64,000 nucleotides of DNA from Acidobacteriota bacterium (lineage in GTDB: Bacteria > Acidobacteriota > Blastocatellia > Pyrinomonadales > Pyrinomonadaceae). The position numbers were made by a program, and so were the translations under genes. Each line of letters begins with the position of its first letter. Positions within the stretch are counted from its first letter, which is position 1. Below the pieces are notes generated by a model. The model was not told where the DNA came from and made no database searches. It saw only the letters and a program-made list of their open reading frames with translations. Below are positions 1-64,000 of this stretch, piece by piece. The stretch lies in assembly GCA_003697135.1 (NCBI GenBank), contig RFGC01000044.1, positions 1-64,000 on the forward strand, written 5' to 3'.

Positions 1-39
1 AGGAAGAAGTTGGAGGTTCGAGTCCTTCTATGCCCACCA
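1..39 (+). tRNA. 3' part of a tRNA, identity unresolved (cut by window edge)
   Basis: The T arm is visible: stem 12-16, loop TTCGAGT at 17-23, stem 24-28. It is followed by the 3' acceptor strand TATGCCC (29-35), discriminator A and an encoded CCA at 37-39. The anticodon lies upstream of the window, so the amino acid cannot be read. It sits 3 bases before tRNA-Asp, so the two are probably cotranscribed. Confidence 0.85.
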
Positions 40-42
40 AGC

Positions 43-119
43 GGAGCCGTAGTTCAGTTGGTTAGAACGCCAGCCTGTCACGTTGGAGGTCGCGGGTTCA
101 AGTCCCGTCGGCTCCGCCA
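43..119 (+). tRNA. tRNA-Asp (GTC)
   Basis: A full cloverleaf can be folded: acceptor GGAGCCG at 43-49 pairs with CGGCTCC at 109-115. The anticodon stem 70-74/82-86 encloses loop CTGTCAC with anticodon GTC at 77-79. The T loop is TTCAAGT at 97-103. The discriminator is G116, typical of tRNA-Asp, and CCA is encoded at 117-119. It directly follows another tRNA. Confidence 0.97.
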
Positions 120-120
120 C

Positions 121-572
121 CGCAAACCTTTCCCTCCTTTTCATTCTTCACAAGCCAACATCCAAAGCTTGTTCTAAACGCAAATCCTCTATCCCTAGAG
201 CGTAATAAGCTTTTAGTTCCTTAAAAATTGGAATTGCGTCTGATAACGTTTAGTGGGTGTCGCAACGTAACCCGTCACTTGATTTTGAGTCAAGTTCAAA
301 TCAAAATTTTGAGCCAGGCTCAAATCGAACCTGCCGCATTCTCGCAAGGTCGCAACGTGATCTGTTGCTTGATTTTGAGGCATGCATACTTTCTACGAGA
401 TCACGCAAACTGCATTTACAGACCTACTACTTGCATTTTGAAGCATGAATAAATTGCTCTTCCGTGTAATTCTTTTTCGTAAGCTAGTTTAGGCTTTTCT
501 TAAAGCAAGCATGTATCATGCTCTGTAAAGGGTTTGCTTGTATCCTCTGCAAGATCTCTAAATTTTGTAGGT
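121..572. other. gene-free stretch with degenerate repeats
   Basis: No convincing gene is seen between tRNA-Asp and the decarboxylase. The short open frames here have no ribosome site or recognisable protein. The central part (about 255-380) is repetitive and is listed separately. Confidence 0.6.
259..379. repeat. two diverged 31-bp direct repeats flanking a palindrome
   Basis: Copy 1 (259-289) and copy 2 (349-379) both begin GTCGCAACGT and end CTTGATTTTGAG. They match at 26 of 31 positions, 90 bp apart, and all five differences are transitions. Between them is a perfect odd palindrome, TTTGAGCC-A-GGCTCAAA, at 308-324. The function is unknown; it could be a decayed intergenic repeat or a protein-binding site. 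Confidence 0.6.
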
Positions 573-2036
573 TTATGCAGATGCTTGTAGTTCTTCGCTG
601 AGGTAGTGGTTCAGAAGTTCCCAGACCTTTTTTAAGTGTCTTTCTTCAGTGCGGAGACTTCCGACAGAAAGTCGCAAGGCTAAATTCCCGTTTAGTTTGG
701 TGTGTGAGATATAGGCTTTGCCTGATGCATTTATTTTGTCCATGATTTTTTCGTTTATTGAGTTTAGTTCATCTTGCGAAAGTCCTTCACGCCAAGCGCG
801 AAAGCAAACCAAAGCAAAATGGACTGGAGCAAGAAGTTGGAAGTTCGGTGACTCTTCAATCCAATTTGCAAAAAGCTTTGCTAGACGGCAGTTTTCTCTT
901 ATTCGGTTTATCATGCCTTCTTGTCCAAAATATCGCATAGCAAACCATAACTTCAATGAACGAAATCTTCTGCCAAGCTGAATGCCGTAATCCATTTGGT
1001 TTACGACTTCTTCGGAGACATCTCCTTCCGAAGTTTTCAAATATTCAGGCACGAGCGAAAAAGTTTGTTTTAGTAAAGGCATGTCTTTAACGTAGAGAAT
1101 CGAAAGGTCAAAAGGCGTGAAAAGCCATTTGTGAGGATTGATAACGATTGTATCTGCCATTTCCCAGCCTTTGAAATGATGCTGAAGCTCAGGGATGATA
1201 GCGGCTGAACCAGCATAAGCGGCATCAACATGTAGGAAACAATTTTCGCGACCGCAAATCCTTGCTATTTCTTCAACGTTATCAACGCTTGCGGTTGAAG
1301 TAGTGCCGATTGTTGCAACGACACAAAAAGGCAAAAAGCCCTGGTTTCTATCTTGAACAATTGCTTTTTGGAGTTCGTCAGTTTGGATGCGAAATTGATC
1401 GTCCGTAGGGATTTTGACAAGCGATTTTCTTCCGAGACCAAGCAAAATAACGGCTTTCTCGATTGAAGAATGAGCTTGTTCTGAGCAGTAGATTTTGAGG
1501 CGCGGCTGTGCATTCATGCCTTCTTCGCGTATTTGTGGCGCGGCTTTCTGACGCGCCATGGCGATTGCGTGAAGACTCGACACAGAAGCGGTGTCGTAGA
1601 TTATTCCGCTAAAATCTGGCGGCAGATTGAGCATTTGTCTAAGCCATTCAAGCGTAACCTGTTCTAGTTCTGTTGAAGCAGGAGCTGTCCGCCAGAGCAT
1701 TGCTTTCATGTCGAAAGCTGATGCAAACATATCGGCAAAAATTCCTACAGCCGAAGCGGAAGTTGAAAAAAGACCATGAAAATTCGGATGATTCCAATGC
1801 GTAACTGCTGGAAAAATAAGCTTTTCAACGTCGGCGAGAATTTCAGAAAAGTCTTCGCCTTGTTTCGGAGCGGATTGTGGGAGTGCTTTTTTCAAGTCTC
1901 CGGGTCGGTTTTGAGAAAGGACCGGAAAATGCTCGATATTTTCAAGGTAATCGGCTATTCTGTTGATGATTTCATAACCAACTCGGCGGAATTCTTCTGT
2001 GGGTATGTCACCTAGATTTTTTCGGTTATCACTCAT
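573..2036 (-). CDS. PLP-dependent aromatic-L-amino-acid decarboxylase family protein
   Basis: This 487-residue protein belongs to the group II pyridoxal-phosphate decarboxylases, which remove the carboxyl group from aromatic amino acids (DOPA, tyrosine, tryptophan or phenylalanine) to give amines. The cofactor lysine is K303 in NPHKW, and the HVDAAYAG motif around D271 is typical of the aspartate that contacts the PLP ring nitrogen. The length matches the usual 470-500 residues, and no signal peptide is seen, so it is cytoplasmic. It is divergent from two amino acid permeases starting at 2168 and 3731, which suggests uptake plus decarboxylation or amine exchange. The exact substrate cannot be read from sequence. 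No clear Shine-Dalgarno site precedes the ATG. Confidence 0.9.
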   Translation of the reverse strand: MSDNRKNLGDIPTEEFRRVGYEIINRIADYLENIEHFPVLSQNRPGDLKKALPQSAPKQGEDFSEILADVEKLIFPAVTHWNHPNFHGLFSTSASAVGIFADMFASAFDMKAMLWRTAPASTELEQVTLEWLRQMLNLPPDFSGIIYDTASVSSLHAIAMARQKAAPQIREEGMNAQPRLKIYCSEQAHSSIEKAVILLGLGRKSLVKIPTDDQFRIQTDELQKAIVQDRNQGFLPFCVVATIGTTSTASVDNVEEIARICGRENCFLHVDAAYAGSAAIIPELQHHFKGWEMADTIVINPHKWLFTPFDLSILYVKDMPLLKQTFSLVPEYLKTSEGDVSEEVVNQMDYGIQLGRRFRSLKLWFAMRYFGQEGMINRIRENCRLAKLFANWIEESPNFQLLAPVHFALVCFRAWREGLSQDELNSINEKIMDKINASGKAYISHTKLNGNLALRLSVGSLRTEERHLKKVWELLNHYLSEELQASA

Positions 2037-2167
2037 AAGTTTTCGAGAAAATTTCGCAAATTTTGGGAAAATTGGTCTGCCTGACTCGACAAACGCTTAA
2101 GTAAAATTGTAATATCTCAAACGATTGCCTTGCCAGAAATCAAAAAAACTTTTTTGGAAGATTGAGT

Positions 2168-3682
2168 ATGTCAAACGATAGAAAAGAAGAAGGTTTTGTT
2201 CGTGGTTTGGGTTTGTTTGATTCAACCATGGTTGTAGCAGGCTCGATGATTGGTTCGGGAATCTTTATTGTTTCGGCGGATATTGCAAGGCAGACGGGTT
2301 CGCCAGGCGGATTGCTTTTGACATGGATAATCACTGGAATTTTGACAATCTTTGCGGCTTTAAGCTACGGCGAGTTAGCGGCAATGATGCCCAAAGCAGG
2401 TGGGCAATACGTTTACTTGCGTGAAAGCTACTCGCCGCTTTGGGGATTTCTCTACGGCTGGACTCTTTTCCTAGTTATCCAGACGGGGACAATTGCGGCA
2501 GTGGCGGTTGCTTTTGCAAGATTTCTCGGAGTTTTGATCCCAGAAATTTCTGCTGAGAATTACCTTATTCCACCAATTCATCTTTCATCAAACTATGCAA
2601 TCTCACTTTCCATGCAGCAGCTAATAGCGATTTTGATGATAGTTCTTCTCACGCTTATAAACACTCAAGGTTTGGCTTTAGGTAAGTGGATTCAAAACAT
2701 TTTTACTTCGGCCAAGACGCTTTCGTTGATTGCTTTGATAATTTTAGGAATTTTCATCGGTGGGCAAACAGGGACTTTTGCTGAAAATTGGGCAAACTTT
2801 TTCACACCACACAATCCTGCGACGATAAAGCCTGAGTATTTCGGTTTTCCAGAAGTGACGGTGGAAGCAGGGCTTTGGGGGCTGATAGTTGCTTTCTGTG
2901 TAGCTCAAGTTGGCTCGCTTTTTTCGGCCGATGCCTGGAACAACATTACTTTTGCGGCTGGAGAAGTCAAAGAACCTCAAAAGAACATTCCGCTTTCATT
3001 GGTGTTGGGAACGAGTTTAGTTATAGGGCTTTATGTCCTCGCGAATGTTGCTTATCTTTGCACGCTTTCGATTCATCAGATTCAAACAGCACCAGATGAT
3101 AGAGTTGGAACGGCCGCTTTGCAGGTTATTTTCGGAGACTGGGGAGCAACCGTCATGGCGATTGCGATCTTGATTTCCACTTTCGGATGCAACAACGGTT
3201 TGGTCTTGGCTGGTGCAAGAGTTTATTATGCAATGGCGAAAGATGGGCTGTTTTTCAAAGCCACTGGTAAGCTGAATGAAAAGCACGTTCCTGCTGTGGC
3301 TCTCGTTTTGCAGGGAATCTGGACTTGTTTGCTGGTTCTGCCAAGAACTGTTCAAGAACGTGGTGGTGTCGTGTCTTACGGAAATCTTTACAGCACCTTG
3401 CTGGACTACGTGGTCTTTGCCATCTTGATTTTTTACATCTTGACCATAATCGGCTTGTTTGTATTGCGAAAAAAGCGACCTGATGCCGAGAGACCTTACA
3501 AAGCCATTGGCTATCCTGTGATTCCGATAATTTACATTGTTGCAGCAAGTTTGATAAGCTTAGTTCTATTGATTTATAAGCCGAAAACCTCGGTGCCGGG
3601 ACTTTTGATAGTTTTGACAGGTGTTCCGGTTTATTTGATATGGAAGCGGATTCGTCAAAAGAGCAATCATAGCGAATTTTAA
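2168..3682 (+). CDS. APC-superfamily amino acid permease (LAT-like)
   Basis: This is a roughly 504-residue inner-membrane transporter with about 12 hydrophobic segments. The first segment carries SMIGSGIFI and is followed by AGGQYVYLRE, the classical signature of amino acid-polyamine-organocation permeases. A TTG start at 2162 is possible, but GGAAG at 2156-2160 lies 7 bases before ATG 2168, so I chose ATG. It is divergent from the aromatic amino acid decarboxylase across about 130 bp and is followed 48 bp later by a second permease. It may import the decarboxylase substrate or exchange it for the amine; this is inferred from position only. Confidence 0.88.
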   Translation: MSNDRKEEGFVRGLGLFDSTMVVAGSMIGSGIFIVSADIARQTGSPGGLLLTWIITGILTIFAALSYGELAAMMPKAGGQYVYLRESYSPLWGFLYGWTLFLVIQTGTIAAVAVAFARFLGVLIPEISAENYLIPPIHLSSNYAISLSMQQLIAILMIVLLTLINTQGLALGKWIQNIFTSAKTLSLIALIILGIFIGGQTGTFAENWANFFTPHNPATIKPEYFGFPEVTVEAGLWGLIVAFCVAQVGSLFSADAWNNITFAAGEVKEPQKNIPLSLVLGTSLVIGLYVLANVAYLCTLSIHQIQTAPDDRVGTAALQVIFGDWGATVMAIAILISTFGCNNGLVLAGARVYYAMAKDGLFFKATGKLNEKHVPAVALVLQGIWTCLLVLPRTVQERGGVVSYGNLYSTLLDYVVFAILIFYILTIIGLFVLRKKRPDAERPYKAIGYPVIPIIYIVAASLISLVLLIYKPKTSVPGLLIVLTGVPVYLIWKRIRQKSNHSEF

Positions 3683-3730
3683 TCGCAAGCAAGCTGCATT
3701 CATAATAACTTCAAACTTAGGAGGATCAGG

Positions 3731-5683
3731 ATGTCGTTTTTTGCTACTAAACCTGTTGATGTGCTAATTGCGGAAGCTCAAGAGACTGGAGAGCATACTC
3801 TAAAGAGGGCTTTAAGTGGGCTTGATTTAACGTTTCTGGGCGTAGGTGCAATCATCGGCACGGGCATTTTCGTTTTAACGGGACAGGCGGCGGCAAAACA
3901 TGCCGGGCCCGCCGTTGTTATTTCGATGATTCTAGCCGGAGTGGTCAGTGCACTAGCGGCTTTTTGTTACTCAGAGTTTGCCTCGGCAGTTCCGATTTCA
4001 GGTTCCGCTTATGCTTATGGCTATGCAACCTTGGGTGAATTTGTAGCTTGGCTTATCGGGTGGGACCTGATTTTGGAGTATGCTTTCGGTGCAGCGACGG
4101 TTGCCGTTGGCTGGTCTGGTTACGTGGTTAGTTTCTTGCGGGATTTCGGCATTGAATTTCCCGTTGCTTTCAGAGCCGCGCCAGGAACTCCCTTCATTCA
4201 GCTAAGCGGAGACGTGGTGGCAAAATTGAATGAATCAAAAACTATCGCAGTTGACGTTGGTTGGAACACCTTGAACTCAAAACTGGTTGAAGAGTTAACG
4301 AAACTGGGATACTCGACGGATATGTTCCCGGTAGCAAAATCGGTTTTCAACCTTCCGGGATTTTTGATAGCTATTTTCGTTACGCTTCTACTTGTTAAAG
4401 GAATCAAGGAATCAGCGAATTTTAACGCAGTCATCGTAGTTATCAAAACCTCGGTTGTGGTTTTGTTTATTCTTGCAGGGATAAGTTTCGTTAACATGGA
4501 GAATTTGACTCCGCTTATCCCACCGCAGAAGGTTGATGCGAGCGGTAACCCGATTTTCGGAGCTTTTGGTTGGAGTGGGATTTTGACTGGTGCGGCAGCG
4601 ATTTTCTTCGCATACATCGGTTTTGATGCAGTTTCAACAGCCGCTCAAGAGGCAAAAAATCCTGAAAGGGACATGCCAATTGGCATCATCGGTAGTTTGG
4701 CAATTTGCACGGTTTTGTATGTTTTGGTTGCCTTTGTGATGGTTGGCGTGGTTTCTTACACACAGCTAAATGTTCCTGCGCCGATAGCGGAAGCAATCAA
4801 TGCAGCACGCATCCGAGCAGAAGGAACTGTCTTTGAGAGCGTTCTTGCAGCAATGCCTTTCATAATCAAGTTGGGAGCGGTCTTAGGATTGACTTCGACA
4901 ATGGTTGTGATGGTTTTAGGGCAACCTCGAATTTTCTATTCGATGTCGAAGGATGGATTGCTACCGACTTGGGCGGCAAAAATCCATCCAAGATTCCGCA
5001 CTCCTTACATAACAACGATAATCACAGGCGCAATAGTCGCTTTGATGGCTGGGTTTGTGCGAATTGATATTTTGGGAGAGCTAGTCTCCATCGGCACATT
5101 ATTCGCTTTCGTTATAGTTTCACTGGGTGTGATAATAATGAGATACACGCATCCAGACCTTCCACGTCCTTTCAAAGTGCCACTGTCGCCATATTTCCCA
5201 ATTCTTTCGGCTTTGGCTAGTGCGTATTTGATGAACGGCTTGCCACTTGACACATGGCTTAGGCTTATTCTCTGGATGTCAGTAGGTTTGTTGGTATATT
5301 TTGCCTACGGCTACAAGAACAGCAGGTTGGCGTTTATAGGAGGAAACCAGTTAAACACTTTGGAAGGAAAAGTGCCTGTTTCTCCGATTCTCGGAGTAAT
5401 TTTACTGATAGCGCTAACCATTTTGCAATTCGGCTATTTGTCAAAATACAGCACTTCAACGCAATACTTCGTTGAAATTGGAATAAGGCTATTCCTTTGG
5501 GTGATGCTCGGTGTGATGATTTATTTCATGACATACGGGCGAAAATTTGTTACTTCGCAAGAGCGCTCAAAGGAGATCGCAACCTACGGCTTGATCGCGT
5601 CTTTGGTTAACATGGGCGTTTGGGTTATAGTTGCCTATTGGTTCTGGGTGCATTACGCAGAATTGCATGGCACAGGAAGATAA
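3731..5683 (+). CDS. APC-superfamily permease, cationic amino acid transporter (CAT) type
   Basis: This 650-residue membrane protein begins with a cytoplasmic stretch and then GAIIGTGIFVLTG, the first-helix signature of CAT-type amino acid permeases. It has roughly 14 hydrophobic segments and a hydrophilic loop at about residues 150-205 that makes it longer than many bacterial members. AGGAGG at 3719-3724 is a strong ribosome site for the ATG at 3731. It lies just after another APC permease, probably in one transcript, and ends at a hairpin. The substrate is unknown; basic or aromatic amino acids are plausible. Confidence 0.88.
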   Translation: MSFFATKPVDVLIAEAQETGEHTLKRALSGLDLTFLGVGAIIGTGIFVLTGQAAAKHAGPAVVISMILAGVVSALAAFCYSEFASAVPISGSAYAYGYATLGEFVAWLIGWDLILEYAFGAATVAVGWSGYVVSFLRDFGIEFPVAFRAAPGTPFIQLSGDVVAKLNESKTIAVDVGWNTLNSKLVEELTKLGYSTDMFPVAKSVFNLPGFLIAIFVTLLLVKGIKESANFNAVIVVIKTSVVVLFILAGISFVNMENLTPLIPPQKVDASGNPIFGAFGWSGILTGAAAIFFAYIGFDAVSTAAQEAKNPERDMPIGIIGSLAICTVLYVLVAFVMVGVVSYTQLNVPAPIAEAINAARIRAEGTVFESVLAAMPFIIKLGAVLGLTSTMVVMVLGQPRIFYSMSKDGLLPTWAAKIHPRFRTPYITTIITGAIVALMAGFVRIDILGELVSIGTLFAFVIVSLGVIIMRYTHPDLPRPFKVPLSPYFPILSALASAYLMNGLPLDTWLRLILWMSVGLLVYFAYGYKNSRLAFIGGNQLNTLEGKVPVSPILGVILLIALTILQFGYLSKYSTSTQYFVEIGIRLFLWVMLGVMIYFMTYGRKFVTSQERSKEIATYGLIASLVNMGVWVIVAYWFWVHYAELHGTGR

Positions 5684-5695
5684 ATCAAAGCGAGA

Positions 5696-5734
5696 AACGG
5701 GAAAGAGAGTTTCTCAGAGACTTTCTTTCCCGTT
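5696..5734 (+). terminator. stem-loop terminator after the permease pair
   Basis: AACGGGAAAGA at 5696-5706 is exactly complementary to TCTTTCCCGTT at 5724-5734, and weaker pairs extend the stem inward. It starts 13 bases after the permease stop. The T-run after it is poor, so it may also act as an mRNA 3' stabiliser. Confidence 0.6.
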
Positions 5735-5789
5735 CTTCAGTTCGTTAAATTTACTCGATTTGCGATAAGCTGATAGAGAAATCCTAAAG

Positions 5790-6644
5790 ATGGAGATTGA
5801 GGGAAATTTCTTGTATCAGGTAGCCGATTTTCTTGCTGAAGACATAGGGAGAGGCGATATAACAACACAAGCTTGTGTTTCGGCGAATGCTCTTGGTGTA
5901 GGTTCTTTTTTGGCGAAAGAACGATTCGTAATTTGTGGGTTGAAAGTCGTTGAAGCTGTGTTTCTTAGTCTTGATGAGTCATCTTCAGGGCTTGAAACGA
6001 ACTATAACGATGGTGATGAGGTAGAAGCGGGAACGATATTTGCTGTGCAGAGAGGTTATGCAAGCGTTTTGCTTGCGGGTGAAAGAACAGCCTTAAACTT
6101 GATTCAGAGACTTTCCGGGATAGCAACGCTTACGAGAGAGTATGTAAAAGCCGTTGAAGGGACGGGCGCGCAAATTGTTGATACACGGAAAACAACTCCC
6201 GGTTTGAGAATGCTCGAAAAATACGCTGTGAGAGTAGGTGGTGGTAAAAATCATCGTCTAGGGCTAGACGATGGAGTCTTGATAAAAGACAATCACATTG
6301 CTTTGGCTGGTGGAGTTCGCAAAGCAGTCGAAATGGCTAAAAAATCTGTAGGTCATCTTCACAAGATCGAAGTTGAAGTTTCAAACTGGGCGCAACTCAG
6401 AGAGGCTGTTGAAGCAGGTGCAGACGCGATTTTGATTGATAATCAAGCTCCGAACGAGTTAAGAAAACTGGTTGAGATGGCACGCTCGATGAATCCAAAC
6501 ATTTTGATTGAGGCTTCTGGTGGGATTACTCTAGAAAACGTTCGTAGTTATGCCGAGACGGGAGTTGATTTGATTTCGGTTGGGAAACTAACTCATTCGG
6601 CAAGGGCTGTTGACATTTCGTTCAAAATTCAGCCTCTTTGGTGA
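5790..6644 (+). CDS. nadC: nicotinate-nucleotide pyrophosphorylase (carboxylating)
   Basis: NadC makes nicotinate mononucleotide from quinolinate and PRPP in de novo NAD synthesis. The 284-residue length fits the family. The PRPP/quinolinate motifs are clear: DTRKTTPG at 131-138, KNHR at 153-156 and the DGVLIKDNH stretch ending near 169. The C-terminal barrel carries IEASGGI. No nadA or nadB is in the window. The gene converges with dus on the other strand, separated by 30 bp. The ribosome site before the ATG is weak. Confidence 0.95.
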   Translation: MEIEGNFLYQVADFLAEDIGRGDITTQACVSANALGVGSFLAKERFVICGLKVVEAVFLSLDESSSGLETNYNDGDEVEAGTIFAVQRGYASVLLAGERTALNLIQRLSGIATLTREYVKAVEGTGAQIVDTRKTTPGLRMLEKYAVRVGGGKNHRLGLDDGVLIKDNHIALAGGVRKAVEMAKKSVGHLHKIEVEVSNWAQLREAVEAGADAILIDNQAPNELRKLVEMARSMNPNILIEASGGITLENVRSYAETGVDLISVGKLTHSARAVDISFKIQPLW

Positions 6645-6674
6645 ATATCATTCTGTTGGCTTTATTTCTCGATT

Positions 6675-7721
6675 TTAATCTGAAAAAGCATAACATGACG
6701 TAATCTCAAGATCGGCTTCAACTACGCCATCGCCGTAAACTGCGCCTTTCTGCAGTGTTTCAAAATAGTGTGTTATATTGTCCAAGATTTCCTGCGCGGA
6801 TTGAGAGTGATAAAGCTTTTGTCTAAAGAGGGCACCACCGGGCAATCCTTTGGTGAATTGCCCCGCAAGTTGCTTCATTTTGCCGAGAGCGGCAAATTCG
6901 GGCATTTCTTCTCTGAGCATCTCGAAAAATTCCAAAAGGACAGCTCGCTTTTCTTCGACACTAGGCTGATAAGGTTCTCTGCCTTCCAAAACATCTTGGA
7001 ATTGGCGGAAAATCCATGGGTTTTGCATTGCGCCGCGTCCGATTAAAATTCCATCAACGCCTGACTCTTGCCATTTTTTAAGTCCGTATTGAATTGTTGT
7101 TATATCGCCATTTCCAGATACAGGCACAGAGACGACTTCTTTGACTTGTCTTATCACGTCCCAATTTGCTGAACCTTTGTAGCCTTGTTCTCTGGTGCGT
7201 CCGTGAACAGCTATGTGTTCGACGCCGCAGTCTTCGGCAAGTTTTGCAACTTCAACTGCGTTTATTTCAGAATCGCTATAGCCAATTCTCATCTTCAGGG
7301 TTAAGGGAATCGAAATTGATTTTTTGACTTCTTTTAGAATCTGTTCCAGTTTCTTTAGATCTCGCAAAAGAGCGCTTCCGCCACCATGTTTGACGACTTT
7401 CGGAGCAGGGCACCCGCAGTTTATATCTACAATATCGGCGCCCACTTCTTCGGCGATCTGTGCGCCCATTGCCATTCGTTCAGGTTGCGCACCAAAAATT
7501 TGGATTGCAATCGGGCGCTCGAATTCATCGAACTTCATCTGACGCCACGATTTCGGATTGCTTCTTGTCAATCCTTCGACAGAGATGAATTCAGTTACAA
7601 CAAGCCCTACGCCGCCGCGGCGTTTTATCAGTCGGCGGAAAGTGTAATCTGTAACTCCCGCCATCGGCGAAAGAATCAAAGGCGGATTTATCTCAATATT
7701 CCGAATCTTGAAAGGCTTCAT
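6675..7721 (-). CDS. dusB: tRNA-dihydrouridine synthase (DusB-like)
   Basis: This FMN enzyme reduces specific uridines in the tRNA D loop to dihydrouridine. The 348 residues start with PLILSPMAGVTDYTFRR, the family's FMN-binding opening. The catalytic cysteine is C104 in NCGCPAPK. HGRTREQGYKG and the barrel motifs ending in GNGDI and GRGAMQNPW are also conserved. The DusB assignment rather than DusA/C rests on general similarity. It stands alone between nadC and the EF-G paralog. Confidence 0.9.
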   Translation of the reverse strand: MKPFKIRNIEINPPLILSPMAGVTDYTFRRLIKRRGGVGLVVTEFISVEGLTRSNPKSWRQMKFDEFERPIAIQIFGAQPERMAMGAQIAEEVGADIVDINCGCPAPKVVKHGGGSALLRDLKKLEQILKEVKKSISIPLTLKMRIGYSDSEINAVEVAKLAEDCGVEHIAVHGRTREQGYKGSANWDVIRQVKEVVSVPVSGNGDITTIQYGLKKWQESGVDGILIGRGAMQNPWIFRQFQDVLEGREPYQPSVEEKRAVLLEFFEMLREEMPEFAALGKMKQLAGQFTKGLPGGALFRQKLYHSQSAQEILDNITHYFETLQKGAVYGDGVVEADLEITSCYAFSD

Positions 7722-7846
7722 CGTTTCAATTTCAGATTAACACAATTTTCTCAGGGTAGGCTAATACGGCATCGAGAGTTACTTTTACGATTAGAGTAAA
7801 AGCGTCAAATGCTATGACAGGCTTCTTTTGTAACTTCGGAAACAAA

Positions 7847-7891
7847 AGGCTTCCTAACTGCAAACAAGATTTCGCTAAAGTTAGGAAGCCT
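7847..7891 (-). terminator. terminator of the EF-G paralog
   Basis: AGGCTTCCTAACT at 7847-7859 and AGTTAGGAAGCCT at 7879-7891 form a perfect 13-bp stem 6 bases beyond the stop of the EF-G gene. On the minus strand the stem is followed by TTTTG. Reading the plus strand, it is followed by ACTTTTT, so it could work in both directions. Confidence 0.8.
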
Positions 7892-7896
7892 ACTTT

Positions 7897-9999
7897 TTAA
7901 TCTTCCTCTTGTGTTCTTATTCTTCCGTCAGCACGGGCTTGTTCGATGATTTTGGGAACTAGATTAGCTGGCACGAAGTCGTAGTGAGAAAACTGCATGT
8001 GATATGAGCCTCGTGCCTGAGTAATTGAATTTAGTTTTGATTGATAATCCAGCATTTCTGCCAAAGGCACTTGAGCTTTGATAACCTGTTGTTTGCCGCG
8101 CATTTCCATTCCTTGAACGCGCCCACGTCTTGAGTTTAGATCGCCTATAACATCGCCTGCCACTTCTTGTGGACAAAAGACTTCTACGTCCATTATTGGT
8201 TCCAAAAGTGCAGGTTTGGCTTTTTCCATAGCGGCTCTGAAGGCTTTTCTTCCTGCCGCTCGGAAGGAGAATTCGTCTGAATCTACAGAGTGGTAACTTC
8301 CATCAATGAGCGTGACTCGGAAATCAACAACCGGATAACCTGCAACTGCACCCGTTTGAGCGGCTTCAAGGATTCCTTTTTCCACAGCAGGACGGAAGTT
8401 TTGCGGTATTGCTCCTCCGAAAATTTTGTCAACAAACTCGAATCCAGCACCACGTGGTAGTGGTTCAAAAATGCATTTGCAGTCGCCATATTGTCCACGT
8501 CCGCCAGTTTGCTTTTTGTGCTTTCCTTGAACTTCAACTGTTTGAGTAATTGTTTCTTTATATGGCACTTTTGGTGGATGAAGCGCAACTTCAACGTTAT
8601 ATCGTTTTTTGAGTTTATTAACTACGGTTTCAATATGAAGTTGCCCAGTTCCGCTCAATATGAATTCTTTTGTTTGCGGGTCTCGCTCGAATCTCAAGCT
8701 TGGGTCTTCTTCGAGTATTCGATGCAAGGCAGTTGAGATTTTGTCTTCATCTGCACGTGATTTTGGTTCTATGGCGAATGAAATTGCCGGTTCAGGATAA
8801 GTAACTTTCGGATAGCATATAATGTTTGCTTTGTCGCAAAGAGTGTCACCTGTTTGCGTGTCTTTTAATTTCACAACGGCAACAATATCGCCTGTATGAG
8901 CTTCATTGATTTTTTCTAGATTCTTGCCTTGAATGTAATGCAAAGCGCCGATTTTTTCTTGAGTGTCGCGGGTAGAGTTATAGACAGTTGATTCAGAGGT
9001 TAATTTGCCGGAAATGATCTTCATTACGTTAATTCTTCCAGCAAAAGGATCGGCTATTGTGCGGAAAACATAGGCTGAAAAAGGTTCGCTATCGGAGTAT
9101 TTTCGTGCGATTCTTTCGCCTGTTTCTTCTGGATTTGAAAAGCCGTATTCTGCTTCGTGTGTTGCGGGATTCGGCGCGAATTCTACAATGTGATCTAGCA
9201 AGATGGATATGCCGACCAATGTATGAGCCGAAACCGCATAGACTGGACACAAGCGGCTGTTTGCGATTGCTTTTGCTAGGTTTGGGTAGATGTCTTCATC
9301 GTCGAGAGTGCCGTTTTCAAAATACTTTTCTAGTAGCTTGTCGTCAGATTCTGCAACAAGCTCGATGAGTTTTTCGCGGGTTTTATCAACTATTTCTCTT
9401 CCTTCGTTGGGTATGGGAATTTCCTTTGGCTTGCCGTTTGAGTCGAATTCATAGGCTTTCATGTGAACCACATCAACCACGCCGCGAAAATTAGCTTCTG
9501 CACCTATTGGCAGTGTGAAAGGCACTATTGAACGAGCAAAAGTTTGAGTCGCTGTATCAAGGGCATGTCCGAAATCGGCACGCTCTTTGTCGAGTTTGTT
9601 TATCACCATAAAACGTGGCAACAGGAACTCATTTGCATAAGACCATGTTTTTTCGGTTTGAACTTCTATTCCGTTAACACCATCAACTACGACCAGTGCG
9701 CAATCAGCAACTCTTAATGCTGGGCGAGCATGAGCTACGAAGGCGGCATATCCGGGGGTGTCAAGTAAGTTTATTTTTGTGTTTTTGTGTTCTAAATAAG
9801 CAAGATTGGTGTTCAAGGTTATTTTTCTCTCGATAGAATCTTCTTCGTAATCTGTAACTGTTGTCCCTTCATCAACTTTTCCTAAACGTGGCGTTGTTCC
9901 AGCAACGTAAAGCATTGAACTGACGAGTTGGGTTTTGCCAGCGTCACCGTGGCCGATAAGAGCGATGTTGCGAATGTTTTCTGTCGAAAATACTTTCAT
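7897..9999 (-). CDS. elongation factor G paralog (FusA2-like translational GTPase)
   Basis: The 700-residue protein has the five-domain EF-G layout. GTPase motifs are GHGDAGKT (16-23), DTPG (80-83) and NKLD (134-137). It differs from canonical EF-G at two key places: switch I reads ERKITL instead of ERGITI, and the residue after DTPG is Y84 where the catalytic histidine normally sits. These changes are typical of the second, divergent EF-G group found beside FusA in several phyla. No rpsL, rpsG or tuf genes are adjacent, also arguing for a paralog. A ribosome site AAAGGAG lies 12 bases before the ATG. Its exact job, such as stress translation or recycling, is unknown. Confidence 0.88.
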   Translation of the reverse strand: MKVFSTENIRNIALIGHGDAGKTQLVSSMLYVAGTTPRLGKVDEGTTVTDYEEDSIERKITLNTNLAYLEHKNTKINLLDTPGYAAFVAHARPALRVADCALVVVDGVNGIEVQTEKTWSYANEFLLPRFMVINKLDKERADFGHALDTATQTFARSIVPFTLPIGAEANFRGVVDVVHMKAYEFDSNGKPKEIPIPNEGREIVDKTREKLIELVAESDDKLLEKYFENGTLDDEDIYPNLAKAIANSRLCPVYAVSAHTLVGISILLDHIVEFAPNPATHEAEYGFSNPEETGERIARKYSDSEPFSAYVFRTIADPFAGRINVMKIISGKLTSESTVYNSTRDTQEKIGALHYIQGKNLEKINEAHTGDIVAVVKLKDTQTGDTLCDKANIICYPKVTYPEPAISFAIEPKSRADEDKISTALHRILEEDPSLRFERDPQTKEFILSGTGQLHIETVVNKLKKRYNVEVALHPPKVPYKETITQTVEVQGKHKKQTGGRGQYGDCKCIFEPLPRGAGFEFVDKIFGGAIPQNFRPAVEKGILEAAQTGAVAGYPVVDFRVTLIDGSYHSVDSDEFSFRAAGRKAFRAAMEKAKPALLEPIMDVEVFCPQEVAGDVIGDLNSRRGRVQGMEMRGKQQVIKAQVPLAEMLDYQSKLNSITQARGSYHMQFSHYDFVPANLVPKIIEQARADGRIRTQEED

Positions 10000-10194
10000 A
10001 AGGCAAAGGGTCTCCTTTCTTTTTTCTGATTGTTAATTTAGCCGAAACATTTTTTTCAAACAAGCCTAACACAAAAAAACTTCAACAGCAAATAATGTTT
10101 AGAAAAACCGTCTGCAAAAAGGAAGCGTCGAAAGATTGTTTTTGTTCTCTGAAATTCATAGAATTTAGAAAGCTAGGTAATCAAGGAGAAAGCT

Positions 10195-11967
10195 ATGTTA
10201 TTATTCAAAAAAATTTTCGCATCTTTTGTTTTAGTAGTTTTTGTGCTTCAATCGGGTTTCTTTCCTTTGTATGCACAAGACATCGTGACAAGTGATGAAA
10301 TTTCATTTGGCTCAAGCGTTTTTGTTCTGCGTGATGCAGGCCAGAAACAGAAGAAATTTGCACCTAGAACGACAAAAGTTAGACAGAACACTTACTCAAA
10401 GAACCAAACCAGAAATAGGTTAGTAGCCGTCAACAGAACTCCACAACCGGCTAAAACTACAGGAACTGAAAACCAGAGAGAGAAAGCATCAAGAGATATT
10501 GCATTCGCGGCACAAGCTTTCCTAAATCAAGGACAGTTTGAAACTGCGATAGAGTATTTTAACCAAGCTATTGCTCTTGATCCGAACAATAGAGAAGCAA
10601 AAGCAGGTTTGAGCGATGCTTATGTAGCTAAAGCAAATCGTTATCTTGAAGCAGGAAGGACTGAAGAGGCAATATCTTTCTACAACAAAGCCATTGAACA
10701 AGATGCAAAAAATGCAGACGCTTACCTAGCACTTGGTGAGGCATACATTGGGCTTGATAGAGAAGACAAGGCTCTTGAATCCTATGAAAAAGCCCTTGCT
10801 GTGAATCCTGATATAAGAGAACTTTACGTTCCGATAGCTACGCTTTATTTGAAAAAAGGGGAGTTAGCTTTAGCGGAAGATTATTTGAAGAAAGCGATGG
10901 TGCAAGGGGACGAAACAGGAGAGATACATTATCTCATGGGTTTGGTCCACTACAAACTGAACCGTGATAAGGAAGCGTTGGCTGCGTTTGATAAAGCGAT
11001 TCAGTTAAATCCGAACAACGCTGAAGCATATTACTATCGAGGAGAGATTTATGACAAGTTGAATCAGGAAGATGATGCTCTTGCTTCCTACCGGAAAGCA
11101 GTTAGTCTAAATCCAAGCTTTTTTGAAGCATGGTTTGATTTAGGGGTGAACTACTATAACCGTAAAAACTACAAGGAAGCGGCTGAAGCCTACAAAACAG
11201 TTGTAAAGCTAAAGCCTGATTACGGTGAAGCGTATTTGAACCTAGCTGTTACTTATCGCCAAATGGGTCTTTGTGAGGAAGCCATTACAAATTACTCTAT
11301 TGCGGCGAACTTTATCAAGGACAATGCAAATCTTTATAGCGAATGGGGTTTTTGTCTTGCTAGAGTTGGAAAGTGGAATAAAGTAATTGAAACTCTAAGC
11401 AAAGCCGTTTCGATTTCACCTGATGCAGTTGATTACGCCAATTTAGGTTGGGCATACTATAACTCCGCTCAAGAAGACCTTCGATCAAAACGAGACCAAG
11501 ACGCAAAGGCGAAACTTCTCAAGGCTAAAGAAGCCTTGCAAAGAGCTATCGAATTGAATCCTAAACTTGCTCCTGCTTATCTCAATTTGGGGATTACCCT
11601 GACTGACTTGGGAGAATATCAGGCTTCGGTGAATATATTGCGACAGGCTGTTAACATGAGAAAAGATTGGCTCCCTGCAATCAACGAACTCGGCATAGCA
11701 TACCGAAAACTCGGTGATTTGGATAATGCAGTCAGACAATTTCGTCGAGTGCTCGAAATCAATCCTAACATGGCGACTGCGCTTTATAATCTTGGTGAAG
11801 CTGAATATCGGCGAGGGAATGAGGCAGAGGCACAAAAAATTTACAGGAGATTGAGAAAAGTTGATCCACAATTAGCAACGCAACTCGATGTGATCATTTC
11901 AGGAGCTGTTTTGCAAGAGACAAAGAAGGAATTGAAAGAAAAAATTCCTGCGCCTAGATTTCCTTGA
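10195..11967 (+). CDS. exported tetratricopeptide-repeat protein
   Basis: The 590-residue protein opens with a signal peptide (KK, then about 18 hydrophobic residues, ending near FPLYAQ at 28). A basic low-complexity linker runs to about residue 90. From there to about 580 there are a dozen or more TPR units with the usual A..Y..A....P spacing. It is likely a periplasmic or outer-membrane-attached scaffold for protein contacts; the partner is unknown. AAGGAG precedes the ATG. murB starts 4 bases after the stop, so the two are probably cotranscribed. Confidence 0.85.
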   Translation: MLLFKKIFASFVLVVFVLQSGFFPLYAQDIVTSDEISFGSSVFVLRDAGQKQKKFAPRTTKVRQNTYSKNQTRNRLVAVNRTPQPAKTTGTENQREKASRDIAFAAQAFLNQGQFETAIEYFNQAIALDPNNREAKAGLSDAYVAKANRYLEAGRTEEAISFYNKAIEQDAKNADAYLALGEAYIGLDREDKALESYEKALAVNPDIRELYVPIATLYLKKGELALAEDYLKKAMVQGDETGEIHYLMGLVHYKLNRDKEALAAFDKAIQLNPNNAEAYYYRGEIYDKLNQEDDALASYRKAVSLNPSFFEAWFDLGVNYYNRKNYKEAAEAYKTVVKLKPDYGEAYLNLAVTYRQMGLCEEAITNYSIAANFIKDNANLYSEWGFCLARVGKWNKVIETLSKAVSISPDAVDYANLGWAYYNSAQEDLRSKRDQDAKAKLLKAKEALQRAIELNPKLAPAYLNLGITLTDLGEYQASVNILRQAVNMRKDWLPAINELGIAYRKLGDLDNAVRQFRRVLEINPNMATALYNLGEAEYRRGNEAEAQKIYRRLRKVDPQLATQLDVIISGAVLQETKKELKEKIPAPRFP

Positions 11968-11971
11968 GAAG

Positions 11972-13054
11972 GTGGTTATAGAGCAAAGAATTAAAAAAGA
12001 CGTGCCACTTGCTTCGCTTACAACGCTAAAAGTTGGTGGCGTGGCGCGTTTTTTTGTTGAGGTGGAGAATGAGCAGGAACTCTTGGAAGCTGTGGGCTTC
12101 GCTGAAAGCAAAAGTCTAAGGCTTTTTATTCTCGGTGGCGGTAGTAATGTAGTTATTTCCGACAAAGGTTTTGATGGCCTTGTAGTGAAGATTAGTATCA
12201 AGGGAATTTCCTTGATTTCGGAAACGAAGCAAAGAAAAATCTTTCGCGTCAATTCAGGAGAAAACTGGGACGAATTCGTTGAATTTTGTGTCCGAAGGAA
12301 TCTCGCTGGTATTGAGTGTTTAAGCGGGATACCGGGAACCGTAGGCGCAACGCCTATTCAGAATGTCGGAGCTTATGGTCAGGAAGTTTCGGAGACAATC
12401 CAAAGCGTTAGAGTGTTTGATTTAGGAAGCCACAAGATTTTCGATCTTGAAAATCATCAATGCGGTTTTTCATACCGAGCCAGTATCTTCAATACAACTC
12501 AAAAAAACCGTTTCGTTATTCTAGCAGTTGAGTTTGCGTTGGAAAAAAACGGGAAGCCGAGGCTTGCTTATAAGGATTTGGTGGACTTTTTCAAAGGTCA
12601 TAATCCAAGCCTATGCGAATTGCGCCGAGCTGTTATCGAGATCAGAAAATCAAAAGCTATGGTGATTAGTGATGAAGATATTAACTCCAGAAGTTGCGGT
12701 TCGTTTTTCAAAAATCCGATTGTTAGTTTGCAAGAATACGGTGAAGTAGCGGAAAAAGCCAGTAAGCTTGGGTTTCGAGAAGTTCCGAAATATGATGCAG
12801 GTTTCGGAAAGGTCAAAATTCCTGCAGCGTGGCTTGTTGAAAAGGCAGGTTTTCAAAAAGGTTACAGGATGGGAAACGTTGGAATATCAGAAAAACATGC
12901 TCTAGCAATAGTCAATTTCGGTAATGCCACTGCCAAGGAGATTATCCAACTCAAAAACGAAATTCAGCTTAGAGTAAAAGAAAAATTCGGTATTGAACTT
13001 ATGCCTGAACCGGTCTTTGTAGGTTTTGAACAAGCAGATCAAATAGGAGTTTAG
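11972..13054 (+). CDS. murB: UDP-N-acetylenolpyruvoylglucosamine reductase
   Basis: MurB reduces enolpyruvyl-UDP-GlcNAc to UDP-MurNAc, the second step of peptidoglycan precursor synthesis. The 360-residue protein shows the FAD-binding stretch LGGGSNVVISD, then SGIPGTVGATPIQNVGAYG, SYRASIF and CGSFFKNP, and ends with the C-terminal PEPVFVG. The tyrosine in SYRAS and the length fit the type I (E. coli-like) enzyme. The start is GTG at 11972, with a GAGAAGG-like site almost touching it; coupling to the upstream TPR gene (4 bp away) probably helps initiation. No other mur gene is nearby. Confidence 0.93.
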   Translation: MVIEQRIKKDVPLASLTTLKVGGVARFFVEVENEQELLEAVGFAESKSLRLFILGGGSNVVISDKGFDGLVVKISIKGISLISETKQRKIFRVNSGENWDEFVEFCVRRNLAGIECLSGIPGTVGATPIQNVGAYGQEVSETIQSVRVFDLGSHKIFDLENHQCGFSYRASIFNTTQKNRFVILAVEFALEKNGKPRLAYKDLVDFFKGHNPSLCELRRAVIEIRKSKAMVISDEDINSRSCGSFFKNPIVSLQEYGEVAEKASKLGFREVPKYDAGFGKVKIPAAWLVEKAGFQKGYRMGNVGISEKHALAIVNFGNATAKEIIQLKNEIQLRVKEKFGIELMPEPVFVGFEQADQIGV

Positions 13055-13062
13055 CCATCTAG

Positions 13063-13151
13063 AATCTCAAGCAAAGTCTGATTCAAGCAGTAAAGGTTTT
13101 GAGATTTGGAAATTTTCTCGGATTCAAGGTTTTCCTACAAAAATCTCAAGC
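13063..13151. repeat. three-armed repeat in the murB / ligase convergent gap
   Basis: AATCTCAAGC (13063-13072) and AAATCTCAAGC (13141-13151) flank TTGAGATTT (13099-13107). The middle arm can pair with either outer arm, giving two mutually exclusive hairpins. It lies between converging genes, so it may serve as a weak 3' end structure. Confidence 0.4.
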
Positions 13152-13153
13152 TT

Positions 13154-14269
13154 TCAGAAGCACTTTTCTGGGACATTTTCCATAGTATTTTTTATGAGCA
13201 TATCTACAACAGCGTTTAGATCGCCAGTTTCTTCATAAACTCTCAGTTGTTCGTCAGCAGAGGTGCCGCGCTCGAGAATTGTGTAAATATGATTTATTTC
13301 ATCTCTTGAGCCTAGGTCGTCAACAACGTCGTCAACGAAGTCTATAAGCTCTCGTATGAGGTCTTTGACAGGGACTTCCTTTTGTTTACCTAAATCTAGC
13401 AGTTTCCCGTCGAGTCCATAGCGGACTGCACGCCATTTGTTTTCTTGGATTAGCATTCTGCGGTAGAGTCGGAAGCCTAAGTTTTGGTCTATCAATTTAT
13501 TCAGCTTGGCGACAATTGCTTGTATTAGTGCGGCGATGGCGATGGTATCGTCAACACGCGTCGGTATATCGCATATTCGGAACTCTAGAGTTGGAAAAAT
13601 CGGGTGCGGACGAACATCCCACCAAATCTTTTTACCATTGTCAATGCAGTTCATTTTGATAAGCAAATCAACGTATCTTTGAAAAGACTGGTAGGAGTCG
13701 AAGTGATCGGGTATATCGGTGCGTGGAAACTTCTTGAAAACTTCTGAGCGATAGCTTTTAAGTCCCGTATTGAAGCCAAGCCAGAAAGGTGATGAAGTTG
13801 AAAGTGCTAAAAGATGTGGCAAGAAATACCGAGCGGCATTCATTATGTGAATTTGTCGCTCTCTATCTTCAACGCCAACATGAACATGCAAACCGAAGAT
13901 CAAAAGCGATCTTGCAACCATTTGCATTTCGTCAACCAAGAGTTTGTAACGGTCATGTTCGTATATTTTTTGGTCGGACCACTTGGAGAACGGGTGCGTT
14001 GATGCCGCTACTATTTCTAATCCCTTTTTGCGAGCCAAAGCAGACACAATGCATCTGAGTTTTGTGATGTCTTCTCTCGCTTCTTTGATGTTCCGACACA
14101 CACCCGTTCCAACTTCTATCGTTGATTGAATCATTTCGGGTTTGACTTTCTCACCCAGAATCAATTTTCCTTCTTCCAAAATTTCCGAAACATGAGACTT
14201 TAACTCTCTGGTTTTCGGGTCAACAATTTGAAATTCTTCTTCTATGCCCAGAGTAAACTGCTCGAACAT
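13154..14269 (-). CDS. carboxylate-amine ligase, glutamate-cysteine ligase type 2 family (YbdK-like)
   Basis: These ATP-grasp-like ligases join a carboxylate to an amine. E. coli YbdK has weak glutamate-cysteine ligase activity, but the natural product is often unknown. The 371 residues show the family opening LGIEEEFQIVD, the FGLHVHVG motif and LEFRICDIPTR. Length matches the family. No gshB is present, so glutathione synthesis is not implied. GAAGGAG lies about 6 bases before the ATG. It is convergent with murB and has no obvious operon partner. Confidence 0.88.
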   Translation of the reverse strand: MFEQFTLGIEEEFQIVDPKTRELKSHVSEILEEGKLILGEKVKPEMIQSTIEVGTGVCRNIKEAREDITKLRCIVSALARKKGLEIVAASTHPFSKWSDQKIYEHDRYKLLVDEMQMVARSLLIFGLHVHVGVEDRERQIHIMNAARYFLPHLLALSTSSPFWLGFNTGLKSYRSEVFKKFPRTDIPDHFDSYQSFQRYVDLLIKMNCIDNGKKIWWDVRPHPIFPTLEFRICDIPTRVDDTIAIAALIQAIVAKLNKLIDQNLGFRLYRRMLIQENKWRAVRYGLDGKLLDLGKQKEVPVKDLIRELIDFVDDVVDDLGSRDEINHIYTILERGTSADEQLRVYEETGDLNAVVDMLIKNTMENVPEKCF

Positions 14270-14628
14270 ATTTCTCCTTCTAGAATGGAAGCATAAAATA
14301 ATCTAACCTAGCTAAAAGCGTTTTCTCAAGAAATTTTTCACAAAGAACCTGGAAATCGTTGTTTATTTTAGCGTTTGTCATTTTGTTTGTAAAGAAATCT
14401 TTTAGGTTTATTGTTAGCTCTCAATCAAGCGAGCCGAGAAAAACCGAAATTCTTCGGCACTTCAAGCAATGTCATAATGAGCTTACAAGCTTACAAGAAA
14501 CTTGAGGAAAATCTTCGTGCTTTCAACTGAGCAAGGGAGCACGAAGAAATCACAAGAAGTGGCTTTCTAGCAAAAGAATTGGTAGCAGCGTTTGTAAGAC
14601 AGTTAAGTTTTTGATTTCTGAGTTTGAA
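14270..14628. other. 359-bp gene-free gap between rho and the YbdK-like gene
   Basis: No gene is seen. It contains the rho terminator (listed separately) and a short tandem duplication, AGCTTACA repeated at 14480-14497. The remainder should include the promoter of the YbdK-like gene, but I could not pick a convincing one. Confidence 0.6.
14513..14546 (-). terminator. probable terminator of rho
   Basis: CTTCGTGCT at 14513-14521 pairs with AGCACGAAG at 14538-14546. Read on the minus strand, the stem is followed by ATTTTCC, about 80 bases after the rho stop. Confidence 0.6.
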
Positions 14629-16173
14629 TTAACTTTGCATCGAAGCCAAAAATTCGGCGTTTGATTTTGTTTTACTAAGTCTTTCGAGCAAAACCTCCAT
14701 TTGTTCAACCGGCGAAAGCGGATTCAGCACTCGACGCATGACCCAGATTTTGTTAAGGTCTTCTTTATTGATTAAAAGCTCTTCTTTTCGGGTTCCTGAG
14801 CGCTGAATATCAATTGCAGGGAATAGTCTCTTATCGCTGAGACGGCGATCTAAATGAATCTCACAGTTGCCGGTTCCCTTGAATTCTTCAAATATAACGT
14901 CGTCCATTCTAGAACCTGTATCAATCAGTGCTGTTGCAATAATCGTTAAAGAACCGCCTTCTTCGATGTTTCTAGCAGCACCGAAAAATCTCTTCGGGCG
15001 TTGAAGTGCATTTGCGTCAATACCACCTGATAGAATTTTTCCTGAAGCGGGAACAACTGTGTTGTGTGCTCTAGCAAGACGCGTGATCGAATCTAGTAGG
15101 ATAACAACATCTCTTTTATGTTCGACGAGACGCTTAGCCTTTTCTATAACCATGTCGGCAACTTGGACGTGCCTTGCGGCAGGTTCGTCAAATGTGGAGC
15201 TTATTACCTCGCCTTTGACGCTTCGCTGCATATCGGTCACTTCTTCGGGGCGCTCGTCAATCAATAAAACTATTAGGATCACTTCAGGGTGATTTTGCGT
15301 AATGGAGTTTGCTATTGTTTGAAGTAGCATAGTTTTACCCGTGCGAGGTGGAGCGACAATCAAAGCTCTTTGTCCTTTGCCGATAGGTGTTATCAAATCA
15401 ATGACGCGAGCTGAGATGTTATCAGGTGTTGTCTCCATTTTTAATCGTTCGCATGGATAGAGCGGAGTAAGGTTATCGAAAAGAACCTTTTCACGGGCAA
15501 GTTCAGGAGCTTCAAAATTGATTGCCTCAACCTTGATCAAGGCAAAATATCTTTCACCTTCTTTTGGTGGTCTGATTTGCCCGCTAATTGTGTCGCCAGT
15601 TCTTAGGTTGAACTTACGAATTTGTGAAGGACTGACGTAAATATCATCGGGTCCGGGTAAGTAGTTATACTCTGGCGCACGTAGGAATCCGAAACCATCA
15701 GGCAGAACCTCTAAAACACCTTGGGCAAATATCAAGCCGTTTTTTTCGGTTTGGGCGGCAAGAATTTTGAAAATAAGCTCTTGCCGACGCATACTGGTTG
15801 CGCCTTCTACGCCGAGGTTCCTCGCTATGTTCGTAAGTTCTGTGATTGACATTTCCTTTAGGGTGACCAAATCGAAAGGTTGAGGCTCAACGATTTGGAC
15901 CGCTGGTGCTTCTTCCTTCTGCGTAATTTGATTAGCATCGGAAGAATCGCCATTTAGAGATTCTGCACCTTTCTTTTTGACCTTTACGGCTCTTTTTTTG
16001 CGTGTTTGCTTGTCGGTGTTTTCCGACTGCTGTTGTGGCAACGGTTCTTCAGATTTTTGCTGTTCAGCAGCGACATTATCATTTAACTCAATTGTTTCTT
16101 CTATTGTGTTGACAAGCGTGCCGTTTTCTTCGATTTTGTTTTTCTTGGTTCTTTTGCGTGTTTTCGTAGTCAT
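14629..16173 (-). CDS. rho: transcription termination factor Rho
   Basis: Rho is the hexameric RNA helicase that ends transcription of untranslated RNA. The 514-residue protein has a charged, low-complexity N-terminal arm of about 95 residues, then the Rho N domain (about 100-145), the RNA-binding cold-shock-like domain (about 147-220, with GFGFLR), and the ATPase. Walker A is APPRTGKT at 274-281 and Walker B is VVILLDS at 356-362. Family members without the arm have about 420 residues. It follows engB in the same direction, 238 bp away, so it probably has its own promoter. Confidence 0.97.
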
Positions 16174-16411
16174 GGTTTTCGTTCCAAAGAAGCGAATTTA
16201 TTTGTTAGTTAATGACGACAAAATTTGAAACATGGGAGAATTTACGGAAAGTTTGGCAGGAACGCCGTCAGTTTCGAGACTTCCAAGCCCTTAAGCTTTC
16301 CTCTTGAAATCTCAGGAATAAAAATTATGAGACTATTTTTTTCAGAAATCAAATTCAAGATAGCGTCAAACACAGCTTATCTAAAAATTTTCAAAGCGTT
16401 CTGCAAGAAAG

Positions 16412-16990
16412 TTAGGTCTCAACTACTGCCTTTATTTCCTTCCAAATATTTTCTTTGCCTTCACCTGTTACAGATGAGCTTGCTATGATTTTGCTCCCAG
16501 GAAAAATCTCTCTTATACGGCTTAAGCTAATTTGTAACTGATTTGCTGATAGTTTGTCAACCTTAGTCGCAATCAAAACATGCTTTTTTTGATAAAAAGT
16601 TAACCAATCCCATAATTTTTTATCGAGTTCGCTTGGTTCATGTCGAGCATCAATCAATTGGATGCAAAGTTTCAGTTGTTCTCTATTGCGAAGGTAATCT
16701 TCTATCATATCGCCCCAGCTTTGATAGATTTTCTTCGGCACTTTCGCAAACCCATAACCGGGTAAGTCAACAAAGTAGAACTCATCATTGATTAAGAAAA
16801 AATTTATGCTTTGAGTTCTTCCAGGAGTTTTGGAAACTTTTGCTAAGTTTCTCTTTCCCAAAAGAAGATTTATAAGCGAAGATTTACCAACATTCGATCT
16901 GCCTAGAAAAGCTATTTCGGGTTTGTGATCATTTACCCAGCCTTTTCTATCAAAGGCACTTTTGACAAAAGATACTGATGAAATCTTCAT
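16412..16990 (-). CDS. engB: ribosome biogenesis GTP-binding protein EngB/YsxC
   Basis: This small GTPase helps assemble the large ribosomal subunit. The 192 residues match the family length. Motifs: GRSNVGKSSLIN (G1), KTPGRTQSINFF (G2), DLPGYGFA (G3), TKVDK (G4) and ASSVTGEG (G5). The opening SVSFVKSAFD..GW is typical. It has no tight operon partner; rho lies downstream and a small membrane protein gene is divergent. Confidence 0.95.
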   Translation of the reverse strand: MKISSVSFVKSAFDRKGWVNDHKPEIAFLGRSNVGKSSLINLLLGKRNLAKVSKTPGRTQSINFFLINDEFYFVDLPGYGFAKVPKKIYQSWGDMIEDYLRNREQLKLCIQLIDARHEPSELDKKLWDWLTFYQKKHVLIATKVDKLSANQLQISLSRIREIFPGSKIIASSSVTGEGKENIWKEIKAVVET

Positions 16991-17079
16991 TTGGACAGTT
17001 TAGTTGAGAGTTTTTAGCCAAATACAGCAGAGTGATAAAATAAAACAACTGTCGGAGAATTGCAAACCTGCGATTGCCT

Positions 17080-17382
17080 ATGTTAGGGGTGTTGATCCTT
17101 ATATTTTTGATTTTCAGAATTAGTCGCTCGGCAAAAAGAGCTGGGAAGAAACTTATTTTTTGGATTCCACTTGCACTTGTTTTGTATATCGGCATTCAGT
17201 CGGCAGTAGCAGGTAGCGTGGTTTTGATTTCGTTGATTGGGGAGAGGATGCTCGGTTGGCAACCTATTCAGCTTGGAAAGTTTGCATTACCGATACTCTT
17301 TTTCTCAGAGGTTTTCAGCCTTTTAGCGGTTTGGACTATAGCAAACTACCTAACGAGCGAAGCAGAGGATAGGTCTTCATAA
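17080..17382 (+). CDS. small hypothetical membrane protein
   Basis: This protein of about 100 residues has three hydrophobic stretches (about residues 1-13, 27-51 and 66-86) separated by short charged pieces such as RSAKRAGKK. I do not recognise a family. ATG 17080 is preferred; an in-frame TTG at 17074 would add two residues. The stop is 4 bases before the next gene, so it is very likely cotranscribed with the cupin-like protein that follows. Confidence 0.55.
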   Translation: MLGVLILIFLIFRISRSAKRAGKKLIFWIPLALVLYIGIQSAVAGSVVLISLIGERMLGWQPIQLGKFALPILFFSEVFSLLAVWTIANYLTSEAEDRSS

Positions 17383-17386
17383 GTTT

Positions 17387-18658
17387 ATGGAAGAATTTAC
17401 AAAAATCGGAGAACGAATAGAAAAAATCTGGCGTGACAAGAATTATTCTGAGGTTAGCTTTCCTGATATAGCGGCTGAAGCGCTTGAAGAAGCGGAATTA
17501 CCAAAAAAGTTTTCGGCTTTCGACGTGATGAAATGGGCACTTCGGACGTCTTCTTTGCCAGAGCAAAAGGACTTGCGTGGCAGATTCGGCGATCCGCCGA
17601 TCACAATCTATAACAGTTTGCGTTTTCATGTTGATGTTTACTTCTGGCTTGAAGGCACTACTACAATTCATCAGCATGCTTTCTGTGGGGCTTTTCAGGT
17701 TTTTCATGGCTCAAGCCTTCATAGCATTTATGACTTTGAAGTTGAAGAACCGATAAATTTCTTCACCGAACTTGGCAAGGTAAATTTCCAAAAATGTGAA
17801 TTGCTGAAAGTTGGTGATATTCGCAAAATTCTTCCCGGAAGAGAATTCATACATGCTCTTTTTCATCTCGATCAACCGTCGGCAACCATTGTGATCCGAA
17901 CTCACAGAAGCCCACTTCATCTACCGCAGTTTGATTACAGAAAGCCTTGTCTTGCTATTGACCCGTTTTTTGAAGAACCAAACATGATTAAAAAATTCCA
18001 AACGGTTTCTTCGATCTTGAGATTGAATCTGGCAGAAGCAGACGATTTGATCTCTGAAATCATAGAAAACTCAGATTTTCAGACCACTTTTTTGCTACTT
18101 TCTTTTGTCAAGGATCACCTAGATAACAACAAAATGAACCGAATCTTCAGCCTGCAAAATTCACAGCAACGGTTCAACAAATTCCTAGAAGTTGCAGTTA
18201 AAAGGCATGGCAATCGAGCAAACGTTTTGCCTTCGATTTTTCATAATCAACACAGAATATTGGAAATTGTTCGGCGTCGTAGCTACATAACAAATAGCGA
18301 ACATCGGTTTTTTCTAGCATTGCTGATGAATCTGGAAGGAAAGAAAAACATTTTGAAGCTCGTAGAAGCTAGGTTTCCTCAGTTCGACCCTATTGAGAAA
18401 GTGCTTGATTGGATTGATGAATTGTCTCGCACAAAAGTTTTTGATGGAAGTTTGCAAAATGCTCTTGGAATTGATGATTTCGACCATTTCGATCTGATTG
18501 CTCTAGAAAGCCATCTCAAAAACTTCACAACCGAACAAGAAAGAGAATTTCTGAAGCATTCTTGCGATGTTGAGCCGACGGAAGAAATTTTGAAAAAGGT
18601 TACCGAAAGAAAAAAGAAACTCAGCCAAGCAGTCGTTTTAGAGCCGCTTTTTTTGTGA
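17387..18658 (+). CDS. uncharacterised protein with N-terminal cupin-like fold
   Basis: I do not recognise a named family for this 423-residue protein. The N-terminal 190 residues look like a cupin: G90 followed by H95-x-H97, then G101 and a YDF strand, and a second motif PG (150-151) followed by H156 and H160. These histidines could bind a metal, as in cysteine dioxygenase-like enzymes. The remaining 230 residues are mainly helical and charged, without recognisable motif. No signal peptide is seen. It directly follows a small membrane protein gene and converges with hmgA. An enzymatic role is possible but unproven. Confidence 0.6.
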   Translation: MEEFTKIGERIEKIWRDKNYSEVSFPDIAAEALEEAELPKKFSAFDVMKWALRTSSLPEQKDLRGRFGDPPITIYNSLRFHVDVYFWLEGTTTIHQHAFCGAFQVFHGSSLHSIYDFEVEEPINFFTELGKVNFQKCELLKVGDIRKILPGREFIHALFHLDQPSATIVIRTHRSPLHLPQFDYRKPCLAIDPFFEEPNMIKKFQTVSSILRLNLAEADDLISEIIENSDFQTTFLLLSFVKDHLDNNKMNRIFSLQNSQQRFNKFLEVAVKRHGNRANVLPSIFHNQHRILEIVRRRSYITNSEHRFFLALLMNLEGKKNILKLVEARFPQFDPIEKVLDWIDELSRTKVFDGSLQNALGIDDFDHFDLIALESHLKNFTTEQEREFLKHSCDVEPTEEILKKVTERKKKLSQAVVLEPLFL

Positions 18659-18697
18659 ATCAAGAAGATAAGCAAAAATAGAAAGTCACAAAACGAA

Positions 18698-18737
18698 GGC
18701 AGGGATCAAGTCTTGAAGTTTTTTCGCAGACCCTGCC
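18698..18737 (-). terminator. possible terminator overlapping the end of hmgA
   Basis: GGCAGGG at 18698-18704 pairs with CCCTGCC at 18731-18737, leaving a 26-base loop. On the minus strand the stem is followed by TTCGTTTTG. The upstream arm overlaps the last codons of hmgA. It would end the phhA-hppD-hmgA transcript. Confidence 0.4.
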
Positions 18738-20010
18738 AACATTTGTAGTAATCTTTTTGCAAAGCTGTTGTTTCCATTGCAAATTTTGTTGGGCGAATGA
18801 CGTAGCGCGACTCAAACATAAATGCCATCGTGCCTTCCAGTTTTTGGGGTTTCAAGTCGGAGTTAGTAGCCTTCTCAAAGGCTTCAACGTCTGGACCGTG
18901 AGCCGACATGCAATTATGAAGAGAACCACCGCCGGGAACGAAACCGTGTTCTTTTGCATCGTAAACGCCGTAGCAAAGGCCCATGTATTCACTCATGACG
19001 TTGCGATGATACCAGGGCGGACGAAATGTGTGTTCGGCTACCAACCAACGATCGGGAAATATCACGAAATCAACGTTTGCTACGCCTTGTTCATGAGAAG
19101 GCGATGTTAAAACGGTAAAAATCGAAGGATCCGGATGGTCGAAAGAAATTGAGCCAATTGTATTGAATCGGCGAAGGTCATATTTGTAAGGTGCATAATT
19201 ACCATGCCATGCGACCACATCAAGCGGTGAATGATCGATCTCGCATGCCCAGAAATTTCCGCCAAACTTTGCTATTAGTTCAAACTTACCTTCTCGGTCT
19301 TCAAACCATGCCACAGGCGTTTCAAAATCCCGTGGATTGGCGAGTCCATTAGCGCCGATTGGTCCTAGCTCAGGCAGGCGAAAATATGCGCCGTAGTTTT
19401 CGCAAATATATCCGCGTGCCTCTCCATCGGGTAGTTCAACACGAAATTTCAAGCCTCTAGGCAAAACTGCGATTTCACCTGATTTTATCTCCAAAATCCC
19501 AAGCTCTGTCAAAAAACGCACTCTGTTTCTTTCAGCCACAACGAGCATTTCGCCATCGGCATTGTAGAAGAACCTATCAGTCATGTCTTTGTTGCAGGCG
19601 TAGATATGAATTGCTATCCCAGCCTGCATAAACAAATCGCCATTTCCGGCAATTGTTTTGATACCTTCAATAAAGTCAACCTTTTCTTGAGGCATCGGAA
19701 GCGGGTCCCAACGAAGTTGATTCGGTGTTGTCGGCACTTCGTTAAAGGGTGATGACTTGAAAAACTCGAAATTCGTTTGCCGAAACGGCAGATGCAGAAC
19801 CGAAGGTCTTATTCGATACGTCCACGTTCTTTTGTTCAAAAGACGTGGCGTTGTAAACGAAGTGCCACTGAATTGTTCCGCATAGAGTCCGTAAGCGGGC
19901 TTCTGCGGTGAGTTTTGTCCGATTGGCAACGCTCCCTTTATCGCCTCTGTGGCAAATTCATTTCCAAATCCGGTTTGATACTTCAGTTCTTCTATGACTG
20001 TAGGTTTCAT
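18706..20010 (-). CDS. hmgA: homogentisate 1,2-dioxygenase
   Basis: HmgA opens the ring of homogentisate with O2 to give maleylacetoacetate. The 434-residue length and motifs fit: the opening [13 protein letters not shown], the middle [16 protein letters not shown], and the iron-site region with [10 protein letters not shown] and nearby glutamates. It is the last gene of phhA-hppD-hmgA, 16 bp after hppD, and has an AAGGGAG ribosome site. The next enzymes (maleylacetoacetate isomerase and fumarylacetoacetase) are not in this window. Confidence 0.96.
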
Positions 20011-20026
20011 ATTCGCTTATTCTCCC

Positions 20027-21160
20027 TTAAAACAGGTTCCCTCTGCGCTTTTGCTCTTCTTCTATTGAAATGAACAGAGCTTTGAAATTTCCTTTTCCGA
20101 AGCCCTTACAGCCTTTGCGTTGAAGAATCTCAAAAAACAGTGTCGGGCGGTCTTCTACGGGCTTGGTGAATATCTGCAAAAGATAACCGTCTTCGTCTCT
20201 ATCAACCAGAATGCCTAAACGTCGCAAGTCTTCCAAATTTTCGTCAATCTTGCCTACTCTATCTGGCAAAGCTTCATAGTAAGTATCGGGAACTCTTAGG
20301 AACTCAATACCGTTTTCCTGTAGTTTGCTGACTGTGTGAATTATATCTTTGCAAAGAAGGGCGATGTGTTGAACTCCAGGTGATTTGTAATAGTCGAGAT
20401 ATTCTTGTATTTGGCTTTTTCCTCTTCTACCTTCAGCAGGTTCGTTGATAGGGAATTTTATGTTATGGCTTCCGTCAGACATGACGATTGACATTAGAGC
20501 AGAATATTCGGTTGAGATATCGTTATCATCAAAAGTAATATAGCGATGAAAGCCCATCACGTCACGGTAAAAGTCACACCAATAATTCATTTTGCCTAGT
20601 TCTACGTTGCCGACGATGTGATCGATGAGTTGGATACCGACTCCTTCGCCTTCGACCTTTTGCTCGATAAATCCCGGAAGAAAAGGACCTTTGTAGCTGT
20701 GATGCCCATTGCTTTGGGTAGTAGAATCACCATTGTTGTATGAAATGAAAGAATGAATCGTATCGCCGTAAGTGTGAATGGCGGCTCTGCGGACCGAGCC
20801 GAATTCGTCTTTCAAATCGTGTGGTTCTATGGCTGATTTCGCACCTCGTCTTATGGCTTCTTCGTAAGCTTTATCAGCATCTTCAACCAAAAATGCTATG
20901 TCGCGGACTCCGTCGCCGTGCAACTTGATATGTTCGGCGGCTGGATGATCAGGTTCTAGCGGAGTCGTAAATACGAAGGTAACTCGATTTTGTCTCATTA
21001 CGTAGCTTGTGGTTTCCCGATTTCCAGTTTCAAGACCTGAATAGGCGATTCGGGAAAAACCAAAAGCCTTGCGATAGTAGAATTCAGCTTGTTTTGCATT
21101 TCCTACATAAAACTCAACATGATGAATTTTCTTCAGTCCCAAAGGATTTTCTTGGCTCAT
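20027..21160 (-). CDS. hppD: 4-hydroxyphenylpyruvate dioxygenase
   Basis: This iron enzyme converts 4-hydroxyphenylpyruvate and O2 to homogentisate in tyrosine breakdown. The 377-residue protein has two vicinal-oxygen-chelate halves. Iron ligands are recognisable as the histidines in DHIVGNVE and VQHIALL and the glutamate in FFEILQRKG. The C-terminal [11 protein letters not shown] is diagnostic. AAAGGAG precedes the ATG. It sits between phhA (43 bp) and hmgA (16 bp) on the same strand. Confidence 0.97.
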
Positions 21161-21202
21161 AGTTTTCTCCTTTCAAGTTTTTGGTAATTTTCGATAGAAA
21201 TC

Positions 21203-22111
21203 TCACTTTTTGCCGTAAATGAAACTTTCAATGTATTTTTTCGTTTGTTCTTTCAAGTCATTGTAGCTTGGAATAACAAAAAGAAAAGGTTGCATATCCG
21301 AGTAGTTGTATGGCGTATTTATAACTTCTTCTAAATCGAATGGGCGGTGCTCGACCTTGTCGCTGAAAGCGTGTTCAAGCTCGCCGAAGCTCGATAGAAG
21401 TCCTGCACCATAGGCTTTGATAGAGCCGTTTTCTTCGATAAGTCCAAACTCGACGGTAAACCAGTAGAGTCTGCCCAATTCTTCGATTTGCTTATCCGTA
21501 GCAAGTCTAGCACCGTGACCGATGAACTGCGAAAAATCTGCAAAATCGGGATTTGTGAACATTGGTATATGGCCAATTGCTTCATGGATGATGTCCGGTT
21601 CAGGTGTGTAAGCAGGTTGTGAGTGATGTCTAACGTATTGGGTGCAAAGCATGACGCGATAAGAAAGCCAGCTCAAAAAGGCGCGTGTTTCAACCAATCC
21701 TTCAATCGGAGCAAGGCGAAATCCGGTTAGCTCCTTCAGCCGTCGGTTCATTTCAGATAATTGCGGAATGTGATCGCTTGTGAGACCTAGATTCTTTTTT
21801 GCTTCAAGATAAAACGAGCAAGCATACTTTTGATGGAGTTCTTCGAGTTCCTCGAACACATATCGCCAAACGCGCTGCTCACGTGGAGTGTATTCAACAT
21901 CTGTGATCAAGCCAGTTTCACGAAACTTTTTTGCTAGCGAAGCTATGTAGTCACGACGCTTGCGATATTCCGGATCATTCGCTCCGGGATGATCTAGCTC
22001 AAGTTGGTCTATGTGTTCAAAATCCATATCGGTAAACTCAGGCAAATCTTCATCTGTGACACGGAAATTTTCAATCGGAAATGAAACTTGATTAACCGTG
22101 GTGCTTTTCAT
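21203..22111 (-). CDS. phhA: phenylalanine 4-hydroxylase
   Basis: PhhA uses tetrahydropterin, iron and O2 to turn phenylalanine into tyrosine. The iron site is clear: two histidines in [10 protein letters not shown] and the glutamate in WFTVEFGL. I chose the ATG at 22111 because AAAGGAGGG lies just before it; an in-frame start at 22162 would put that ribosome site inside the gene. The protein then has 302 residues, close to other bacterial enzymes. It leads the phhA-hppD-hmgA operon. No pterin carbinolamine dehydratase (phhB) is adjacent. Confidence 0.96.
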
Positions 22112-22241
22112 TTTTCTCCCTCCTTTCGACGGCTGAGAAGTGCATAAGAAATTATAATCCAATCCATTGAAGATGTGAAAACTCTTTGCTTCTATTCCTT
22201 CCTTTAAGGTAAATTTGGATTTTTAGGGGTTTATTTGTGTT

Positions 22242-22703
22242 ATGCTTTTGAGAAAGTTAGGTGTTGCAGTTTCATTTATCTGGCTCGGAATGGTTTTAGC
22301 TATTTCCTTCATGGAAGCTCCATTGAAATTTCAAGCGCCGAACGTGACTTTAGAAATAGGGCTTGGCATCGGAAGATTGGTCTTCAAGGCTTTGAACATA
22401 ATTGAACTAATTTTTCTTTTTATTCTTATTTTGTCGATTTTTGAAGGAAAGAAATTTGATAGGACTTTGGGACGCCTTTATTTTGGATTGTTTTTTGTGT
22501 TGGTTGCACAATCAAGCTGGCTTTTACCGATTCTTGACGCTAGAGCCATTATGATAATTTCGGGTCAAAAGGTTGAGCCTTCTTATGCTCATCTTACTTA
22601 TGTTGTTCTGGAAATCTGCAAAGTTTTCTTGCTCATAGCCTTTGGAGTTGTTTCGATGAAAAGGCTGGCAGAAAGTGCAAGCGATTCTAGCGGTTTGAAA
22701 TAG
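22242..22703 (+). CDS. conserved hypothetical membrane protein with four helices
   Basis: The 153-residue protein has four hydrophobic helices (about 7-27, 52-68, 79-97 and 120-140). Between the first two lies an EAPLKFQAP motif that I recall from uncharacterised proteins in Proteobacteria. The function is unknown. It is divergent from phhA across 130 bp and converges with pxpA, 12 bp away. Confidence 0.7.
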   Translation: MLLRKLGVAVSFIWLGMVLAISFMEAPLKFQAPNVTLEIGLGIGRLVFKALNIIELIFLFILILSIFEGKKFDRTLGRLYFGLFFVLVAQSSWLLPILDARAIMIISGQKVEPSYAHLTYVVLEICKVFLLIAFGVVSMKRLAESASDSSGLK

Positions 22704-22715
22704 TGATTTTTAAGC

Positions 22716-23492
22716 CTAATTGATTGCTTTAATCTGAATACCATTTTTTCGCAGTTCTGAGTTTATTGCGGCGGCAAATTCAAGTGCATTCTCGCCGTCG
22801 CCGTGAATGCAGATGGTTTCTGCTTTGATCGGTATAACTTTTCCGTCAGTTGCCGTTACGGTTTGAGTTCTTACCATCTGAAGAACTTGGTTGATGGCTT
22901 TTGCTGTGTCTTTTATCAAAGCATTTTGGAAGGTGCGTGGGGTTAAAGTTCCGTCTGGCTGGTAGGTTCTATCGGCAAACACTTCCGAAGCAGTCTTAAG
23001 GCCGATTTTGTCTGCTTCCGTTATTAGATGGCTTCCTGAAAGCCCGTAAAACACAAGCGAAGAATCTACGGCCTTCACGGCTTCTGCTATGGCTTTTGCA
23101 GTAGCAGGATTTTTAGCCGCTTGATTGTAAAGCGCGCCGTGTGGTTTTACGTGATGGAGTTTTCCGCCGAGAGCTTCGCAGATACCTTTCAATGCTGAAA
23201 CCTGATACAGGACAATATCGAAAATTTCCTGCTCCGCCATTTTGATTTCTCTTCTACCAAAGCCTTGCAAGTCAGGAAATGACGGATGCGCTCCGATGGC
23301 AACATTTTTTCTAATTGCAAGCTCTACAGTTTTTCTGATGACGGAAGGATCGCCTGCATGGAATCCACAAGCTATATTGACTGAAGAAACATAATCCATC
23401 AGTTTTTCGTCGCATCCCATGTGCCACGCGCCGAAGCTTTCGCCCATATCGCAGTTCAGGTCAATTACCAGTGTTTTCAACTCTTCTGCCAT
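22716..23492 (-). CDS. pxpA: 5-oxoprolinase subunit A (LamB/YcsF family)
   Basis: PxpA, with PxpB and PxpC, hydrolyses 5-oxoproline to glutamate using ATP. The protein carries the family signature IDLNCDMGESFG near its N terminus, ACGFHAGD, and KPHGALYNQ. About 258 residues is typical. An in-frame ATG at 23507 would add five residues; I prefer 23492. The start overlaps the end of the pxpC-type gene, so translation is likely coupled. No pxpB lies between or beside them, which is unusual. Confidence 0.9.
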   Translation of the reverse strand: MAEELKTLVIDLNCDMGESFGAWHMGCDEKLMDYVSSVNIACGFHAGDPSVIRKTVELAIRKNVAIGAHPSFPDLQGFGRREIKMAEQEIFDIVLYQVSALKGICEALGGKLHHVKPHGALYNQAAKNPATAKAIAEAVKAVDSSLVFYGLSGSHLITEADKIGLKTASEVFADRTYQPDGTLTPRTFQNALIKDTAKAINQVLQMVRTQTVTATDGKVIPIKAETICIHGDGENALEFAAAINSELRKNGIQIKAIN

Positions 23493-24439
23493 AGTCTCAC
23501 AGCCCATTTCAAGAATTTCAAATCTCTTTCTCTCATCAAAAGCAGTTCTTCTGCTTCTTCTTCAGAAATCATCTCGAAATAGAGTTTGTCATTAGGGCTT
23601 AGCTGAGCGACCAAAGGCAGGTCAACTTCTATGACATGAGCAATACGCGGGTAACCACCGGAAGTTTGATGATCTGCCATTAGAATTACCATTTGCCCAT
23701 CGGGAAGAAGTTGTATAGTTCCGAAACTAACTGCTGAAGAAACCATCTCAGTTTCATCAATCAAGTAAAGCGGTTCGCCTTCGAGTCGAAAGCCCATTCT
23801 GTCGGAAAGATGAGATATTTTGAAGCTCTTTTTGAGAAGATTCTCGACGCTAACAGCAGTTAGCTTACCGAATTCTGCTCCGGGGATAATTCTAACGGTT
23901 GGAAAATGACTGTAGCGCGGGATTAGATCACTGGAGATTCTTACTCTTGCAAAAACATCGGCATAAGATTTTCCGTTGGTTTGTGATTCTTTCAAAAAGA
24001 TTCGGTCGCCTTTTTGTAGGTTTTTTCCAAAACCAACTTTCAAATTTGCACTTGCTGAACCGAGCCATTTTTCAGTTTGAAAGCCACCACGCACAGCCAG
24101 ATAACATCTGGCGCCAGAAATTTTTTGCTTGAAACTTAAGCGACTACCTTTTTTCGCCTCAATTACGCGCCAATTTTCTACTCTAACTTCGTCAAGATGG
24201 GCTGAAAAATCAGCCCCGCCTAGCGCAAATAAGGTGTCTTGTTCAAACTCAAACACTGGTGCGGGAAAATGGATTTCTAAAGCGGCTTCGTTTTCTTCAT
24301 TTCCAAGCAGAATGTTTATAAGTCGAACCGCATGGGAATCCATTGCTCCGCCGGGATTGATGCCAAAGCGACGAAATCCGTTTCTACCTAAATCCTGAAA
24401 AGTCGTCAAAATTCCTTGCTCCAATACCAAAAGCGACAT
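23477..24439 (-). CDS. pxpC: 5-oxoprolinase subunit C-like (biotin-dependent carboxyltransferase / KipA family)
   Basis: The 320-residue protein matches the PxpC/KipA family: opening QGILTTFQDLGR, then GINPGGAMDSHAVRLINILLGN, ALGGADFSA and GGYPRIAHVIEVDLPL. In E. coli and B. subtilis it works with PxpB as the ATP-using half of 5-oxoprolinase. Here it overlaps pxpA by 16 bases. The PxpB/KipI subunit, normally fused or just upstream, is not seen, so the assembly of this enzyme is an open point. Confidence 0.88.
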   Translation of the reverse strand: MSLLVLEQGILTTFQDLGRNGFRRFGINPGGAMDSHAVRLINILLGNEENEAALEIHFPAPVFEFEQDTLFALGGADFSAHLDEVRVENWRVIEAKKGSRLSFKQKISGARCYLAVRGGFQTEKWLGSASANLKVGFGKNLQKGDRIFLKESQTNGKSYADVFARVRISSDLIPRYSHFPTVRIIPGAEFGKLTAVSVENLLKKSFKISHLSDRMGFRLEGEPLYLIDETEMVSSAVSFGTIQLLPDGQMVILMADHQTSGGYPRIAHVIEVDLPLVAQLSPNDKLYFEMISEEEAEELLLMRERDLKFLKWAVRLWQKS

Positions 24440-24514
24440 AGACTTCTGAAATCTTGATTATAATTCGATTCTTCGTTCCTTCTGTAATACGTTTATTAGG
24501 TTTGTTTTTAGTTG

Positions 24515-25687
24515 CTAGTTGATTTTTTCTATATCGTATGAAATCCCGCGCCAGACTATTTTCTTTAAAAACATTGCGCAAACACAATTGTAAAGGTAAA
24601 CAGAAGGCGAGATGAGCCATAGGGTTGAATGCGTTAGATATTGGTATTTAAGGTCGTAATTTTTCAGCACTAAGCTAACGGCTTTCAAACGCAAAAGGCT
24701 TTTTCCAATGCTGAATAGTGACACTGAAAACACAGAGCCGGTGGCAATCCAAGACACAGGCGATCTGAAGGCATCTAGAAAGGCAATCAAAAATGACCAT
24801 AGAAAGACCAGATTGAACAAAAATGAGCCGAGAAGGCAGTTTATCCACAAGTGAGGAGCATAAGCGCGAGTGATTTTCATTTGTCTGTTCGTGAATTCCA
24901 GCATTTGACGGAAAGAGACGTCTTCAAGCGTTGCTGTCATTGCTTTCGGCACGAAAAAGACTTTCAAACCTGCTTCTTTGATTGCATTCGTTACAACGAA
25001 ATCATCTGAAAGTTTGCCGCGCCATTTTTCTCGCACTTTGCATTTCTCGAAGGTTTCTTTTCTTAGAGCCATCGAGCCGCCCCAGCAAAAATTCGATTCG
25101 GTGTTTCTACCGAGAGCCGATGCGACTGAAGCATTCCACACGGAGCGGAGTTCTGAAGCGAGATTTCTCTTCTTTGAAATCATCCAACGATAGCCAGTTG
25201 TCGCACCTATAGTTTCGTCTTTGAGCGGTTCGACTAGTGATTTCAGCCAGTCTTCATTCATTCTGGCATCGGAATCAGCAAAAACGAAAACTGCTGATTC
25301 TGCCGATGTGAAATCTAAAGCATAACGTAGATTGTGAATTTTTTGCCCTTCATTTCGGGCTTTTCCTGCTACCAAAAGAGATGATTTGACGTTTTTATTT
25401 TCGGTGATTAACTTTTTTATGACAGCAGCGGCTTCGTCATCTTCGGAGTCCACGACAAACAAAATTTCATATTGCGGATAATCTTGCCTGAAGAGCATTC
25501 TCAAATTTTCTTCAAGACCTTGATCAAGACCACGACAAGGCACAATGACCGAAGCCATCGGGCTAAAACAAGCATCTTTTTTTGAAAGCTCTTCTTTGAA
25601 AAATGCCAAATAATCAAGCCCTTTGCTGAAGGATTTGTAGCTTGTCCAAACCAAAATAGATGCAAACACGACGTAAACAATTTCCAT
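24515..25687 (-). CDS. membrane glycosyltransferase, ceramide glucosyltransferase-like (GT2/GT21)
   Basis: This 390-residue protein has an N-terminal membrane anchor (about 3-18), a GT-A catalytic domain (about 45-250) and three or four C-terminal helices. Catalytic markers are SVIVPCRG (46-53), the metal-binding DSD at 138-140, SDD at 227-229, and RQMKITRAY (268-276) in the place of the usual QxxRW. This layout resembles ceramide glucosyltransferase and the related hopanoid-linked HpnI. The lipid acceptor cannot be stated from sequence. It is not closely linked to other lipid genes. Confidence 0.75.
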   Translation of the reverse strand: MEIVYVVFASILVWTSYKSFSKGLDYLAFFKEELSKKDACFSPMASVIVPCRGLDQGLEENLRMLFRQDYPQYEILFVVDSEDDEAAAVIKKLITENKNVKSSLLVAGKARNEGQKIHNLRYALDFTSAESAVFVFADSDARMNEDWLKSLVEPLKDETIGATTGYRWMISKKRNLASELRSVWNASVASALGRNTESNFCWGGSMALRKETFEKCKVREKWRGKLSDDFVVTNAIKEAGLKVFFVPKAMTATLEDVSFRQMLEFTNRQMKITRAYAPHLWINCLLGSFLFNLVFLWSFLIAFLDAFRSPVSWIATGSVFSVSLFSIGKSLLRLKAVSLVLKNYDLKYQYLTHSTLWLISPSVYLYNCVCAMFLKKIVWRGISYDIEKIN

Positions 25688-25782
25688 AAGTCAGTAGTCA
25701 GAACGCAGAATCAGAAATTATAGCATCTGAACAGTCTTAAGGACTCGTCTTCAGTTTCGAGTCGCAAAGATTTCGGTTCTGA

Positions 25783-25811
25783 TTGACGGCTGAATCTTTT
25801 GACCATAAACT
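25783..25811 (+). promoter_or_regulatory. candidate promoter for hemH
   Basis: TTGACG at 25783-25788, a 17-base spacer and TAAACT at 25806-25811 resemble a sigma-70 promoter, about 70 bp before hemH. Confidence 0.4.
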
Positions 25812-25882
25812 TAGAGCTATAGGAAGATTGCGCATCGCTTCGGTTTTAAGAAAAATCTAAACAGAAAGACTTTTTACCATTT

Positions 25883-26875
25883 ATGAAGATTGGTGTAGTG
25901 TTGTTGAATTTAGGAGGCCCTGATTCGCTTGAGGCGGTTGAACCGTTTTTGTTTAATCTTTTCAACGATCCTGAAATAATAGATTTCCCTTTGAGTTTTC
26001 TTTTCCGCAAACAACTTGCAAGATTGATTTCGTCACTGCGTGCTCCAAGAATTCAAAAGCAATACGAACAAATTGGAGGAAAATCTCCCATCGTTGAGCT
26101 TACCAACAAGCAAGCTGAACTACTCGAAGGAAAATTGCAATCTGAAGGACTCGACGCAAGGGTTTATGTTGCGATGCGATATTGGCATCCTTTCACACAA
26201 GAGGCAATGGAAAAAATCGAAAAAGATGGCGTTGACCAAGTAGTTTTGCTTCCGCTTTATCCGCAGTTTTCAAAAGCAACTACGGGTTCGAGTTTCAAGG
26301 AATGGGATAGATGCATGGCTGAAAGACCAAATTTGCAAGGCATCGAAGTTAAGAGAATCGCCGACTATCACGATTTTGAGCCTTATTTAGACGCTGTTAT
26401 TGAGCGAATAGAACAAGGTCTGCAAAGATTTCCCTCAGAAAAACGAAACGAAGTTCACTTGATTTTTTCGGCACACGGAACACCGATGAAACTTGTCCGT
26501 GAAGGTGATCCTTATTCGCATCAGGTCCGACGCACCGTCGAAGCAGTGATGAAACGCGCAGGCTTTGTGCAGAAATATCATCTATGTTTTCAGTCGAAAG
26601 TCGGCCCGCAAAAATGGCTTACTCCAGCAACGCCTGATACAATCGAAGAACTGGCTTCACAAGGCGTCAAAAACATGCTTGTTGTGCCGATTGCTTTTGT
26701 TTCCGATCATTTAGAAACGCTGTTTGAAATCGGCATTGAATACGCCAGACTTGCGAAGGAAAAAGGTGTTGAGCAGTTTGAAGTTACCGAAGGCTTGAAC
26801 GATTCTGAAAAGTTTTCAGAGGCACTGGCGAAGTTGGTGCTTAATCAGGTAAAGGACTCTAAAAACAAGCACTAA
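25883..26875 (+). CDS. hemH: ferrochelatase
   Basis: HemH inserts Fe2+ into protoporphyrin IX to make haem. The 330-residue protein shows VVLLNLGGPDS-like opening, LPLYPQFSKATTGSS, the catalytic histidine in FSAHGTP and QSKVGPQKWLTPAT. It is a soluble, standard-length bacterial enzyme. The protoporphyrinogen oxidase gene follows 84 bp later on the same strand, so the last two steps of haem synthesis are side by side. Confidence 0.96.
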   Translation: MKIGVVLLNLGGPDSLEAVEPFLFNLFNDPEIIDFPLSFLFRKQLARLISSLRAPRIQKQYEQIGGKSPIVELTNKQAELLEGKLQSEGLDARVYVAMRYWHPFTQEAMEKIEKDGVDQVVLLPLYPQFSKATTGSSFKEWDRCMAERPNLQGIEVKRIADYHDFEPYLDAVIERIEQGLQRFPSEKRNEVHLIFSAHGTPMKLVREGDPYSHQVRRTVEAVMKRAGFVQKYHLCFQSKVGPQKWLTPATPDTIEELASQGVKNMLVVPIAFVSDHLETLFEIGIEYARLAKEKGVEQFEVTEGLNDSEKFSEALAKLVLNQVKDSKNKH

Positions 26876-26959
26876 AGCCGAGTGAGTTATCCAGTAAGCT
26901 ACAAAGCACTCATAAAGCGGTAGCTTTGAAACTCTTTGGAGTTTCGGTTTTAGAACCTT

Positions 26960-28285
26960 ATGGTTAGGGTAGGTGTAATTGGAGCTGGAATTTCGGGCTT
27001 GGTTTGCGCTTTTTTGCTAAGGCAAAAGGGAGTAGAGGTTGTAGTTTTTGAAAAAGACGAAACCGCTGGTGGAAACATTCAAACTCTCAAGCTTGAAGGC
27101 TATACGATTGAGTTGGGACCAAATAGCCTTTTGAAATCATTGCGTCTAGTGGAGTTAGTCAACCTTTTGGGTTTGAGAAGCCAAATACTTCCAGCAGAAC
27201 ACACGGCAAGAAAGCGTTATATTTTGTCTGGTGGAAAGCTCGAAGCAGTGGGCTTGAAATCTTTTGTAAACGGATATTTCAGCCCGAAAGCCTTATTTCA
27301 GATTTTCCGTGAGCCTTTTGTTCGCTCAAAATCGCCTGAAAACGAGTCAGTCGCGGAATTTTTCGAGCGTCGTTTTGGTGATGAGTTTGTTGATAAGCTG
27401 GTTGATCCTTTCATTTCTGGCATCTACGCAGGTAATCCACACAGCCTTAGCATAAGAGCCGCTTTTCCGAGCATTTATGAAATGGAGCAAAATTTCGGAA
27501 GTTTAATCGTTGGTGCATTTCGGCAGAGCAGAAACAAAAGCAACTTGAAAATACTCAAAGATTTCCCGCGCACATTTTCGTTTCAAGGCGGTCTGAAAAC
27601 GTTAATTGAAGCGCTTGTTTCAAGACTAGATGATTCAATGCGGTTCTCCAGTCCCGTTTTTGCGATTGAAAGAACGAAAAGCGGGAAATTCAGTGTTAAT
27701 GGTGAGGAATTTGATTCGGTGATTATCTCAACTCCAGCTTTTGTGGCGGCGGATTTAATTGAGAGCTTAGATGAAGACCTTGCGAGAAGGCTTCGTTCTG
27801 TGGAGTATCCGCCCGTTGCAGTCGTTGTCTTCGGACTAAAGACTGAAAAGATCAAGAAAAAACTAGATGGTTTCGGATTCTTGATTCCAAGCAAAGAAAA
27901 TCGTTCGATTCTAGGGACTTTGTTTGTTTCTACGGTGTTTCCTGAGCGCGCACCGAAAGGATATGAGCTTTTGACAACTTTCGTGGGTGGCGTGCGCCGT
28001 GGATATGAACTCTGCGGAGTATCGGACGAAAATTTGAAACAGCTCGTTGAGCGGGAGCTTGCAGAAATTTTGGAAATAAATGGTGAACCTGATCTTTGCT
28101 ACATCAAGCGTTGGGAAAAGGCAATACCGCAATATCAAATCGGGTATGAGAAAATCACCGAATCAATCGCAAGATTTGAGAGAGAGCATCGAGGAATTTT
28201 CTTTTGTAGTAACTTTTATCGAGGGATTTCAGTGAGCAGTTGCGTCGAGAGTGCTTTTGAAACGGTTGAGTCGCTTCTGGGGTAG
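26960..28285 (+). CDS. hemG: protoporphyrinogen oxidase (oxygen-dependent, HemY/PPOX type)
   Basis: This FAD enzyme oxidises protoporphyrinogen IX to protoporphyrin IX with O2. The 441 residues begin with the dinucleotide-binding fold GAGISGLVCAFLL and end with a flavin-contact segment near GIFFCSNFYRGISVSSC. LVDPFISGIYAG is typical of the PPOX family. It follows hemH and converges with pyrD, 21 bp away. The gene name varies between annotation schemes (hemG or hemY). Confidence 0.92.
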   Translation: MVRVGVIGAGISGLVCAFLLRQKGVEVVVFEKDETAGGNIQTLKLEGYTIELGPNSLLKSLRLVELVNLLGLRSQILPAEHTARKRYILSGGKLEAVGLKSFVNGYFSPKALFQIFREPFVRSKSPENESVAEFFERRFGDEFVDKLVDPFISGIYAGNPHSLSIRAAFPSIYEMEQNFGSLIVGAFRQSRNKSNLKILKDFPRTFSFQGGLKTLIEALVSRLDDSMRFSSPVFAIERTKSGKFSVNGEEFDSVIISTPAFVAADLIESLDEDLARRLRSVEYPPVAVVVFGLKTEKIKKKLDGFGFLIPSKENRSILGTLFVSTVFPERAPKGYELLTTFVGGVRRGYELCGVSDENLKQLVERELAEILEINGEPDLCYIKRWEKAIPQYQIGYEKITESIARFEREHRGIFFCSNFYRGISVSSCVESAFETVESLLG

Positions 28286-28306
28286 TGAAAGCAAACTTCA
28301 AAAGCT

Positions 28307-29401
28307 CTATGCTTTTGAACCGATGGCCTCGTCTATAGATGAAAAACCTTCTTTTTGCAAGAGTTTGGCTAAGCCTGAATTGATTTGATAGGCAAAACTT
28401 GGACCTTTGTAAACAAATCCTGTGTAAACTTGAAGTAGCGAGGCGCCTGCACAGATTTTTTCAAAAGCATCTTCAGCCGTGAAAATCCCGCCAACACCGA
28501 TGATCGGGAGTTTCCCGGCGGAGTAGCGATAAATTTTGCGAATAACTTCTGTTGAGATTTTAGCCAAAGGTTTACCGCTTAATCCGCCTTCGCCGATTTT
28601 TTCAAGTTCTTCTTCAGAGGTTTTCAAACCGGATCGCCTTACGGTTGTATTTGTTGCAATCAATCCGTCTATGCCGAGTTCTAGGCATACACCAGTTATT
28701 GATTCGATTTCATCATCGGATAAATCCGGCGCAATTTTAACGAGTAATGGAATTCTTTTTTGATTCTGTTTTTCTTCCTGCAAAACTGCTGATTGCAAAG
28801 CTGATAGAAGATTGCGCAAGTTTTCAGTTGCTTGTAATTTTCGGAGTTCAGGCGTATTTGGGCTTGAGACATTCACGGTGATGTAATCTGCTACTTTACA
28901 TGCGAGTTTAAGGCTTGAAAGATAGTTTTCTACTGCATCTTTGTTCGATACGTCCTTATTTCTCCCGATGTTTACGCCGACAACGCACTTTTTCTTGATT
29001 TTTTCGAGTCTGGCGATTATTTTTTCGGCACCGTCGTTATTGAATCCGAGCCGATTTATCAGGGCTTCGTCTTGCGGAAGTCTAAAAAGGCGCGGCCTCG
29101 AATTTCCTGATTGCGGTTTGAAGGTGACTGTTCCGACTTCGACGAATCCGAAGCCGAGCGATGCAAGTTGATTGACAAGCAAACCGTTTTTATCGAAACC
29201 TGCGGCTACACCTAAAGGATTTCGGAAAGTGAGTCCGAATCTTTTTATTTCGCCGAAATCGAAGTTGGAAAGGCGAAAGACAAGGCTTTGCGTGATTTCA
29301 TTTCCTAATGCTGATTTCAAGATTTTGGTTGAGAAATCATGAGCAGTTTCCGGTGGAAGATGAAATAAAATCGGGCGGATTATTGATTCGTAAAGTGTCA
29401 T
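28307..29401 (-). CDS. pyrD: dihydroorotate dehydrogenase (quinone), class 2
   Basis: PyrD oxidises dihydroorotate to orotate and passes electrons to the quinone pool at the inner membrane. Class 2 is indicated by the N-terminal helical membrane-contact region (ESIIRPILFHLPPETAH) and the catalytic serine in NVSSPNTPELRKLQ. FMN-site motifs GVGGIFTAEDA and QVYTGFVYKGP are present. The 364-residue length is usual. It is divergent from pyrR-pyrB-pyrC, sharing an intergenic region of about 70 bp, which suggests joint control of pyrimidine genes. Confidence 0.95.
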   Translation of the reverse strand: MTLYESIIRPILFHLPPETAHDFSTKILKSALGNEITQSLVFRLSNFDFGEIKRFGLTFRNPLGVAAGFDKNGLLVNQLASLGFGFVEVGTVTFKPQSGNSRPRLFRLPQDEALINRLGFNNDGAEKIIARLEKIKKKCVVGVNIGRNKDVSNKDAVENYLSSLKLACKVADYITVNVSSPNTPELRKLQATENLRNLLSALQSAVLQEEKQNQKRIPLLVKIAPDLSDDEIESITGVCLELGIDGLIATNTTVRRSGLKTSEEELEKIGEGGLSGKPLAKISTEVIRKIYRYSAGKLPIIGVGGIFTAEDAFEKICAGASLLQVYTGFVYKGPSFAYQINSGLAKLLQKEGFSSIDEAIGSKA

Positions 29402-29470
29402 AAACTTGATTTTTGTTTATAAAATCGTGTTAAATCAAATCTTCGAGTCCTTGAGTTGTTGGTTAAGATT

Positions 29471-30037
29471 ATGACAGATGAACATAACCTTATCGAGAAA
29501 GTCCGCATAATGGACGCGGCGAGAATTGATCGTGCCTTGTCAAGATTGGCTTCCGAAATTGTCGAAGAAAATCAAGGTGTTCAAGACCTTTATTTGGTTG
29601 GGATAAGACGACGCGGAGTTCCACTTGCTGAAAGAATCGCTGAAAAAATCAAAACCCTAGAGGGAGCTTTGCCTTATCTTGGTAGTCTCGACATAACGCT
29701 TTACCGAGATGATTTATCAACCGTAGGTGCAAGCCCTATTGTCAATCGGACTGAGCTTGAGGTTGATATTGAGGATAAGAATATCGTGTTAGTTGATGAT
29801 GTTTTATACACGGGAAGAACCATCAGAGCGGCGCTAGACCAATTGATGGATTTCGGACGCCCGAAAAAGGTGAGATTAGCTGTTTTGATAGACAGAGGGC
29901 GCGAGCACCGAGAATTGCCTATACATGCGGATTTTATAGGCAAAACAGTTCCAACGAAAAAGAGCGAAATCATAAAAGTAATGCTAAAAGAATTCGATGG
30001 TGAAGAAGGCGTCGGAATTTTTGAGCGCGCCGAGTGA
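29471..30037 (+). CDS. pyrR: bifunctional pyr operon regulator / uracil phosphoribosyltransferase
   Basis: PyrR binds pyr mRNA in response to UMP and also has uracil phosphoribosyltransferase activity. The PRPP-binding loop [17 protein letters not shown] and the RRRGVPLA motif are clear. I chose ATG 29471 (188 residues, close to the usual 180); a TTG at 29456 is in frame. pyrB follows 69 bp later. I could not find a PyrR anti-antiterminator consensus upstream, so its target is uncertain; a hairpin in the pyrR-pyrB gap is listed separately. Confidence 0.94.
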
Positions 30038-30038
30038 G

Positions 30039-30068
30039 TTTTCTTGGTGTTCAAATTTCCCAAGAAAA
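30039..30068 (+). promoter_or_regulatory. hairpin between pyrR and pyrB
   Basis: TTTTCTTGG at 30039-30047 is complementary to CCAAGAAAA at 30060-30068, giving a 9-bp stem with a 12-base loop, one base after the pyrR stop. No T-run follows, so it is not a plain terminator. It could be a processing or translation-control element. Confidence 0.45.
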
Positions 30069-30106
30069 ATTCGTGATGAATCTTTGAAGACCTTTTGAGT
30101 CTGAAA

Positions 30107-31042
30107 ATGGATAAGTTCAAGCGTAAAGACCTGCTCGGAATAAAAGATTTATCGGCAGAAGAGATAAAAATCATTTTGCAAGTAGCTGAAACTTTCCGTG
30201 AAGTTTCCCGTCGAGATGTCAAAAAAGTTCCCACGTTGCGCGGCAAAACAGTAATCAATCTTTTTTTCGAGCCTTCAACGCGCACCAGAACAAGTTTTGA
30301 GCTTGCGGCGAAAAGACTTTCGGCTGATGCAGTGAATATCTCGACTTCAACTTCGAGTCTCGCCAAAGGTGAGACGATTCTTGACATGGCGAAAAATCTC
30401 GATGCAATGGCTCCGCATGTCATTGTAGTTAGGCATAGTTCCGCTGGTGTGCCACATCAGCTTGCCAAAGCCAGTAGAGCTTCGATTGTAAACGCAGGTG
30501 ATGGCTCGAACGAGCATCCGACGCAAGCTCTTCTAGATGCAATGACTATCTACGAACACAAGGGCAGAATTGAGGGGTTGCGAGTAGCTATTTTAGGCGA
30601 TATTCTTCACAGTCGAGTTGCTCGCTCAAATGTTTACCTGCTTACAAAACTCGGAGCGGAAGTTTGCGTTGCTGGACCTAACACGTTGATTCCGCAGGAT
30701 TTTCAGCACCTTGTCGAAAATGGGCTGACGATTTGCCCGAGTATTGAATCGGCTATTCAAGATGCCGATGTTGTGATGGTTTTGAGAATTCAGAAGGAAA
30801 GAATGAACGAAGCCTTTTTTCCGACGATGCGTGAATACTCGATTCACTACGGCTTGACAAAAGAACGATTAAAACTTGCTAAACCTGATGCAATCGTTCT
30901 GCATCCGGGGCCGATGAATCGCGGCGTAGAGATTGCTTCGGACGTCGCCGATGGTTCAAGCTCGTTGATTTTGAATCAAGTTGAATATGGCTTGGCCGTA
31001 AGAATGGCAGTTTTGTATCTTTTAACAGGCGGAGAAGACTAA
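30107..31042 (+). CDS. pyrB: aspartate carbamoyltransferase catalytic subunit
   Basis: PyrB joins carbamoyl phosphate and aspartate in the first committed pyrimidine step. The carbamoyl-phosphate site [19 protein letters not shown]-type motif and HPTQALLD are present. ATG 30107 gives 311 residues; an in-frame TTG at 30095 would add four. It is followed after 3 bp by pyrC. No pyrI regulatory subunit is seen. Confidence 0.96.
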
Positions 31043-31045
31043 AAG

Positions 31046-32338
31046 ATGAGACTTTTGATTTCTGGTGGACATTTGATTGACCCGGCAGAAGGGGAAAACA
31101 GCGGAAAAAATGTTTTAATCGAAGACGGAAAAGTCAAGGCATGGCTTAATCAACATGAGCCGATACCTGAAGATGTAGAAGTTTTCGATGCTACGGGCAT
31201 GATAGTAGCACCCGGATTTATTGACCTGCACGTTCATCTTCGAGAACCGGGACAAGAACACAAAGAAACAATAGCTACGGGGGCGGCGGCAGCGGTTGCC
31301 GGTGGGTTTACGAGCATTTGTTGTATGCCGAATACAAATCCGGTAAATGACAACGCCGCAATTACTAGATTCATAATCGAACAGGGAAATCGAGCCGGGT
31401 TAGCGAACGTTTTTCCCATAGGTGCAATAACGAAAGGTTCTGAAGGAAACGAGCTGGCTGAGATGGGCGAAATGAGATCTGCCGGAATCGTGGCGGTTTC
31501 AGATGATGGGCGCCCTGTTCCTAATGCAGGAATAATGCGCCGCGCAATGGAATATGCCAAAGATTTCGATTTGACGGTTGTTGATCATTGTGAAGATAAA
31601 TCTCTTTCGGCAGGCGGCGTAATGCACGAAGGGAAGTGGTCATTGCGACTTGGACTTAAGGGAATGCCTGCTTTGGCAGAAGACTTAGACGCATTTAGAG
31701 ATGTTCTTCTTGCCGAACTTACCGGTGCAAAAGTGCATATAGCTCATATTTCGACAAAAGGAGCGATAGAGGCCGTAAGGCTTGCTAAACAAAAAGGCTT
31801 GAAGGTGACTTGCGAAGTCACTCCGCATCATTTCACGCTAACAGATGCGGCAGTTGAAGGTTACAATACGAATGCAAAAATGTCTCCGCCGCTGAGAAGC
31901 GAAGAGCATTTAGAGGCTGTTTTAGAGGCAATCAAAGACGGCACGATTGATGCGATAGCCACCGATCACGCTCCGCATCATCCCGACGAAAAAAATCTTG
32001 AATTTGACCGAGCGCCCTTTGGAATCATTGGATTAGAAACCGCAGTTGGACTTGCCTTCAAACAGCTTGTTCACACCGGAATAATTGATTTGGTGCGATT
32101 GGTTGAGATGTTTTCAACAAATCCTGCGAAGATTTTTAATCTCGAAGGACGTGGGACCTTGCGCCCGGGTGCAATTGCCGATGTCACGATAATTGATCCC
32201 GATCTTGAATGGACATACAAGGTCGAAAATACCAGATCGAAATCAAAAAACACACCGTTTGACGGTTGGACTTTTCAAGGTGCAGTTATTGCAACCATCG
32301 TTGGTGGGAAGATTGTCTATCATCGTGATAGGTTTTGA
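31046..32338 (+). CDS. pyrC: dihydroorotase (class I)
   Basis: PyrC closes carbamoyl aspartate to dihydroorotate. The 430-residue protein carries the metal-site motif [18 protein letters not shown] in the barrel and the catalytic aspartate in IATDHAPH. The class I (PyrC/allantoinase-like) type commonly lies beside pyrB, as here with 3 bp between them. The metal site looks complete, so it is predicted to be active rather than a PyrB-partner pseudo-dihydroorotase. Confidence 0.95.
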
Positions 32339-32371
32339 TTATAGTCGTCTGAAAAATCTTGGAGGATGAAG

Positions 32372-33994
32372 ATGGTTGCACGATGCATTTTGCTTTTCTT
32401 TTTCCTTTTGCTAGCCTTTTTCAATAATCCAACACAAAAAGCCTTTCAAGAAAAAACTCAACTTGCTTCCGAATTTGCCTACGATCTGGTCATAATCAAC
32501 GGCAGAATTGTGGATGGAACTGGTAATCCCTGGTTTCGAGCATCAATCGGCATCAAAGATGGTAGGATAGTTAAAATCGGCAAGATCAATCCATCAAGCG
32601 CAAAAAAGGTTATAGATGCAAAAGACAACATAGTTACGCCGGGATTCATTGACGTTCACACTCACGTTGAAAACATTTTCGATTTACCAAAGGCTGAAAA
32701 CTTTATACGAATGGGAGTAACGTCTCTAATCACGGGCAATTGTGGCAGTTCTGCAACAGACATTGCAGAATTCTTGGGGAGATACAAAGAAAAGCCTCTG
32801 ACTGTTAATTTAGGCACTTTGATAGGTCATGGTTCTGTGCGTGCAAAAGTTATGGGATTTGATGATAGACAGCCGACGCCCGACGAACAGGCACAGATGG
32901 AAGCAATAGTCGAAAAAGCAATGAAAGATGGTGCGCTTGGGCTTTCAACAGGTTTGATTTATTCTCCCGGAACTTTTGCGAAAACAGATGAAATAGTGGC
33001 TTTGGCAAAGATAGCGGCGCGCTACGGTGGTGTCTATGCTTCACACATTCGCGACGAAGGAACGGAAGTTGTAAAGGCGATAAACGAAGCAATCGAAATA
33101 GGCGAAAAAGCAGGAATACCGGTCGAGATTTCTCACTTTAAGATTTCGAGCAAGAATCTTTGGGGACAAAGCCCGGTAACTATCGGGCTTGTAAAGTCGG
33201 CACGTGAAAAGGGGCTTCAAGTTACCGTTGATCAATACGTTTACACCGCGTCTTCGACTTCTCTAGAAGCGAGACTGCCGAATTGGGCAATTGCAGGCGG
33301 AAGGGAAGAGACATTAAAACGCCTTGCAGATAAGGAAATGCGCTCGAAGATCGCACAGGCAATGAAAGAAGAACTTGAAAAGCGAGGCTTCAAAGATTAT
33401 AGCTTTGCTTACGTTGCCAACTATTCGCCAAAACCCGAATACAACGGCAAAAACATTGTAGAAATTACAAAACTTGAGCGGGGAAGAGACGATCTGGACG
33501 CTCAGATTGAGCAGATTTTTGAAATGTATGAAAAGGGCGGAGCTTCCATGGTTTACAGAGTTATGAGCGAAGAAGATGTTAGACGCATCTTGCGAGAGCC
33601 TTTCACCATGTTTGCTTCCGATAGTGGCGTGCGAGAACTTGGGCGAGGAGTTCCGCATCCGCGAGGCTACGGTAATAACGCAAGAGTTTTAGGAGAATAC
33701 GTTAGAAACCTGAAACTCTTGAGTTTGGAGGAAGCAATTCGCAAGATGACTTCTTTGCCTGCACAAACCTTTGGAATTCGTGATCGCGGGCTTTTGCGTG
33801 AAGGTTTTTTTGCTGACATTGTTATTTTCGATGAAAAGAAAGTTGCTGACAGGGCAACATTTGAAAATCCGCATCAGTATCCGGAAGGATTTATTTATGT
33901 TTTGGTTAACGGTGAGGTGGTTTTGGATGAAAACGGTCTTACGGATAAACGTCCGGGACGAGCAATTGTAGGTAGCGGAAAAGAGATATTTTGA
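32372..33994 (+). CDS. exported N-acyl-D-amino-acid deacylase-like amidohydrolase
   Basis: This family removes acyl groups from N-acyl-D-amino acids and related peptides. All zinc/catalytic positions seem present: HTH in DVHTHVEN, the cysteine in TGNCGSS, histidines in ASHIRDEG and EISHFKISS, and the aspartate in FASDSG. The N terminus is a signal peptide with a long hydrophobic core. GGAGG at 32361-32365 lies 6 bases before ATG 32372, so I prefer it over ATG 32366. It starts 33 bp after pyrC and could be read from that operon. A second exported hydrolase follows. Confidence 0.88.
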   Translation: MVARCILLFFFLLLAFFNNPTQKAFQEKTQLASEFAYDLVIINGRIVDGTGNPWFRASIGIKDGRIVKIGKINPSSAKKVIDAKDNIVTPGFIDVHTHVENIFDLPKAENFIRMGVTSLITGNCGSSATDIAEFLGRYKEKPLTVNLGTLIGHGSVRAKVMGFDDRQPTPDEQAQMEAIVEKAMKDGALGLSTGLIYSPGTFAKTDEIVALAKIAARYGGVYASHIRDEGTEVVKAINEAIEIGEKAGIPVEISHFKISSKNLWGQSPVTIGLVKSAREKGLQVTVDQYVYTASSTSLEARLPNWAIAGGREETLKRLADKEMRSKIAQAMKEELEKRGFKDYSFAYVANYSPKPEYNGKNIVEITKLERGRDDLDAQIEQIFEMYEKGGASMVYRVMSEEDVRRILREPFTMFASDSGVRELGRGVPHPRGYGNNARVLGEYVRNLKLLSLEEAIRKMTSLPAQTFGIRDRGLLREGFFADIVIFDEKKVADRATFENPHQYPEGFIYVLVNGEVVLDENGLTDKRPGRAIVGSGKEIF

Positions 33995-34076
33995 TTTTTT
34001 GATAAAACCCAACTTGCTGGAAATGCGTAAAGGTATCGGTTAGGAATCTCTAGAAGACAGACTGGGAGAGAAAAAT

Positions 34077-35993
34077 ATGCGAACCAATAAAGGCTTAATT
34101 TTTTGCTTGATGTTGCTTGTTGCAACTTTTGTTAAAGCGCAAGCCCCGGAAAATAATCTGGCGGCTTATATTCGGGAAAACTACACAAAACGTGAAGTTT
34201 ATATCCCGATGCGTGATGGTGTAAGGCTGTTTACGGCTATTTATGAGCCTAAAGACAAGTCGCAGAAATATCCGATACTACTCAATCGAACACCCTATTC
34301 GGTTGCGCCTTACGGACCTGACAAATTCAAGGAATTGCTAGGACCGAATGAACTTTTTGCCCGTGAAGGTTATATTTTTGTTTATCAGGATGTTCGCGGG
34401 CGCTGGATGTCGGAAGGAGAATTCGTCAATGTGCGTCCGGATATTGAAAATAAAACGCCCAAAGATATTGATGAATCAACCGACACCTACGACACAATCG
34501 AATGGCTTATAAAGAACGTTGAAAACAATAACGGGCGTGTTGGTATCTATGGCATTTCGTATCCGGGTTTTTACACTTCTGCGGGTTCGATTGATTCGCA
34601 TCCAGCACTGAAGGCATGTTCACCCCAAGCCCCGGTTTCGGATTGGTTTCACGGCGACGATATGCATCATAACGGAGCACTGTTTTTGGCTCAAAACTAT
34701 GCCTTTTTCACCTTTTTCGGTCAACCGCGCCTTCACCCTACTTCTTCTCCCGATTATTTGAAAAGATGGCAAGGTAGAAACACGCAAGACGGCTATGACT
34801 ATTTCCTAAGTTTAGGCGGGCTGAAAGAAGTTGCTGATTCTTATGAAAAAGGTCTGGGTATGAGAATTCAGTTTTGGGACGAGATGATGGCTCATCCTAA
34901 TTACGACGATTTTTGGAAGGAACGGAACATTTTAACGAAGCTAAAAAATATCAAATGCGCAACGATGACCGTTGGTGGCTGGTATGACAACGAAGACCTT
35001 TACGGTGCTTTGCAGACTTATCAGCATATCGAACGCATGAATCCCGGAATATTCAATGTTTTAGTTGTTGGTCCTTGGTTTCATGGCGGCTGGGCAAGAT
35101 CGGACGGTGATTGGTTGGGAACGGCATATTTTGAACAGAAGACTGCCAAATGGTATCGAGAAAACATTGAACTTCCTTTCTTCAACTATTTTCTCAAGGA
35201 CAAAGGAGACATTTCGCAAATCAAAGAAGTTTTGTTGTTCGATACTGGGGCGAATCGTTGGATGGCTTTTGACGGTTACAATCCACCTAATACTGAACCG
35301 ACGCGACTTTATTTGACAGCAAACGGCGGGCTTTCTTTTGAAGTTCCAAAGACGGAAGGGTTTGCTGAATACGTTTCCGATCCGATGAAGCCAGTTCCAT
35401 ATACTCAAAAAATAAGTTTCAATTATCCGCGTGACTTTATGACCGAAGATCAAAGATTTGCGGCACGTCGGCCTGATGTTTTAGTTTTTCAAACAGAGCC
35501 TTTGCAAGAGGATATAACCGTTGTCGGAGACATAAAGCCTGATCTTTTCATTTCTTCAAGCGGGACAGACTCGGACTTTATTGTGAAACTCATAGACGTT
35601 TTCCCTGATGATTACAAATTTCCCGCAGGTGTAAAACCGCCGGAGAGTTCTGCATGGAGTGTTTTCCAGCCCGGTGGCTATCAAATGCTTTTGCGCGGCG
35701 AGCCGATGCCTGCAAGATTTCGAGAAAGTTTTGAAAGACCTGTTCCGCTAGAACCAAATAAGCCAACTAGGCTTTCTTTCGTAATGCCCGGAATAGCTCA
35801 CACTTTCAAAAAAGGGCACAGGATAATGATTCAAATCCAAAGCACATGGTTTCCGCTGGTGGCAAGGAATCCACAAAAATTCATGCCGAATTATAAACTT
35901 GCTACTCAGGCAGATTTCCAGAAAGTCACAAATAGAGTTTATTTTGGTGGGAAGACTCCTTCTTCAATAATCTTGCCGATTCTGAAGAAGTAG
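34077..35993 (+). CDS. exported CocE/NonD-family hydrolase (X-Pro dipeptidyl-peptidase-like)
   Basis: The 638-residue serine hydrolase has a signal peptide ending near FVKAQA. The S15/CocE alpha-beta hydrolase domain carries the nucleophile in GISYPGFY, an acid in GGWYDNEDLYG and a histidine in VGPWFHGGW. A C-terminal jelly-roll domain (from about 440) is typical. Members cleave esters, acylated peptides or X-Pro dipeptides; the substrate is not predictable. A GGGAGAG site precedes the ATG. It lies 82 bp after the D-aminoacylase-like gene, suggesting a joint role in degrading peptides outside the cytoplasm. Confidence 0.88.
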   Translation: MRTNKGLIFCLMLLVATFVKAQAPENNLAAYIRENYTKREVYIPMRDGVRLFTAIYEPKDKSQKYPILLNRTPYSVAPYGPDKFKELLGPNELFAREGYIFVYQDVRGRWMSEGEFVNVRPDIENKTPKDIDESTDTYDTIEWLIKNVENNNGRVGIYGISYPGFYTSAGSIDSHPALKACSPQAPVSDWFHGDDMHHNGALFLAQNYAFFTFFGQPRLHPTSSPDYLKRWQGRNTQDGYDYFLSLGGLKEVADSYEKGLGMRIQFWDEMMAHPNYDDFWKERNILTKLKNIKCATMTVGGWYDNEDLYGALQTYQHIERMNPGIFNVLVVGPWFHGGWARSDGDWLGTAYFEQKTAKWYRENIELPFFNYFLKDKGDISQIKEVLLFDTGANRWMAFDGYNPPNTEPTRLYLTANGGLSFEVPKTEGFAEYVSDPMKPVPYTQKISFNYPRDFMTEDQRFAARRPDVLVFQTEPLQEDITVVGDIKPDLFISSSGTDSDFIVKLIDVFPDDYKFPAGVKPPESSAWSVFQPGGYQMLLRGEPMPARFRESFERPVPLEPNKPTRLSFVMPGIAHTFKKGHRIMIQIQSTWFPLVARNPQKFMPNYKLATQADFQKVTNRVYFGGKTPSSIILPILKK

Positions 35994-36101
35994 TCAAAGC
36001 AAGATTTGTCCCTTTGCTGAAAAAATTGGGTTTTGCTTCTTATACATTGTGTTTTTGTTATCAAAATTTGAATTCCTCGAGGTTAAATGCTTTGAGAAGT
36101 A

Positions 36102-36130
36102 TTGACCGTTGAATGGTGTTGTGATACTTT
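36102..36130 (+). promoter_or_regulatory. candidate promoter for the 36181 gene and thiS
   Basis: TTGACC at 36102-36107 with a 17-base spacer and TACTTT at 36125-36130 lies 50 bp before the GTG start. The -35 match is good and the -10 match is weak. Confidence 0.3.
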
Positions 36131-36180
36131 CATATTTTGGCTTTTAGAACTGAAATTTTTATTGTTCTCACCGACTAGCC

Positions 36181-37116
36181 GTGATAGCAGGTTTCAACAC
36201 AGATGTCGAGTATAATGGCGAAATTTATCATGTCCAGACAGAAGACAAGGGGCTTAGGACAGCGACGATAGTCTCTTTGGTTTATCAAGGCGGAACCATT
36301 TTGGCGAGTAAGCGTTCGTCATACAGTGATTTAGTTGTTGATGGGGCTGTGACTGATAGAAAAGCCTTGACCGAGAGAGTTCACAAACAACATAAGCTAA
36401 TATGTGCGGCTATTAAGGCTGGAAGAATCGAGGATTTGAAGCGACTGACAGCAAAGGAAGCGGCAATCAGCACAAAGGAAGTGGCTGCGGAGAAGGAAGC
36501 TCTAAAGAAAAAAACAACCGTTTCAGACACGACGGAAGAACTACCCGGATATGTTCTTAAGACTTCCGACTTGATCGTTGCAGATGAGATCGTGGAAGAA
36601 GTGTCTGAGGCTGAAATGGTTGAAATGCCTGTTGAAGTTGTAGAGGAAGTAACTGAAGCAGAAGTAGTCGAAGAGATAGAACAATTAGAAGCGATCGAAG
36701 CGGCTGAAGCAATTCAAGAGGCTGAGGAAATAGAAGAGTCGAAGGAAGAAATAGAAAGAGAAATAGAGGAAGCTGGAAGAATATTTGAAACTCTTGATGA
36801 GGAGAGAGTTACCAAAGAGGCATTGAGTATAGAACTTCTTGGAAATCCGAAGTTTAAGGGAGGGGATCAGAAAATTTTAAGTCTTCTTGTAACACGAGGA
36901 GTTGATAAACAGACAGTTAAAGGTTCGCAAGTCACAGTGAAGGTTTTGGGAGATTCATTCAGACCTCAGATTTATCATGGCGAGACGGATGAGAATGGAT
37001 TGGTGATTTTTAGAATTAGCATTCCTCATTTCAAATCAGGCAAAGCCGCAATTTTGGTCAAGGCATTTCATGATGGTGAAGAAGTCGAAACAAAACAACT
37101 CGTCAAACCGAGTTAA
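36181..37116 (+). CDS. hypothetical protein with acidic coiled coil and C-terminal beta domain
   Basis: No named family is recognised. Three parts are visible in the 311 residues: an N-terminal domain (about 1-110) starting MIAGFNTDVEYNGEIYHVQT, a glutamate/valine-rich segment (about 135-210) that should form an acidic coiled coil, and a C-terminal region (about 215-311) with alternating strands that looks Ig-like or carboxypeptidase-regulatory-like. No signal peptide or membrane helix is seen. The start is GTG 36181, because a stop closes the frame a few codons upstream and no ATG is available. thiS follows 6 bp later. The N-terminal part looks conserved enough to be a real family. Confidence 0.65.
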   Translation: MIAGFNTDVEYNGEIYHVQTEDKGLRTATIVSLVYQGGTILASKRSSYSDLVVDGAVTDRKALTERVHKQHKLICAAIKAGRIEDLKRLTAKEAAISTKEVAAEKEALKKKTTVSDTTEELPGYVLKTSDLIVADEIVEEVSEAEMVEMPVEVVEEVTEAEVVEEIEQLEAIEAAEAIQEAEEIEESKEEIEREIEEAGRIFETLDEERVTKEALSIELLGNPKFKGGDQKILSLLVTRGVDKQTVKGSQVTVKVLGDSFRPQIYHGETDENGLVIFRISIPHFKSGKAAILVKAFHDGEEVETKQLVKPS

Positions 37117-37122
37117 AAATTT

Positions 37123-37323
37123 ATGCAAGTAATCATTAACGGTGAGAAGAGAGAAGTTCGTGAAGGTTTGAGTGTATTGGAATTGCTTTCCGAGCTTGAG
37201 CTTCCTGTTGAAAGAGTTGCAGTTGAGATCAACAAAGAGGTTGTAAGAAGACAAGATTGGGAACTCACGAAGCTAAAAGAAAATGACAGAATAGAAATCG
37301 TTCATTTTGTAGGCGGTGGTTGA
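37123..37323 (+). CDS. thiS: sulfur carrier protein ThiS
   Basis: ThiS carries sulfur as a C-terminal thiocarboxylate for making the thiazole of thiamine. The 66 residues have the beta-grasp pattern (MQVIINGEKREV, VAVEINKEVV, DRIEIVHFVGGG) and end in the required Gly-Gly. It follows the acidic coiled-coil gene by 6 bp, so the two are cotranscribed. No thiG, thiF or thiE is nearby and no TPP riboswitch was seen, so another use of the sulfur carrier remains possible. Confidence 0.9.
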   Translation: MQVIINGEKREVREGLSVLELLSELELPVERVAVEINKEVVRRQDWELTKLKENDRIEIVHFVGGG

Positions 37324-37405
37324 TTGGCCGATTGGTTTATAGGTGAGATTTGCTATCTATTTGCCCGTCTGAATTTAATACTCCAAAACTTGTTTTTGAA
37401 AATAA

Positions 37406-37479
37406 TGCACCCGGGAGGACTCGAACCTCCGACCTTTTGATTCGTAGTCAAACGCTCTATCCATCTGAGCTACGGGTGC
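37406..37479 (-). tRNA. tRNA-Arg (ACG)
   Basis: On the minus strand the acceptor GCACCCG pairs with CGGGTGC. The anticodon stem TTTGA/TCAAA holds loop CTACGAA with anticodon ACG, and the T loop is TTCGAGT. The discriminator is A, and CCA is not encoded. Confidence 0.97.
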
Positions 37480-37493
37480 ATGAGCAAATTATT

Positions 37494-37522
37494 AGACTAC
37501 AAAGCTTCGTCTTTTATGTCAA
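37494..37522 (-). promoter_or_regulatory. promoter of tRNA-Arg
   Basis: On the minus strand a perfect TTGACA (37517-37522), a 17-base spacer and TAGTCT (37494-37499) lie 15 bases before the tRNA 5' end. Confidence 0.65.
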
Positions 37523-37573
37523 GTAGCTTTGAGCCTTTATCAGGATACAATTTCAAGTTTTAGATTCGTAGAT

Positions 37574-39097
37574 TTAGCGTCTGACGGCATTACGGTAGAA
37601 TTTGGTTATATCATCTTTTAGTTTCTGCAAGGATTCTTTTTCGATATACATCATGTGACCCGCTTCGTAGTAGGCAAAACTTACGTTTCTTTTTAGTTCT
37701 GGTTCAAGATTCATAGCTGAGATTGTGTATTCAGCGGCGAAAAATGGAGTTGCCATATCGTAATAACCGCAAGCAACGAAGATTTTCATATACGGGTTCT
37801 TAGACATTGCAAGTTTCAAAGCAGGAGCAACATCAGCGTAATTGTTTGTAACATTCCAATTCCATGTGCCTATTCCGCCGCCCAAGATGTAGTATTCTAG
37901 ATCGGACTTGAAATCGAGTTCTCTTCGTATGTAGTCGTTGAAAGTTGCCGTATAGGGCGGTCTAATCGCTGTCAAGCTGGGGTCGAAACTTGGAGCGTTA
38001 CCGGAAGCGTCTTTGTCAAAGCCCGTGAAACGGCTGTCTAGTCTGCCAGTCATTTTACGTTGCTCACGCAACAGTTCTTTGTTGAATTCTGCAAGCTCTA
38101 CACGGAAATTGTTTTGTTCGATGAATTGTGGTTTTAGACCGGTGAAGTTGCTCATTTTTTCAAGGAGATTTTGTTTTTCAGCTTGAGAAAGCCTGTCAAT
38201 TTTTAACAGTGCTGGAGCATATTCATTTATAGCAAAATTTCTGGCTTCTTCTAGAACTTGTTGTAAGGGCTTTGACTGAAGAGCGGGCGGTAATTTCTTG
38301 TGATACCAAGCTGTTGCCGTGTATGAAGGAAGAATCAAAATCAAAGGTAAATCGTTACCATCGGCAAAGCGAATGGTTTGAAAGTTCAACACTGGCGAAA
38401 TTAGTAAGATTCCATTTAGGGCTATTCCACGTTCAAAGAGATGATTCGTCAAGCCTGAAACCCTTGTTGTGCCATAGCTTTCGCCGACGAGAAAGATAGG
38501 AGATTTCCAACGCTGGTATTGAACTAGATACATTCTTATAAACTCTCCGACCGACTCAATGTCACCATTGACACTGAAGAATTTGCTTGCAAGTTCGGGT
38601 TTTGTTGCACGGCTGTATCCTGTGCCTACTGTATCAACAAAGACTAAATCTGTTTCTGTAAGCCATGTGTATTCGTTGTCAACAAGCTCGTATGGTGGAG
38701 GTGGCATGAATCCGTCGTCAAGCATTTTGACTCGCTTTGGTCCAAGCGCGCCTAGATGAAGCCAAACTGACGAAGAGCCTGGTCCACCATTGAAAGAAAA
38801 GGTCAAAGGTCTTTTTGATACATCTTGAACACCGTCCAAAGTATATGCCATGAAAAACATTCTGGCTTCTACTTCACCAGTTTGCGGATTTCTGATCGGA
38901 ATAAAACCAGCAGTGGTTGTATAGTTAAGAGTTTGATTGCCGATGCGAATTGAATGTTTTCTTATCGCTGGTTCTTGTTCTTTCTCCTGAGCAGTTGTTG
39001 TGGTTGCAGAAGGAGTTTTACGTGGTTCAGGTGCAGTAGGAGTTGGTGTTGGCTGAGCAACTTGGAAAAATAAAAAGAGAAAAAGCGATGCTATCAT
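37574..39097 (-). CDS. exported serine carboxypeptidase-like protein (peptidase S10 family)
   Basis: The 507-residue protein starts with a signal peptide and a proline/threonine-rich linker (about 15-40). The alpha-beta hydrolase domain shows SFNGGPGSSSVWLH (oxyanion region), the nucleophile in VGESYGTTR, an aspartate in GYYDMATP and a histidine in EAGHMMYIE. This set matches S10 serine carboxypeptidases, which remove C-terminal residues from peptides. It probably acts in the periplasm or outside. It has no operon partner. Confidence 0.9.
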   Translation of the reverse strand: MIASLFLFLFFQVAQPTPTPTAPEPRKTPSATTTTAQEKEQEPAIRKHSIRIGNQTLNYTTTAGFIPIRNPQTGEVEARMFFMAYTLDGVQDVSKRPLTFSFNGGPGSSSVWLHLGALGPKRVKMLDDGFMPPPPYELVDNEYTWLTETDLVFVDTVGTGYSRATKPELASKFFSVNGDIESVGEFIRMYLVQYQRWKSPIFLVGESYGTTRVSGLTNHLFERGIALNGILLISPVLNFQTIRFADGNDLPLILILPSYTATAWYHKKLPPALQSKPLQQVLEEARNFAINEYAPALLKIDRLSQAEKQNLLEKMSNFTGLKPQFIEQNNFRVELAEFNKELLREQRKMTGRLDSRFTGFDKDASGNAPSFDPSLTAIRPPYTATFNDYIRRELDFKSDLEYYILGGGIGTWNWNVTNNYADVAPALKLAMSKNPYMKIFVACGYYDMATPFFAAEYTISAMNLEPELKRNVSFAYYEAGHMMYIEKESLQKLKDDITKFYRNAVRR

Positions 39098-39224
39098 AAT
39101 TCTAACTCTCTGAATTTTGCAGGATTTTTTTGAAGAGCTTTAAGTTTAGGTTAGCTGATAGTTTGCTGTTTTTTCAAGTCAAGCAAAAACTTTTGCAGAA
39201 CTTCCCAAAACTCTGGTTTTGTCT

Positions 39225-39779
39225 TTAGACTGCGATGACTTCGATTTCGGGATCAACTTCTTGTTTGAGGATATTTTCAATTGCCATGAGTGTTCCCGTA
39301 AGGCTGGACGGACAACTTCCACAAGCTCCTTCGTATCGGATTTTCAAAACATTGTTCTCAAAACCGACAATTTCGAGCCAACCACCATCACCCACTAAAT
39401 AAGGTCTTATTCTTTCATCAAGTATAGCTTCGATTTCTCTAACTTTCGGATCATCAAACAAAGATTCATTCACTTCGGTTTTGTTTCCATTCGTTTTGTT
39501 TGAGACTGAAACGCCTTTGGCGGCTCTAATGGGAACTGCTAGTGCAGGTAAAACTTCTTCCCAATCGGACTCGTCAGTTTTCTCAACGGTTATCATTCGA
39601 TCCATGTAAAAGACAGAAACAACGTTTCCGACCTCAAAGATTGCTTTTGCTAATTCGTCTTTTTCTGCTTCTTCTTTCGATCTGAAAAAATGCGATGTGC
39701 CGTGACTTACAGGTTCTTTCAATATAAACTTTACGGCATTGGGATTCGGTGTTTCTTGTATATCTGCTATTTTGGGCAT
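39225..39779 (-). CDS. nfu: Nfu-type iron-sulfur cluster carrier
   Basis: The 184-residue protein combines an N-terminal Nfu domain (about 1-90, opening with ETPNPNAVKFIL) and a C-terminal NifU-like domain (about 105-184) with the cluster-binding CGSCPSS. This two-domain form is the one seen in mitochondrial NFU1 and many aerobic bacteria, where it hands 4Fe-4S clusters to target enzymes. It lies alone between the S10 peptidase and gltX; no isc or suf genes are in the window. Confidence 0.93.
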   Translation of the reverse strand: MPKIADIQETPNPNAVKFILKEPVSHGTSHFFRSKEEAEKDELAKAIFEVGNVVSVFYMDRMITVEKTDESDWEEVLPALAVPIRAAKGVSVSNKTNGNKTEVNESLFDDPKVREIEAILDERIRPYLVGDGGWLEIVGFENNVLKIRYEGACGSCPSSLTGTLMAIENILKQEVDPEIEVIAV

Positions 39780-39878
39780 AATTCTATTTTATCAGAACTT
39801 GCGTAATTCTAGGCTATTAAGCCTACACTTTTACGAACACAGCTTAGGCAACTACTAAATTTGGACGATTTGGAGAAA

Positions 39879-41369
39879 CTAATTTTGATTCCAGGGAATT
39901 TGGCTTTTAAGTCTCATTACGCTTCTTTCTTTTCCGAGAAGCTCGAAGACGGCAAGCATCGAAGGACCGACAGCAGTTCCTGTTAAAAGCGTGCGCGCTG
40001 CGTTCATAATGACTCCGAAGGAAATTTGTTTCTCTTCAGCGAAATTCCTGATTGCTTGTTCAATATGTTCATGAGTGAACTCTTCTAGCTTTTCTAGCCT
40101 TGAAGCAAGTTCTGGCATTAAAGTTTGAAGTTCGGGGTGTTTTTTAAGATTTTTTTCAACTGCCTTTTCGTCGAAATCATAATCTTCGGAAAAATAAGCT
40201 CTGCCTTGAGTTGAGAAATCCTTGAGTGTGAAGAATCTTTCTCTAATCGTGTTAACCGTTCTTTCAAACCAATTTCGCTCTTCCGTTTCATACTCTTCGC
40301 GCCAAAGTTTTGCTTTTTTCAGTTCTTCTTTTACGTAAGGTAAGAGTTTTTCAAGTGGCATCGTGCGGATATATTCAGCATTCATCCAAATTGCTTTGTC
40401 ATCGGTCCAGCGCTTCGGGTTGTTAGAGTCGAAATTGAAAATCGCATTATTTTTGTGAATGCCTTCCAAAGAGAAGTTCTCTATTAGTTCTTCCATGCTC
40501 ATAATTTCCTTGTTGTTTTTCGGTGACCAGCCTAAAAGTGCAAGGAAATTACGGAAGGCCTCAGGCAAAAATCCTGCATCTCTGTAGGTTGTTAGCGAGA
40601 CTATCTCACCGTGATAGCGTTTTGATAGTTTTTTGCCGCCTGGAGCGAGAATCAATGGAAGATGAGCAAAGCGCGGAGGTTTAACACCCAAAGCTTCATA
40701 AATCAAAATTTGCTTATGTGTATTTGTCAAATGATCTTGCCCACGGATCACGTCCGTAATTCCCATTTCTATGTCATCGCACACGACGGCAAGGTTATAA
40801 AGCGGATGCCCATCAGATCGGAGTAAAACCAAGTCTTCAATATCGGAAAACTCTCTTTCTTGTAAACCATAGACAGCATCTTCAAAGCTGGTTTTTCCTT
40901 CATGTGGGACTTTCAAACGAATTGCGAAAGGCTCACCTGATGCCGCTCGTCTATCGCTTTCTTCTTTGGGTAGGTCTCGGTAAGGGTTGCTTCTTAAATC
41001 CTTTTGCTCGCGCGCTCTTTCTACAATCAGTTCTTTTATGTTTTTGGACGATGTGGCATCTCCCTTTGGAGTAAAATCTCTATATGCTTTACCTTCTTCC
41101 AAAAGCCTGAAAGCCGCCGCTACGTGCTTTTCTTTATTTCTCGACTGAAAAACTATCTCTTCGTCCGGGGTTAAACCAAGCCATTCCAAACCTTCGAGGA
41201 TTGATTTAACCGATTCTTCAGTAGATCGTTCAAGATCGGTGTCTTCGATACGAAGCAAAAATTTTCCGCCCTTTGAGCGCGCATAAAGAAAGTTAAAAAG
41301 CGCAGTTCGAGCTGAACCTATGTGTAAATATCCTGTTGGACTTGGAGCAAACCTAACTCTAACGGTCAT
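39879..41369 (-). CDS. gltX: glutamyl-tRNA synthetase
   Basis: This class I synthetase charges tRNA-Glu (and, in bacteria without GlnRS, tRNA-Gln). The HIGH-type motif is in GYLHIGSARTALFNFLYAR and the KMSKS-type motif is KLSKR. The 496 residues match the family. LRIEDTDLERS is diagnostic. It starts 99 bases after the nfu coding region on the same strand when read in transcription order (gltX first). Whether it charges tRNA-Gln cannot be judged here. Confidence 0.96.
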   Translation of the reverse strand: MTVRVRFAPSPTGYLHIGSARTALFNFLYARSKGGKFLLRIEDTDLERSTEESVKSILEGLEWLGLTPDEEIVFQSRNKEKHVAAAFRLLEEGKAYRDFTPKGDATSSKNIKELIVERAREQKDLRSNPYRDLPKEESDRRAASGEPFAIRLKVPHEGKTSFEDAVYGLQEREFSDIEDLVLLRSDGHPLYNLAVVCDDIEMGITDVIRGQDHLTNTHKQILIYEALGVKPPRFAHLPLILAPGGKKLSKRYHGEIVSLTTYRDAGFLPEAFRNFLALLGWSPKNNKEIMSMEELIENFSLEGIHKNNAIFNFDSNNPKRWTDDKAIWMNAEYIRTMPLEKLLPYVKEELKKAKLWREEYETEERNWFERTVNTIRERFFTLKDFSTQGRAYFSEDYDFDEKAVEKNLKKHPELQTLMPELASRLEKLEEFTHEHIEQAIRNFAEEKQISFGVIMNAARTLLTGTAVGPSMLAVFELLGKERSVMRLKSQIPWNQN

Positions 41370-41510
41370 AAAACGATTTTCCCAATAAAAGTCGAAAAAA
41401 CTAATTTATCGGATTTGAAGCGGTTTTAGCAAATGAAGGTTAAATCTCATTATCCGAAAATAAGTTGAAGCATCTTTTTGACAAGCTTTTTTGTTTGTGA
41501 TTCTGAAATA

Positions 41511-41560
41511 AAAAAGCAACGCAGGTTTTTTGTTTTAGGAGGGGGTTACCTGCGTTGCTT
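41511..41560 (-). terminator. strong intrinsic terminator of rpsT
   Basis: AAGCAACGCAGG (41514-41525) and CCTGCGTTGCTT (41549-41560) form a 12-bp perfect stem. On the minus strand it is followed by a T-run (TTTTTTATT overlapping the stem end). It lies 40 bases after the rpsT stop. Confidence 0.9.
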
Positions 41561-41599
41561 CGGGTATGAGGAAAATTTGAAGGAGGTTAGTGAGGTAGC

Positions 41600-41866
41600 T
41601 TAAGGAGCTAATTTGTTTAGCTGTGTGGTGAGGCGAGATTTGTAGCGGGCTGCTGTGTTTTTGTGTAGAATGCCTTTGTTGACGGCTTTGTCTATCTTGC
41701 TGATGGTTGGGTTCAGTAGTTGCAGACACAATTCTTTGTTACCACTCGCCAGTGCGGCACGGAATTTCTTTATCTGAGTTCTGAGCGCCGAGCGGAGGCT
41801 ACGATTTCTAGCTCTGCGTTTTTCGTTCTGTCTTGCTCTCTTCGCTGCTGATTTATGGTTTGGCAT
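41600..41866 (-). CDS. rpsT: 30S ribosomal protein S20
   Basis: S20 is a small basic protein of the 30S subunit. From ATG 41866 the product is 88 residues, starting MPNHKSAAKRARQNEKRRARNR, the classical S20 opening. A longer frame to 41935 is open but overlaps the -35/-10 promoter elements, so the shorter start is clearly right. It has its own promoter and terminator, giving a monocistronic unit. Confidence 0.97.
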   Translation of the reverse strand: MPNHKSAAKRARQNEKRRARNRSLRSALRTQIKKFRAALASGNKELCLQLLNPTISKIDKAVNKGILHKNTAARYKSRLTTQLNKLAP

Positions 41867-41906
41867 CGTCGTTTCGTATATTCTTTGGTGATTTGCCAAA
41901 ACTAAA

Positions 41907-41935
41907 AGTGTAGTAAAACACAATAAGCATGTCAA
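41907..41935 (-). promoter_or_regulatory. sigma-70 type promoter of rpsT
   Basis: On the minus strand a perfect TTGACA (41930-41935), a 17-base spacer and TACACT (41907-41912) sit about 40 bases before the S20 start codon. Confidence 0.75.
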
Positions 41936-41997
41936 GCGAGAATTAGAAAAAATTGAAAATTTTCTGAAAAACTATGGTGATACGATTTGTGGAACTG

Positions 41998-42996
41998 CTA
42001 GGGTGAGATTTGGCGATTTCGGCTTTTCATCAGATACATAGCTTTGTCAGCTTCTTTGATTGTTTCTGTGAGAGGTCTTGTGGGTTCATGTTTTGCCATT
42101 CCTATTGCTACGTTGATGTTTTGTTCATTGAATTTTGAAAGAAGGCGCTCAAAAACGACTTTTGCTTCTCTTTCTTCTACTTCTATTACTAAAACTGCAA
42201 ACTCATCACCACCTATTCTGGCTATAATGTCAGTGCTACGAAGATTAGACTTAAGACACTCTGCCGCTTTGATAATGAGTTTGTCTCCTGCTTCATGTCC
42301 TTCTGTGTCGTTTATTTTCTTGAGATCATTCAAGTCTATGATCATTGCAGCAACCGGCGTGCCATATCTTTTTATTCGGGCTTCCTCCTTTGAAAGGCGA
42401 GTTTCCCAGCCTCTTCGATTCAGTAGTCCTGTTAACTGATCGGTTTCTGCTTCTTTGCGTAGAGACTCTATAGCTCTGGATTGCTCTATGATTTTTTGTT
42501 CCTGCATAAAAATTGCTCCCAACAAACTGGCCATGATTTCAATAATCGGTATTTCCTTTCCAATTATTTCAGATTTGTTTTCAAAATCAATACCACAAAG
42601 CGTGCCGAGAAGTTTTTGATCTTGTTCCAAAAAAATAGGAACGCCTACATAGGCTTGTATGTTCATCTGTTTGACCAAAGGAATTTCTGAATAAGCTTTT
42701 ACCTCAGACAAAATAGGAGCAAAGCATGGCCCTTCACCGGCTACCATCCTAGCACAGATAGAATCAGCCCATGGGAAAGTATCACCTGATTTTATGAGGC
42801 CTGAATTGTCGTTGCTTTCTACGACAATAAGATTAGAATCAACCTTTCTGCTGAAGACCCATAAGTTAAAGCCGGTTCTTTGTTTTAGAAAATCTAAAAC
42901 TGCTTTGACTGCTTCGTCAAAGTTTTTATAAGACTTGCCTTGGACTACGATCTTTTCAGAATCTACAGAGTGAATGTCTAGATTTACAGTATTCAT
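41998..42996 (-). CDS. GAF-domain diguanylate cyclase (GGDEF)
   Basis: The predicted protein has an N-terminal GAF sensor domain (about 15-165) and a C-terminal GGDEF domain (about 175-332) with the intact IGGDEFAVLV signature, so it should make cyclic di-GMP from GTP. ATG 42996 is used; an upstream TTG at 43023 is in frame. No signal peptide or membrane helix is seen, so it senses something in the cytoplasm. An allosteric RxxD site is not obvious. It lies 39 bp after the rhomboid gene on the same strand. Confidence 0.9.
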   Translation of the reverse strand: MNTVNLDIHSVDSEKIVVQGKSYKNFDEAVKAVLDFLKQRTGFNLWVFSRKVDSNLIVVESNDNSGLIKSGDTFPWADSICARMVAGEGPCFAPILSEVKAYSEIPLVKQMNIQAYVGVPIFLEQDQKLLGTLCGIDFENKSEIIGKEIPIIEIMASLLGAIFMQEQKIIEQSRAIESLRKEAETDQLTGLLNRRGWETRLSKEEARIKRYGTPVAAMIIDLNDLKKINDTEGHEAGDKLIIKAAECLKSNLRSTDIIARIGGDEFAVLVIEVEEREAKVVFERLLSKFNEQNINVAIGMAKHEPTRPLTETIKEADKAMYLMKSRNRQISP

Positions 42997-43035
42997 AACT
43001 TCATCATAGCAGTAGACTAACAAGTTATAATTAGG

Positions 43036-43743
43036 CTATTTTCTTCCTATTGAAAAGGGTTTTATTAGCAACAAACCCACAAAAAATCCGCCTATGTGAG
43101 CAGCATAAGCAACGCCACCAGCGCCCGATGGTGTTAAGAGGCTTAAGATAATCTGGTATGCTATCCAAATGCCCAGTGCAACATAAGCCGGAACAGTTTG
43201 AATCATAAAACGCATTACGATAACATAAACGCGATTTGTGGGAAACAAAAGCATGTAACCGCCTAGAACACCCGAAATAGCTCCTGAAGCTCCAAGCATT
43301 GGAATAATCGAATCCATGTCCGTTAGAATCTGTGCGACAGAGGCAAAAAAGCCGCAGATCAGGTAAAAGATAATGTATCTGAGATGTCCTATGTGATTTT
43401 CTATGTTATCACCAAATATCCACAAAAACAGCATGTTTCCGAAAAGATGAGCAAAATTCCCGTGCATGAACATGGAGGATAGAAAATTGAAATAAACAGG
43501 AAGCGGAGTGGCGTAGTGATGTAAATTTGCCAAAACTCTTCCATCAACTCTTATAGGAAAATTTCCTTGCAAATCGGTTCCGGTTGTAATTTCACGTGGA
43601 ACGAGCGAGAAGGCATAAGTAAAAGCCTCGTTTGAGCCGAAGCCTTGCAAGAAAAAGAATACGAAGATGTTCGTCGCTATCAAGAGATAGGTAACGTAAG
43701 GTATGATTCTTATTTCAGAATTATCATCTCCAATCGGTAACAT
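43036..43743 (-). CDS. rhomboid-family intramembrane serine protease
   Basis: The 235-residue protein has about six membrane helices. The catalytic serine is in GASGAISGV and the catalytic histidine in AYAAHIGGFFVG; HGNFAHLFGNMLFLWIFG is the conserved helix 2 region. Rhomboids cut other membrane proteins within the bilayer. The substrate is unknown. It lies 29 bp downstream of the DAACS symporter gene on the same strand and may be cotranscribed with it. Confidence 0.9.
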   Translation of the reverse strand: MLPIGDDNSEIRIIPYVTYLLIATNIFVFFFLQGFGSNEAFTYAFSLVPREITTGTDLQGNFPIRVDGRVLANLHHYATPLPVYFNFLSSMFMHGNFAHLFGNMLFLWIFGDNIENHIGHLRYIIFYLICGFFASVAQILTDMDSIIPMLGASGAISGVLGGYMLLFPTNRVYVIVMRFMIQTVPAYVALGIWIAYQIILSLLTPSGAGGVAYAAHIGGFFVGLLLIKPFSIGRK

Positions 43744-43772
43744 TAATCTTTTTTCCTTTCGAGTCGGTAAAT

Positions 43773-45176
43773 CTATCCGATCCCTGCATCTTCTTTAACC
43801 TTCAAAAGCTCAAAGCCTTCGCTTCTTGCGACGTAAGTTGCCGCTGTTATGTCACCTATGACATTAAGAGTTGTTCGGCACATGTCCAAAATACGATCAA
43901 CCCCAAGAATTATCGCAATCAACGCGGGATCAACATTTATCATGACCAGAATTGCAACTATGAAGGGAATCGAGCCTGCAGGCACGCCAGCAGTGCCGAT
44001 TCCACCTAGAATTGCCAAATAAACTACCATTAGTTGTTGCGTTAGTGTTAGCTCAACACCTGCAAGCTGTGCTAGAAAAAGAACTGTTACACCTTCGTAA
44101 AGGGCTGTTCCATTTTGATTCGCCGTGGCTCCAACCGTTAAAACAAAGCTGTTTATCTCTTTCGGCACGCCTAAATTTTCGTGAGATACTCTCAAAGCTG
44201 TTGGAAGCGTTGCGTTAGATGATGAAGTTGAAAAAGCTGTGACTATAACTGTGCGTAAGCGCTTGAAAAATTCAATTGGATTTATCTTGGACAAAATAGC
44301 TACCGAAAGAGAATAAACACCGAAAAAGTGTAGGCTCAAGCCTAGAAGAACAGTTCCCACAAACCATGCGAGCGACTGTAGCAACTCAAAGCCGAATTGG
44401 GCCACGTTGTTGAAAATCAAACATGCCACGGCATAAGGCGCAAACTTCATTATGAGATCGATTATTTTCGACGAAATAGCAAAAACGGATTCCATTAAAC
44501 TAACAAAAGGATTAGTTATATTTGCCGACAGCAAAGTGATCGCAATCCCCACAATCAGAGCATAAAACATTACATGGAGCATCTGTGGCGTGCCTGTCGA
44601 GATTGAGTTGAAGATGTTACTAGGGACAATTGTTTTCACGAATGACATTAGCGGTGAATCTTTTTCGGCTTCTTTCGCTTTTAAGGTGCTTTCGACAGTT
44701 TCTTTTGCACCGCTGGAAAATTTTTCTTTCAGTTGCAGTGCCGTTTCAGGGCTGAGTTTTTTCCCCGGTTGAATGAGGTTAGCTAAACTTAAACCAATAC
44801 CAACGGAAATTGCCGATAAGATCAAAGTATAGGCGAAAGATTTGAAGCCGATGCGTCCGAGTCTGCGAATATCTCCAATCCCTGCGATTCCTACAACTAA
44901 AGATGAAAAAACAAGAGGAATGACTATCATCAAAAGCGAGTTCAAAAAGAGTTGTCCAACCGGGCGAGTCAAATTTTCAACTGTCCAGACGACGCGCGGA
45001 TCGCTTCCGCCTAACATACGGTTGACAATCAACCCGCCTATAGCACCGACCAGTAAGCCTATGAAAATCTTCGTGTGAAGCGGCAAACCTTTTGGTTTAT
45101 CGGGTGTTTCCTCATCTAGGTCAGTAGTTAATTCTCTTTCGTATTCGTCAGATGGTATTTGTTTCTCTTCAGCCAT
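43773..45176 (-). CDS. dicarboxylate/amino acid:cation symporter (DAACS family)
   Basis: The 467-residue protein has a charged cytoplasmic N terminus (about 1-30) and around eight membrane helices plus two re-entrant loops. The serine-rich stretch FSTSSSNATLPTAL and the motif TVGATANQNGTALYEG are the substrate-site signatures of the GltP/DctA/GltT family, which take up glutamate, aspartate or C4-dicarboxylates with H+ or Na+. An extra loop at about residues 130-180 is longer than in E. coli GltP. The gene starts 9 bp after the arginase-family gene, so they probably form an operon. Confidence 0.92.
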   Translation of the reverse strand: MAEEKQIPSDEYERELTTDLDEETPDKPKGLPLHTKIFIGLLVGAIGGLIVNRMLGGSDPRVVWTVENLTRPVGQLFLNSLLMIVIPLVFSSLVVGIAGIGDIRRLGRIGFKSFAYTLILSAISVGIGLSLANLIQPGKKLSPETALQLKEKFSSGAKETVESTLKAKEAEKDSPLMSFVKTIVPSNIFNSISTGTPQMLHVMFYALIVGIAITLLSANITNPFVSLMESVFAISSKIIDLIMKFAPYAVACLIFNNVAQFGFELLQSLAWFVGTVLLGLSLHFFGVYSLSVAILSKINPIEFFKRLRTVIVTAFSTSSSNATLPTALRVSHENLGVPKEINSFVLTVGATANQNGTALYEGVTVLFLAQLAGVELTLTQQLMVVYLAILGGIGTAGVPAGSIPFIVAILVMINVDPALIAIILGVDRILDMCRTTLNVIGDITAATYVARSEGFELLKVKEDAGIG

Positions 45177-45185
45177 AGGATCTCC

Positions 45186-46157
45186 TCAATCTCGTTTGAT
45201 GTTAGAGCAAAAGCGATGCATAGCAACTGCAACTAGCTTTGATGTCCGATTGTCAATATCGAACATCGGATTAACCTCAGTAAATTCAATTATTCTAGTG
45301 TTAGCCAAACTTGCGGCTAATTTCACTAAATTTATCAATTCTCCGCCTCGCAAGCCGGTTGGATTTGGAGCAGAAACTCCGGGTGCATCAGCCATTCTAA
45401 CAACATCTAAATCAAAACCGAAGAACACACTCAAAGATTTGCTTTGCTTGATGAATTTAGCCCTCAGGCTCTCTCTCAATTCTTCATCCGTTTCTTCTCC
45501 TGATCGCAACTGCTCGATACTAATGAGATTAGCGCCTAGATTTTGAAGATAGCGGTAGTAAACTGGTGAAACCCATTGGGTTTGATAACCAACTTCGTAA
45601 AAGTAATCGGGACGTAAGAGTTTTTCATCAAGTAGTTGCCTGTATGGTGTTCCGCTGTTTCTGGGTTGATCTGCGCGCACGTCCAAATGAGCATCAACAT
45701 TAACTGCAACCCAACTTTCAACTCCAAAAACTTCTGCCATTGCCGCTCCGTCAGGATAGGAAATATCGTTTCCACCGCCAAGCACTATTAGCTTCTTGCC
45801 GTCTTCTAAAATCTTTGCTACCACCTTTTGATGTATTGAATGGATTTCTTCCAGAGTCCCTTCACATCGAATATCTCCAGCATCGAAAATTTTGACTTTC
45901 AAGCCAAATGGTGTGAATTTGTAAAACTCCTTGCGAATACTTTCTGGAGCTAATCTGGCTCCTTCTCTTCCACGATTTCTTTTGACACCTTCATCCTGCG
46001 GACAGCCTAAAATAACAACATCTGCTTCTTCATAACGAGTTTCTGGAATGATTTCTCCTAAACGCACATCATTCGGATCGCCACGCCTATAGAAAACCTC
46101 ATGTTTTACGGGTTTCAAAAAATCCTGCAAGTCTTCTATTGAGTTAAAGTTTTTCAT
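45186..46157 (-). CDS. arginase/agmatinase/formiminoglutamase-family protein
   Basis: The 323-residue protein has the ureohydrolase fold. Manganese-ligand motifs NVDAHLDVR (153-161) and FGFDLDVVRMADAPG (D249, D251) are intact. The first motif, normally GG-D/G-HS, reads GGGND, so the usual first histidine ligand is N130. Members hydrolyse arginine, agmatine or formiminoglutamate; the SAPNPTG segment fits the formiminoglutamase-like side. ATG 46157 is used; an upstream TTG at 46244 is unlikely. It sits 9 bp before a glutamate/dicarboxylate symporter, which fits amino acid breakdown to glutamate. The substituted ligand makes activity uncertain. Confidence 0.8.
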   Translation of the reverse strand: MKNFNSIEDLQDFLKPVKHEVFYRRGDPNDVRLGEIIPETRYEEADVVILGCPQDEGVKRNRGREGARLAPESIRKEFYKFTPFGLKVKIFDAGDIRCEGTLEEIHSIHQKVVAKILEDGKKLIVLGGGNDISYPDGAAMAEVFGVESWVAVNVDAHLDVRADQPRNSGTPYRQLLDEKLLRPDYFYEVGYQTQWVSPVYYRYLQNLGANLISIEQLRSGEETDEELRESLRAKFIKQSKSLSVFFGFDLDVVRMADAPGVSAPNPTGLRGGELINLVKLAASLANTRIIEFTEVNPMFDIDNRTSKLVAVAMHRFCSNIKRD

Positions 46158-46235
46158 ATTTCGTTTGAAGATTTTTTCGTAATTATACCTGAATCCATGG
46201 GAAAAGTAGGAATCGAGAAAGAAAACGGAAGTTGA

Positions 46236-46275
46236 ATCAGTCAATATCTGTCAAAATCAGTCAAGATCGTTCAAA
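46236..46275. repeat. four 10-bp phased repeats upstream of the arginase-family gene
   Basis: Units ATCAGTCAAT, ATCTGTCAAA, ATCAGTCAAG and ATCGTTCAAA follow one another exactly every 10 bp. On the minus strand the consensus is NTTGACNGAT. One-turn spacing suggests a regulator binding side by side on the same face of the helix, 79 bp upstream of the arginase-family start. Confidence 0.65.
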
Positions 46276-46531
46276 ATGATATGACATTCTTTCATTTTGA
46301 CCGAACGATTGATAAGTAAGCAATTCGACAATAAGCTGTAATTCTTTGTCTGGCTTTGATATAAGAGCGAACGTTAGTTTTTGGCATGGCGCATGCTTAC
46401 GTAAATTAGCGGAGCTAAGTTCTTTGAGGAACCTGGTAAAGAAAGGGAAGTGGATCAGGAGAAAGAACTGAGACACGATCAGGCCTCGCCCCGACTTTTA
46501 TAAGGGTTGGTTCTTTGAATTTTCTTCCGAG

Positions 46532-46689
46532 GGTTTTAGATTGGCTGTTGCCGGCTCGGTTTGCGCTAAAGTTTCTCCTCCTTCCGCCTCATCAAATCCC
46601 CAAAAACGGTTAACAGTCAATCTAAAACCGCCTTTTCCAGCAGCACTCATTCAATAAAGGCGAAGGTTTCCCGCTCCTTCGCCTTTTTT
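46532..46689 (+). ncRNA. candidate small RNA: 18-bp stem, anti-SD loop and terminator
   Basis: The arm at 46532-46549 (GGTTTTAGATTGGCTGTT) pairs with 46612-46629 over 18 bp with one G-U. The 62-base loop contains CTCCTCCTT at 46575-46583, which matches the anti-Shine-Dalgarno end of 16S rRNA. A strong intrinsic terminator follows at 46657-46685. There is no coding sequence on this strand upstream, so the terminator must end a non-coding transcript, or act as a leader attenuator for the subtilase. The 5' end is unknown; TATAAG near 46498 is a weak candidate -10 box. I could not match it to a known RNA family such as 6S, SRP or tmRNA. Confidence 0.55.
46657..46689 (+). terminator. strong intrinsic terminator with no upstream gene on its strand
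   Basis: AAGGCGAAGG (46657-46666) pairs with CCTTCGCCTT (46676-46685) around a 9-base loop and runs into TTTTTT. It works on the plus strand. Confidence 0.9.
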
Positions 46690-46820
46690 GATTTGTGAAA
46701 CTTTAATCTGCATTGAAATACCGAATACCAATTTAACTTCACGATATGACTGGCAAATCTGACGGCTCAGCTTTGAAAAATTCTGAGTTTGAAGTAGGCT
46801 TTTTGAGTGGTGTAGTTGTT

Positions 46821-48350
46821 ATGATGAAATGTTTTGCATCTTGCGTTTTCGTGTTTGTTTTTGTGATTAACTTTGCTTTTGCCGAAGAGGAATCGTTTGT
46901 TGAAGGAGAGTTGCTGGTAAAACTCAAGGAAGGTATTTCGCCTTCTAGAGTAGAGTCATTGAACAAGCGGCTAGGAGCGGAATTTTTAGAGAGTTTTGGC
47001 GACCTGAGATGGATAAGAGTAAAGCTTCCCTCAGGGTTTTCGGTTGAGGAAGCAATCAAAGAATACAGCCGTTTTCCTGAGGTTGAGATGGCTCAACCAA
47101 ATTTTTATTATCGTTTGCAAGTTACGCCGAACGATCCGAGTTTCGGAAGTCTTTGGGGATTGACAAAAATATCAGCACCATCGGCTTGGGATTTAACAAC
47201 AGGTAGTTCTGCGGTTGTGGTTGCTAACATTGATACCGGTATCCGATATACGCACGAAGACCTTGCAGCAAACATCTGGGTTAATACAGGTGAGATTCCC
47301 AATAACGGCGTTGATGACGACAGTAACGGCTTTGTTGATGATTACTACGGATACGATTTCAGATATAACGATCCAGACCCAATGGATGAAAATGGTCATG
47401 GCACGCATACGGCAGGGACAATAGGAGCAGTTGGAAATAATGCCTTGGGAGTTGTAGGCGTAAATTGGAGTGTTAAGATAATGGCAATAAAAATCTACAG
47501 CGCCGCAGCTAACGATACGACTTCGGCAATGCTGATAAACGCTTACAATTATGTTCGGATGATGAAAAATCGTGGTGTTAACATTCGTGTTACGAACAAT
47601 TCTTACGGTGATTGTCCAGAAGCCTGCGGATACGACCAGGCAACAAAAGACGCGCTCGAAGCTTTAGGAGAAGCTGGTGTCTTAAACGTTTTTGCCGCTG
47701 GAAACAATGGAAGAAACATAGACACTCAGCCATTTTATCCTGCAAGTTACGATTTGCCGCATATTTTGGCGGTTGCGTCTTCCACTTCAACCGATGCTAG
47801 ATCGAGTTTTTCAAACTATGGCGCTCAAAGTGTTGATTTAGCCGCTCCCGGTTCTGGAATTTTAAGCACTTACTACAGTTCAAACTCCAGTTATACGACT
47901 TTGAGTGGAACGTCTATGGCGACTCCACATGTTGCAGGCGCAGCAGCTCTCCTTTCGGCTTACAATCCTAGCCTTTCAGTAGCTTCACTCAAAGCAACTC
48001 TGATGAATACAGTTGACGTTTTGTCGAATTGGGTTGGACTTGTAAAGTCAAACGGAAGGCTAAACGTTGATAGAGCGTTGAGAAACCAAACTGTTTGCAA
48101 TTTTACGATTTCACAAGAAACAATAGATGTCCCTACGAAAGGAGGTGTTTTTACAGTTTCGGTAAGTGCGCCGCAAAACTGTGATTACAGCGTCAAGAGT
48201 AATGCAAGTTGGATAAACATTTTAAGTAACAAGGTGTTAAGCGGTAATGGAAGCGTTACATTTCGAGTGCGTGTCAATACCACAATCTTGAGAACAGGAA
48301 CAATCAAGATAGGTGACAGAATTCTAACAGTCAGGCAAAAAAGGAATTGA
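46821..48350 (+). CDS. exported subtilisin-like serine protease (S8) with C-terminal BACON domain
   Basis: Catalytic residues are seen in order: aspartate in NIDTGIRYTHED, histidine in ENGHGTHTAG and serine in SGTSMATPHVAG. A signal peptide (hydrophobic FVFVFVINFAFA) follows ATG 46821; an in-frame ATG at 46746 would add 25 residues and no better ribosome site, so I chose 46821. An inhibitor-like propeptide precedes the protease (about the first 90 residues after the signal). The last 85 residues have the pattern CNFTIS..SAPQNCDYSV..NASWI of the BACON domain, often linked to carbohydrate or mucin binding. It is secreted. The gene follows the putative small RNA and precedes an FG-GAP protein. 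Confidence 0.9.
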   Translation: MMKCFASCVFVFVFVINFAFAEEESFVEGELLVKLKEGISPSRVESLNKRLGAEFLESFGDLRWIRVKLPSGFSVEEAIKEYSRFPEVEMAQPNFYYRLQVTPNDPSFGSLWGLTKISAPSAWDLTTGSSAVVVANIDTGIRYTHEDLAANIWVNTGEIPNNGVDDDSNGFVDDYYGYDFRYNDPDPMDENGHGTHTAGTIGAVGNNALGVVGVNWSVKIMAIKIYSAAANDTTSAMLINAYNYVRMMKNRGVNIRVTNNSYGDCPEACGYDQATKDALEALGEAGVLNVFAAGNNGRNIDTQPFYPASYDLPHILAVASSTSTDARSSFSNYGAQSVDLAAPGSGILSTYYSSNSSYTTLSGTSMATPHVAGAAALLSAYNPSLSVASLKATLMNTVDVLSNWVGLVKSNGRLNVDRALRNQTVCNFTISQETIDVPTKGGVFTVSVSAPQNCDYSVKSNASWINILSNKVLSGNGSVTFRVRVNTTILRTGTIKIGDRILTVRQKRN

Positions 48351-48468
48351 TTAAAAATGACTTTTTCCGCCTTTGCGGCGTCTAAGACTCTGAAAAGGTT
48401 TGCAATTTGAGTGTTTTTGTTATTAAATGAAAAGTTACTATTTCAATGGATGAAGAAAGGATAAAGTC

Positions 48469-49416
48469 ATGAAAGCGAAGTTTTTCTTTTTACTGTTTTG
48501 TTTTGTCTTTTCAGCGGTTTCAGTTTACACGCAGACGAGCTTACTCAAAGCACTAGACTACGACAATGACAACAAAGCCGATTTTGCTGTATTTCGTCCC
48601 AGCAATAATACTTGGTATATTTTGCGTAGCGGAGGGGGTGGGTTTATCGCTCAATCGTTTGGTTCGGCTACTACAGATTATCTTGTGCCGGGTGATTATG
48701 ATGGCGATGGCAAATCCGATCTAGCTGTTTGGCGCGATGAGAACGGCGTTTGGTATAGGATAAATAGCTCAGATAATACTTTTGTTGCTGTTCAATTTGG
48801 CACAACAGGAGATGAGCCTGTGGCGAGAGATTATGACGGTGATGGCAAAACCGATTTAGCAGTAGTCCGCCGTTCGGGTGGTTCGATGTTTTGGTATGTT
48901 TTAAGAAGCCTTGATGGCAATCTTTTCGCTGCACAATTTGGAGCAAATACGGATTTTACGGCTCCGGGTGACTACGATGGCGATGGAAAGTTCGATTTAG
49001 CCGTTCAACGCCCTGGTTCAAATCAACAGTCAACCTTTTACATTTTGAACAGCAGCAACGGTAATCTTCAAGCCATAAGCTTTGGACTGAACAATGATTT
49101 GGTTGTGCCAGGAGATTATGACGGTGACGGAAAAACAGACATTGCTGTAGTTCGTGAAGGTAGCACTCCAACTTCAAATCTTTTCTGGTATATTCTACGA
49201 AGTTCCAATGGGACGCTTCTTTCATACTCTTTCGGGATAACCGGTTCAGATTTGATAGCCCAGGGCGATTATGATGGCGACGGGAAAACAGATGTTGCAG
49301 TTTGGAGAGATACTAACGGAACCTTCTACGCGATAAGCAGCCAAACAGGCAACCTGATAGTTCAGCCGTGGGGAATGTCAAATGACTTTCCTGTCGCTAG
49401 CTACGATACTCACTAA
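48469..49416 (+). CDS. secreted FG-GAP/VCBS-repeat protein
   Basis: After a signal peptide (FFFLLFCFVFSAVSVYTQ) the 315-residue protein consists of six repeats of about 45-50 residues. Each has the calcium-binding core DYDGDGK followed by (S/T)D(L/V/I)AV.R and a short W-Y-x-(L/I) strand. Such repeats form integrin-like beta-propeller blades, so one propeller is predicted. It has no catalytic domain and probably binds a ligand or surface. It ends at an intrinsic terminator and has its own likely promoter after the subtilase. Confidence 0.88.
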   Translation: MKAKFFFLLFCFVFSAVSVYTQTSLLKALDYDNDNKADFAVFRPSNNTWYILRSGGGGFIAQSFGSATTDYLVPGDYDGDGKSDLAVWRDENGVWYRINSSDNTFVAVQFGTTGDEPVARDYDGDGKTDLAVVRRSGGSMFWYVLRSLDGNLFAAQFGANTDFTAPGDYDGDGKFDLAVQRPGSNQQSTFYILNSSNGNLQAISFGLNNDLVVPGDYDGDGKTDIAVVREGSTPTSNLFWYILRSSNGTLLSYSFGITGSDLIAQGDYDGDGKTDVAVWRDTNGTFYAISSQTGNLIVQPWGMSNDFPVASYDTH

Positions 49417-49454
49417 AGCTCAGACTAAGTTAAGTAGATTTTCACATGCAAGAT

Positions 49455-49492
49455 GGGTTGAGGCTTGTGGATTCAGAGCCTCAACCCGTTTT
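49455..49492 (+). terminator. intrinsic terminator after the FG-GAP gene
   Basis: GGGTTGAGGCT (49455-49465) pairs exactly with AGCCTCAACCC (49477-49487) and is followed by GTTTTTATT. It ends only 12 bases before the start of the next gene. Confidence 0.9.
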
Positions 49493-49503
49493 TATTCTGA
49501 AAG

Positions 49504-50541
49504 ATGCAGAAGATCATAGATACCATAAGGCAAGAATTTCCTGAGAAAAAAATCGTCATCATCGGTGATCTAGTTGCCGATCAGTTTTTACATGGAACGA
49601 TTGATAGAGTGTCCAGAGAAGCACCCGTTTTTATTCTTCGCCACGAGAAAACAATAACCTCGGCTGGTGGTGCAGCAAATGCGGCAGTTAACGTAGCAAG
49701 TTTAGGTGGAAAGGTTTCTGTAGTAGGTTTGGTCGGAAAAGACAAAAACGGAGATGAATTGATTGCATGTCTTAAAAAAGCTGGTGTAGATTGTTCCGGG
49801 GTTTTGTCGTCTGATAATTTTCAAACTACTACCAAAGTTCGGATTCTAGCGAGCCGCCATTATGCTACTCGTCAACAAGTTCTCAGGATTGATTACGAAA
49901 ATGACAAGATACCAGACGATGAAGAAACCCAACAGAAACTAACAGAAAAATTTTTTAGTGTTTCAAAAGGGGCGAACGCAATTGTAATATCTGATTATAA
50001 CTACGGTGTAGCTTCAAGAAAACTGATACAGACAGCAAGAGAATTTGCTTTGCGAAATGGAATTCCTATCTTGGCTGATTCCAGATACAGACTCAAAGAA
50101 TTCGCTGGTGTGACTTCGGCAACACCAAATCAAGAAGAAGTAGAGGAGTTAATCGGTAAAAAGTTGAACGATGACAATGAACTCATCTCTGAATGTATTC
50201 GTCTTCGTGAGGTTTTGAATACTCAAGCCCTTTTGGTTACGCGTGGAAACAAAGGAATGATTTTGATTGAGCAGGAAAAGCCGCCACTTTTTTTGGAAGC
50301 TGTTGGATCAAAAGAACCAGTTGATGTAACAGGTGCAGGCGATACAGTTATAGCAACATACGCACTTTCATTAGCTTCGGGACTAGATTTTTCCCAATCA
50401 GCTTTTGTTTCCAATCATGCGGGCGGGATAGTTGTAATGAAAAAAGGAACTGCTTCTGTAAGTGCAGAGGAGTTGATTGAGTCTTTGTTGAAACATGATG
50501 CAAAAGAAGAGGGGAAAAAAGCAACAGATTTAAGCCGTTGA
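49504..50541 (+). CDS. hldE1: PfkB-family heptose 7-phosphate kinase (RfaE1-like)
   Basis: The 345-residue PfkB carbohydrate kinase opens with VIIGDLVADQFLHGTIDRVSREAP, typical of D-glycero-D-manno-heptose 7-phosphate kinase, and has SAGGAANAAVNVASLGG and the catalytic PVDVTGAGDT. It makes the 1,7-bisphosphate for ADP-heptose of lipopolysaccharide. The partner nucleotidyltransferase is the next gene, as separate proteins instead of the fused HldE of E. coli. The start lies 12 bases after a terminator's T-run, so its transcription start is puzzling; no ribosome site is clear. Confidence 0.88.
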   Translation: MQKIIDTIRQEFPEKKIVIIGDLVADQFLHGTIDRVSREAPVFILRHEKTITSAGGAANAAVNVASLGGKVSVVGLVGKDKNGDELIACLKKAGVDCSGVLSSDNFQTTTKVRILASRHYATRQQVLRIDYENDKIPDDEETQQKLTEKFFSVSKGANAIVISDYNYGVASRKLIQTAREFALRNGIPILADSRYRLKEFAGVTSATPNQEEVEELIGKKLNDDNELISECIRLREVLNTQALLVTRGNKGMILIEQEKPPLFLEAVGSKEPVDVTGAGDTVIATYALSLASGLDFSQSAFVSNHAGGIVVMKKGTASVSAEELIESLLKHDAKEEGKKATDLSR

Positions 50542-50590
50542 TATTTGAGAGTTTTGAAGCTTGAAGGATATAGAAAAGCAAGTCGTCTGT

Positions 50591-51079
50591 ATGATGAAAG
50601 ATTATCTTGCTCCAATTTTAGGTCGTGATGAGTTGGTTAAAGTAGTATCGGGCCAGAGAAAAGCCGGAAAGAAGATAGTGTTGGCCAATGGATGCTTTGA
50701 TTTGTTTCATGTAGGGCACGTTCGTTATCTAATAGGAGCTAAAGAATTAGGTGATGTTTTAGTTGTTGGAGTGAATTCTGACCGACAGGTTAAGAATTTG
50801 AAAGGCGAAGGGAGACCTTTGATACCTGAACATGAAAGAGCAGAAATAGTGGCGTCTTTGCGGTGCGTTGATTACGTAACAATTTTCGATGAACCGACGG
50901 TTGAAGAATTGATAAGAGCTATTCGGCCCGATTTTCACGCTAAAGGAACGGATTATACAGTTGAGACCGTTCCTGAAAAAGAAATTGTTAGAGAGTGTGG
51001 AGGTAAAGTTGCAATAGTGGGTGATCCTAAAAATCATTCCTCTTCTGCTCTGATCAAGCTTTTGAAGACAACAGGGTGA
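50591..51079 (+). CDS. hldE2: heptose 1-phosphate adenylyltransferase (RfaE2-like)
   Basis: This cytidylyltransferase-fold enzyme adds AMP to heptose 1-phosphate. Family motifs: [16 protein letters not shown] (nucleotide HxGH), [14 protein letters not shown], and HAKGTDYT near the C terminus. ATG 50591 gives 162 residues, close to other RfaE2 proteins; TTG 50561 is an in-frame alternative giving 172. It follows the kinase by 20-50 bp and forms the heptose operon with it. tRNA-Thr lies beyond, about 150 bp away. Confidence 0.9.
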
Positions 51080-51178
51080 ATTTCAATGTTTCCGAGTGTT
51101 GAGTGTTTTATGCGAACTTTTGCTGGTTTTTTGTAGTTAACTATCTCGAAAATGCTTTTCAGCTTTGAGGTTCTACGC

Positions 51179-51207
51179 TTGCGTAAGGAAAGAGGTTTTT
51201 GTAAGAT
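51179..51207 (+). promoter_or_regulatory. candidate promoter of tRNA-Thr
   Basis: TTGCGT at 51179-51184, a 17-base spacer and TAAGAT at 51202-51207, 19 bases before the tRNA 5' end. The match is moderate. Confidence 0.45.
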
Positions 51208-51226
51208 TTTATTTGCGAATTTTTAA

Positions 51227-51299
<73 letters not shown>

Positions 51300-51312
51300 T
51301 TTACAAAGTTTA

Positions 51313-51340
51313 ACGCAGTTTTGAAAAAACTGCGTTTTTT
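51313..51340 (+). terminator. terminator of tRNA-Thr
   Basis: ACGCAGTTTT (51313-51322) pairs with AAAACTGCGT (51326-51335) around a 3-base loop and continues into TTTTTT, 14 bases after the tRNA. Confidence 0.9.
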
Positions 51341-51390
51341 CTTTTTATCCGGCTATAAAAGTCGAGGTTTTACCGTTGGCATAAGTGACA

Positions 51391-52119
51391 TCAAGAATTG
51401 ACGCTAGCTTTAGAATTGTCTTCTTTAGCTGAAGCAAAATCAGTTTGGTTGAGTTTTGAACGAATGATTCTGAGCATCTCTTGAAAAACTTCTTCTAAAT
51501 TCATTTCGCTTGTGTCTAGAGTTATTGAGCCTTCAGCTACTTTCAGAGGTGAATCTAGGCGGGACGAATCTCTTAAATCTCGTTCCTTGATTTCATGCAG
51601 GGTTTGCTCATAGGTGGTTTTATCACCTCTTTTGAGATTTTCCTCGTAGCGTCTTTGCGCTCTTGTTTCTGGTTTAGCAGTTAGAAAAAATTTGAAATCA
51701 GCGTCGGGGAACACGACACTACCGATGTCTCTGCCATCTAATACGCATCCTTTTTCAGCACTTTTTCCTATTTCTCTTTGCCTCTCAACTAAGATTCTAC
51801 GGACTTCTGGGATTGTTGATATGACAGATGCCGCATGAGAGACTTCGCTACTGCGGATTTCATCGGTAACGTCACTACCATTCAAAAAAATACGCTGGCT
51901 TTGTTCTAACGGTGAAGCTTCAAATTTTATGACTGAATTTTTTGTTATTTCAACGATTTTTTCTTTATCATCGAGATTGGCACCAGCTTTCAAGACAGCG
52001 AGTCCAGCGGCACGATACATTGCTCCTGTGTCAAGATAAAACAATCCCAATTCTTTAGCAAGCATTTTGCCTAAAGTGGACTTTCCTGCTCCTGAAGGGC
52101 CATCAATTGCTATTATCAT
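51391..52119 (-). CDS. cmk: cytidylate kinase
   Basis: Cmk phosphorylates CMP and dCMP. The Walker A GPSGAGKST lies near residues 6-14, followed by LDTGAMYRAA. The central GRDIGSVVFPDADFKFFLTA is diagnostic. The 242 residues include a C-terminal tail of about 20 residues (KEDNSKASVNS at the end) beyond the family core. It stands alone between tRNA-Thr and the M48 protease gene. Confidence 0.96.
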   Translation of the reverse strand: MIIAIDGPSGAGKSTLGKMLAKELGLFYLDTGAMYRAAGLAVLKAGANLDDKEKIVEITKNSVIKFEASPLEQSQRIFLNGSDVTDEIRSSEVSHAASVISTIPEVRRILVERQREIGKSAEKGCVLDGRDIGSVVFPDADFKFFLTAKPETRAQRRYEENLKRGDKTTYEQTLHEIKERDLRDSSRLDSPLKVAEGSITLDTSEMNLEEVFQEMLRIIRSKLNQTDFASAKEDNSKASVNS

Positions 52120-52218
52120 GATTTAATTGTTTTTGCACAAAGAAATCGCTTCTAGTTTACCTCACGTTCATTGACTTTTTGAAGTCCTTCAAAGGAAAAA
52201 TTTGGCTTTAGAATAAAA

Positions 52219-53424
52219 TCACTTCTCGGGTGTTGGAGAAGGTGAAGGTTCAGGCACACGACGTTTCAGTTGAGGTGGTTCATCTTTTACAGGTTGAGTT
52301 GAATCTTTAGTTTGAGTGCTTGCATCAGTCGGTTGACGACGCTTTAATGTCGGTCTAGAATCTTCTTCCGTGTTGTCTGAAGAAACCTTCAAAGCAACAT
52401 TCGTCATTCTCATCAGACGTTGTTTTACACGCTGAAACTCCGATGTGCTGACGATATATTCCTGTTTTTCTGGGAATCTTGCAATTAAAGCCAAAACTTT
52501 GTCGCGTCTTTCTATTGAAGGTGGATGGGTTGAGAAGAGCCTTTTCAAGGCGCTTGGTTTTTTACGATTCAGTGAAGCTAATTTTTCAAACATTGTAGCC
52601 ATCGCCGTTGGGTCATATCCAGCGGCATACAGATATTGAACGCCTAACATATCTGCTTCTTCTTCAGCGCTTCTCGAAAAATGAAGATAAGCTAGCCCTT
52701 CTCCTAAGCCACCGACGTTTTGCAAAATCGTAGAAGTTACGCCACCACCGAAGATAATACCCGCTAGGATGGCCATGCCGAGAAATCTGCTTTTGCCATA
52801 ATTTTCCATGGCATGACGTGCTGCTACGTGAGCAATTTCATGAGCCATTACGCTTGCCAATTCAGCTTCGTTGTCAGTTGCTAATATCAATCCTGTGTTG
52901 ACGTAAAAGTAACCGCCTGGCAAGGCAAATGCATTCACTTCATCACTTTCTATCACTTTTATTGTGAAGGGAATTTTAGCGTCTGAATGAAGAACCAAGT
53001 TTTGTCCAACACGATTGACGTATTCGCTAATTATAGGATCATCAACTATTTTTACTTGCCTTTCAATTTCCGCCGCTAATTGTCTTCCAATCTCGATTTC
53101 TTTCTCTTGTGAGCCGCCTAGCCAACCAAAGAAGCTATCACTTCCTCTGTTGATATTTCTTTTTCCAATCATCGAAGGGTCTTCTTTGACCGACAAAGGA
53201 CGATTGGTCCTAGTAGATTGCTTAGCTTTATCTGATTCTTCGTTTTGTGATTTTTTGTCTGATTTTTTAGACTGCTTCTTTTTTTCTTCTTTTTTCTCTG
53301 TCTTTTTTTCATCTTGAACTTGCTTGTCTTGGACTTGAGCAAACACAGCAGCCGAAGAAAAACACACATTCATGTAAAATGACAACAAAACAACGAGCGC
53401 CATGAATTTTCGTAGTGTTTTCAT
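52219..53424 (-). CDS. exported M48-family metalloprotease (BepA/YfgC-like)
   Basis: After a signal peptide (VVLLSFYMNVCFSSAAVFAQ), a lysine/serine-rich linker (about 35-85) leads to the M48 domain. The zinc site is HEIAH with a distal glutamate in EEEADMLGVQY. FALPGGYFYVNTG precedes it, as in BepA and Loi-type proteases that clear misfolded outer-membrane proteins. The C-terminal 70 residues are a charged, proline-rich tail. AGGAGG precedes the ATG. No tetratricopeptide domain like that of E. coli BepA is visible. Confidence 0.9.
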   Translation of the reverse strand: MKTLRKFMALVVLLSFYMNVCFSSAAVFAQVQDKQVQDEKKTEKKEEKKKQSKKSDKKSQNEESDKAKQSTRTNRPLSVKEDPSMIGKRNINRGSDSFFGWLGGSQEKEIEIGRQLAAEIERQVKIVDDPIISEYVNRVGQNLVLHSDAKIPFTIKVIESDEVNAFALPGGYFYVNTGLILATDNEAELASVMAHEIAHVAARHAMENYGKSRFLGMAILAGIIFGGGVTSTILQNVGGLGEGLAYLHFSRSAEEEADMLGVQYLYAAGYDPTAMATMFEKLASLNRKKPSALKRLFSTHPPSIERRDKVLALIARFPEKQEYIVSTSEFQRVKQRLMRMTNVALKVSSDNTEEDSRPTLKRRQPTDASTQTKDSTQPVKDEPPQLKRRVPEPSPSPTPEK

Positions 53425-53559
53425 ATTAGACCTCCTTTTTGTTCTAGATTCATTCTAACCTTAAGAGAATGCGAACGGCAACACTTTTATGATGAGTTGC
53501 AAAAGCTGAGGGTTGGTAAATCGGCTTTTACAAACTTTTCATTGGAACCTAAAATTTTC

Positions 53560-53565
53560 TATAAT
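53560..53565 (+). promoter_or_regulatory. candidate -10 box of the BrxC/PglY-like operon
   Basis: A perfect TATAAT lies 79 bp before the ATG at 53645. A -35 box at the right distance (TTTCAT) is poor. Confidence 0.35.
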
Positions 53566-53644
53566 CTTGCTCAATTGGTTTAACCTATGAAAGGAAAACT
53601 GGTAAATTATTTTTGGAAAAATTCCCGCAAGGTGAAATCAAACA

Positions 53645-56600
53645 ATGAGAACAGATAAAAAAGTCAAAGACTTGATTGAAGTTCGCTCCTACAGTGCTTT
53701 GTCGGATTATCTTTCTGATCCAGCTAAAACTTTATCGGCATATCTTTTCACTGACGCCACCGCTGAAATGATGTCGAAGTGGCTTGATAAGATTGCTGAA
53801 GTTTCCGTTCAGAACGGTGCCGCTAAAGCGTTAGCGGGCTACCGTGGTGTTGGGAAAAGCCACTTTCTAGCAACGCTCAGTGCAATACTCTCTCAACCTG
53901 ATTTAAGAGCGCAGATCACCGAGCCTTTAGTTTTGATGAGTGCACAACGCTTGAAAAGAAGGCGTCATCTAGTTGCGCATGTTCGTCGAGGGACTAACGA
54001 AAGTATTTTGGAAGAATTGAAAGACGCCTTGGCCGCAACTCTCGAAATGGAACGAGAAGCTTTAGGGGACTCACCAGAAGAGATGCTACAACTTGCGGCA
54101 AACAGGGCCGGTGATTTGCCGTTCGTGATTATAGTTGATACAGCCATGGAGAGAGTGGCCAGGGTGTCACGTAATGATGGACCTTTCCTTGGTTCGTTAG
54201 CGGAAATTGCAAAGAATTTGAATATTTTTATTGGTCTTGCTTTGGATGACGATATTGCGGGAGCTGATGGGGTAAACGTTGCAATAGCTAGAACTTATTC
54301 GATTGATTACCTAGACACAGACCACCTATACCGAATAGTCAACACTTACGTATTCCCGAAAAATCCGCAGGAAGTTGGTTCTCTCAAAGAAGTTTATAAT
54401 TACTTTCGACGCTACTTGCCAGGCTTTCATTGGAGCGAGCAGAAATTTACTTATCTGTATCCGCTTCATCCGCTGATTTTAGAAATTGCGCCTTTCGTTA
54501 GACTCTACGTGAAAGAGTTTGCACTGATGGGGTTTGCATCAGAAGCAGGAACTAAAATTCTGGGAAGACCTGCTAATTCTTTGATTTGTTTAGACGAAGT
54601 TTTTGACAAGGTTGAGCTTTCACTTCGTAAATCGGACGAATTACAGGAAGCGTTTGCAGCTTTTGACAGAGTAAACAACGAGGTTATAAATCAAATCCCA
54701 GTTATCCAAAGACTTCAGGCAAAGTTGATTTTGAAAACGCTCTTGCTTTTGTCATTGAACGGAGAAGGAGCAACGGATACAGAAGTTAGCGCAGCTACGC
54801 TGATTTTTGATGAAGATAATTTGGAAGATACTTCTAGACCTGTTAGGGAAATCCTACAAAAATTCGCTGAAGCCTTGCCAAATGAGATAAACCGAATTGT
54901 GGAAAAAAGCGGACAGATTCGCTACAGCTTTAAGGTTGCAGGGAAAGACAGCCTCAATCAGGCTTTGCGCGAGGCGGCTTTGGGAATCTCTTCAGATGTG
55001 GTGCCTAAGATTCTCCGCAGATTTGCTAGTGAAAGATTTTCTGACTGGGTTTTGCTTACCGAGAATGAGGTTTTCGATTCCGTGGATTGCAACGTTATAT
55101 GGCGAGGTGGCATAAGACGAGGCAGAGTAATATGGGATTGGTATGAAACTCTAGGACTTGAACCTTCAATGAGAGCCGACTCTTATGATTGGGAAGTGAT
55201 AATAACAAGACCGGAAAGAGAAGTTGTAGATACTGGCGAAGGTGATTCGATTCTTAAAGTTTATTGGCGTCCGGCTCAACTAAGACCCGATGAAGTTGAG
55301 GTGCTCCTCCGTTATCACGTTCTTGTTACTGATACGTGGCTTCAAGAAGAATTCGGAGATCAAATAAGCATTGCCGGACACGCCTTGATGACAACCGTAG
55401 GCAAGATTTGGGAAAGAATTTTTCTCGAGGAAGGTGAGCTGATAATTGACGGAAAGCCTCATAGATTTACAGATATAGCAAAGAACTCTAGGAGCTTGAG
55501 CATAACTTTTACCGAAATGCTCACACCTGCATTTGAGGCTCATTATCCTGAGCACCCCGTTTTCGGCGAAGTCTTAGGAATAAACGAAGTATCAGCTTTG
55601 GTTAGCAGTTTCTTTGGGAGCAGACGGGTAAATGCGCCTGAAACTCAAGCTTTGGCTGTTAATTTTGCAGAACCTCTCAATTTGGTGACAATGCGCGGCG
55701 ATATTTTGGTTCCTTGCTCGCAAGAGGATTTATTGCATTTGCCTACGGTGCAAAAAATAATTTCGTTTCTGAATGAAACCGATAGAGAAGTTGTGCCTCT
55801 GAAAGAAATTTATCATCTTTTAAGGCATGAACCTTATGGTCTAGTGCGTGAGGCTGTTCAACTAATTTTATCTGCTTTGGTTGCCAAAAGAAGGCTTGAG
55901 TTTATAACTTCAGAAGGAAATCGCATAAATTGGCGTTCGTTAGACTTGAAGATTATCTGGGACGATATTGTCGGCATAGCTCGTTCCGAAGTTGTATCCT
56001 ATTCGAGCGCTGAACTGATTGAGTGGGCTAAAACTCTTACTTCCGCAGATAATTTCCAAACTTTAGATGATCCACAAGACAGGGAGAAAATATACGAAGC
56101 TTTAACAAGCTGGCTTAAGGATTGGAGAACAGCAAGAATTTTAGATCGCTTTGAAAAGTTGCCCGAAGATTCTCTGAACACAAAAATTTGGCGACTTGCA
56201 ACCAATGCTAATAAGACTTTCGGAGTTGTTGCTAGCGCAATAGAGGAAGTTCTTAACGACAGCATATCTTTGGAAGAATGTTTACAGAGAATTGCCGATG
56301 CTTTCTCGAATTCCGAGAAAGTCTTTATTGAGCGCACAAAAGACCTAGTAAAACTGGAAGACTTCCTCAATGGAGCAGACCTTCGCAACAAGGCTTGGGA
56401 ATACCTTGCTCTTTGCGAAATAACTCAAGATGAAACTATAGAGCAACTTCGCGAAGAGTTACTTGATGCAATGAATCAAATGACCATAGCACCGAGTGAA
56501 AATCTCAACCGAGAATTTGAAAAATTGTGGAATAATTTTAGAGAAAAGTATGCCGAATACTTCGCCATTCGTCACGATCAAACAATGAGAAATGCAGAAC

Positions 56601-57196
56601 TGCAGGATCAAGTCGAAGAAGTGATAAGAAGCAGAGAATGGTGGGAGTTTGAAACTCTTTCAAGATTTCCTATTTTCCCAAAGAGTTACTACCGAGATGC
56701 CAAAGAACTTTATGAAATAGCCAAACAGCTAAATTGCAAAATTGATGTCAGAGAGATGCTCAAAACCCATCCCGTCTGTGCTTGCTCTTTTAGGCTATCT
56801 CAAATGGAGGTTTGGCGAGAGTTACCACAAAAACTTACCGAGATCATGGAAAAAGGACGTAAAAGTTACAGAAAAATCCTCAGCACTTTAAGAGCGACGA
56901 TTCTGCCGTTTCTAGAAAACATAGCAAAGACAGTTAAAAAGGAAGATGAAAAAGAGGTCTTGCTTGGACTGATAGATATTTTCAAGACCGGTAAACCAAT
57001 ACCTTTACTTTCTGCAAAGGAGATAATGCTACTTGAAAAGGCTGTTAACTCCATTCAAACTTCACCGATGCTCACAGTTGAATTCATAGACGAAGCCGGT
57101 TATTTAGGCAGAGAAGAATGGAAGCAAAGAGTTAGAGAATGGTTAAATGAAATGCCAAAAGAGCCTGTTCTAATAAAGCTCGAGTCCTCGATCTGA
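53645..57196 (+). CDS. large P-loop ATPase resembling BrxC/PglY (DUF6079-like)
   Basis: The 1183-residue protein opens with a short DLIEV segment, then VSDATAE-like helix text (YLFTDATAEMM) and a Walker A, GYRGVGKSH, at 65-73. The order and spacing match the start of BrxC/PglY and related DUF6079 ATPases of BREX phage-defence systems. Walker B would be VIIVD (161-165), but it lacks the following glutamate. A second conserved patch FTYLYPLHPLILEI lies near 275. The rest is long and helical. It has no signal peptide. No brxA, brxB, pglX, pglZ or methyltransferase is nearby; instead a heptosyltransferase-like gene follows 13 bp later. I infer the family from pattern, not from a search. Its role here is unknown. 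Confidence 0.65.
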   Translation: MRTDKKVKDLIEVRSYSALSDYLSDPAKTLSAYLFTDATAEMMSKWLDKIAEVSVQNGAAKALAGYRGVGKSHFLATLSAILSQPDLRAQITEPLVLMSAQRLKRRRHLVAHVRRGTNESILEELKDALAATLEMEREALGDSPEEMLQLAANRAGDLPFVIIVDTAMERVARVSRNDGPFLGSLAEIAKNLNIFIGLALDDDIAGADGVNVAIARTYSIDYLDTDHLYRIVNTYVFPKNPQEVGSLKEVYNYFRRYLPGFHWSEQKFTYLYPLHPLILEIAPFVRLYVKEFALMGFASEAGTKILGRPANSLICLDEVFDKVELSLRKSDELQEAFAAFDRVNNEVINQIPVIQRLQAKLILKTLLLLSLNGEGATDTEVSAATLIFDEDNLEDTSRPVREILQKFAEALPNEINRIVEKSGQIRYSFKVAGKDSLNQALREAALGISSDVVPKILRRFASERFSDWVLLTENEVFDSVDCNVIWRGGIRRGRVIWDWYETLGLEPSMRADSYDWEVIITRPEREVVDTGEGDSILKVYWRPAQLRPDEVEVLLRYHVLVTDTWLQEEFGDQISIAGHALMTTVGKIWERIFLEEGELIIDGKPHRFTDIAKNSRSLSITFTEMLTPAFEAHYPEHPVFGEVLGINEVSALVSSFFGSRRVNAPETQALAVNFAEPLNLVTMRGDILVPCSQEDLLHLPTVQKIISFLNETDREVVPLKEIYHLLRHEPYGLVREAVQLILSALVAKRRLEFITSEGNRINWRSLDLKIIWDDIVGIARSEVVSYSSAELIEWAKTLTSADNFQTLDDPQDREKIYEALTSWLKDWRTARILDRFEKLPEDSLNTKIWRLATNANKTFGVVASAIEEVLNDSISLEECLQRIADAFSNSEKVFIERTKDLVKLEDFLNGADLRNKAWEYLALCEITQDETIEQLREELLDAMNQMTIAPSENLNREFEKLWNNFREKYAEYFAIRHDQTMRNAELQDQVEEVIRSREWWEFETLSRFPIFPKSYYRDAKELYEIAKQLNCKIDVREMLKTHPVCACSFRLSQMEVWRELPQKLTEIMEKGRKSYRKILSTLRATILPFLENIAKTVKKEDEKEVLLGLIDIFKTGKPIPLLSAKEIMLLEKAVNSIQTSPMLTVEFIDEAGYLGREEWKQRVREWLNEMPKEPVLIKLESSI

Positions 57197-57209
57197 TAGG
57201 CTGTTACTC

Positions 57210-58244
57210 GTGAAAATTTTAATTGTCAAACTCGGAAGCATTGGAGACGTGATCCATACTTTGCCTTCTTTGGTTGCGATTAGACGAAAATTCCAAGAAG
57301 CCAGAATTTCTTGGGTCGTTGAGAAAAAAGCTTCCGAGATTTTGCATGGCAACAGGCTTCTAGACGATTTAATAATCATCAACACCGCTGGAATAAGGCG
57401 CTTAAAAGATTTTTCTTCGCTTCGTAGTATCTTTGAACTTTGCAAAATTAAGCCGGACGTGGCTTTGGATTTCCAAGGTCTTTTGAAATCAGCTTTGGTA
57501 GCAAAACTTTCAGGAGCAGAAAGAAGATATGGATTTTCAAAGAATGCGCTTCGTGAGCCTGAAAGTCGCTTTCTTTTAACAGACTTGGTGGAGATTCCTA
57601 ACGGGAAAATCCATGTTATACGAAAGAATTTGCTTTTAGCCGAAAAAGCTTTAGGAGTATCTGTGCCGGAGGTTTTTGAGTTTCCAATTGAAACGGATTC
57701 ATCTCATCAAAAAGAAGCTGAAGAAATCATTAGCAAGGTCGGAGAAAATTTCGCTATTTTGAATCCGGCGGGCGGTTGGAAAACGAAACTTTGGGATGCG
57801 GAAAATTTCGGAGCTTTAGCCGATAGGCTCTGGGAGGAGTTGGGTCTAAAGTCGGTTGTTACAACCGCAAAAGATGAAAGTTTTCTAGCTCAAAGAGTCT
57901 TGCAAAATAGCAAAAGCCGAATGATTATGCTCGCAAACCCTTCACTTAAAGGTTTTTATGAGTTGGTGAAGAGGGCTAGCATCTATGTTGGTGGAGACAC
58001 AGGCCCAACGCATCTTGCGATTGCAGCAAATACGCCTGTTGTAGGCATCTTCGGTCCTACAGAATGGTGGCGTAACGGTAGTTTTCGTTCGGAAGATATT
58101 TGTGTCGAAAGAACAGACATCAATTGTCGCACGAATTGCCATCGTAGAGTTTGCAACAATTGGATTTGCATGGATATCTCAGTTGATCGTGTTTTCGATG
58201 CTGTTAAAAGAAGACTAAAAGTAGCTAGTCGAAAAATAACTTAG
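57210..58244 (+). CDS. glycosyltransferase family 9 (heptosyltransferase-like)
   Basis: The 344-residue protein opens with ILIVKLGSIGDVIHTLP, the standard start of WaaC/WaaF heptosyltransferases. It also has the nucleotide-sugar site GGDTGPTHLAIAANTPVVGIFGPT and a cysteine-rich C-terminal cluster (NCRTNCHRRVCNNWIC). It should add heptose or a similar sugar to the lipopolysaccharide core, fitting the ADP-heptose genes about 7 kb upstream. The start is GTG 57210, 13 bases after the ATPase stop, so both are on one transcript; DUF3108 follows 12 bp later. Confidence 0.9.
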   Translation: MKILIVKLGSIGDVIHTLPSLVAIRRKFQEARISWVVEKKASEILHGNRLLDDLIIINTAGIRRLKDFSSLRSIFELCKIKPDVALDFQGLLKSALVAKLSGAERRYGFSKNALREPESRFLLTDLVEIPNGKIHVIRKNLLLAEKALGVSVPEVFEFPIETDSSHQKEAEEIISKVGENFAILNPAGGWKTKLWDAENFGALADRLWEELGLKSVVTTAKDESFLAQRVLQNSKSRMIMLANPSLKGFYELVKRASIYVGGDTGPTHLAIAANTPVVGIFGPTEWWRNGSFRSEDICVERTDINCRTNCHRRVCNNWICMDISVDRVFDAVKRRLKVASRKIT

Positions 58245-58256
58245 GGATTTTGAGCT

Positions 58257-59069
58257 ATGAGGGCAAATTGGGTTACTAGGCTATTTTTCTTGTTTCTTCT
58301 GTTTTTTGTTTATTCAGAGTGGGTTTTTCTCCAATCTGCTCCACCGAAACCAGAGATTCTACTTCCCGGAGAGACTTTGGTTTACGAAGTAAAGTTCAGC
58401 AAATCAATTCTTCGAGGTATTAGCATCGGCACTTTGTCATTTTCGGTGAGCAAATCGGTTGATAATAAATCCTACGAAATTAAATTTGAAGGACGATCGA
58501 AAGGTATATTGGTTAGCCTTTTTGGGAAAAAAATACTGCAAGTTTTTCATTCTGTAATTGACGAAGAGAAGTTTAGAGTTTTGAAAACCCTAAAGCGTGA
58601 TGAGCAAGGTGACCGCATCAGGGATTCCGAAGCTATTTTTGATTACAACCAGATGAAGGTAGTTTTCACGGAGATCGATCCGAAAGACCCTTTGAAACCA
58701 CCGCGTCGGATTTCTTCCGAGATTGCTGAAGAAACTCATGACTTGGTTTCTGGAGTTTATCGCTTAAGGCAAGTCCCCTTGGAAGTGGGTAAAACCTTTG
58801 AAACGGTTGTTAGTGATTCCGGATTGGTTTACAAGATTCCCGTAAAGGTCACAGCAAGGGAAAAACAAGATACTGTTTTAGGTGATGTTTGGTGTTACAG
58901 AATCGAGCCAGAGGTTTTTGGTAAGGGAAGGTTTATAGAACAAGAAGGGAAAATGGTGATTTGGATTGCAGATAACGAAAGAAAAATTCCTGTTGGTTCA
59001 AGACTCGAAACCGAAATAGGCAGAATCGAAGTTAAATTGAAGAAGGTGCAAATAGCACAAGGAAAATAA
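58257..59069 (+). CDS. exported DUF3108-like protein
   Basis: The 270-residue protein begins with a signal peptide (LFFLFLLFFVYSEWVFL). The mature part is beta-strand rich, starting LLPGETLVYEVKFS, with GLVYKIPVKVTAREK and a final RIEVKLKKVQ. This resembles the DUF3108 family of periplasmic proteins, which have a lipid-transport-like beta fold but no firmly known function. It ends the ATPase-glycosyltransferase operon and converges with the copper ATPase gene 7 bp away. Confidence 0.8.
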   Translation: MRANWVTRLFFLFLLFFVYSEWVFLQSAPPKPEILLPGETLVYEVKFSKSILRGISIGTLSFSVSKSVDNKSYEIKFEGRSKGILVSLFGKKILQVFHSVIDEEKFRVLKTLKRDEQGDRIRDSEAIFDYNQMKVVFTEIDPKDPLKPPRRISSEIAEETHDLVSGVYRLRQVPLEVGKTFETVVSDSGLVYKIPVKVTAREKQDTVLGDVWCYRIEPEVFGKGRFIEQEGKMVIWIADNERKIPVGSRLETEIGRIEVKLKKVQIAQGK

Positions 59070-59076
59070 GGAAGAT

Positions 59077-61371
59077 TTACGAAAGCCTTGCATTTTTTAG
59101 CCTCAAAGCGTTGAAAATAACAGACACAGAGCTGAAAGTCATTGCGGCAGAGGCTATCATTGGCGAGAGTAAGATTCCTAAAAACGGGAACAGAACGCCT
59201 GCCGCAATCGGGACACTCAAAAAATTATAAACAAAAGCGAAAAACAGATTTTGTCTGATGTTTTTCATAACCAAACGCGCTAGGCGATGCGCTTTCAAAA
59301 TCCCTTTCAAGTCGCTTTTTAGAAGAGTTATTCCGGCTGATTCGACTGCAATATCGCTACCTGATGCGAATGCGATTCCGACATCTGCTTGTGCAAGTGC
59401 TGGAGCGTCGTTGACACCATCACCTGCCATCGCTACTCTTTTCCCTCTAGATTGCAGTTCTTTGATTTTTTCTGCTTTTTGCCACGGATAAACTTCAGCG
59501 AAAATCTCGTCAACTTTCAACTTCTTCCCTACCAATTCGGCTGTTTTTCGATTGTCTCCCGTCATCATGATAACCGAAATGCCTTGGTGATGGAGTTTCT
59601 CGATTACCTCTGCGGCAGATTCTTTGATTTCGTCTGATATTCCTAAGTAGGCGGCTGTTTTTCCATCAACCGAAACTTCAACTACGGTGTAGCCCTGAGC
59701 CTGCATGGTTTCAACGGTTTCGGAAGGGGAAGGTCTTTTGACCTCGATGAGTTTTTCGCCTATCTGTCCAGAAACTCCCTCTCCGACTGAAGCACGAAAA
59801 GAGTGAACTTCCTCTAGCTTTAAGTTTCTTTCGGAAGCGGCATCTACAATCGCTTTTGCTAAGGGATGCTCGCTTATTCTTTCAACAGAAGCGGCATAAC
59901 GCAAAACTTCGTCTTCAGAGAAACTAGTGTCTTCAAGCATTATCTTTCGCAATTTTAGTTTTCCTTCTGTCAATGTGCCTGTTTTGTCTATGACAACGGT
60001 GTTTATTTTTTCCAGAGCTTGCAAGGCTTCAGCGTTTTTAATCAAAATTCCTTCTTTTGCGCCTCTTCCCGTGCCAACCATGATTGACATTGGCGTTGCA
60101 AGACCCAGAGCACAAGGACAAGCTATTATCAAAACAGAAACTGCCGAGACAAATGCGTATATGAAATTACCAAGAAAGAGCCAAGTAACAAAGGCAATTA
60201 GAGCTATGAGAATCACTGCTGGGACGAAATATGCCGAGACCTTATCAGCAAGATTTTGAATCGGCGCACGCGAACGCTGAGCTTCGGAAACCATCCGGAC
60301 GATATTTGCAAGCAGAGTTTCATTGCCTACCTTTTCGGCTCTCATTAAGAAAGAGTAGCCACCGTTGAGAGTCCCACCGATTACTCTGTCTCCTGCTTTT
60401 CGATAGACTGGCACCGACTCACCTGTTATCATTGATTCATCAACATAGGTTTCGCCTTCCAAGATTATGCCATCGGTCGGTATTTTTTCATTGGCTCTTA
60501 CTCTCAATTTTGTTCCTACAAGCAGTTCATCTACAGGAATTTCGGCTTCTGTGCCATCATCGAAAACAACTAAGGCCTCTTTGGGTGTTAGGTTCAAAAG
60601 CTCTTTAATCGCTGATGAAGTTCGCATTCTGGCCTTCAGTTCCAGCACTTGGCCAAGTAGAACGAGAGTTGTGATAACGGCTGATGCCTCGAAGTAAACA
60701 GCAATTTTGCCGTCGTGTGAAAGGACGTGAAGCAAAGACTCTGTAGGGAAAAAGGTTGTAAGTATCAAAACCAAAAGGCTGTAAAAGTAAGCTGAAGCGG
60801 TTCCTATTGCAATCAACGTGAACATATTGGGACTCAAGTTTTTGATTGAACAAACGGCGCGCACAAAAAATGGAAAACCGCCCCAGAAAACAACCGGTGT
60901 GGCAAGAATAAGCTGAATCCACACCGATAGCTCAAGGAAGCTACCAAAGAGCATTTCGCTCATAGCCAGTAGAAAAATCGGCACAGTTAAAACTGTGGAA
61001 ACAGCGAAGCGCCTTTTCATATCAACAAATTCCGGGTCTTCCGCTTCAGTGGCACTAGCTGATGCGATAAATTTAGGCTCAAGCGCCATTCCACAGATTG
61101 AGCAAAACCCGTGTCCGATTTTTGTTATTTCAGGATGCATCGGGCATGTGTATTCGCTTTTTTCAGTGGATTCGGTAGCTTCAGGTTTTACTGACAAGAA
61201 TTTTTCAGGATTTTGGCGAAAGCGATTGTAGCATCTGATAGCACAAAAGTAGTAATCTTCGTTTTTGTATCGAAAGAAAGCAGCAGCCGTTGCGGGTTGC
61301 ACCAGCATTTTGCAAACAGGATCAACCTTGACCTCAATGTTCTCACTGCTTTTTCTCGTAAGCTGTATCAT
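59077..61371 (-). CDS. copA: copper-transporting P1B-type ATPase with YHS domain
   Basis: This 764-residue inner-membrane pump should export Cu+. The N terminus has a YHS domain (about 14-58, with DPVCKM and FCAIRC) and then a heavy-metal-binding motif YTCPMHPEI..CSICGMALEP (about 74-99) in place of the usual CxxC ferredoxin-like domains. The transport site is CPC at 418-420, the phosphorylation motif is DKTGT at 462-466, and TGES is at 316-319. It starts 12 bp after the cupredoxin lipoprotein gene, so both form a copper unit. The YHS type has been tied to copper chaperone-like delivery in other bacteria. Confidence 0.92.
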   Translation of the reverse strand: MIQLTRKSSENIEVKVDPVCKMLVQPATAAAFFRYKNEDYYFCAIRCYNRFRQNPEKFLSVKPEATESTEKSEYTCPMHPEITKIGHGFCSICGMALEPKFIASASATEAEDPEFVDMKRRFAVSTVLTVPIFLLAMSEMLFGSFLELSVWIQLILATPVVFWGGFPFFVRAVCSIKNLSPNMFTLIAIGTASAYFYSLLVLILTTFFPTESLLHVLSHDGKIAVYFEASAVITTLVLLGQVLELKARMRTSSAIKELLNLTPKEALVVFDDGTEAEIPVDELLVGTKLRVRANEKIPTDGIILEGETYVDESMITGESVPVYRKAGDRVIGGTLNGGYSFLMRAEKVGNETLLANIVRMVSEAQRSRAPIQNLADKVSAYFVPAVILIALIAFVTWLFLGNFIYAFVSAVSVLIIACPCALGLATPMSIMVGTGRGAKEGILIKNAEALQALEKINTVVIDKTGTLTEGKLKLRKIMLEDTSFSEDEVLRYAASVERISEHPLAKAIVDAASERNLKLEEVHSFRASVGEGVSGQIGEKLIEVKRPSPSETVETMQAQGYTVVEVSVDGKTAAYLGISDEIKESAAEVIEKLHHQGISVIMMTGDNRKTAELVGKKLKVDEIFAEVYPWQKAEKIKELQSRGKRVAMAGDGVNDAPALAQADVGIAFASGSDIAVESAGITLLKSDLKGILKAHRLARLVMKNIRQNLFFAFVYNFLSVPIAAGVLFPFLGILLSPMIASAAMTFSSVSVIFNALRLKNARLS

Positions 61372-61383
61372 CTTGCAAGCCTT

Positions 61384-62565
61384 TTAGGGTGTCTTTTGGA
61401 TAATGATTTTACCTTTAAGCATTTTCATTCCACAGGTGAAATTGATGATACCTTCTTTTTCTGTGGGAATTTCAACTATTACGGGTTCGCCAAAGGGAAG
61501 TTGTTTTTTGATTCCTAGTTGTTCAAATACAACTTCTGAACCGCATGACTTATCGCTAGCTCTTATGAAACCAAGTTTTAAGGGTTTACCTTGTTTGTAG
61601 TGAATTTCTTGTGGCAAGAAACCTTTTTCCGTAACAGCAACTTTGAAAACGTCGTCAGGAACTCGAACTTCCGAAGCAATTGCTGGTATTTCTTCCTTTG
61701 TTCCAACTTCTACTACAAAAGGCACTGTTGTTACCTTGCCATTTCGCTGAAACTCCATCCAAATTTTATAGATTCCTTCCTTCGGAAATGTAACTTCTGT
61801 CATGATTGCGTCTTCGTCAGTTCCGATAATCTCTTTTTCTGGTGAATGACTATGTTGATGTTCATGATGGCTGTTTTTATTGCGACGATGTGCGCCTGCC
61901 CAGAAAGCATGAGAGTGGGAAAATTCGTTCAGATTACTGTTAATAACGACAAAGTGCGCAATTTCGCCTAAGTATTCCTCCAAATCGCCAACGGGTTTGT
62001 TAGTTTGCGGGTCGAGAATCTTGTATTTGAGCGTAGTTGGCTGGCCTGCTATTAGCATTCCTTCTCTTTTCATGCTCACGCGTAAACCATCAACGATTTT
62101 GTCGAGTTTTTCATCAGGCTTTAGCTCCGCTTTTTCTCGTTGATTGCCGGAAACTCTCAAATCCAGAATTTTTAGTATTTCGTTTTTAACTTTTTTCGGC
62201 TTAAACTCTGCATAGAGTTTATAGTCTCCTCCGTTTGGAAAAGTCATCGAGAGTTTCAAGCTCCCATCTTTTTGTAATTCAGGATGTAGATGATAAAACT
62301 CTGCCAAATCGGTCGAAACCACTATCAAATGCATTGGTTTTTCGTGAAAAATTTCCAAATCCTTCACAATTGAGCCTTTGTCATCTTTGACGGTGAAGAT
62401 GAACTCAATTGGCTCGCCAGCATTTACTTCTTTTGGCGTGGTTTGCATCTCAAGAGAGAATTTTTGTGCGATTTCTGCAGGGCTTTCTGAAATGGGTTTC
62501 TCTTGGTTTTGTTGGCAAGCCGCAAAGCATAAAGAAAGAAGAATGGCTAGAAATCTTCTCATCAC
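61384..62565 (-). CDS. lipoprotein with cupredoxin-like domain, probable copper handling
   Basis: The 393-residue protein has a signal peptide with a lipobox-like FAAC (C17). Two Ig-like/FixH-like regions (about 30-140 and 150-300) follow, the second containing a histidine-rich loop (HHEHQHSHS near 230-238). The last 95 residues resemble a cupredoxin, with cysteines in DKSCGSEV and FTCGMKM as likely metal ligands. It probably binds copper at the outer face of the membrane and feeds the adjacent P1B ATPase, starting 12 bp before it. No single named family covers the whole protein. Confidence 0.75.
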   Translation of the reverse strand: MMRRFLAILLSLCFAACQQNQEKPISESPAEIAQKFSLEMQTTPKEVNAGEPIEFIFTVKDDKGSIVKDLEIFHEKPMHLIVVSTDLAEFYHLHPELQKDGSLKLSMTFPNGGDYKLYAEFKPKKVKNEILKILDLRVSGNQREKAELKPDEKLDKIVDGLRVSMKREGMLIAGQPTTLKYKILDPQTNKPVGDLEEYLGEIAHFVVINSNLNEFSHSHAFWAGAHRRNKNSHHEHQHSHSPEKEIIGTDEDAIMTEVTFPKEGIYKIWMEFQRNGKVTTVPFVVEVGTKEEIPAIASEVRVPDDVFKVAVTEKGFLPQEIHYKQGKPLKLGFIRASDKSCGSEVVFEQLGIKKQLPFGEPVIVEIPTEKEGIINFTCGMKMLKGKIIIQKTP

Positions 62566-62605
62566 TCAATTTCTCCTTCTCTAAATATCCAAAAATTTAG
62601 CGCGC

Positions 62606-63775
62606 TTAGTAACTTTTCAAACTATCGCAGTAAGCCTGAAAATTTTGCATCATTTCTTGCAAAGAATCACCGCCGAATTTTTCACGCATTGCGTTGGCTA
62701 ATACTATAGCGAGCATTGCTTCACCGATCACACCCGCAGCTGGAACTGCCGTAACGTCGGAACGTTCAAATGCGGCAGGCTCAGGCTCTTTCGTGTCAAT
62801 ATCAACCGAGCGAAGCGGTTTTCTAAGCGTTGAGATCGGCTTCATGTATCCTCGGACTCTCAGTTCCTCTCCGTTTGTGATTCCACCTTCCAAGCCGCCT
62901 GCACGATTTGTCAATCGCTTGAAACTACCGTTTTCGTAGATGATTTCATCGTGAACTTCAGAGCCGAATCTGGAAGCATTAGCAACACCTTCGCCGATTT
63001 CAACAGCCTTAACGGCATGTATTGACATAATCGCTTGCGCTATTTGCCCGTCGAGTTTTTCGCGCCATGAAACGTGCGAACCTAGACCGACAGGAAGGTT
63101 TTTGGCAACAACTTCAAAAACACCTCCAAGAGTGTCACCTGTCTCCTTTGCTTGATCAATCAATTTAATCATTTCTTGTTCGAGTTCTCTGTCAGCGCAT
63201 CTTAGCGGTGAATCTTCGGGAATTGCGCATATTTCTTCCCATGATTTGAAAGGGATTTCTTCTTTAGGGACACTTCCAATCCTAACAACATGAGAGCGAA
63301 TTTGTATGCCGAAAACTTCTAGAAGTTGTTGAGCTACTGCACCGCAAGCCACGCGGGCGGCAGTTTCTCTGGCTGAAGCTCTTTCGAGAATATCTCTTAA
63401 GTCTCTCGTTTGAAATTTCAATCCGCCTGCAAGATCGGCATGTCCAGGGCGCGGTCTCTTGACGGTGCGAAGTTGCTTAGGCATTTCTAAAGGCTTTTCT
63501 ACGGACATTATTTGACTCCAATGAACAAAGTCGCGATTTTCAATCAGCATTGCAAGCGGCGAGCCTATCGTTTTGCCGTGCCGAACGCCTGAAAGAATTT
63601 CGACCTTATCGCTTTCAATCTTCATTCTTCCACCGCGCCCGTATCCTTGCTGTCTGCGCCAGAGTTGATGATTGATTTTTTCAACCGAAATTTCTAGTCC
63701 TGCGGGCAAGCCTTCGACTATAGCAATCAATGCTTTGCCGTGAGATTCTCCTGCCGTTGTGAAACTGAATTTCAT
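62606..63775 (-). CDS. aroC: chorismate synthase
   Basis: AroC makes chorismate from EPSP using reduced FMN. The 389-residue protein has the opening [22 protein letters not shown], the signatures RPGHADLAG and [15 protein letters not shown], and [18 protein letters not shown]. The length is typical. Its start overlaps the end of the EamA-type transporter gene by 4 bases, so the two are cotranscribed. A 40-bp gap separates it from the copper lipoprotein. Confidence 0.97.
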
Positions 63776-64000
63776 CTTGCTTCAACTTTCCTTGCAGATA
63801 AAGCTGGGCGAAATGTAATTAAAGAGACACTTAACAAAACCATTGAGCTTCCCAAAATCGCCTGCACTGTTATTTTTTCACCGAAAAAGCTACCAATAAA
63901 AATGGCGATTACGGGAGTTACTAGCGCAATTGTCATTGCCTTTGTAACTTCAATTTTACGCAACAGCCAGTAGTAAAGCCAAAAGGCTATGACCGAACCC
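63772..64000 (-). CDS. C-terminal part of an EamA/DMT-family transporter (runs off the window)
   Basis: The reading frame enters from the window edge without a start and ends at 63772. It encodes the last helices of a drug/metabolite transporter: a [16 protein letters not shown] segment, then [14 protein letters not shown] and a final helix with a basic tail. This is the usual end of EamA permeases. Its stop overlaps the aroC start (ATGA-type overlap). Confidence 0.85.

Follow-up and report, generated by a model that had tools for sequence, protein, structure and literature searches.

BREX systems share the ATPase BrxC, whose own contribution is difficult to disentangle from that of its partners. 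As described in PMC13326643, the last 80 residues of BrxC dimerize independently, and the E269Q substitution leaves ATP-dependent DNA binding intact and strengthens the ATP-bound dimer, indicating that hydrolysis can be lost without loss of DNA binding. In a second paper (PMC12839542) the domain family DUF6079 is equated with BrxC. One copy of a DUF6079 gene is present in the 2.79-Mb genome examined here, on contig C21; the window, that is, the whole 64,000-nucleotide stretch of DNA analysed, is part of this contig. The gene, the sites and domains of its product and the neighbouring genes are listed in Table 1.

Table 1. Features of the solo ATPase gene and its surroundings, in window coordinates.
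Feature	Residues	Position	Strand	Basis or remark
M48 metallopeptidase, divergent neighbour kept in the family		52219..53424	-	Locus comparison
Promoter-like elements upstream of the ATPase gene		53527..53565	+	Inside family-conserved AT-rich block (53424-53645)
Solo BrxC-type (DUF6079) AAA+ protein, 1183 aa		53645..57196	+	ORF, Pfam, profiles, structure match
Walker A, GYRGVGKS	65-72	53837..53860	+	Lysine invariant in 35/35 aligned members
Walker B, IIVDT region; Asp165 present, catalytic Glu replaced by Thr166	161-166	54125..54142	+	Alignments
Region of BrxC arginine finger (IARTY); BrxC Arg replaced by Thr216	~213-217	54281..54295	+	Alignment
First winged-helix-like domain	~353-430	54701..54934	+	Model secondary structure; BrxC structural match runs to 431
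Central alpha+beta domain	~479-689	55079..55711	+	Models
Second winged-helix domain	~690-785	55712..55999	+	Models, conservation, structural matches
C-terminal segment at position of BrxC dimerization domain	1120-1183	57002..57193	+	Model, alignment; part surviving as G006 remnant
GT9 heptosyltransferase (WaaC-like), genus-specific neighbour		57210..58244	+	Glyco_transf_9, 108.8 bits
DUF3108 protein, genus-specific neighbour		58257..59069	+	Pfam DUF3108, 107.3 bits

The kinship of the encoded protein with BrxC is firm, as judged by Pfam, full-length profile comparison and predicted fold. The protein matched DUF6079 (PF19557) at 62.6 bits, well above the curated cut-off of 23, and profile-profile comparison with four DUF6079-type BrxC/PglY proteins of BREX systems from the same phylum (L084-L087) produced an end-to-end alignment of 1091 columns (probability 99.7, E 4e-26). 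An AlphaFold2 model (mean pLDDT 86.5, pTM 0.54) had BrxC structures as its best matches, with Z scores of 20.7 (9zll) and 20.2. These results bear out the preliminary description, in which a BrxC/PglY-like P-loop protein of 1183 residues was recognized and DUF6079 or BrxC matches were expected from Pfam or profile searches. PADLOC returned weak matches to BrxC (53.4 bits), a profile on which the real BREX BrxC proteins L084-L087 score approximately 2000 bits, and to SspC (39.9 bits). A profile of 35 family members searched against the PDB had BrxC (9zll and 9zn5) as its top matches, both weak (E 0.08 and 0.15), and a PDB sequence search with the single protein gave chance coiled-coil matches only. 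The nearest relative sequence, from a sister species (L031, Pyrinomonadaceae MAG, isolate SKYG66), is 67% identical, and substitutions between the two genes (0.30, 0.16 and 0.59 at the first, second and third codon positions) fall mainly at third positions, indicating that the gene has not arisen by chance.

Comparison with BrxC of type I BREX (PDB 9zll, 9zdx) revealed a similar length, a Walker A motif in both proteins and a BrxC-like predicted domain order, consisting of an ORC/Cdc6-like AAA+ domain, a winged helix, an alpha+beta domain, a second winged helix, a helical part and a C-terminal segment. The match to 9zll covered model residues 6-431 (rmsd 5.4 over 395 residues), consistent with the AAA+/winged-helix N-terminal architecture of BrxC. 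The AAA+ core fold is also common to ORC/Cdc6 initiators (Cdc6/Orc1), the next structural matches with Z up to 13.7, but the window ATPase is much longer, has extra domains and is closer to BrxC in structural score. Similarity to SspC of the Ssp phosphorothioate defence system was weaker than that to BrxC, and no Ssp or Dnd partner was seen among the immediate neighbours of the gene. The middle region, modelled separately (pLDDT 89.1), ended in a winged helix resembling those of DNA-binding regulators, among them CadC, PerR and BlaI (Z up to 8.9). Within this second winged helix lies the 25-residue stretch of the protein with the highest conservation in the family (residues 751-775, 0.89). Comparison of the middle domain with the PDB by Foldseek yielded nothing at E <= 0.001, and a later comparison recognized the winged helix only.

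Unlike BrxC, the window ATPase has lost the Walker B glutamate and the arginine finger, lies at a fixed chromosomal place and is without BREX partners. In an unrooted tree of 33 N-terminal regions, seven BREX BrxC were divided from 26 non-BREX proteins by a branch with support of 100/99. The Walker A motif was intact in all 33, including the 26 non-BREX proteins, and K71 of the window ATPase corresponds to the Walker A lysine K78 of BrxC. The Walker B glutamate (BrxC E269) was present in 7/7 BREX BrxC as against 1/26 non-BREX proteins (L055, which retains DE); the window ATPase has threonine instead, as do 29/29 members of its family set. At the finger position (BrxC R330), which lies in a gapped region of the alignment, all seven BREX BrxC have Arg-Phe whilst none of the 26 non-BREX proteins has arginine. 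The BrxC/PglY proteins L084-L087, in which the spacing between Walker A and Walker B is similar to that in the window ATPase, retain both DE and the arginine finger. Loss of a BrxB docking insertion, considered in view of a shorter Walker A-B spacing than in Acinetobacter BrxC, was rejected as same-phylum BREX BrxC are similarly short. Asp201 (in an LDDD motif) or Glu169, for example, could stand in for the missing glutamate. The ATP site and domain architecture, as read from sequence and predicted by the models, point to a protein that would bind ATP and hydrolyse it slowly or not at all.

No match to BrxB was found in the window genome with the Pfam model, and PglZ gave none above the cut-off of 25 bits. 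A PglX-type methyltransferase was not found beside the ATPase gene, the neighbours being M48, GT9 and DUF3108. The absence of BREX partners nearby, noted previously from the immediate surroundings, therefore stands and extends genome-wide for BrxB and PglZ as judged with Pfam models, which remote homologues would escape. A role for the ATPase alongside BREX-like partners that are encoded elsewhere, unlinked to it, and have escaped detection would depend on such homologues, overlooked by profile searches, and on a single weak PglZ-like match of 23.9 bits. However, this match takes in no more than a portion of the domain, in a frame of 303 aa, and among 60 relatives, most of which carry the ATPase, BrxB was absent from 57 (present in 3) and PglZ exceeded its cut-off in only 4, so that partners of this kind appear improbable. 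One member of the same family (G007) has a complete type I BREX operon encoding BrxA, BrxB, BrxC, a PglX-like protein, PglZ and BrxL (L149:716-17515) and, apart from it, a solo ATPase gene. When the solo protein of this genome was compared by blastp with the BREX BrxC of that same genome, no similarity was apparent (best E 0.79), and the window ATPase matched this BrxC with an E of 1.7e-4 only.

The ATPase is vertically inherited in a fixed chromosomal place. ATPase and rpoB trees of 21 genomes had 11 of 18 splits in common (chance mean 0.24, maximum 4), and distances were closely rank-correlated (rho 0.93) with the ATPase evolving approximately 4.25 times faster. Within the 25 family loci, the gene is divergent from the M48 peptidase gene in 22 of 23 that could be tested and has a DUF2520 gene after it in 19 of 22; DUF2520-Fur genes come after the ATPase elsewhere in the family. 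The M48 neighbour is retained in other families of the class (L063, L065), as is the DUF2520 neighbour (L057, L060). Promoter-like sites upstream of the window gene were no more numerous than expected by chance and carry weight through their conservation; the intergenic region between M48 and ATPase contains a promoter-like conserved block but no clear palindrome. A more-than-remnant ATPase match was present in 31 of 37 family genomes and no match at all in five. In four genomes without an intact ATPase gene (L092-L095) M48 and DUF2520 directly adjoin, and one of these (G006) contains a 60-codon remnant of the ATPase 3' end, with an internal stop and 48% identity to the intact gene of a congener, indicating that the ATPase was lost from its ancestral place. 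Fast evolution together with repeated loss suggests that the role of the protein is conditional.

Repeated loss and a rate about four times that of rpoB would suit a defence gene too, and the nearest characterized relatives, BrxC and SspC, are all defence proteins. A stand-alone anti-phage or anti-plasmid protein, which would recognize foreign DNA and stop it from replicating with no help from BREX partners, its gene being an immune gene retained by vertical descent, is a possible but rather unlikely explanation. The ATPase gene is fixed between housekeeping genes, unlike mobile islands, its product has lost the hydrolysis and finger residues, no nuclease or effector domain was found in it with Pfam, and searches of 72,556 plasmid records, 50,697 phage records and viral contigs returned no match to it. 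A phage or plasmid origin of the ATPase was rejected on this same absence of matches.

The ATPase, GT9 and DUF3108 genes are separated by 13 and 12 bp, as the preliminary description had stated and as the ORFs agree, all three genes having Pfam matches well in excess of the cut-offs, and its account of the surroundings as housekeeping genes is likewise upheld. From this arrangement it had proposed recruitment of the ATPase to an envelope or lipopolysaccharide (LPS) task, in keeping with a tight operon in both window and sister species and a heptose-biosynthesis gene pair approximately 2.5-4 kb upstream. Among the family loci compared, however, LPS-gene neighbours of the ATPase occur in the window and L031 only, so that the gene order, the absence of which even from close relatives the preliminary description had taken as refuting its view, is kept in the genus but breaks down at family level, where M48 and DUF2520 are the neighbours conserved instead. 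In most of the other family genomes examined, GT9 and DUF3108 genes are near one another in the absence of the ATPase gene, usually with a gene of ~185 aa in between, and the DUF2520 gene of the window genome is on a different contig; these observations together indicate that the ATPase and GT9-DUF3108 units were brought together by a rearrangement within the genus. The link to LPS genes is a local accident, and these genes are most likely passengers or share just a transcript with the ATPase. An envelope function through this operon is accordingly highly improbable, and the proposed recruitment was dismissed on synteny, GT9-DUF3108 being independent of the ATPase in the family. In relatives (L132-L144) a near-conserved unit of GT9, a gene of ~185 aa and DUF3108 was observed, the middle gene of which is absent in the window and is PEMT-like (phospholipid-methyltransferase-like) in the one case tested (L138). 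The upstream heptose genes (49504-51079) encode a heptose-phosphate kinase and an adenylyltransferase, both HldE halves, as separate genes.

Further BrxC-like proteins were observed in the distribution survey, which covered Acidobacteriota. A response-regulator receiver domain scoring 89.9 bits occupies residues 839-950 inside a DUF6079 paralogue in genome G058 (L058:7345-11061), in keeping with a regulatory role; the gene of this paralogue is followed by one that appears pyrF-like by eye and by a DUF3108-like gene. Shorter solo paralogues of ~1010-1040 aa in families f3 and f5 (L056:7004-10039, L061, L062, L064, L066) form their own clade with no recognized BREX genes alongside. More distant BrxC-like proteins, also with no recognized BREX genes alongside, are present in other Acidobacteriota families (L079-L081 in f23 and f39; L082, L083 and L089 in f33), those of f33 being encoded after a gene of ~820-860 aa.

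The reading we favour, to which we assign roughly even chances, is that the solo BrxC homologue is, in Pyrinomonadaceae and in related families of Blastocatellia, encoded by a gene of the host chromosome whose product is an ATP-gated, DNA-bound switch with a conditional and dispensable role. The gene would have become, or would always have been, part of the host chromosome. The protein would dimerize mainly via its C-terminal segment, and the winged helices and alpha+beta domain would seat it on double-stranded DNA, where it would act as a scaffold or regulator gated by ATP, in the service of the host chromosome rather than of a restricting BREX complex. From the features described above we infer that it binds DNA, hydrolyses ATP slowly if at all and has a host role.

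These data suggest that a defence-type ATPase can exist as a host switch alone. More tentatively, and with less confidence than we place in the family-level reading, BrxC-type proteins may have a cellular, non-defence branch in several Acidobacteriota families, comprising vertically inherited, ATP-binding, hydrolysis-deficient DNA-bound switches and including one paralogue with a receiver domain. Such a branch would descend from BREX by domestication, or else represent the cellular source of the BREX ATPase, two histories that the unrooted BrxC tree does not separate. It was not found in the passages searched of two open-access papers naming DUF6079, and nothing relevant on orphan or domesticated BrxC was found in the open-access papers searched. 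If this is true, it would caution against labelling DUF6079 genes as defence genes, and the solo proteins would constitute a natural partner-free family of the same architecture, with ATP binding intact and hydrolysis residues lost, in which the DNA-binding switch could be studied alone.
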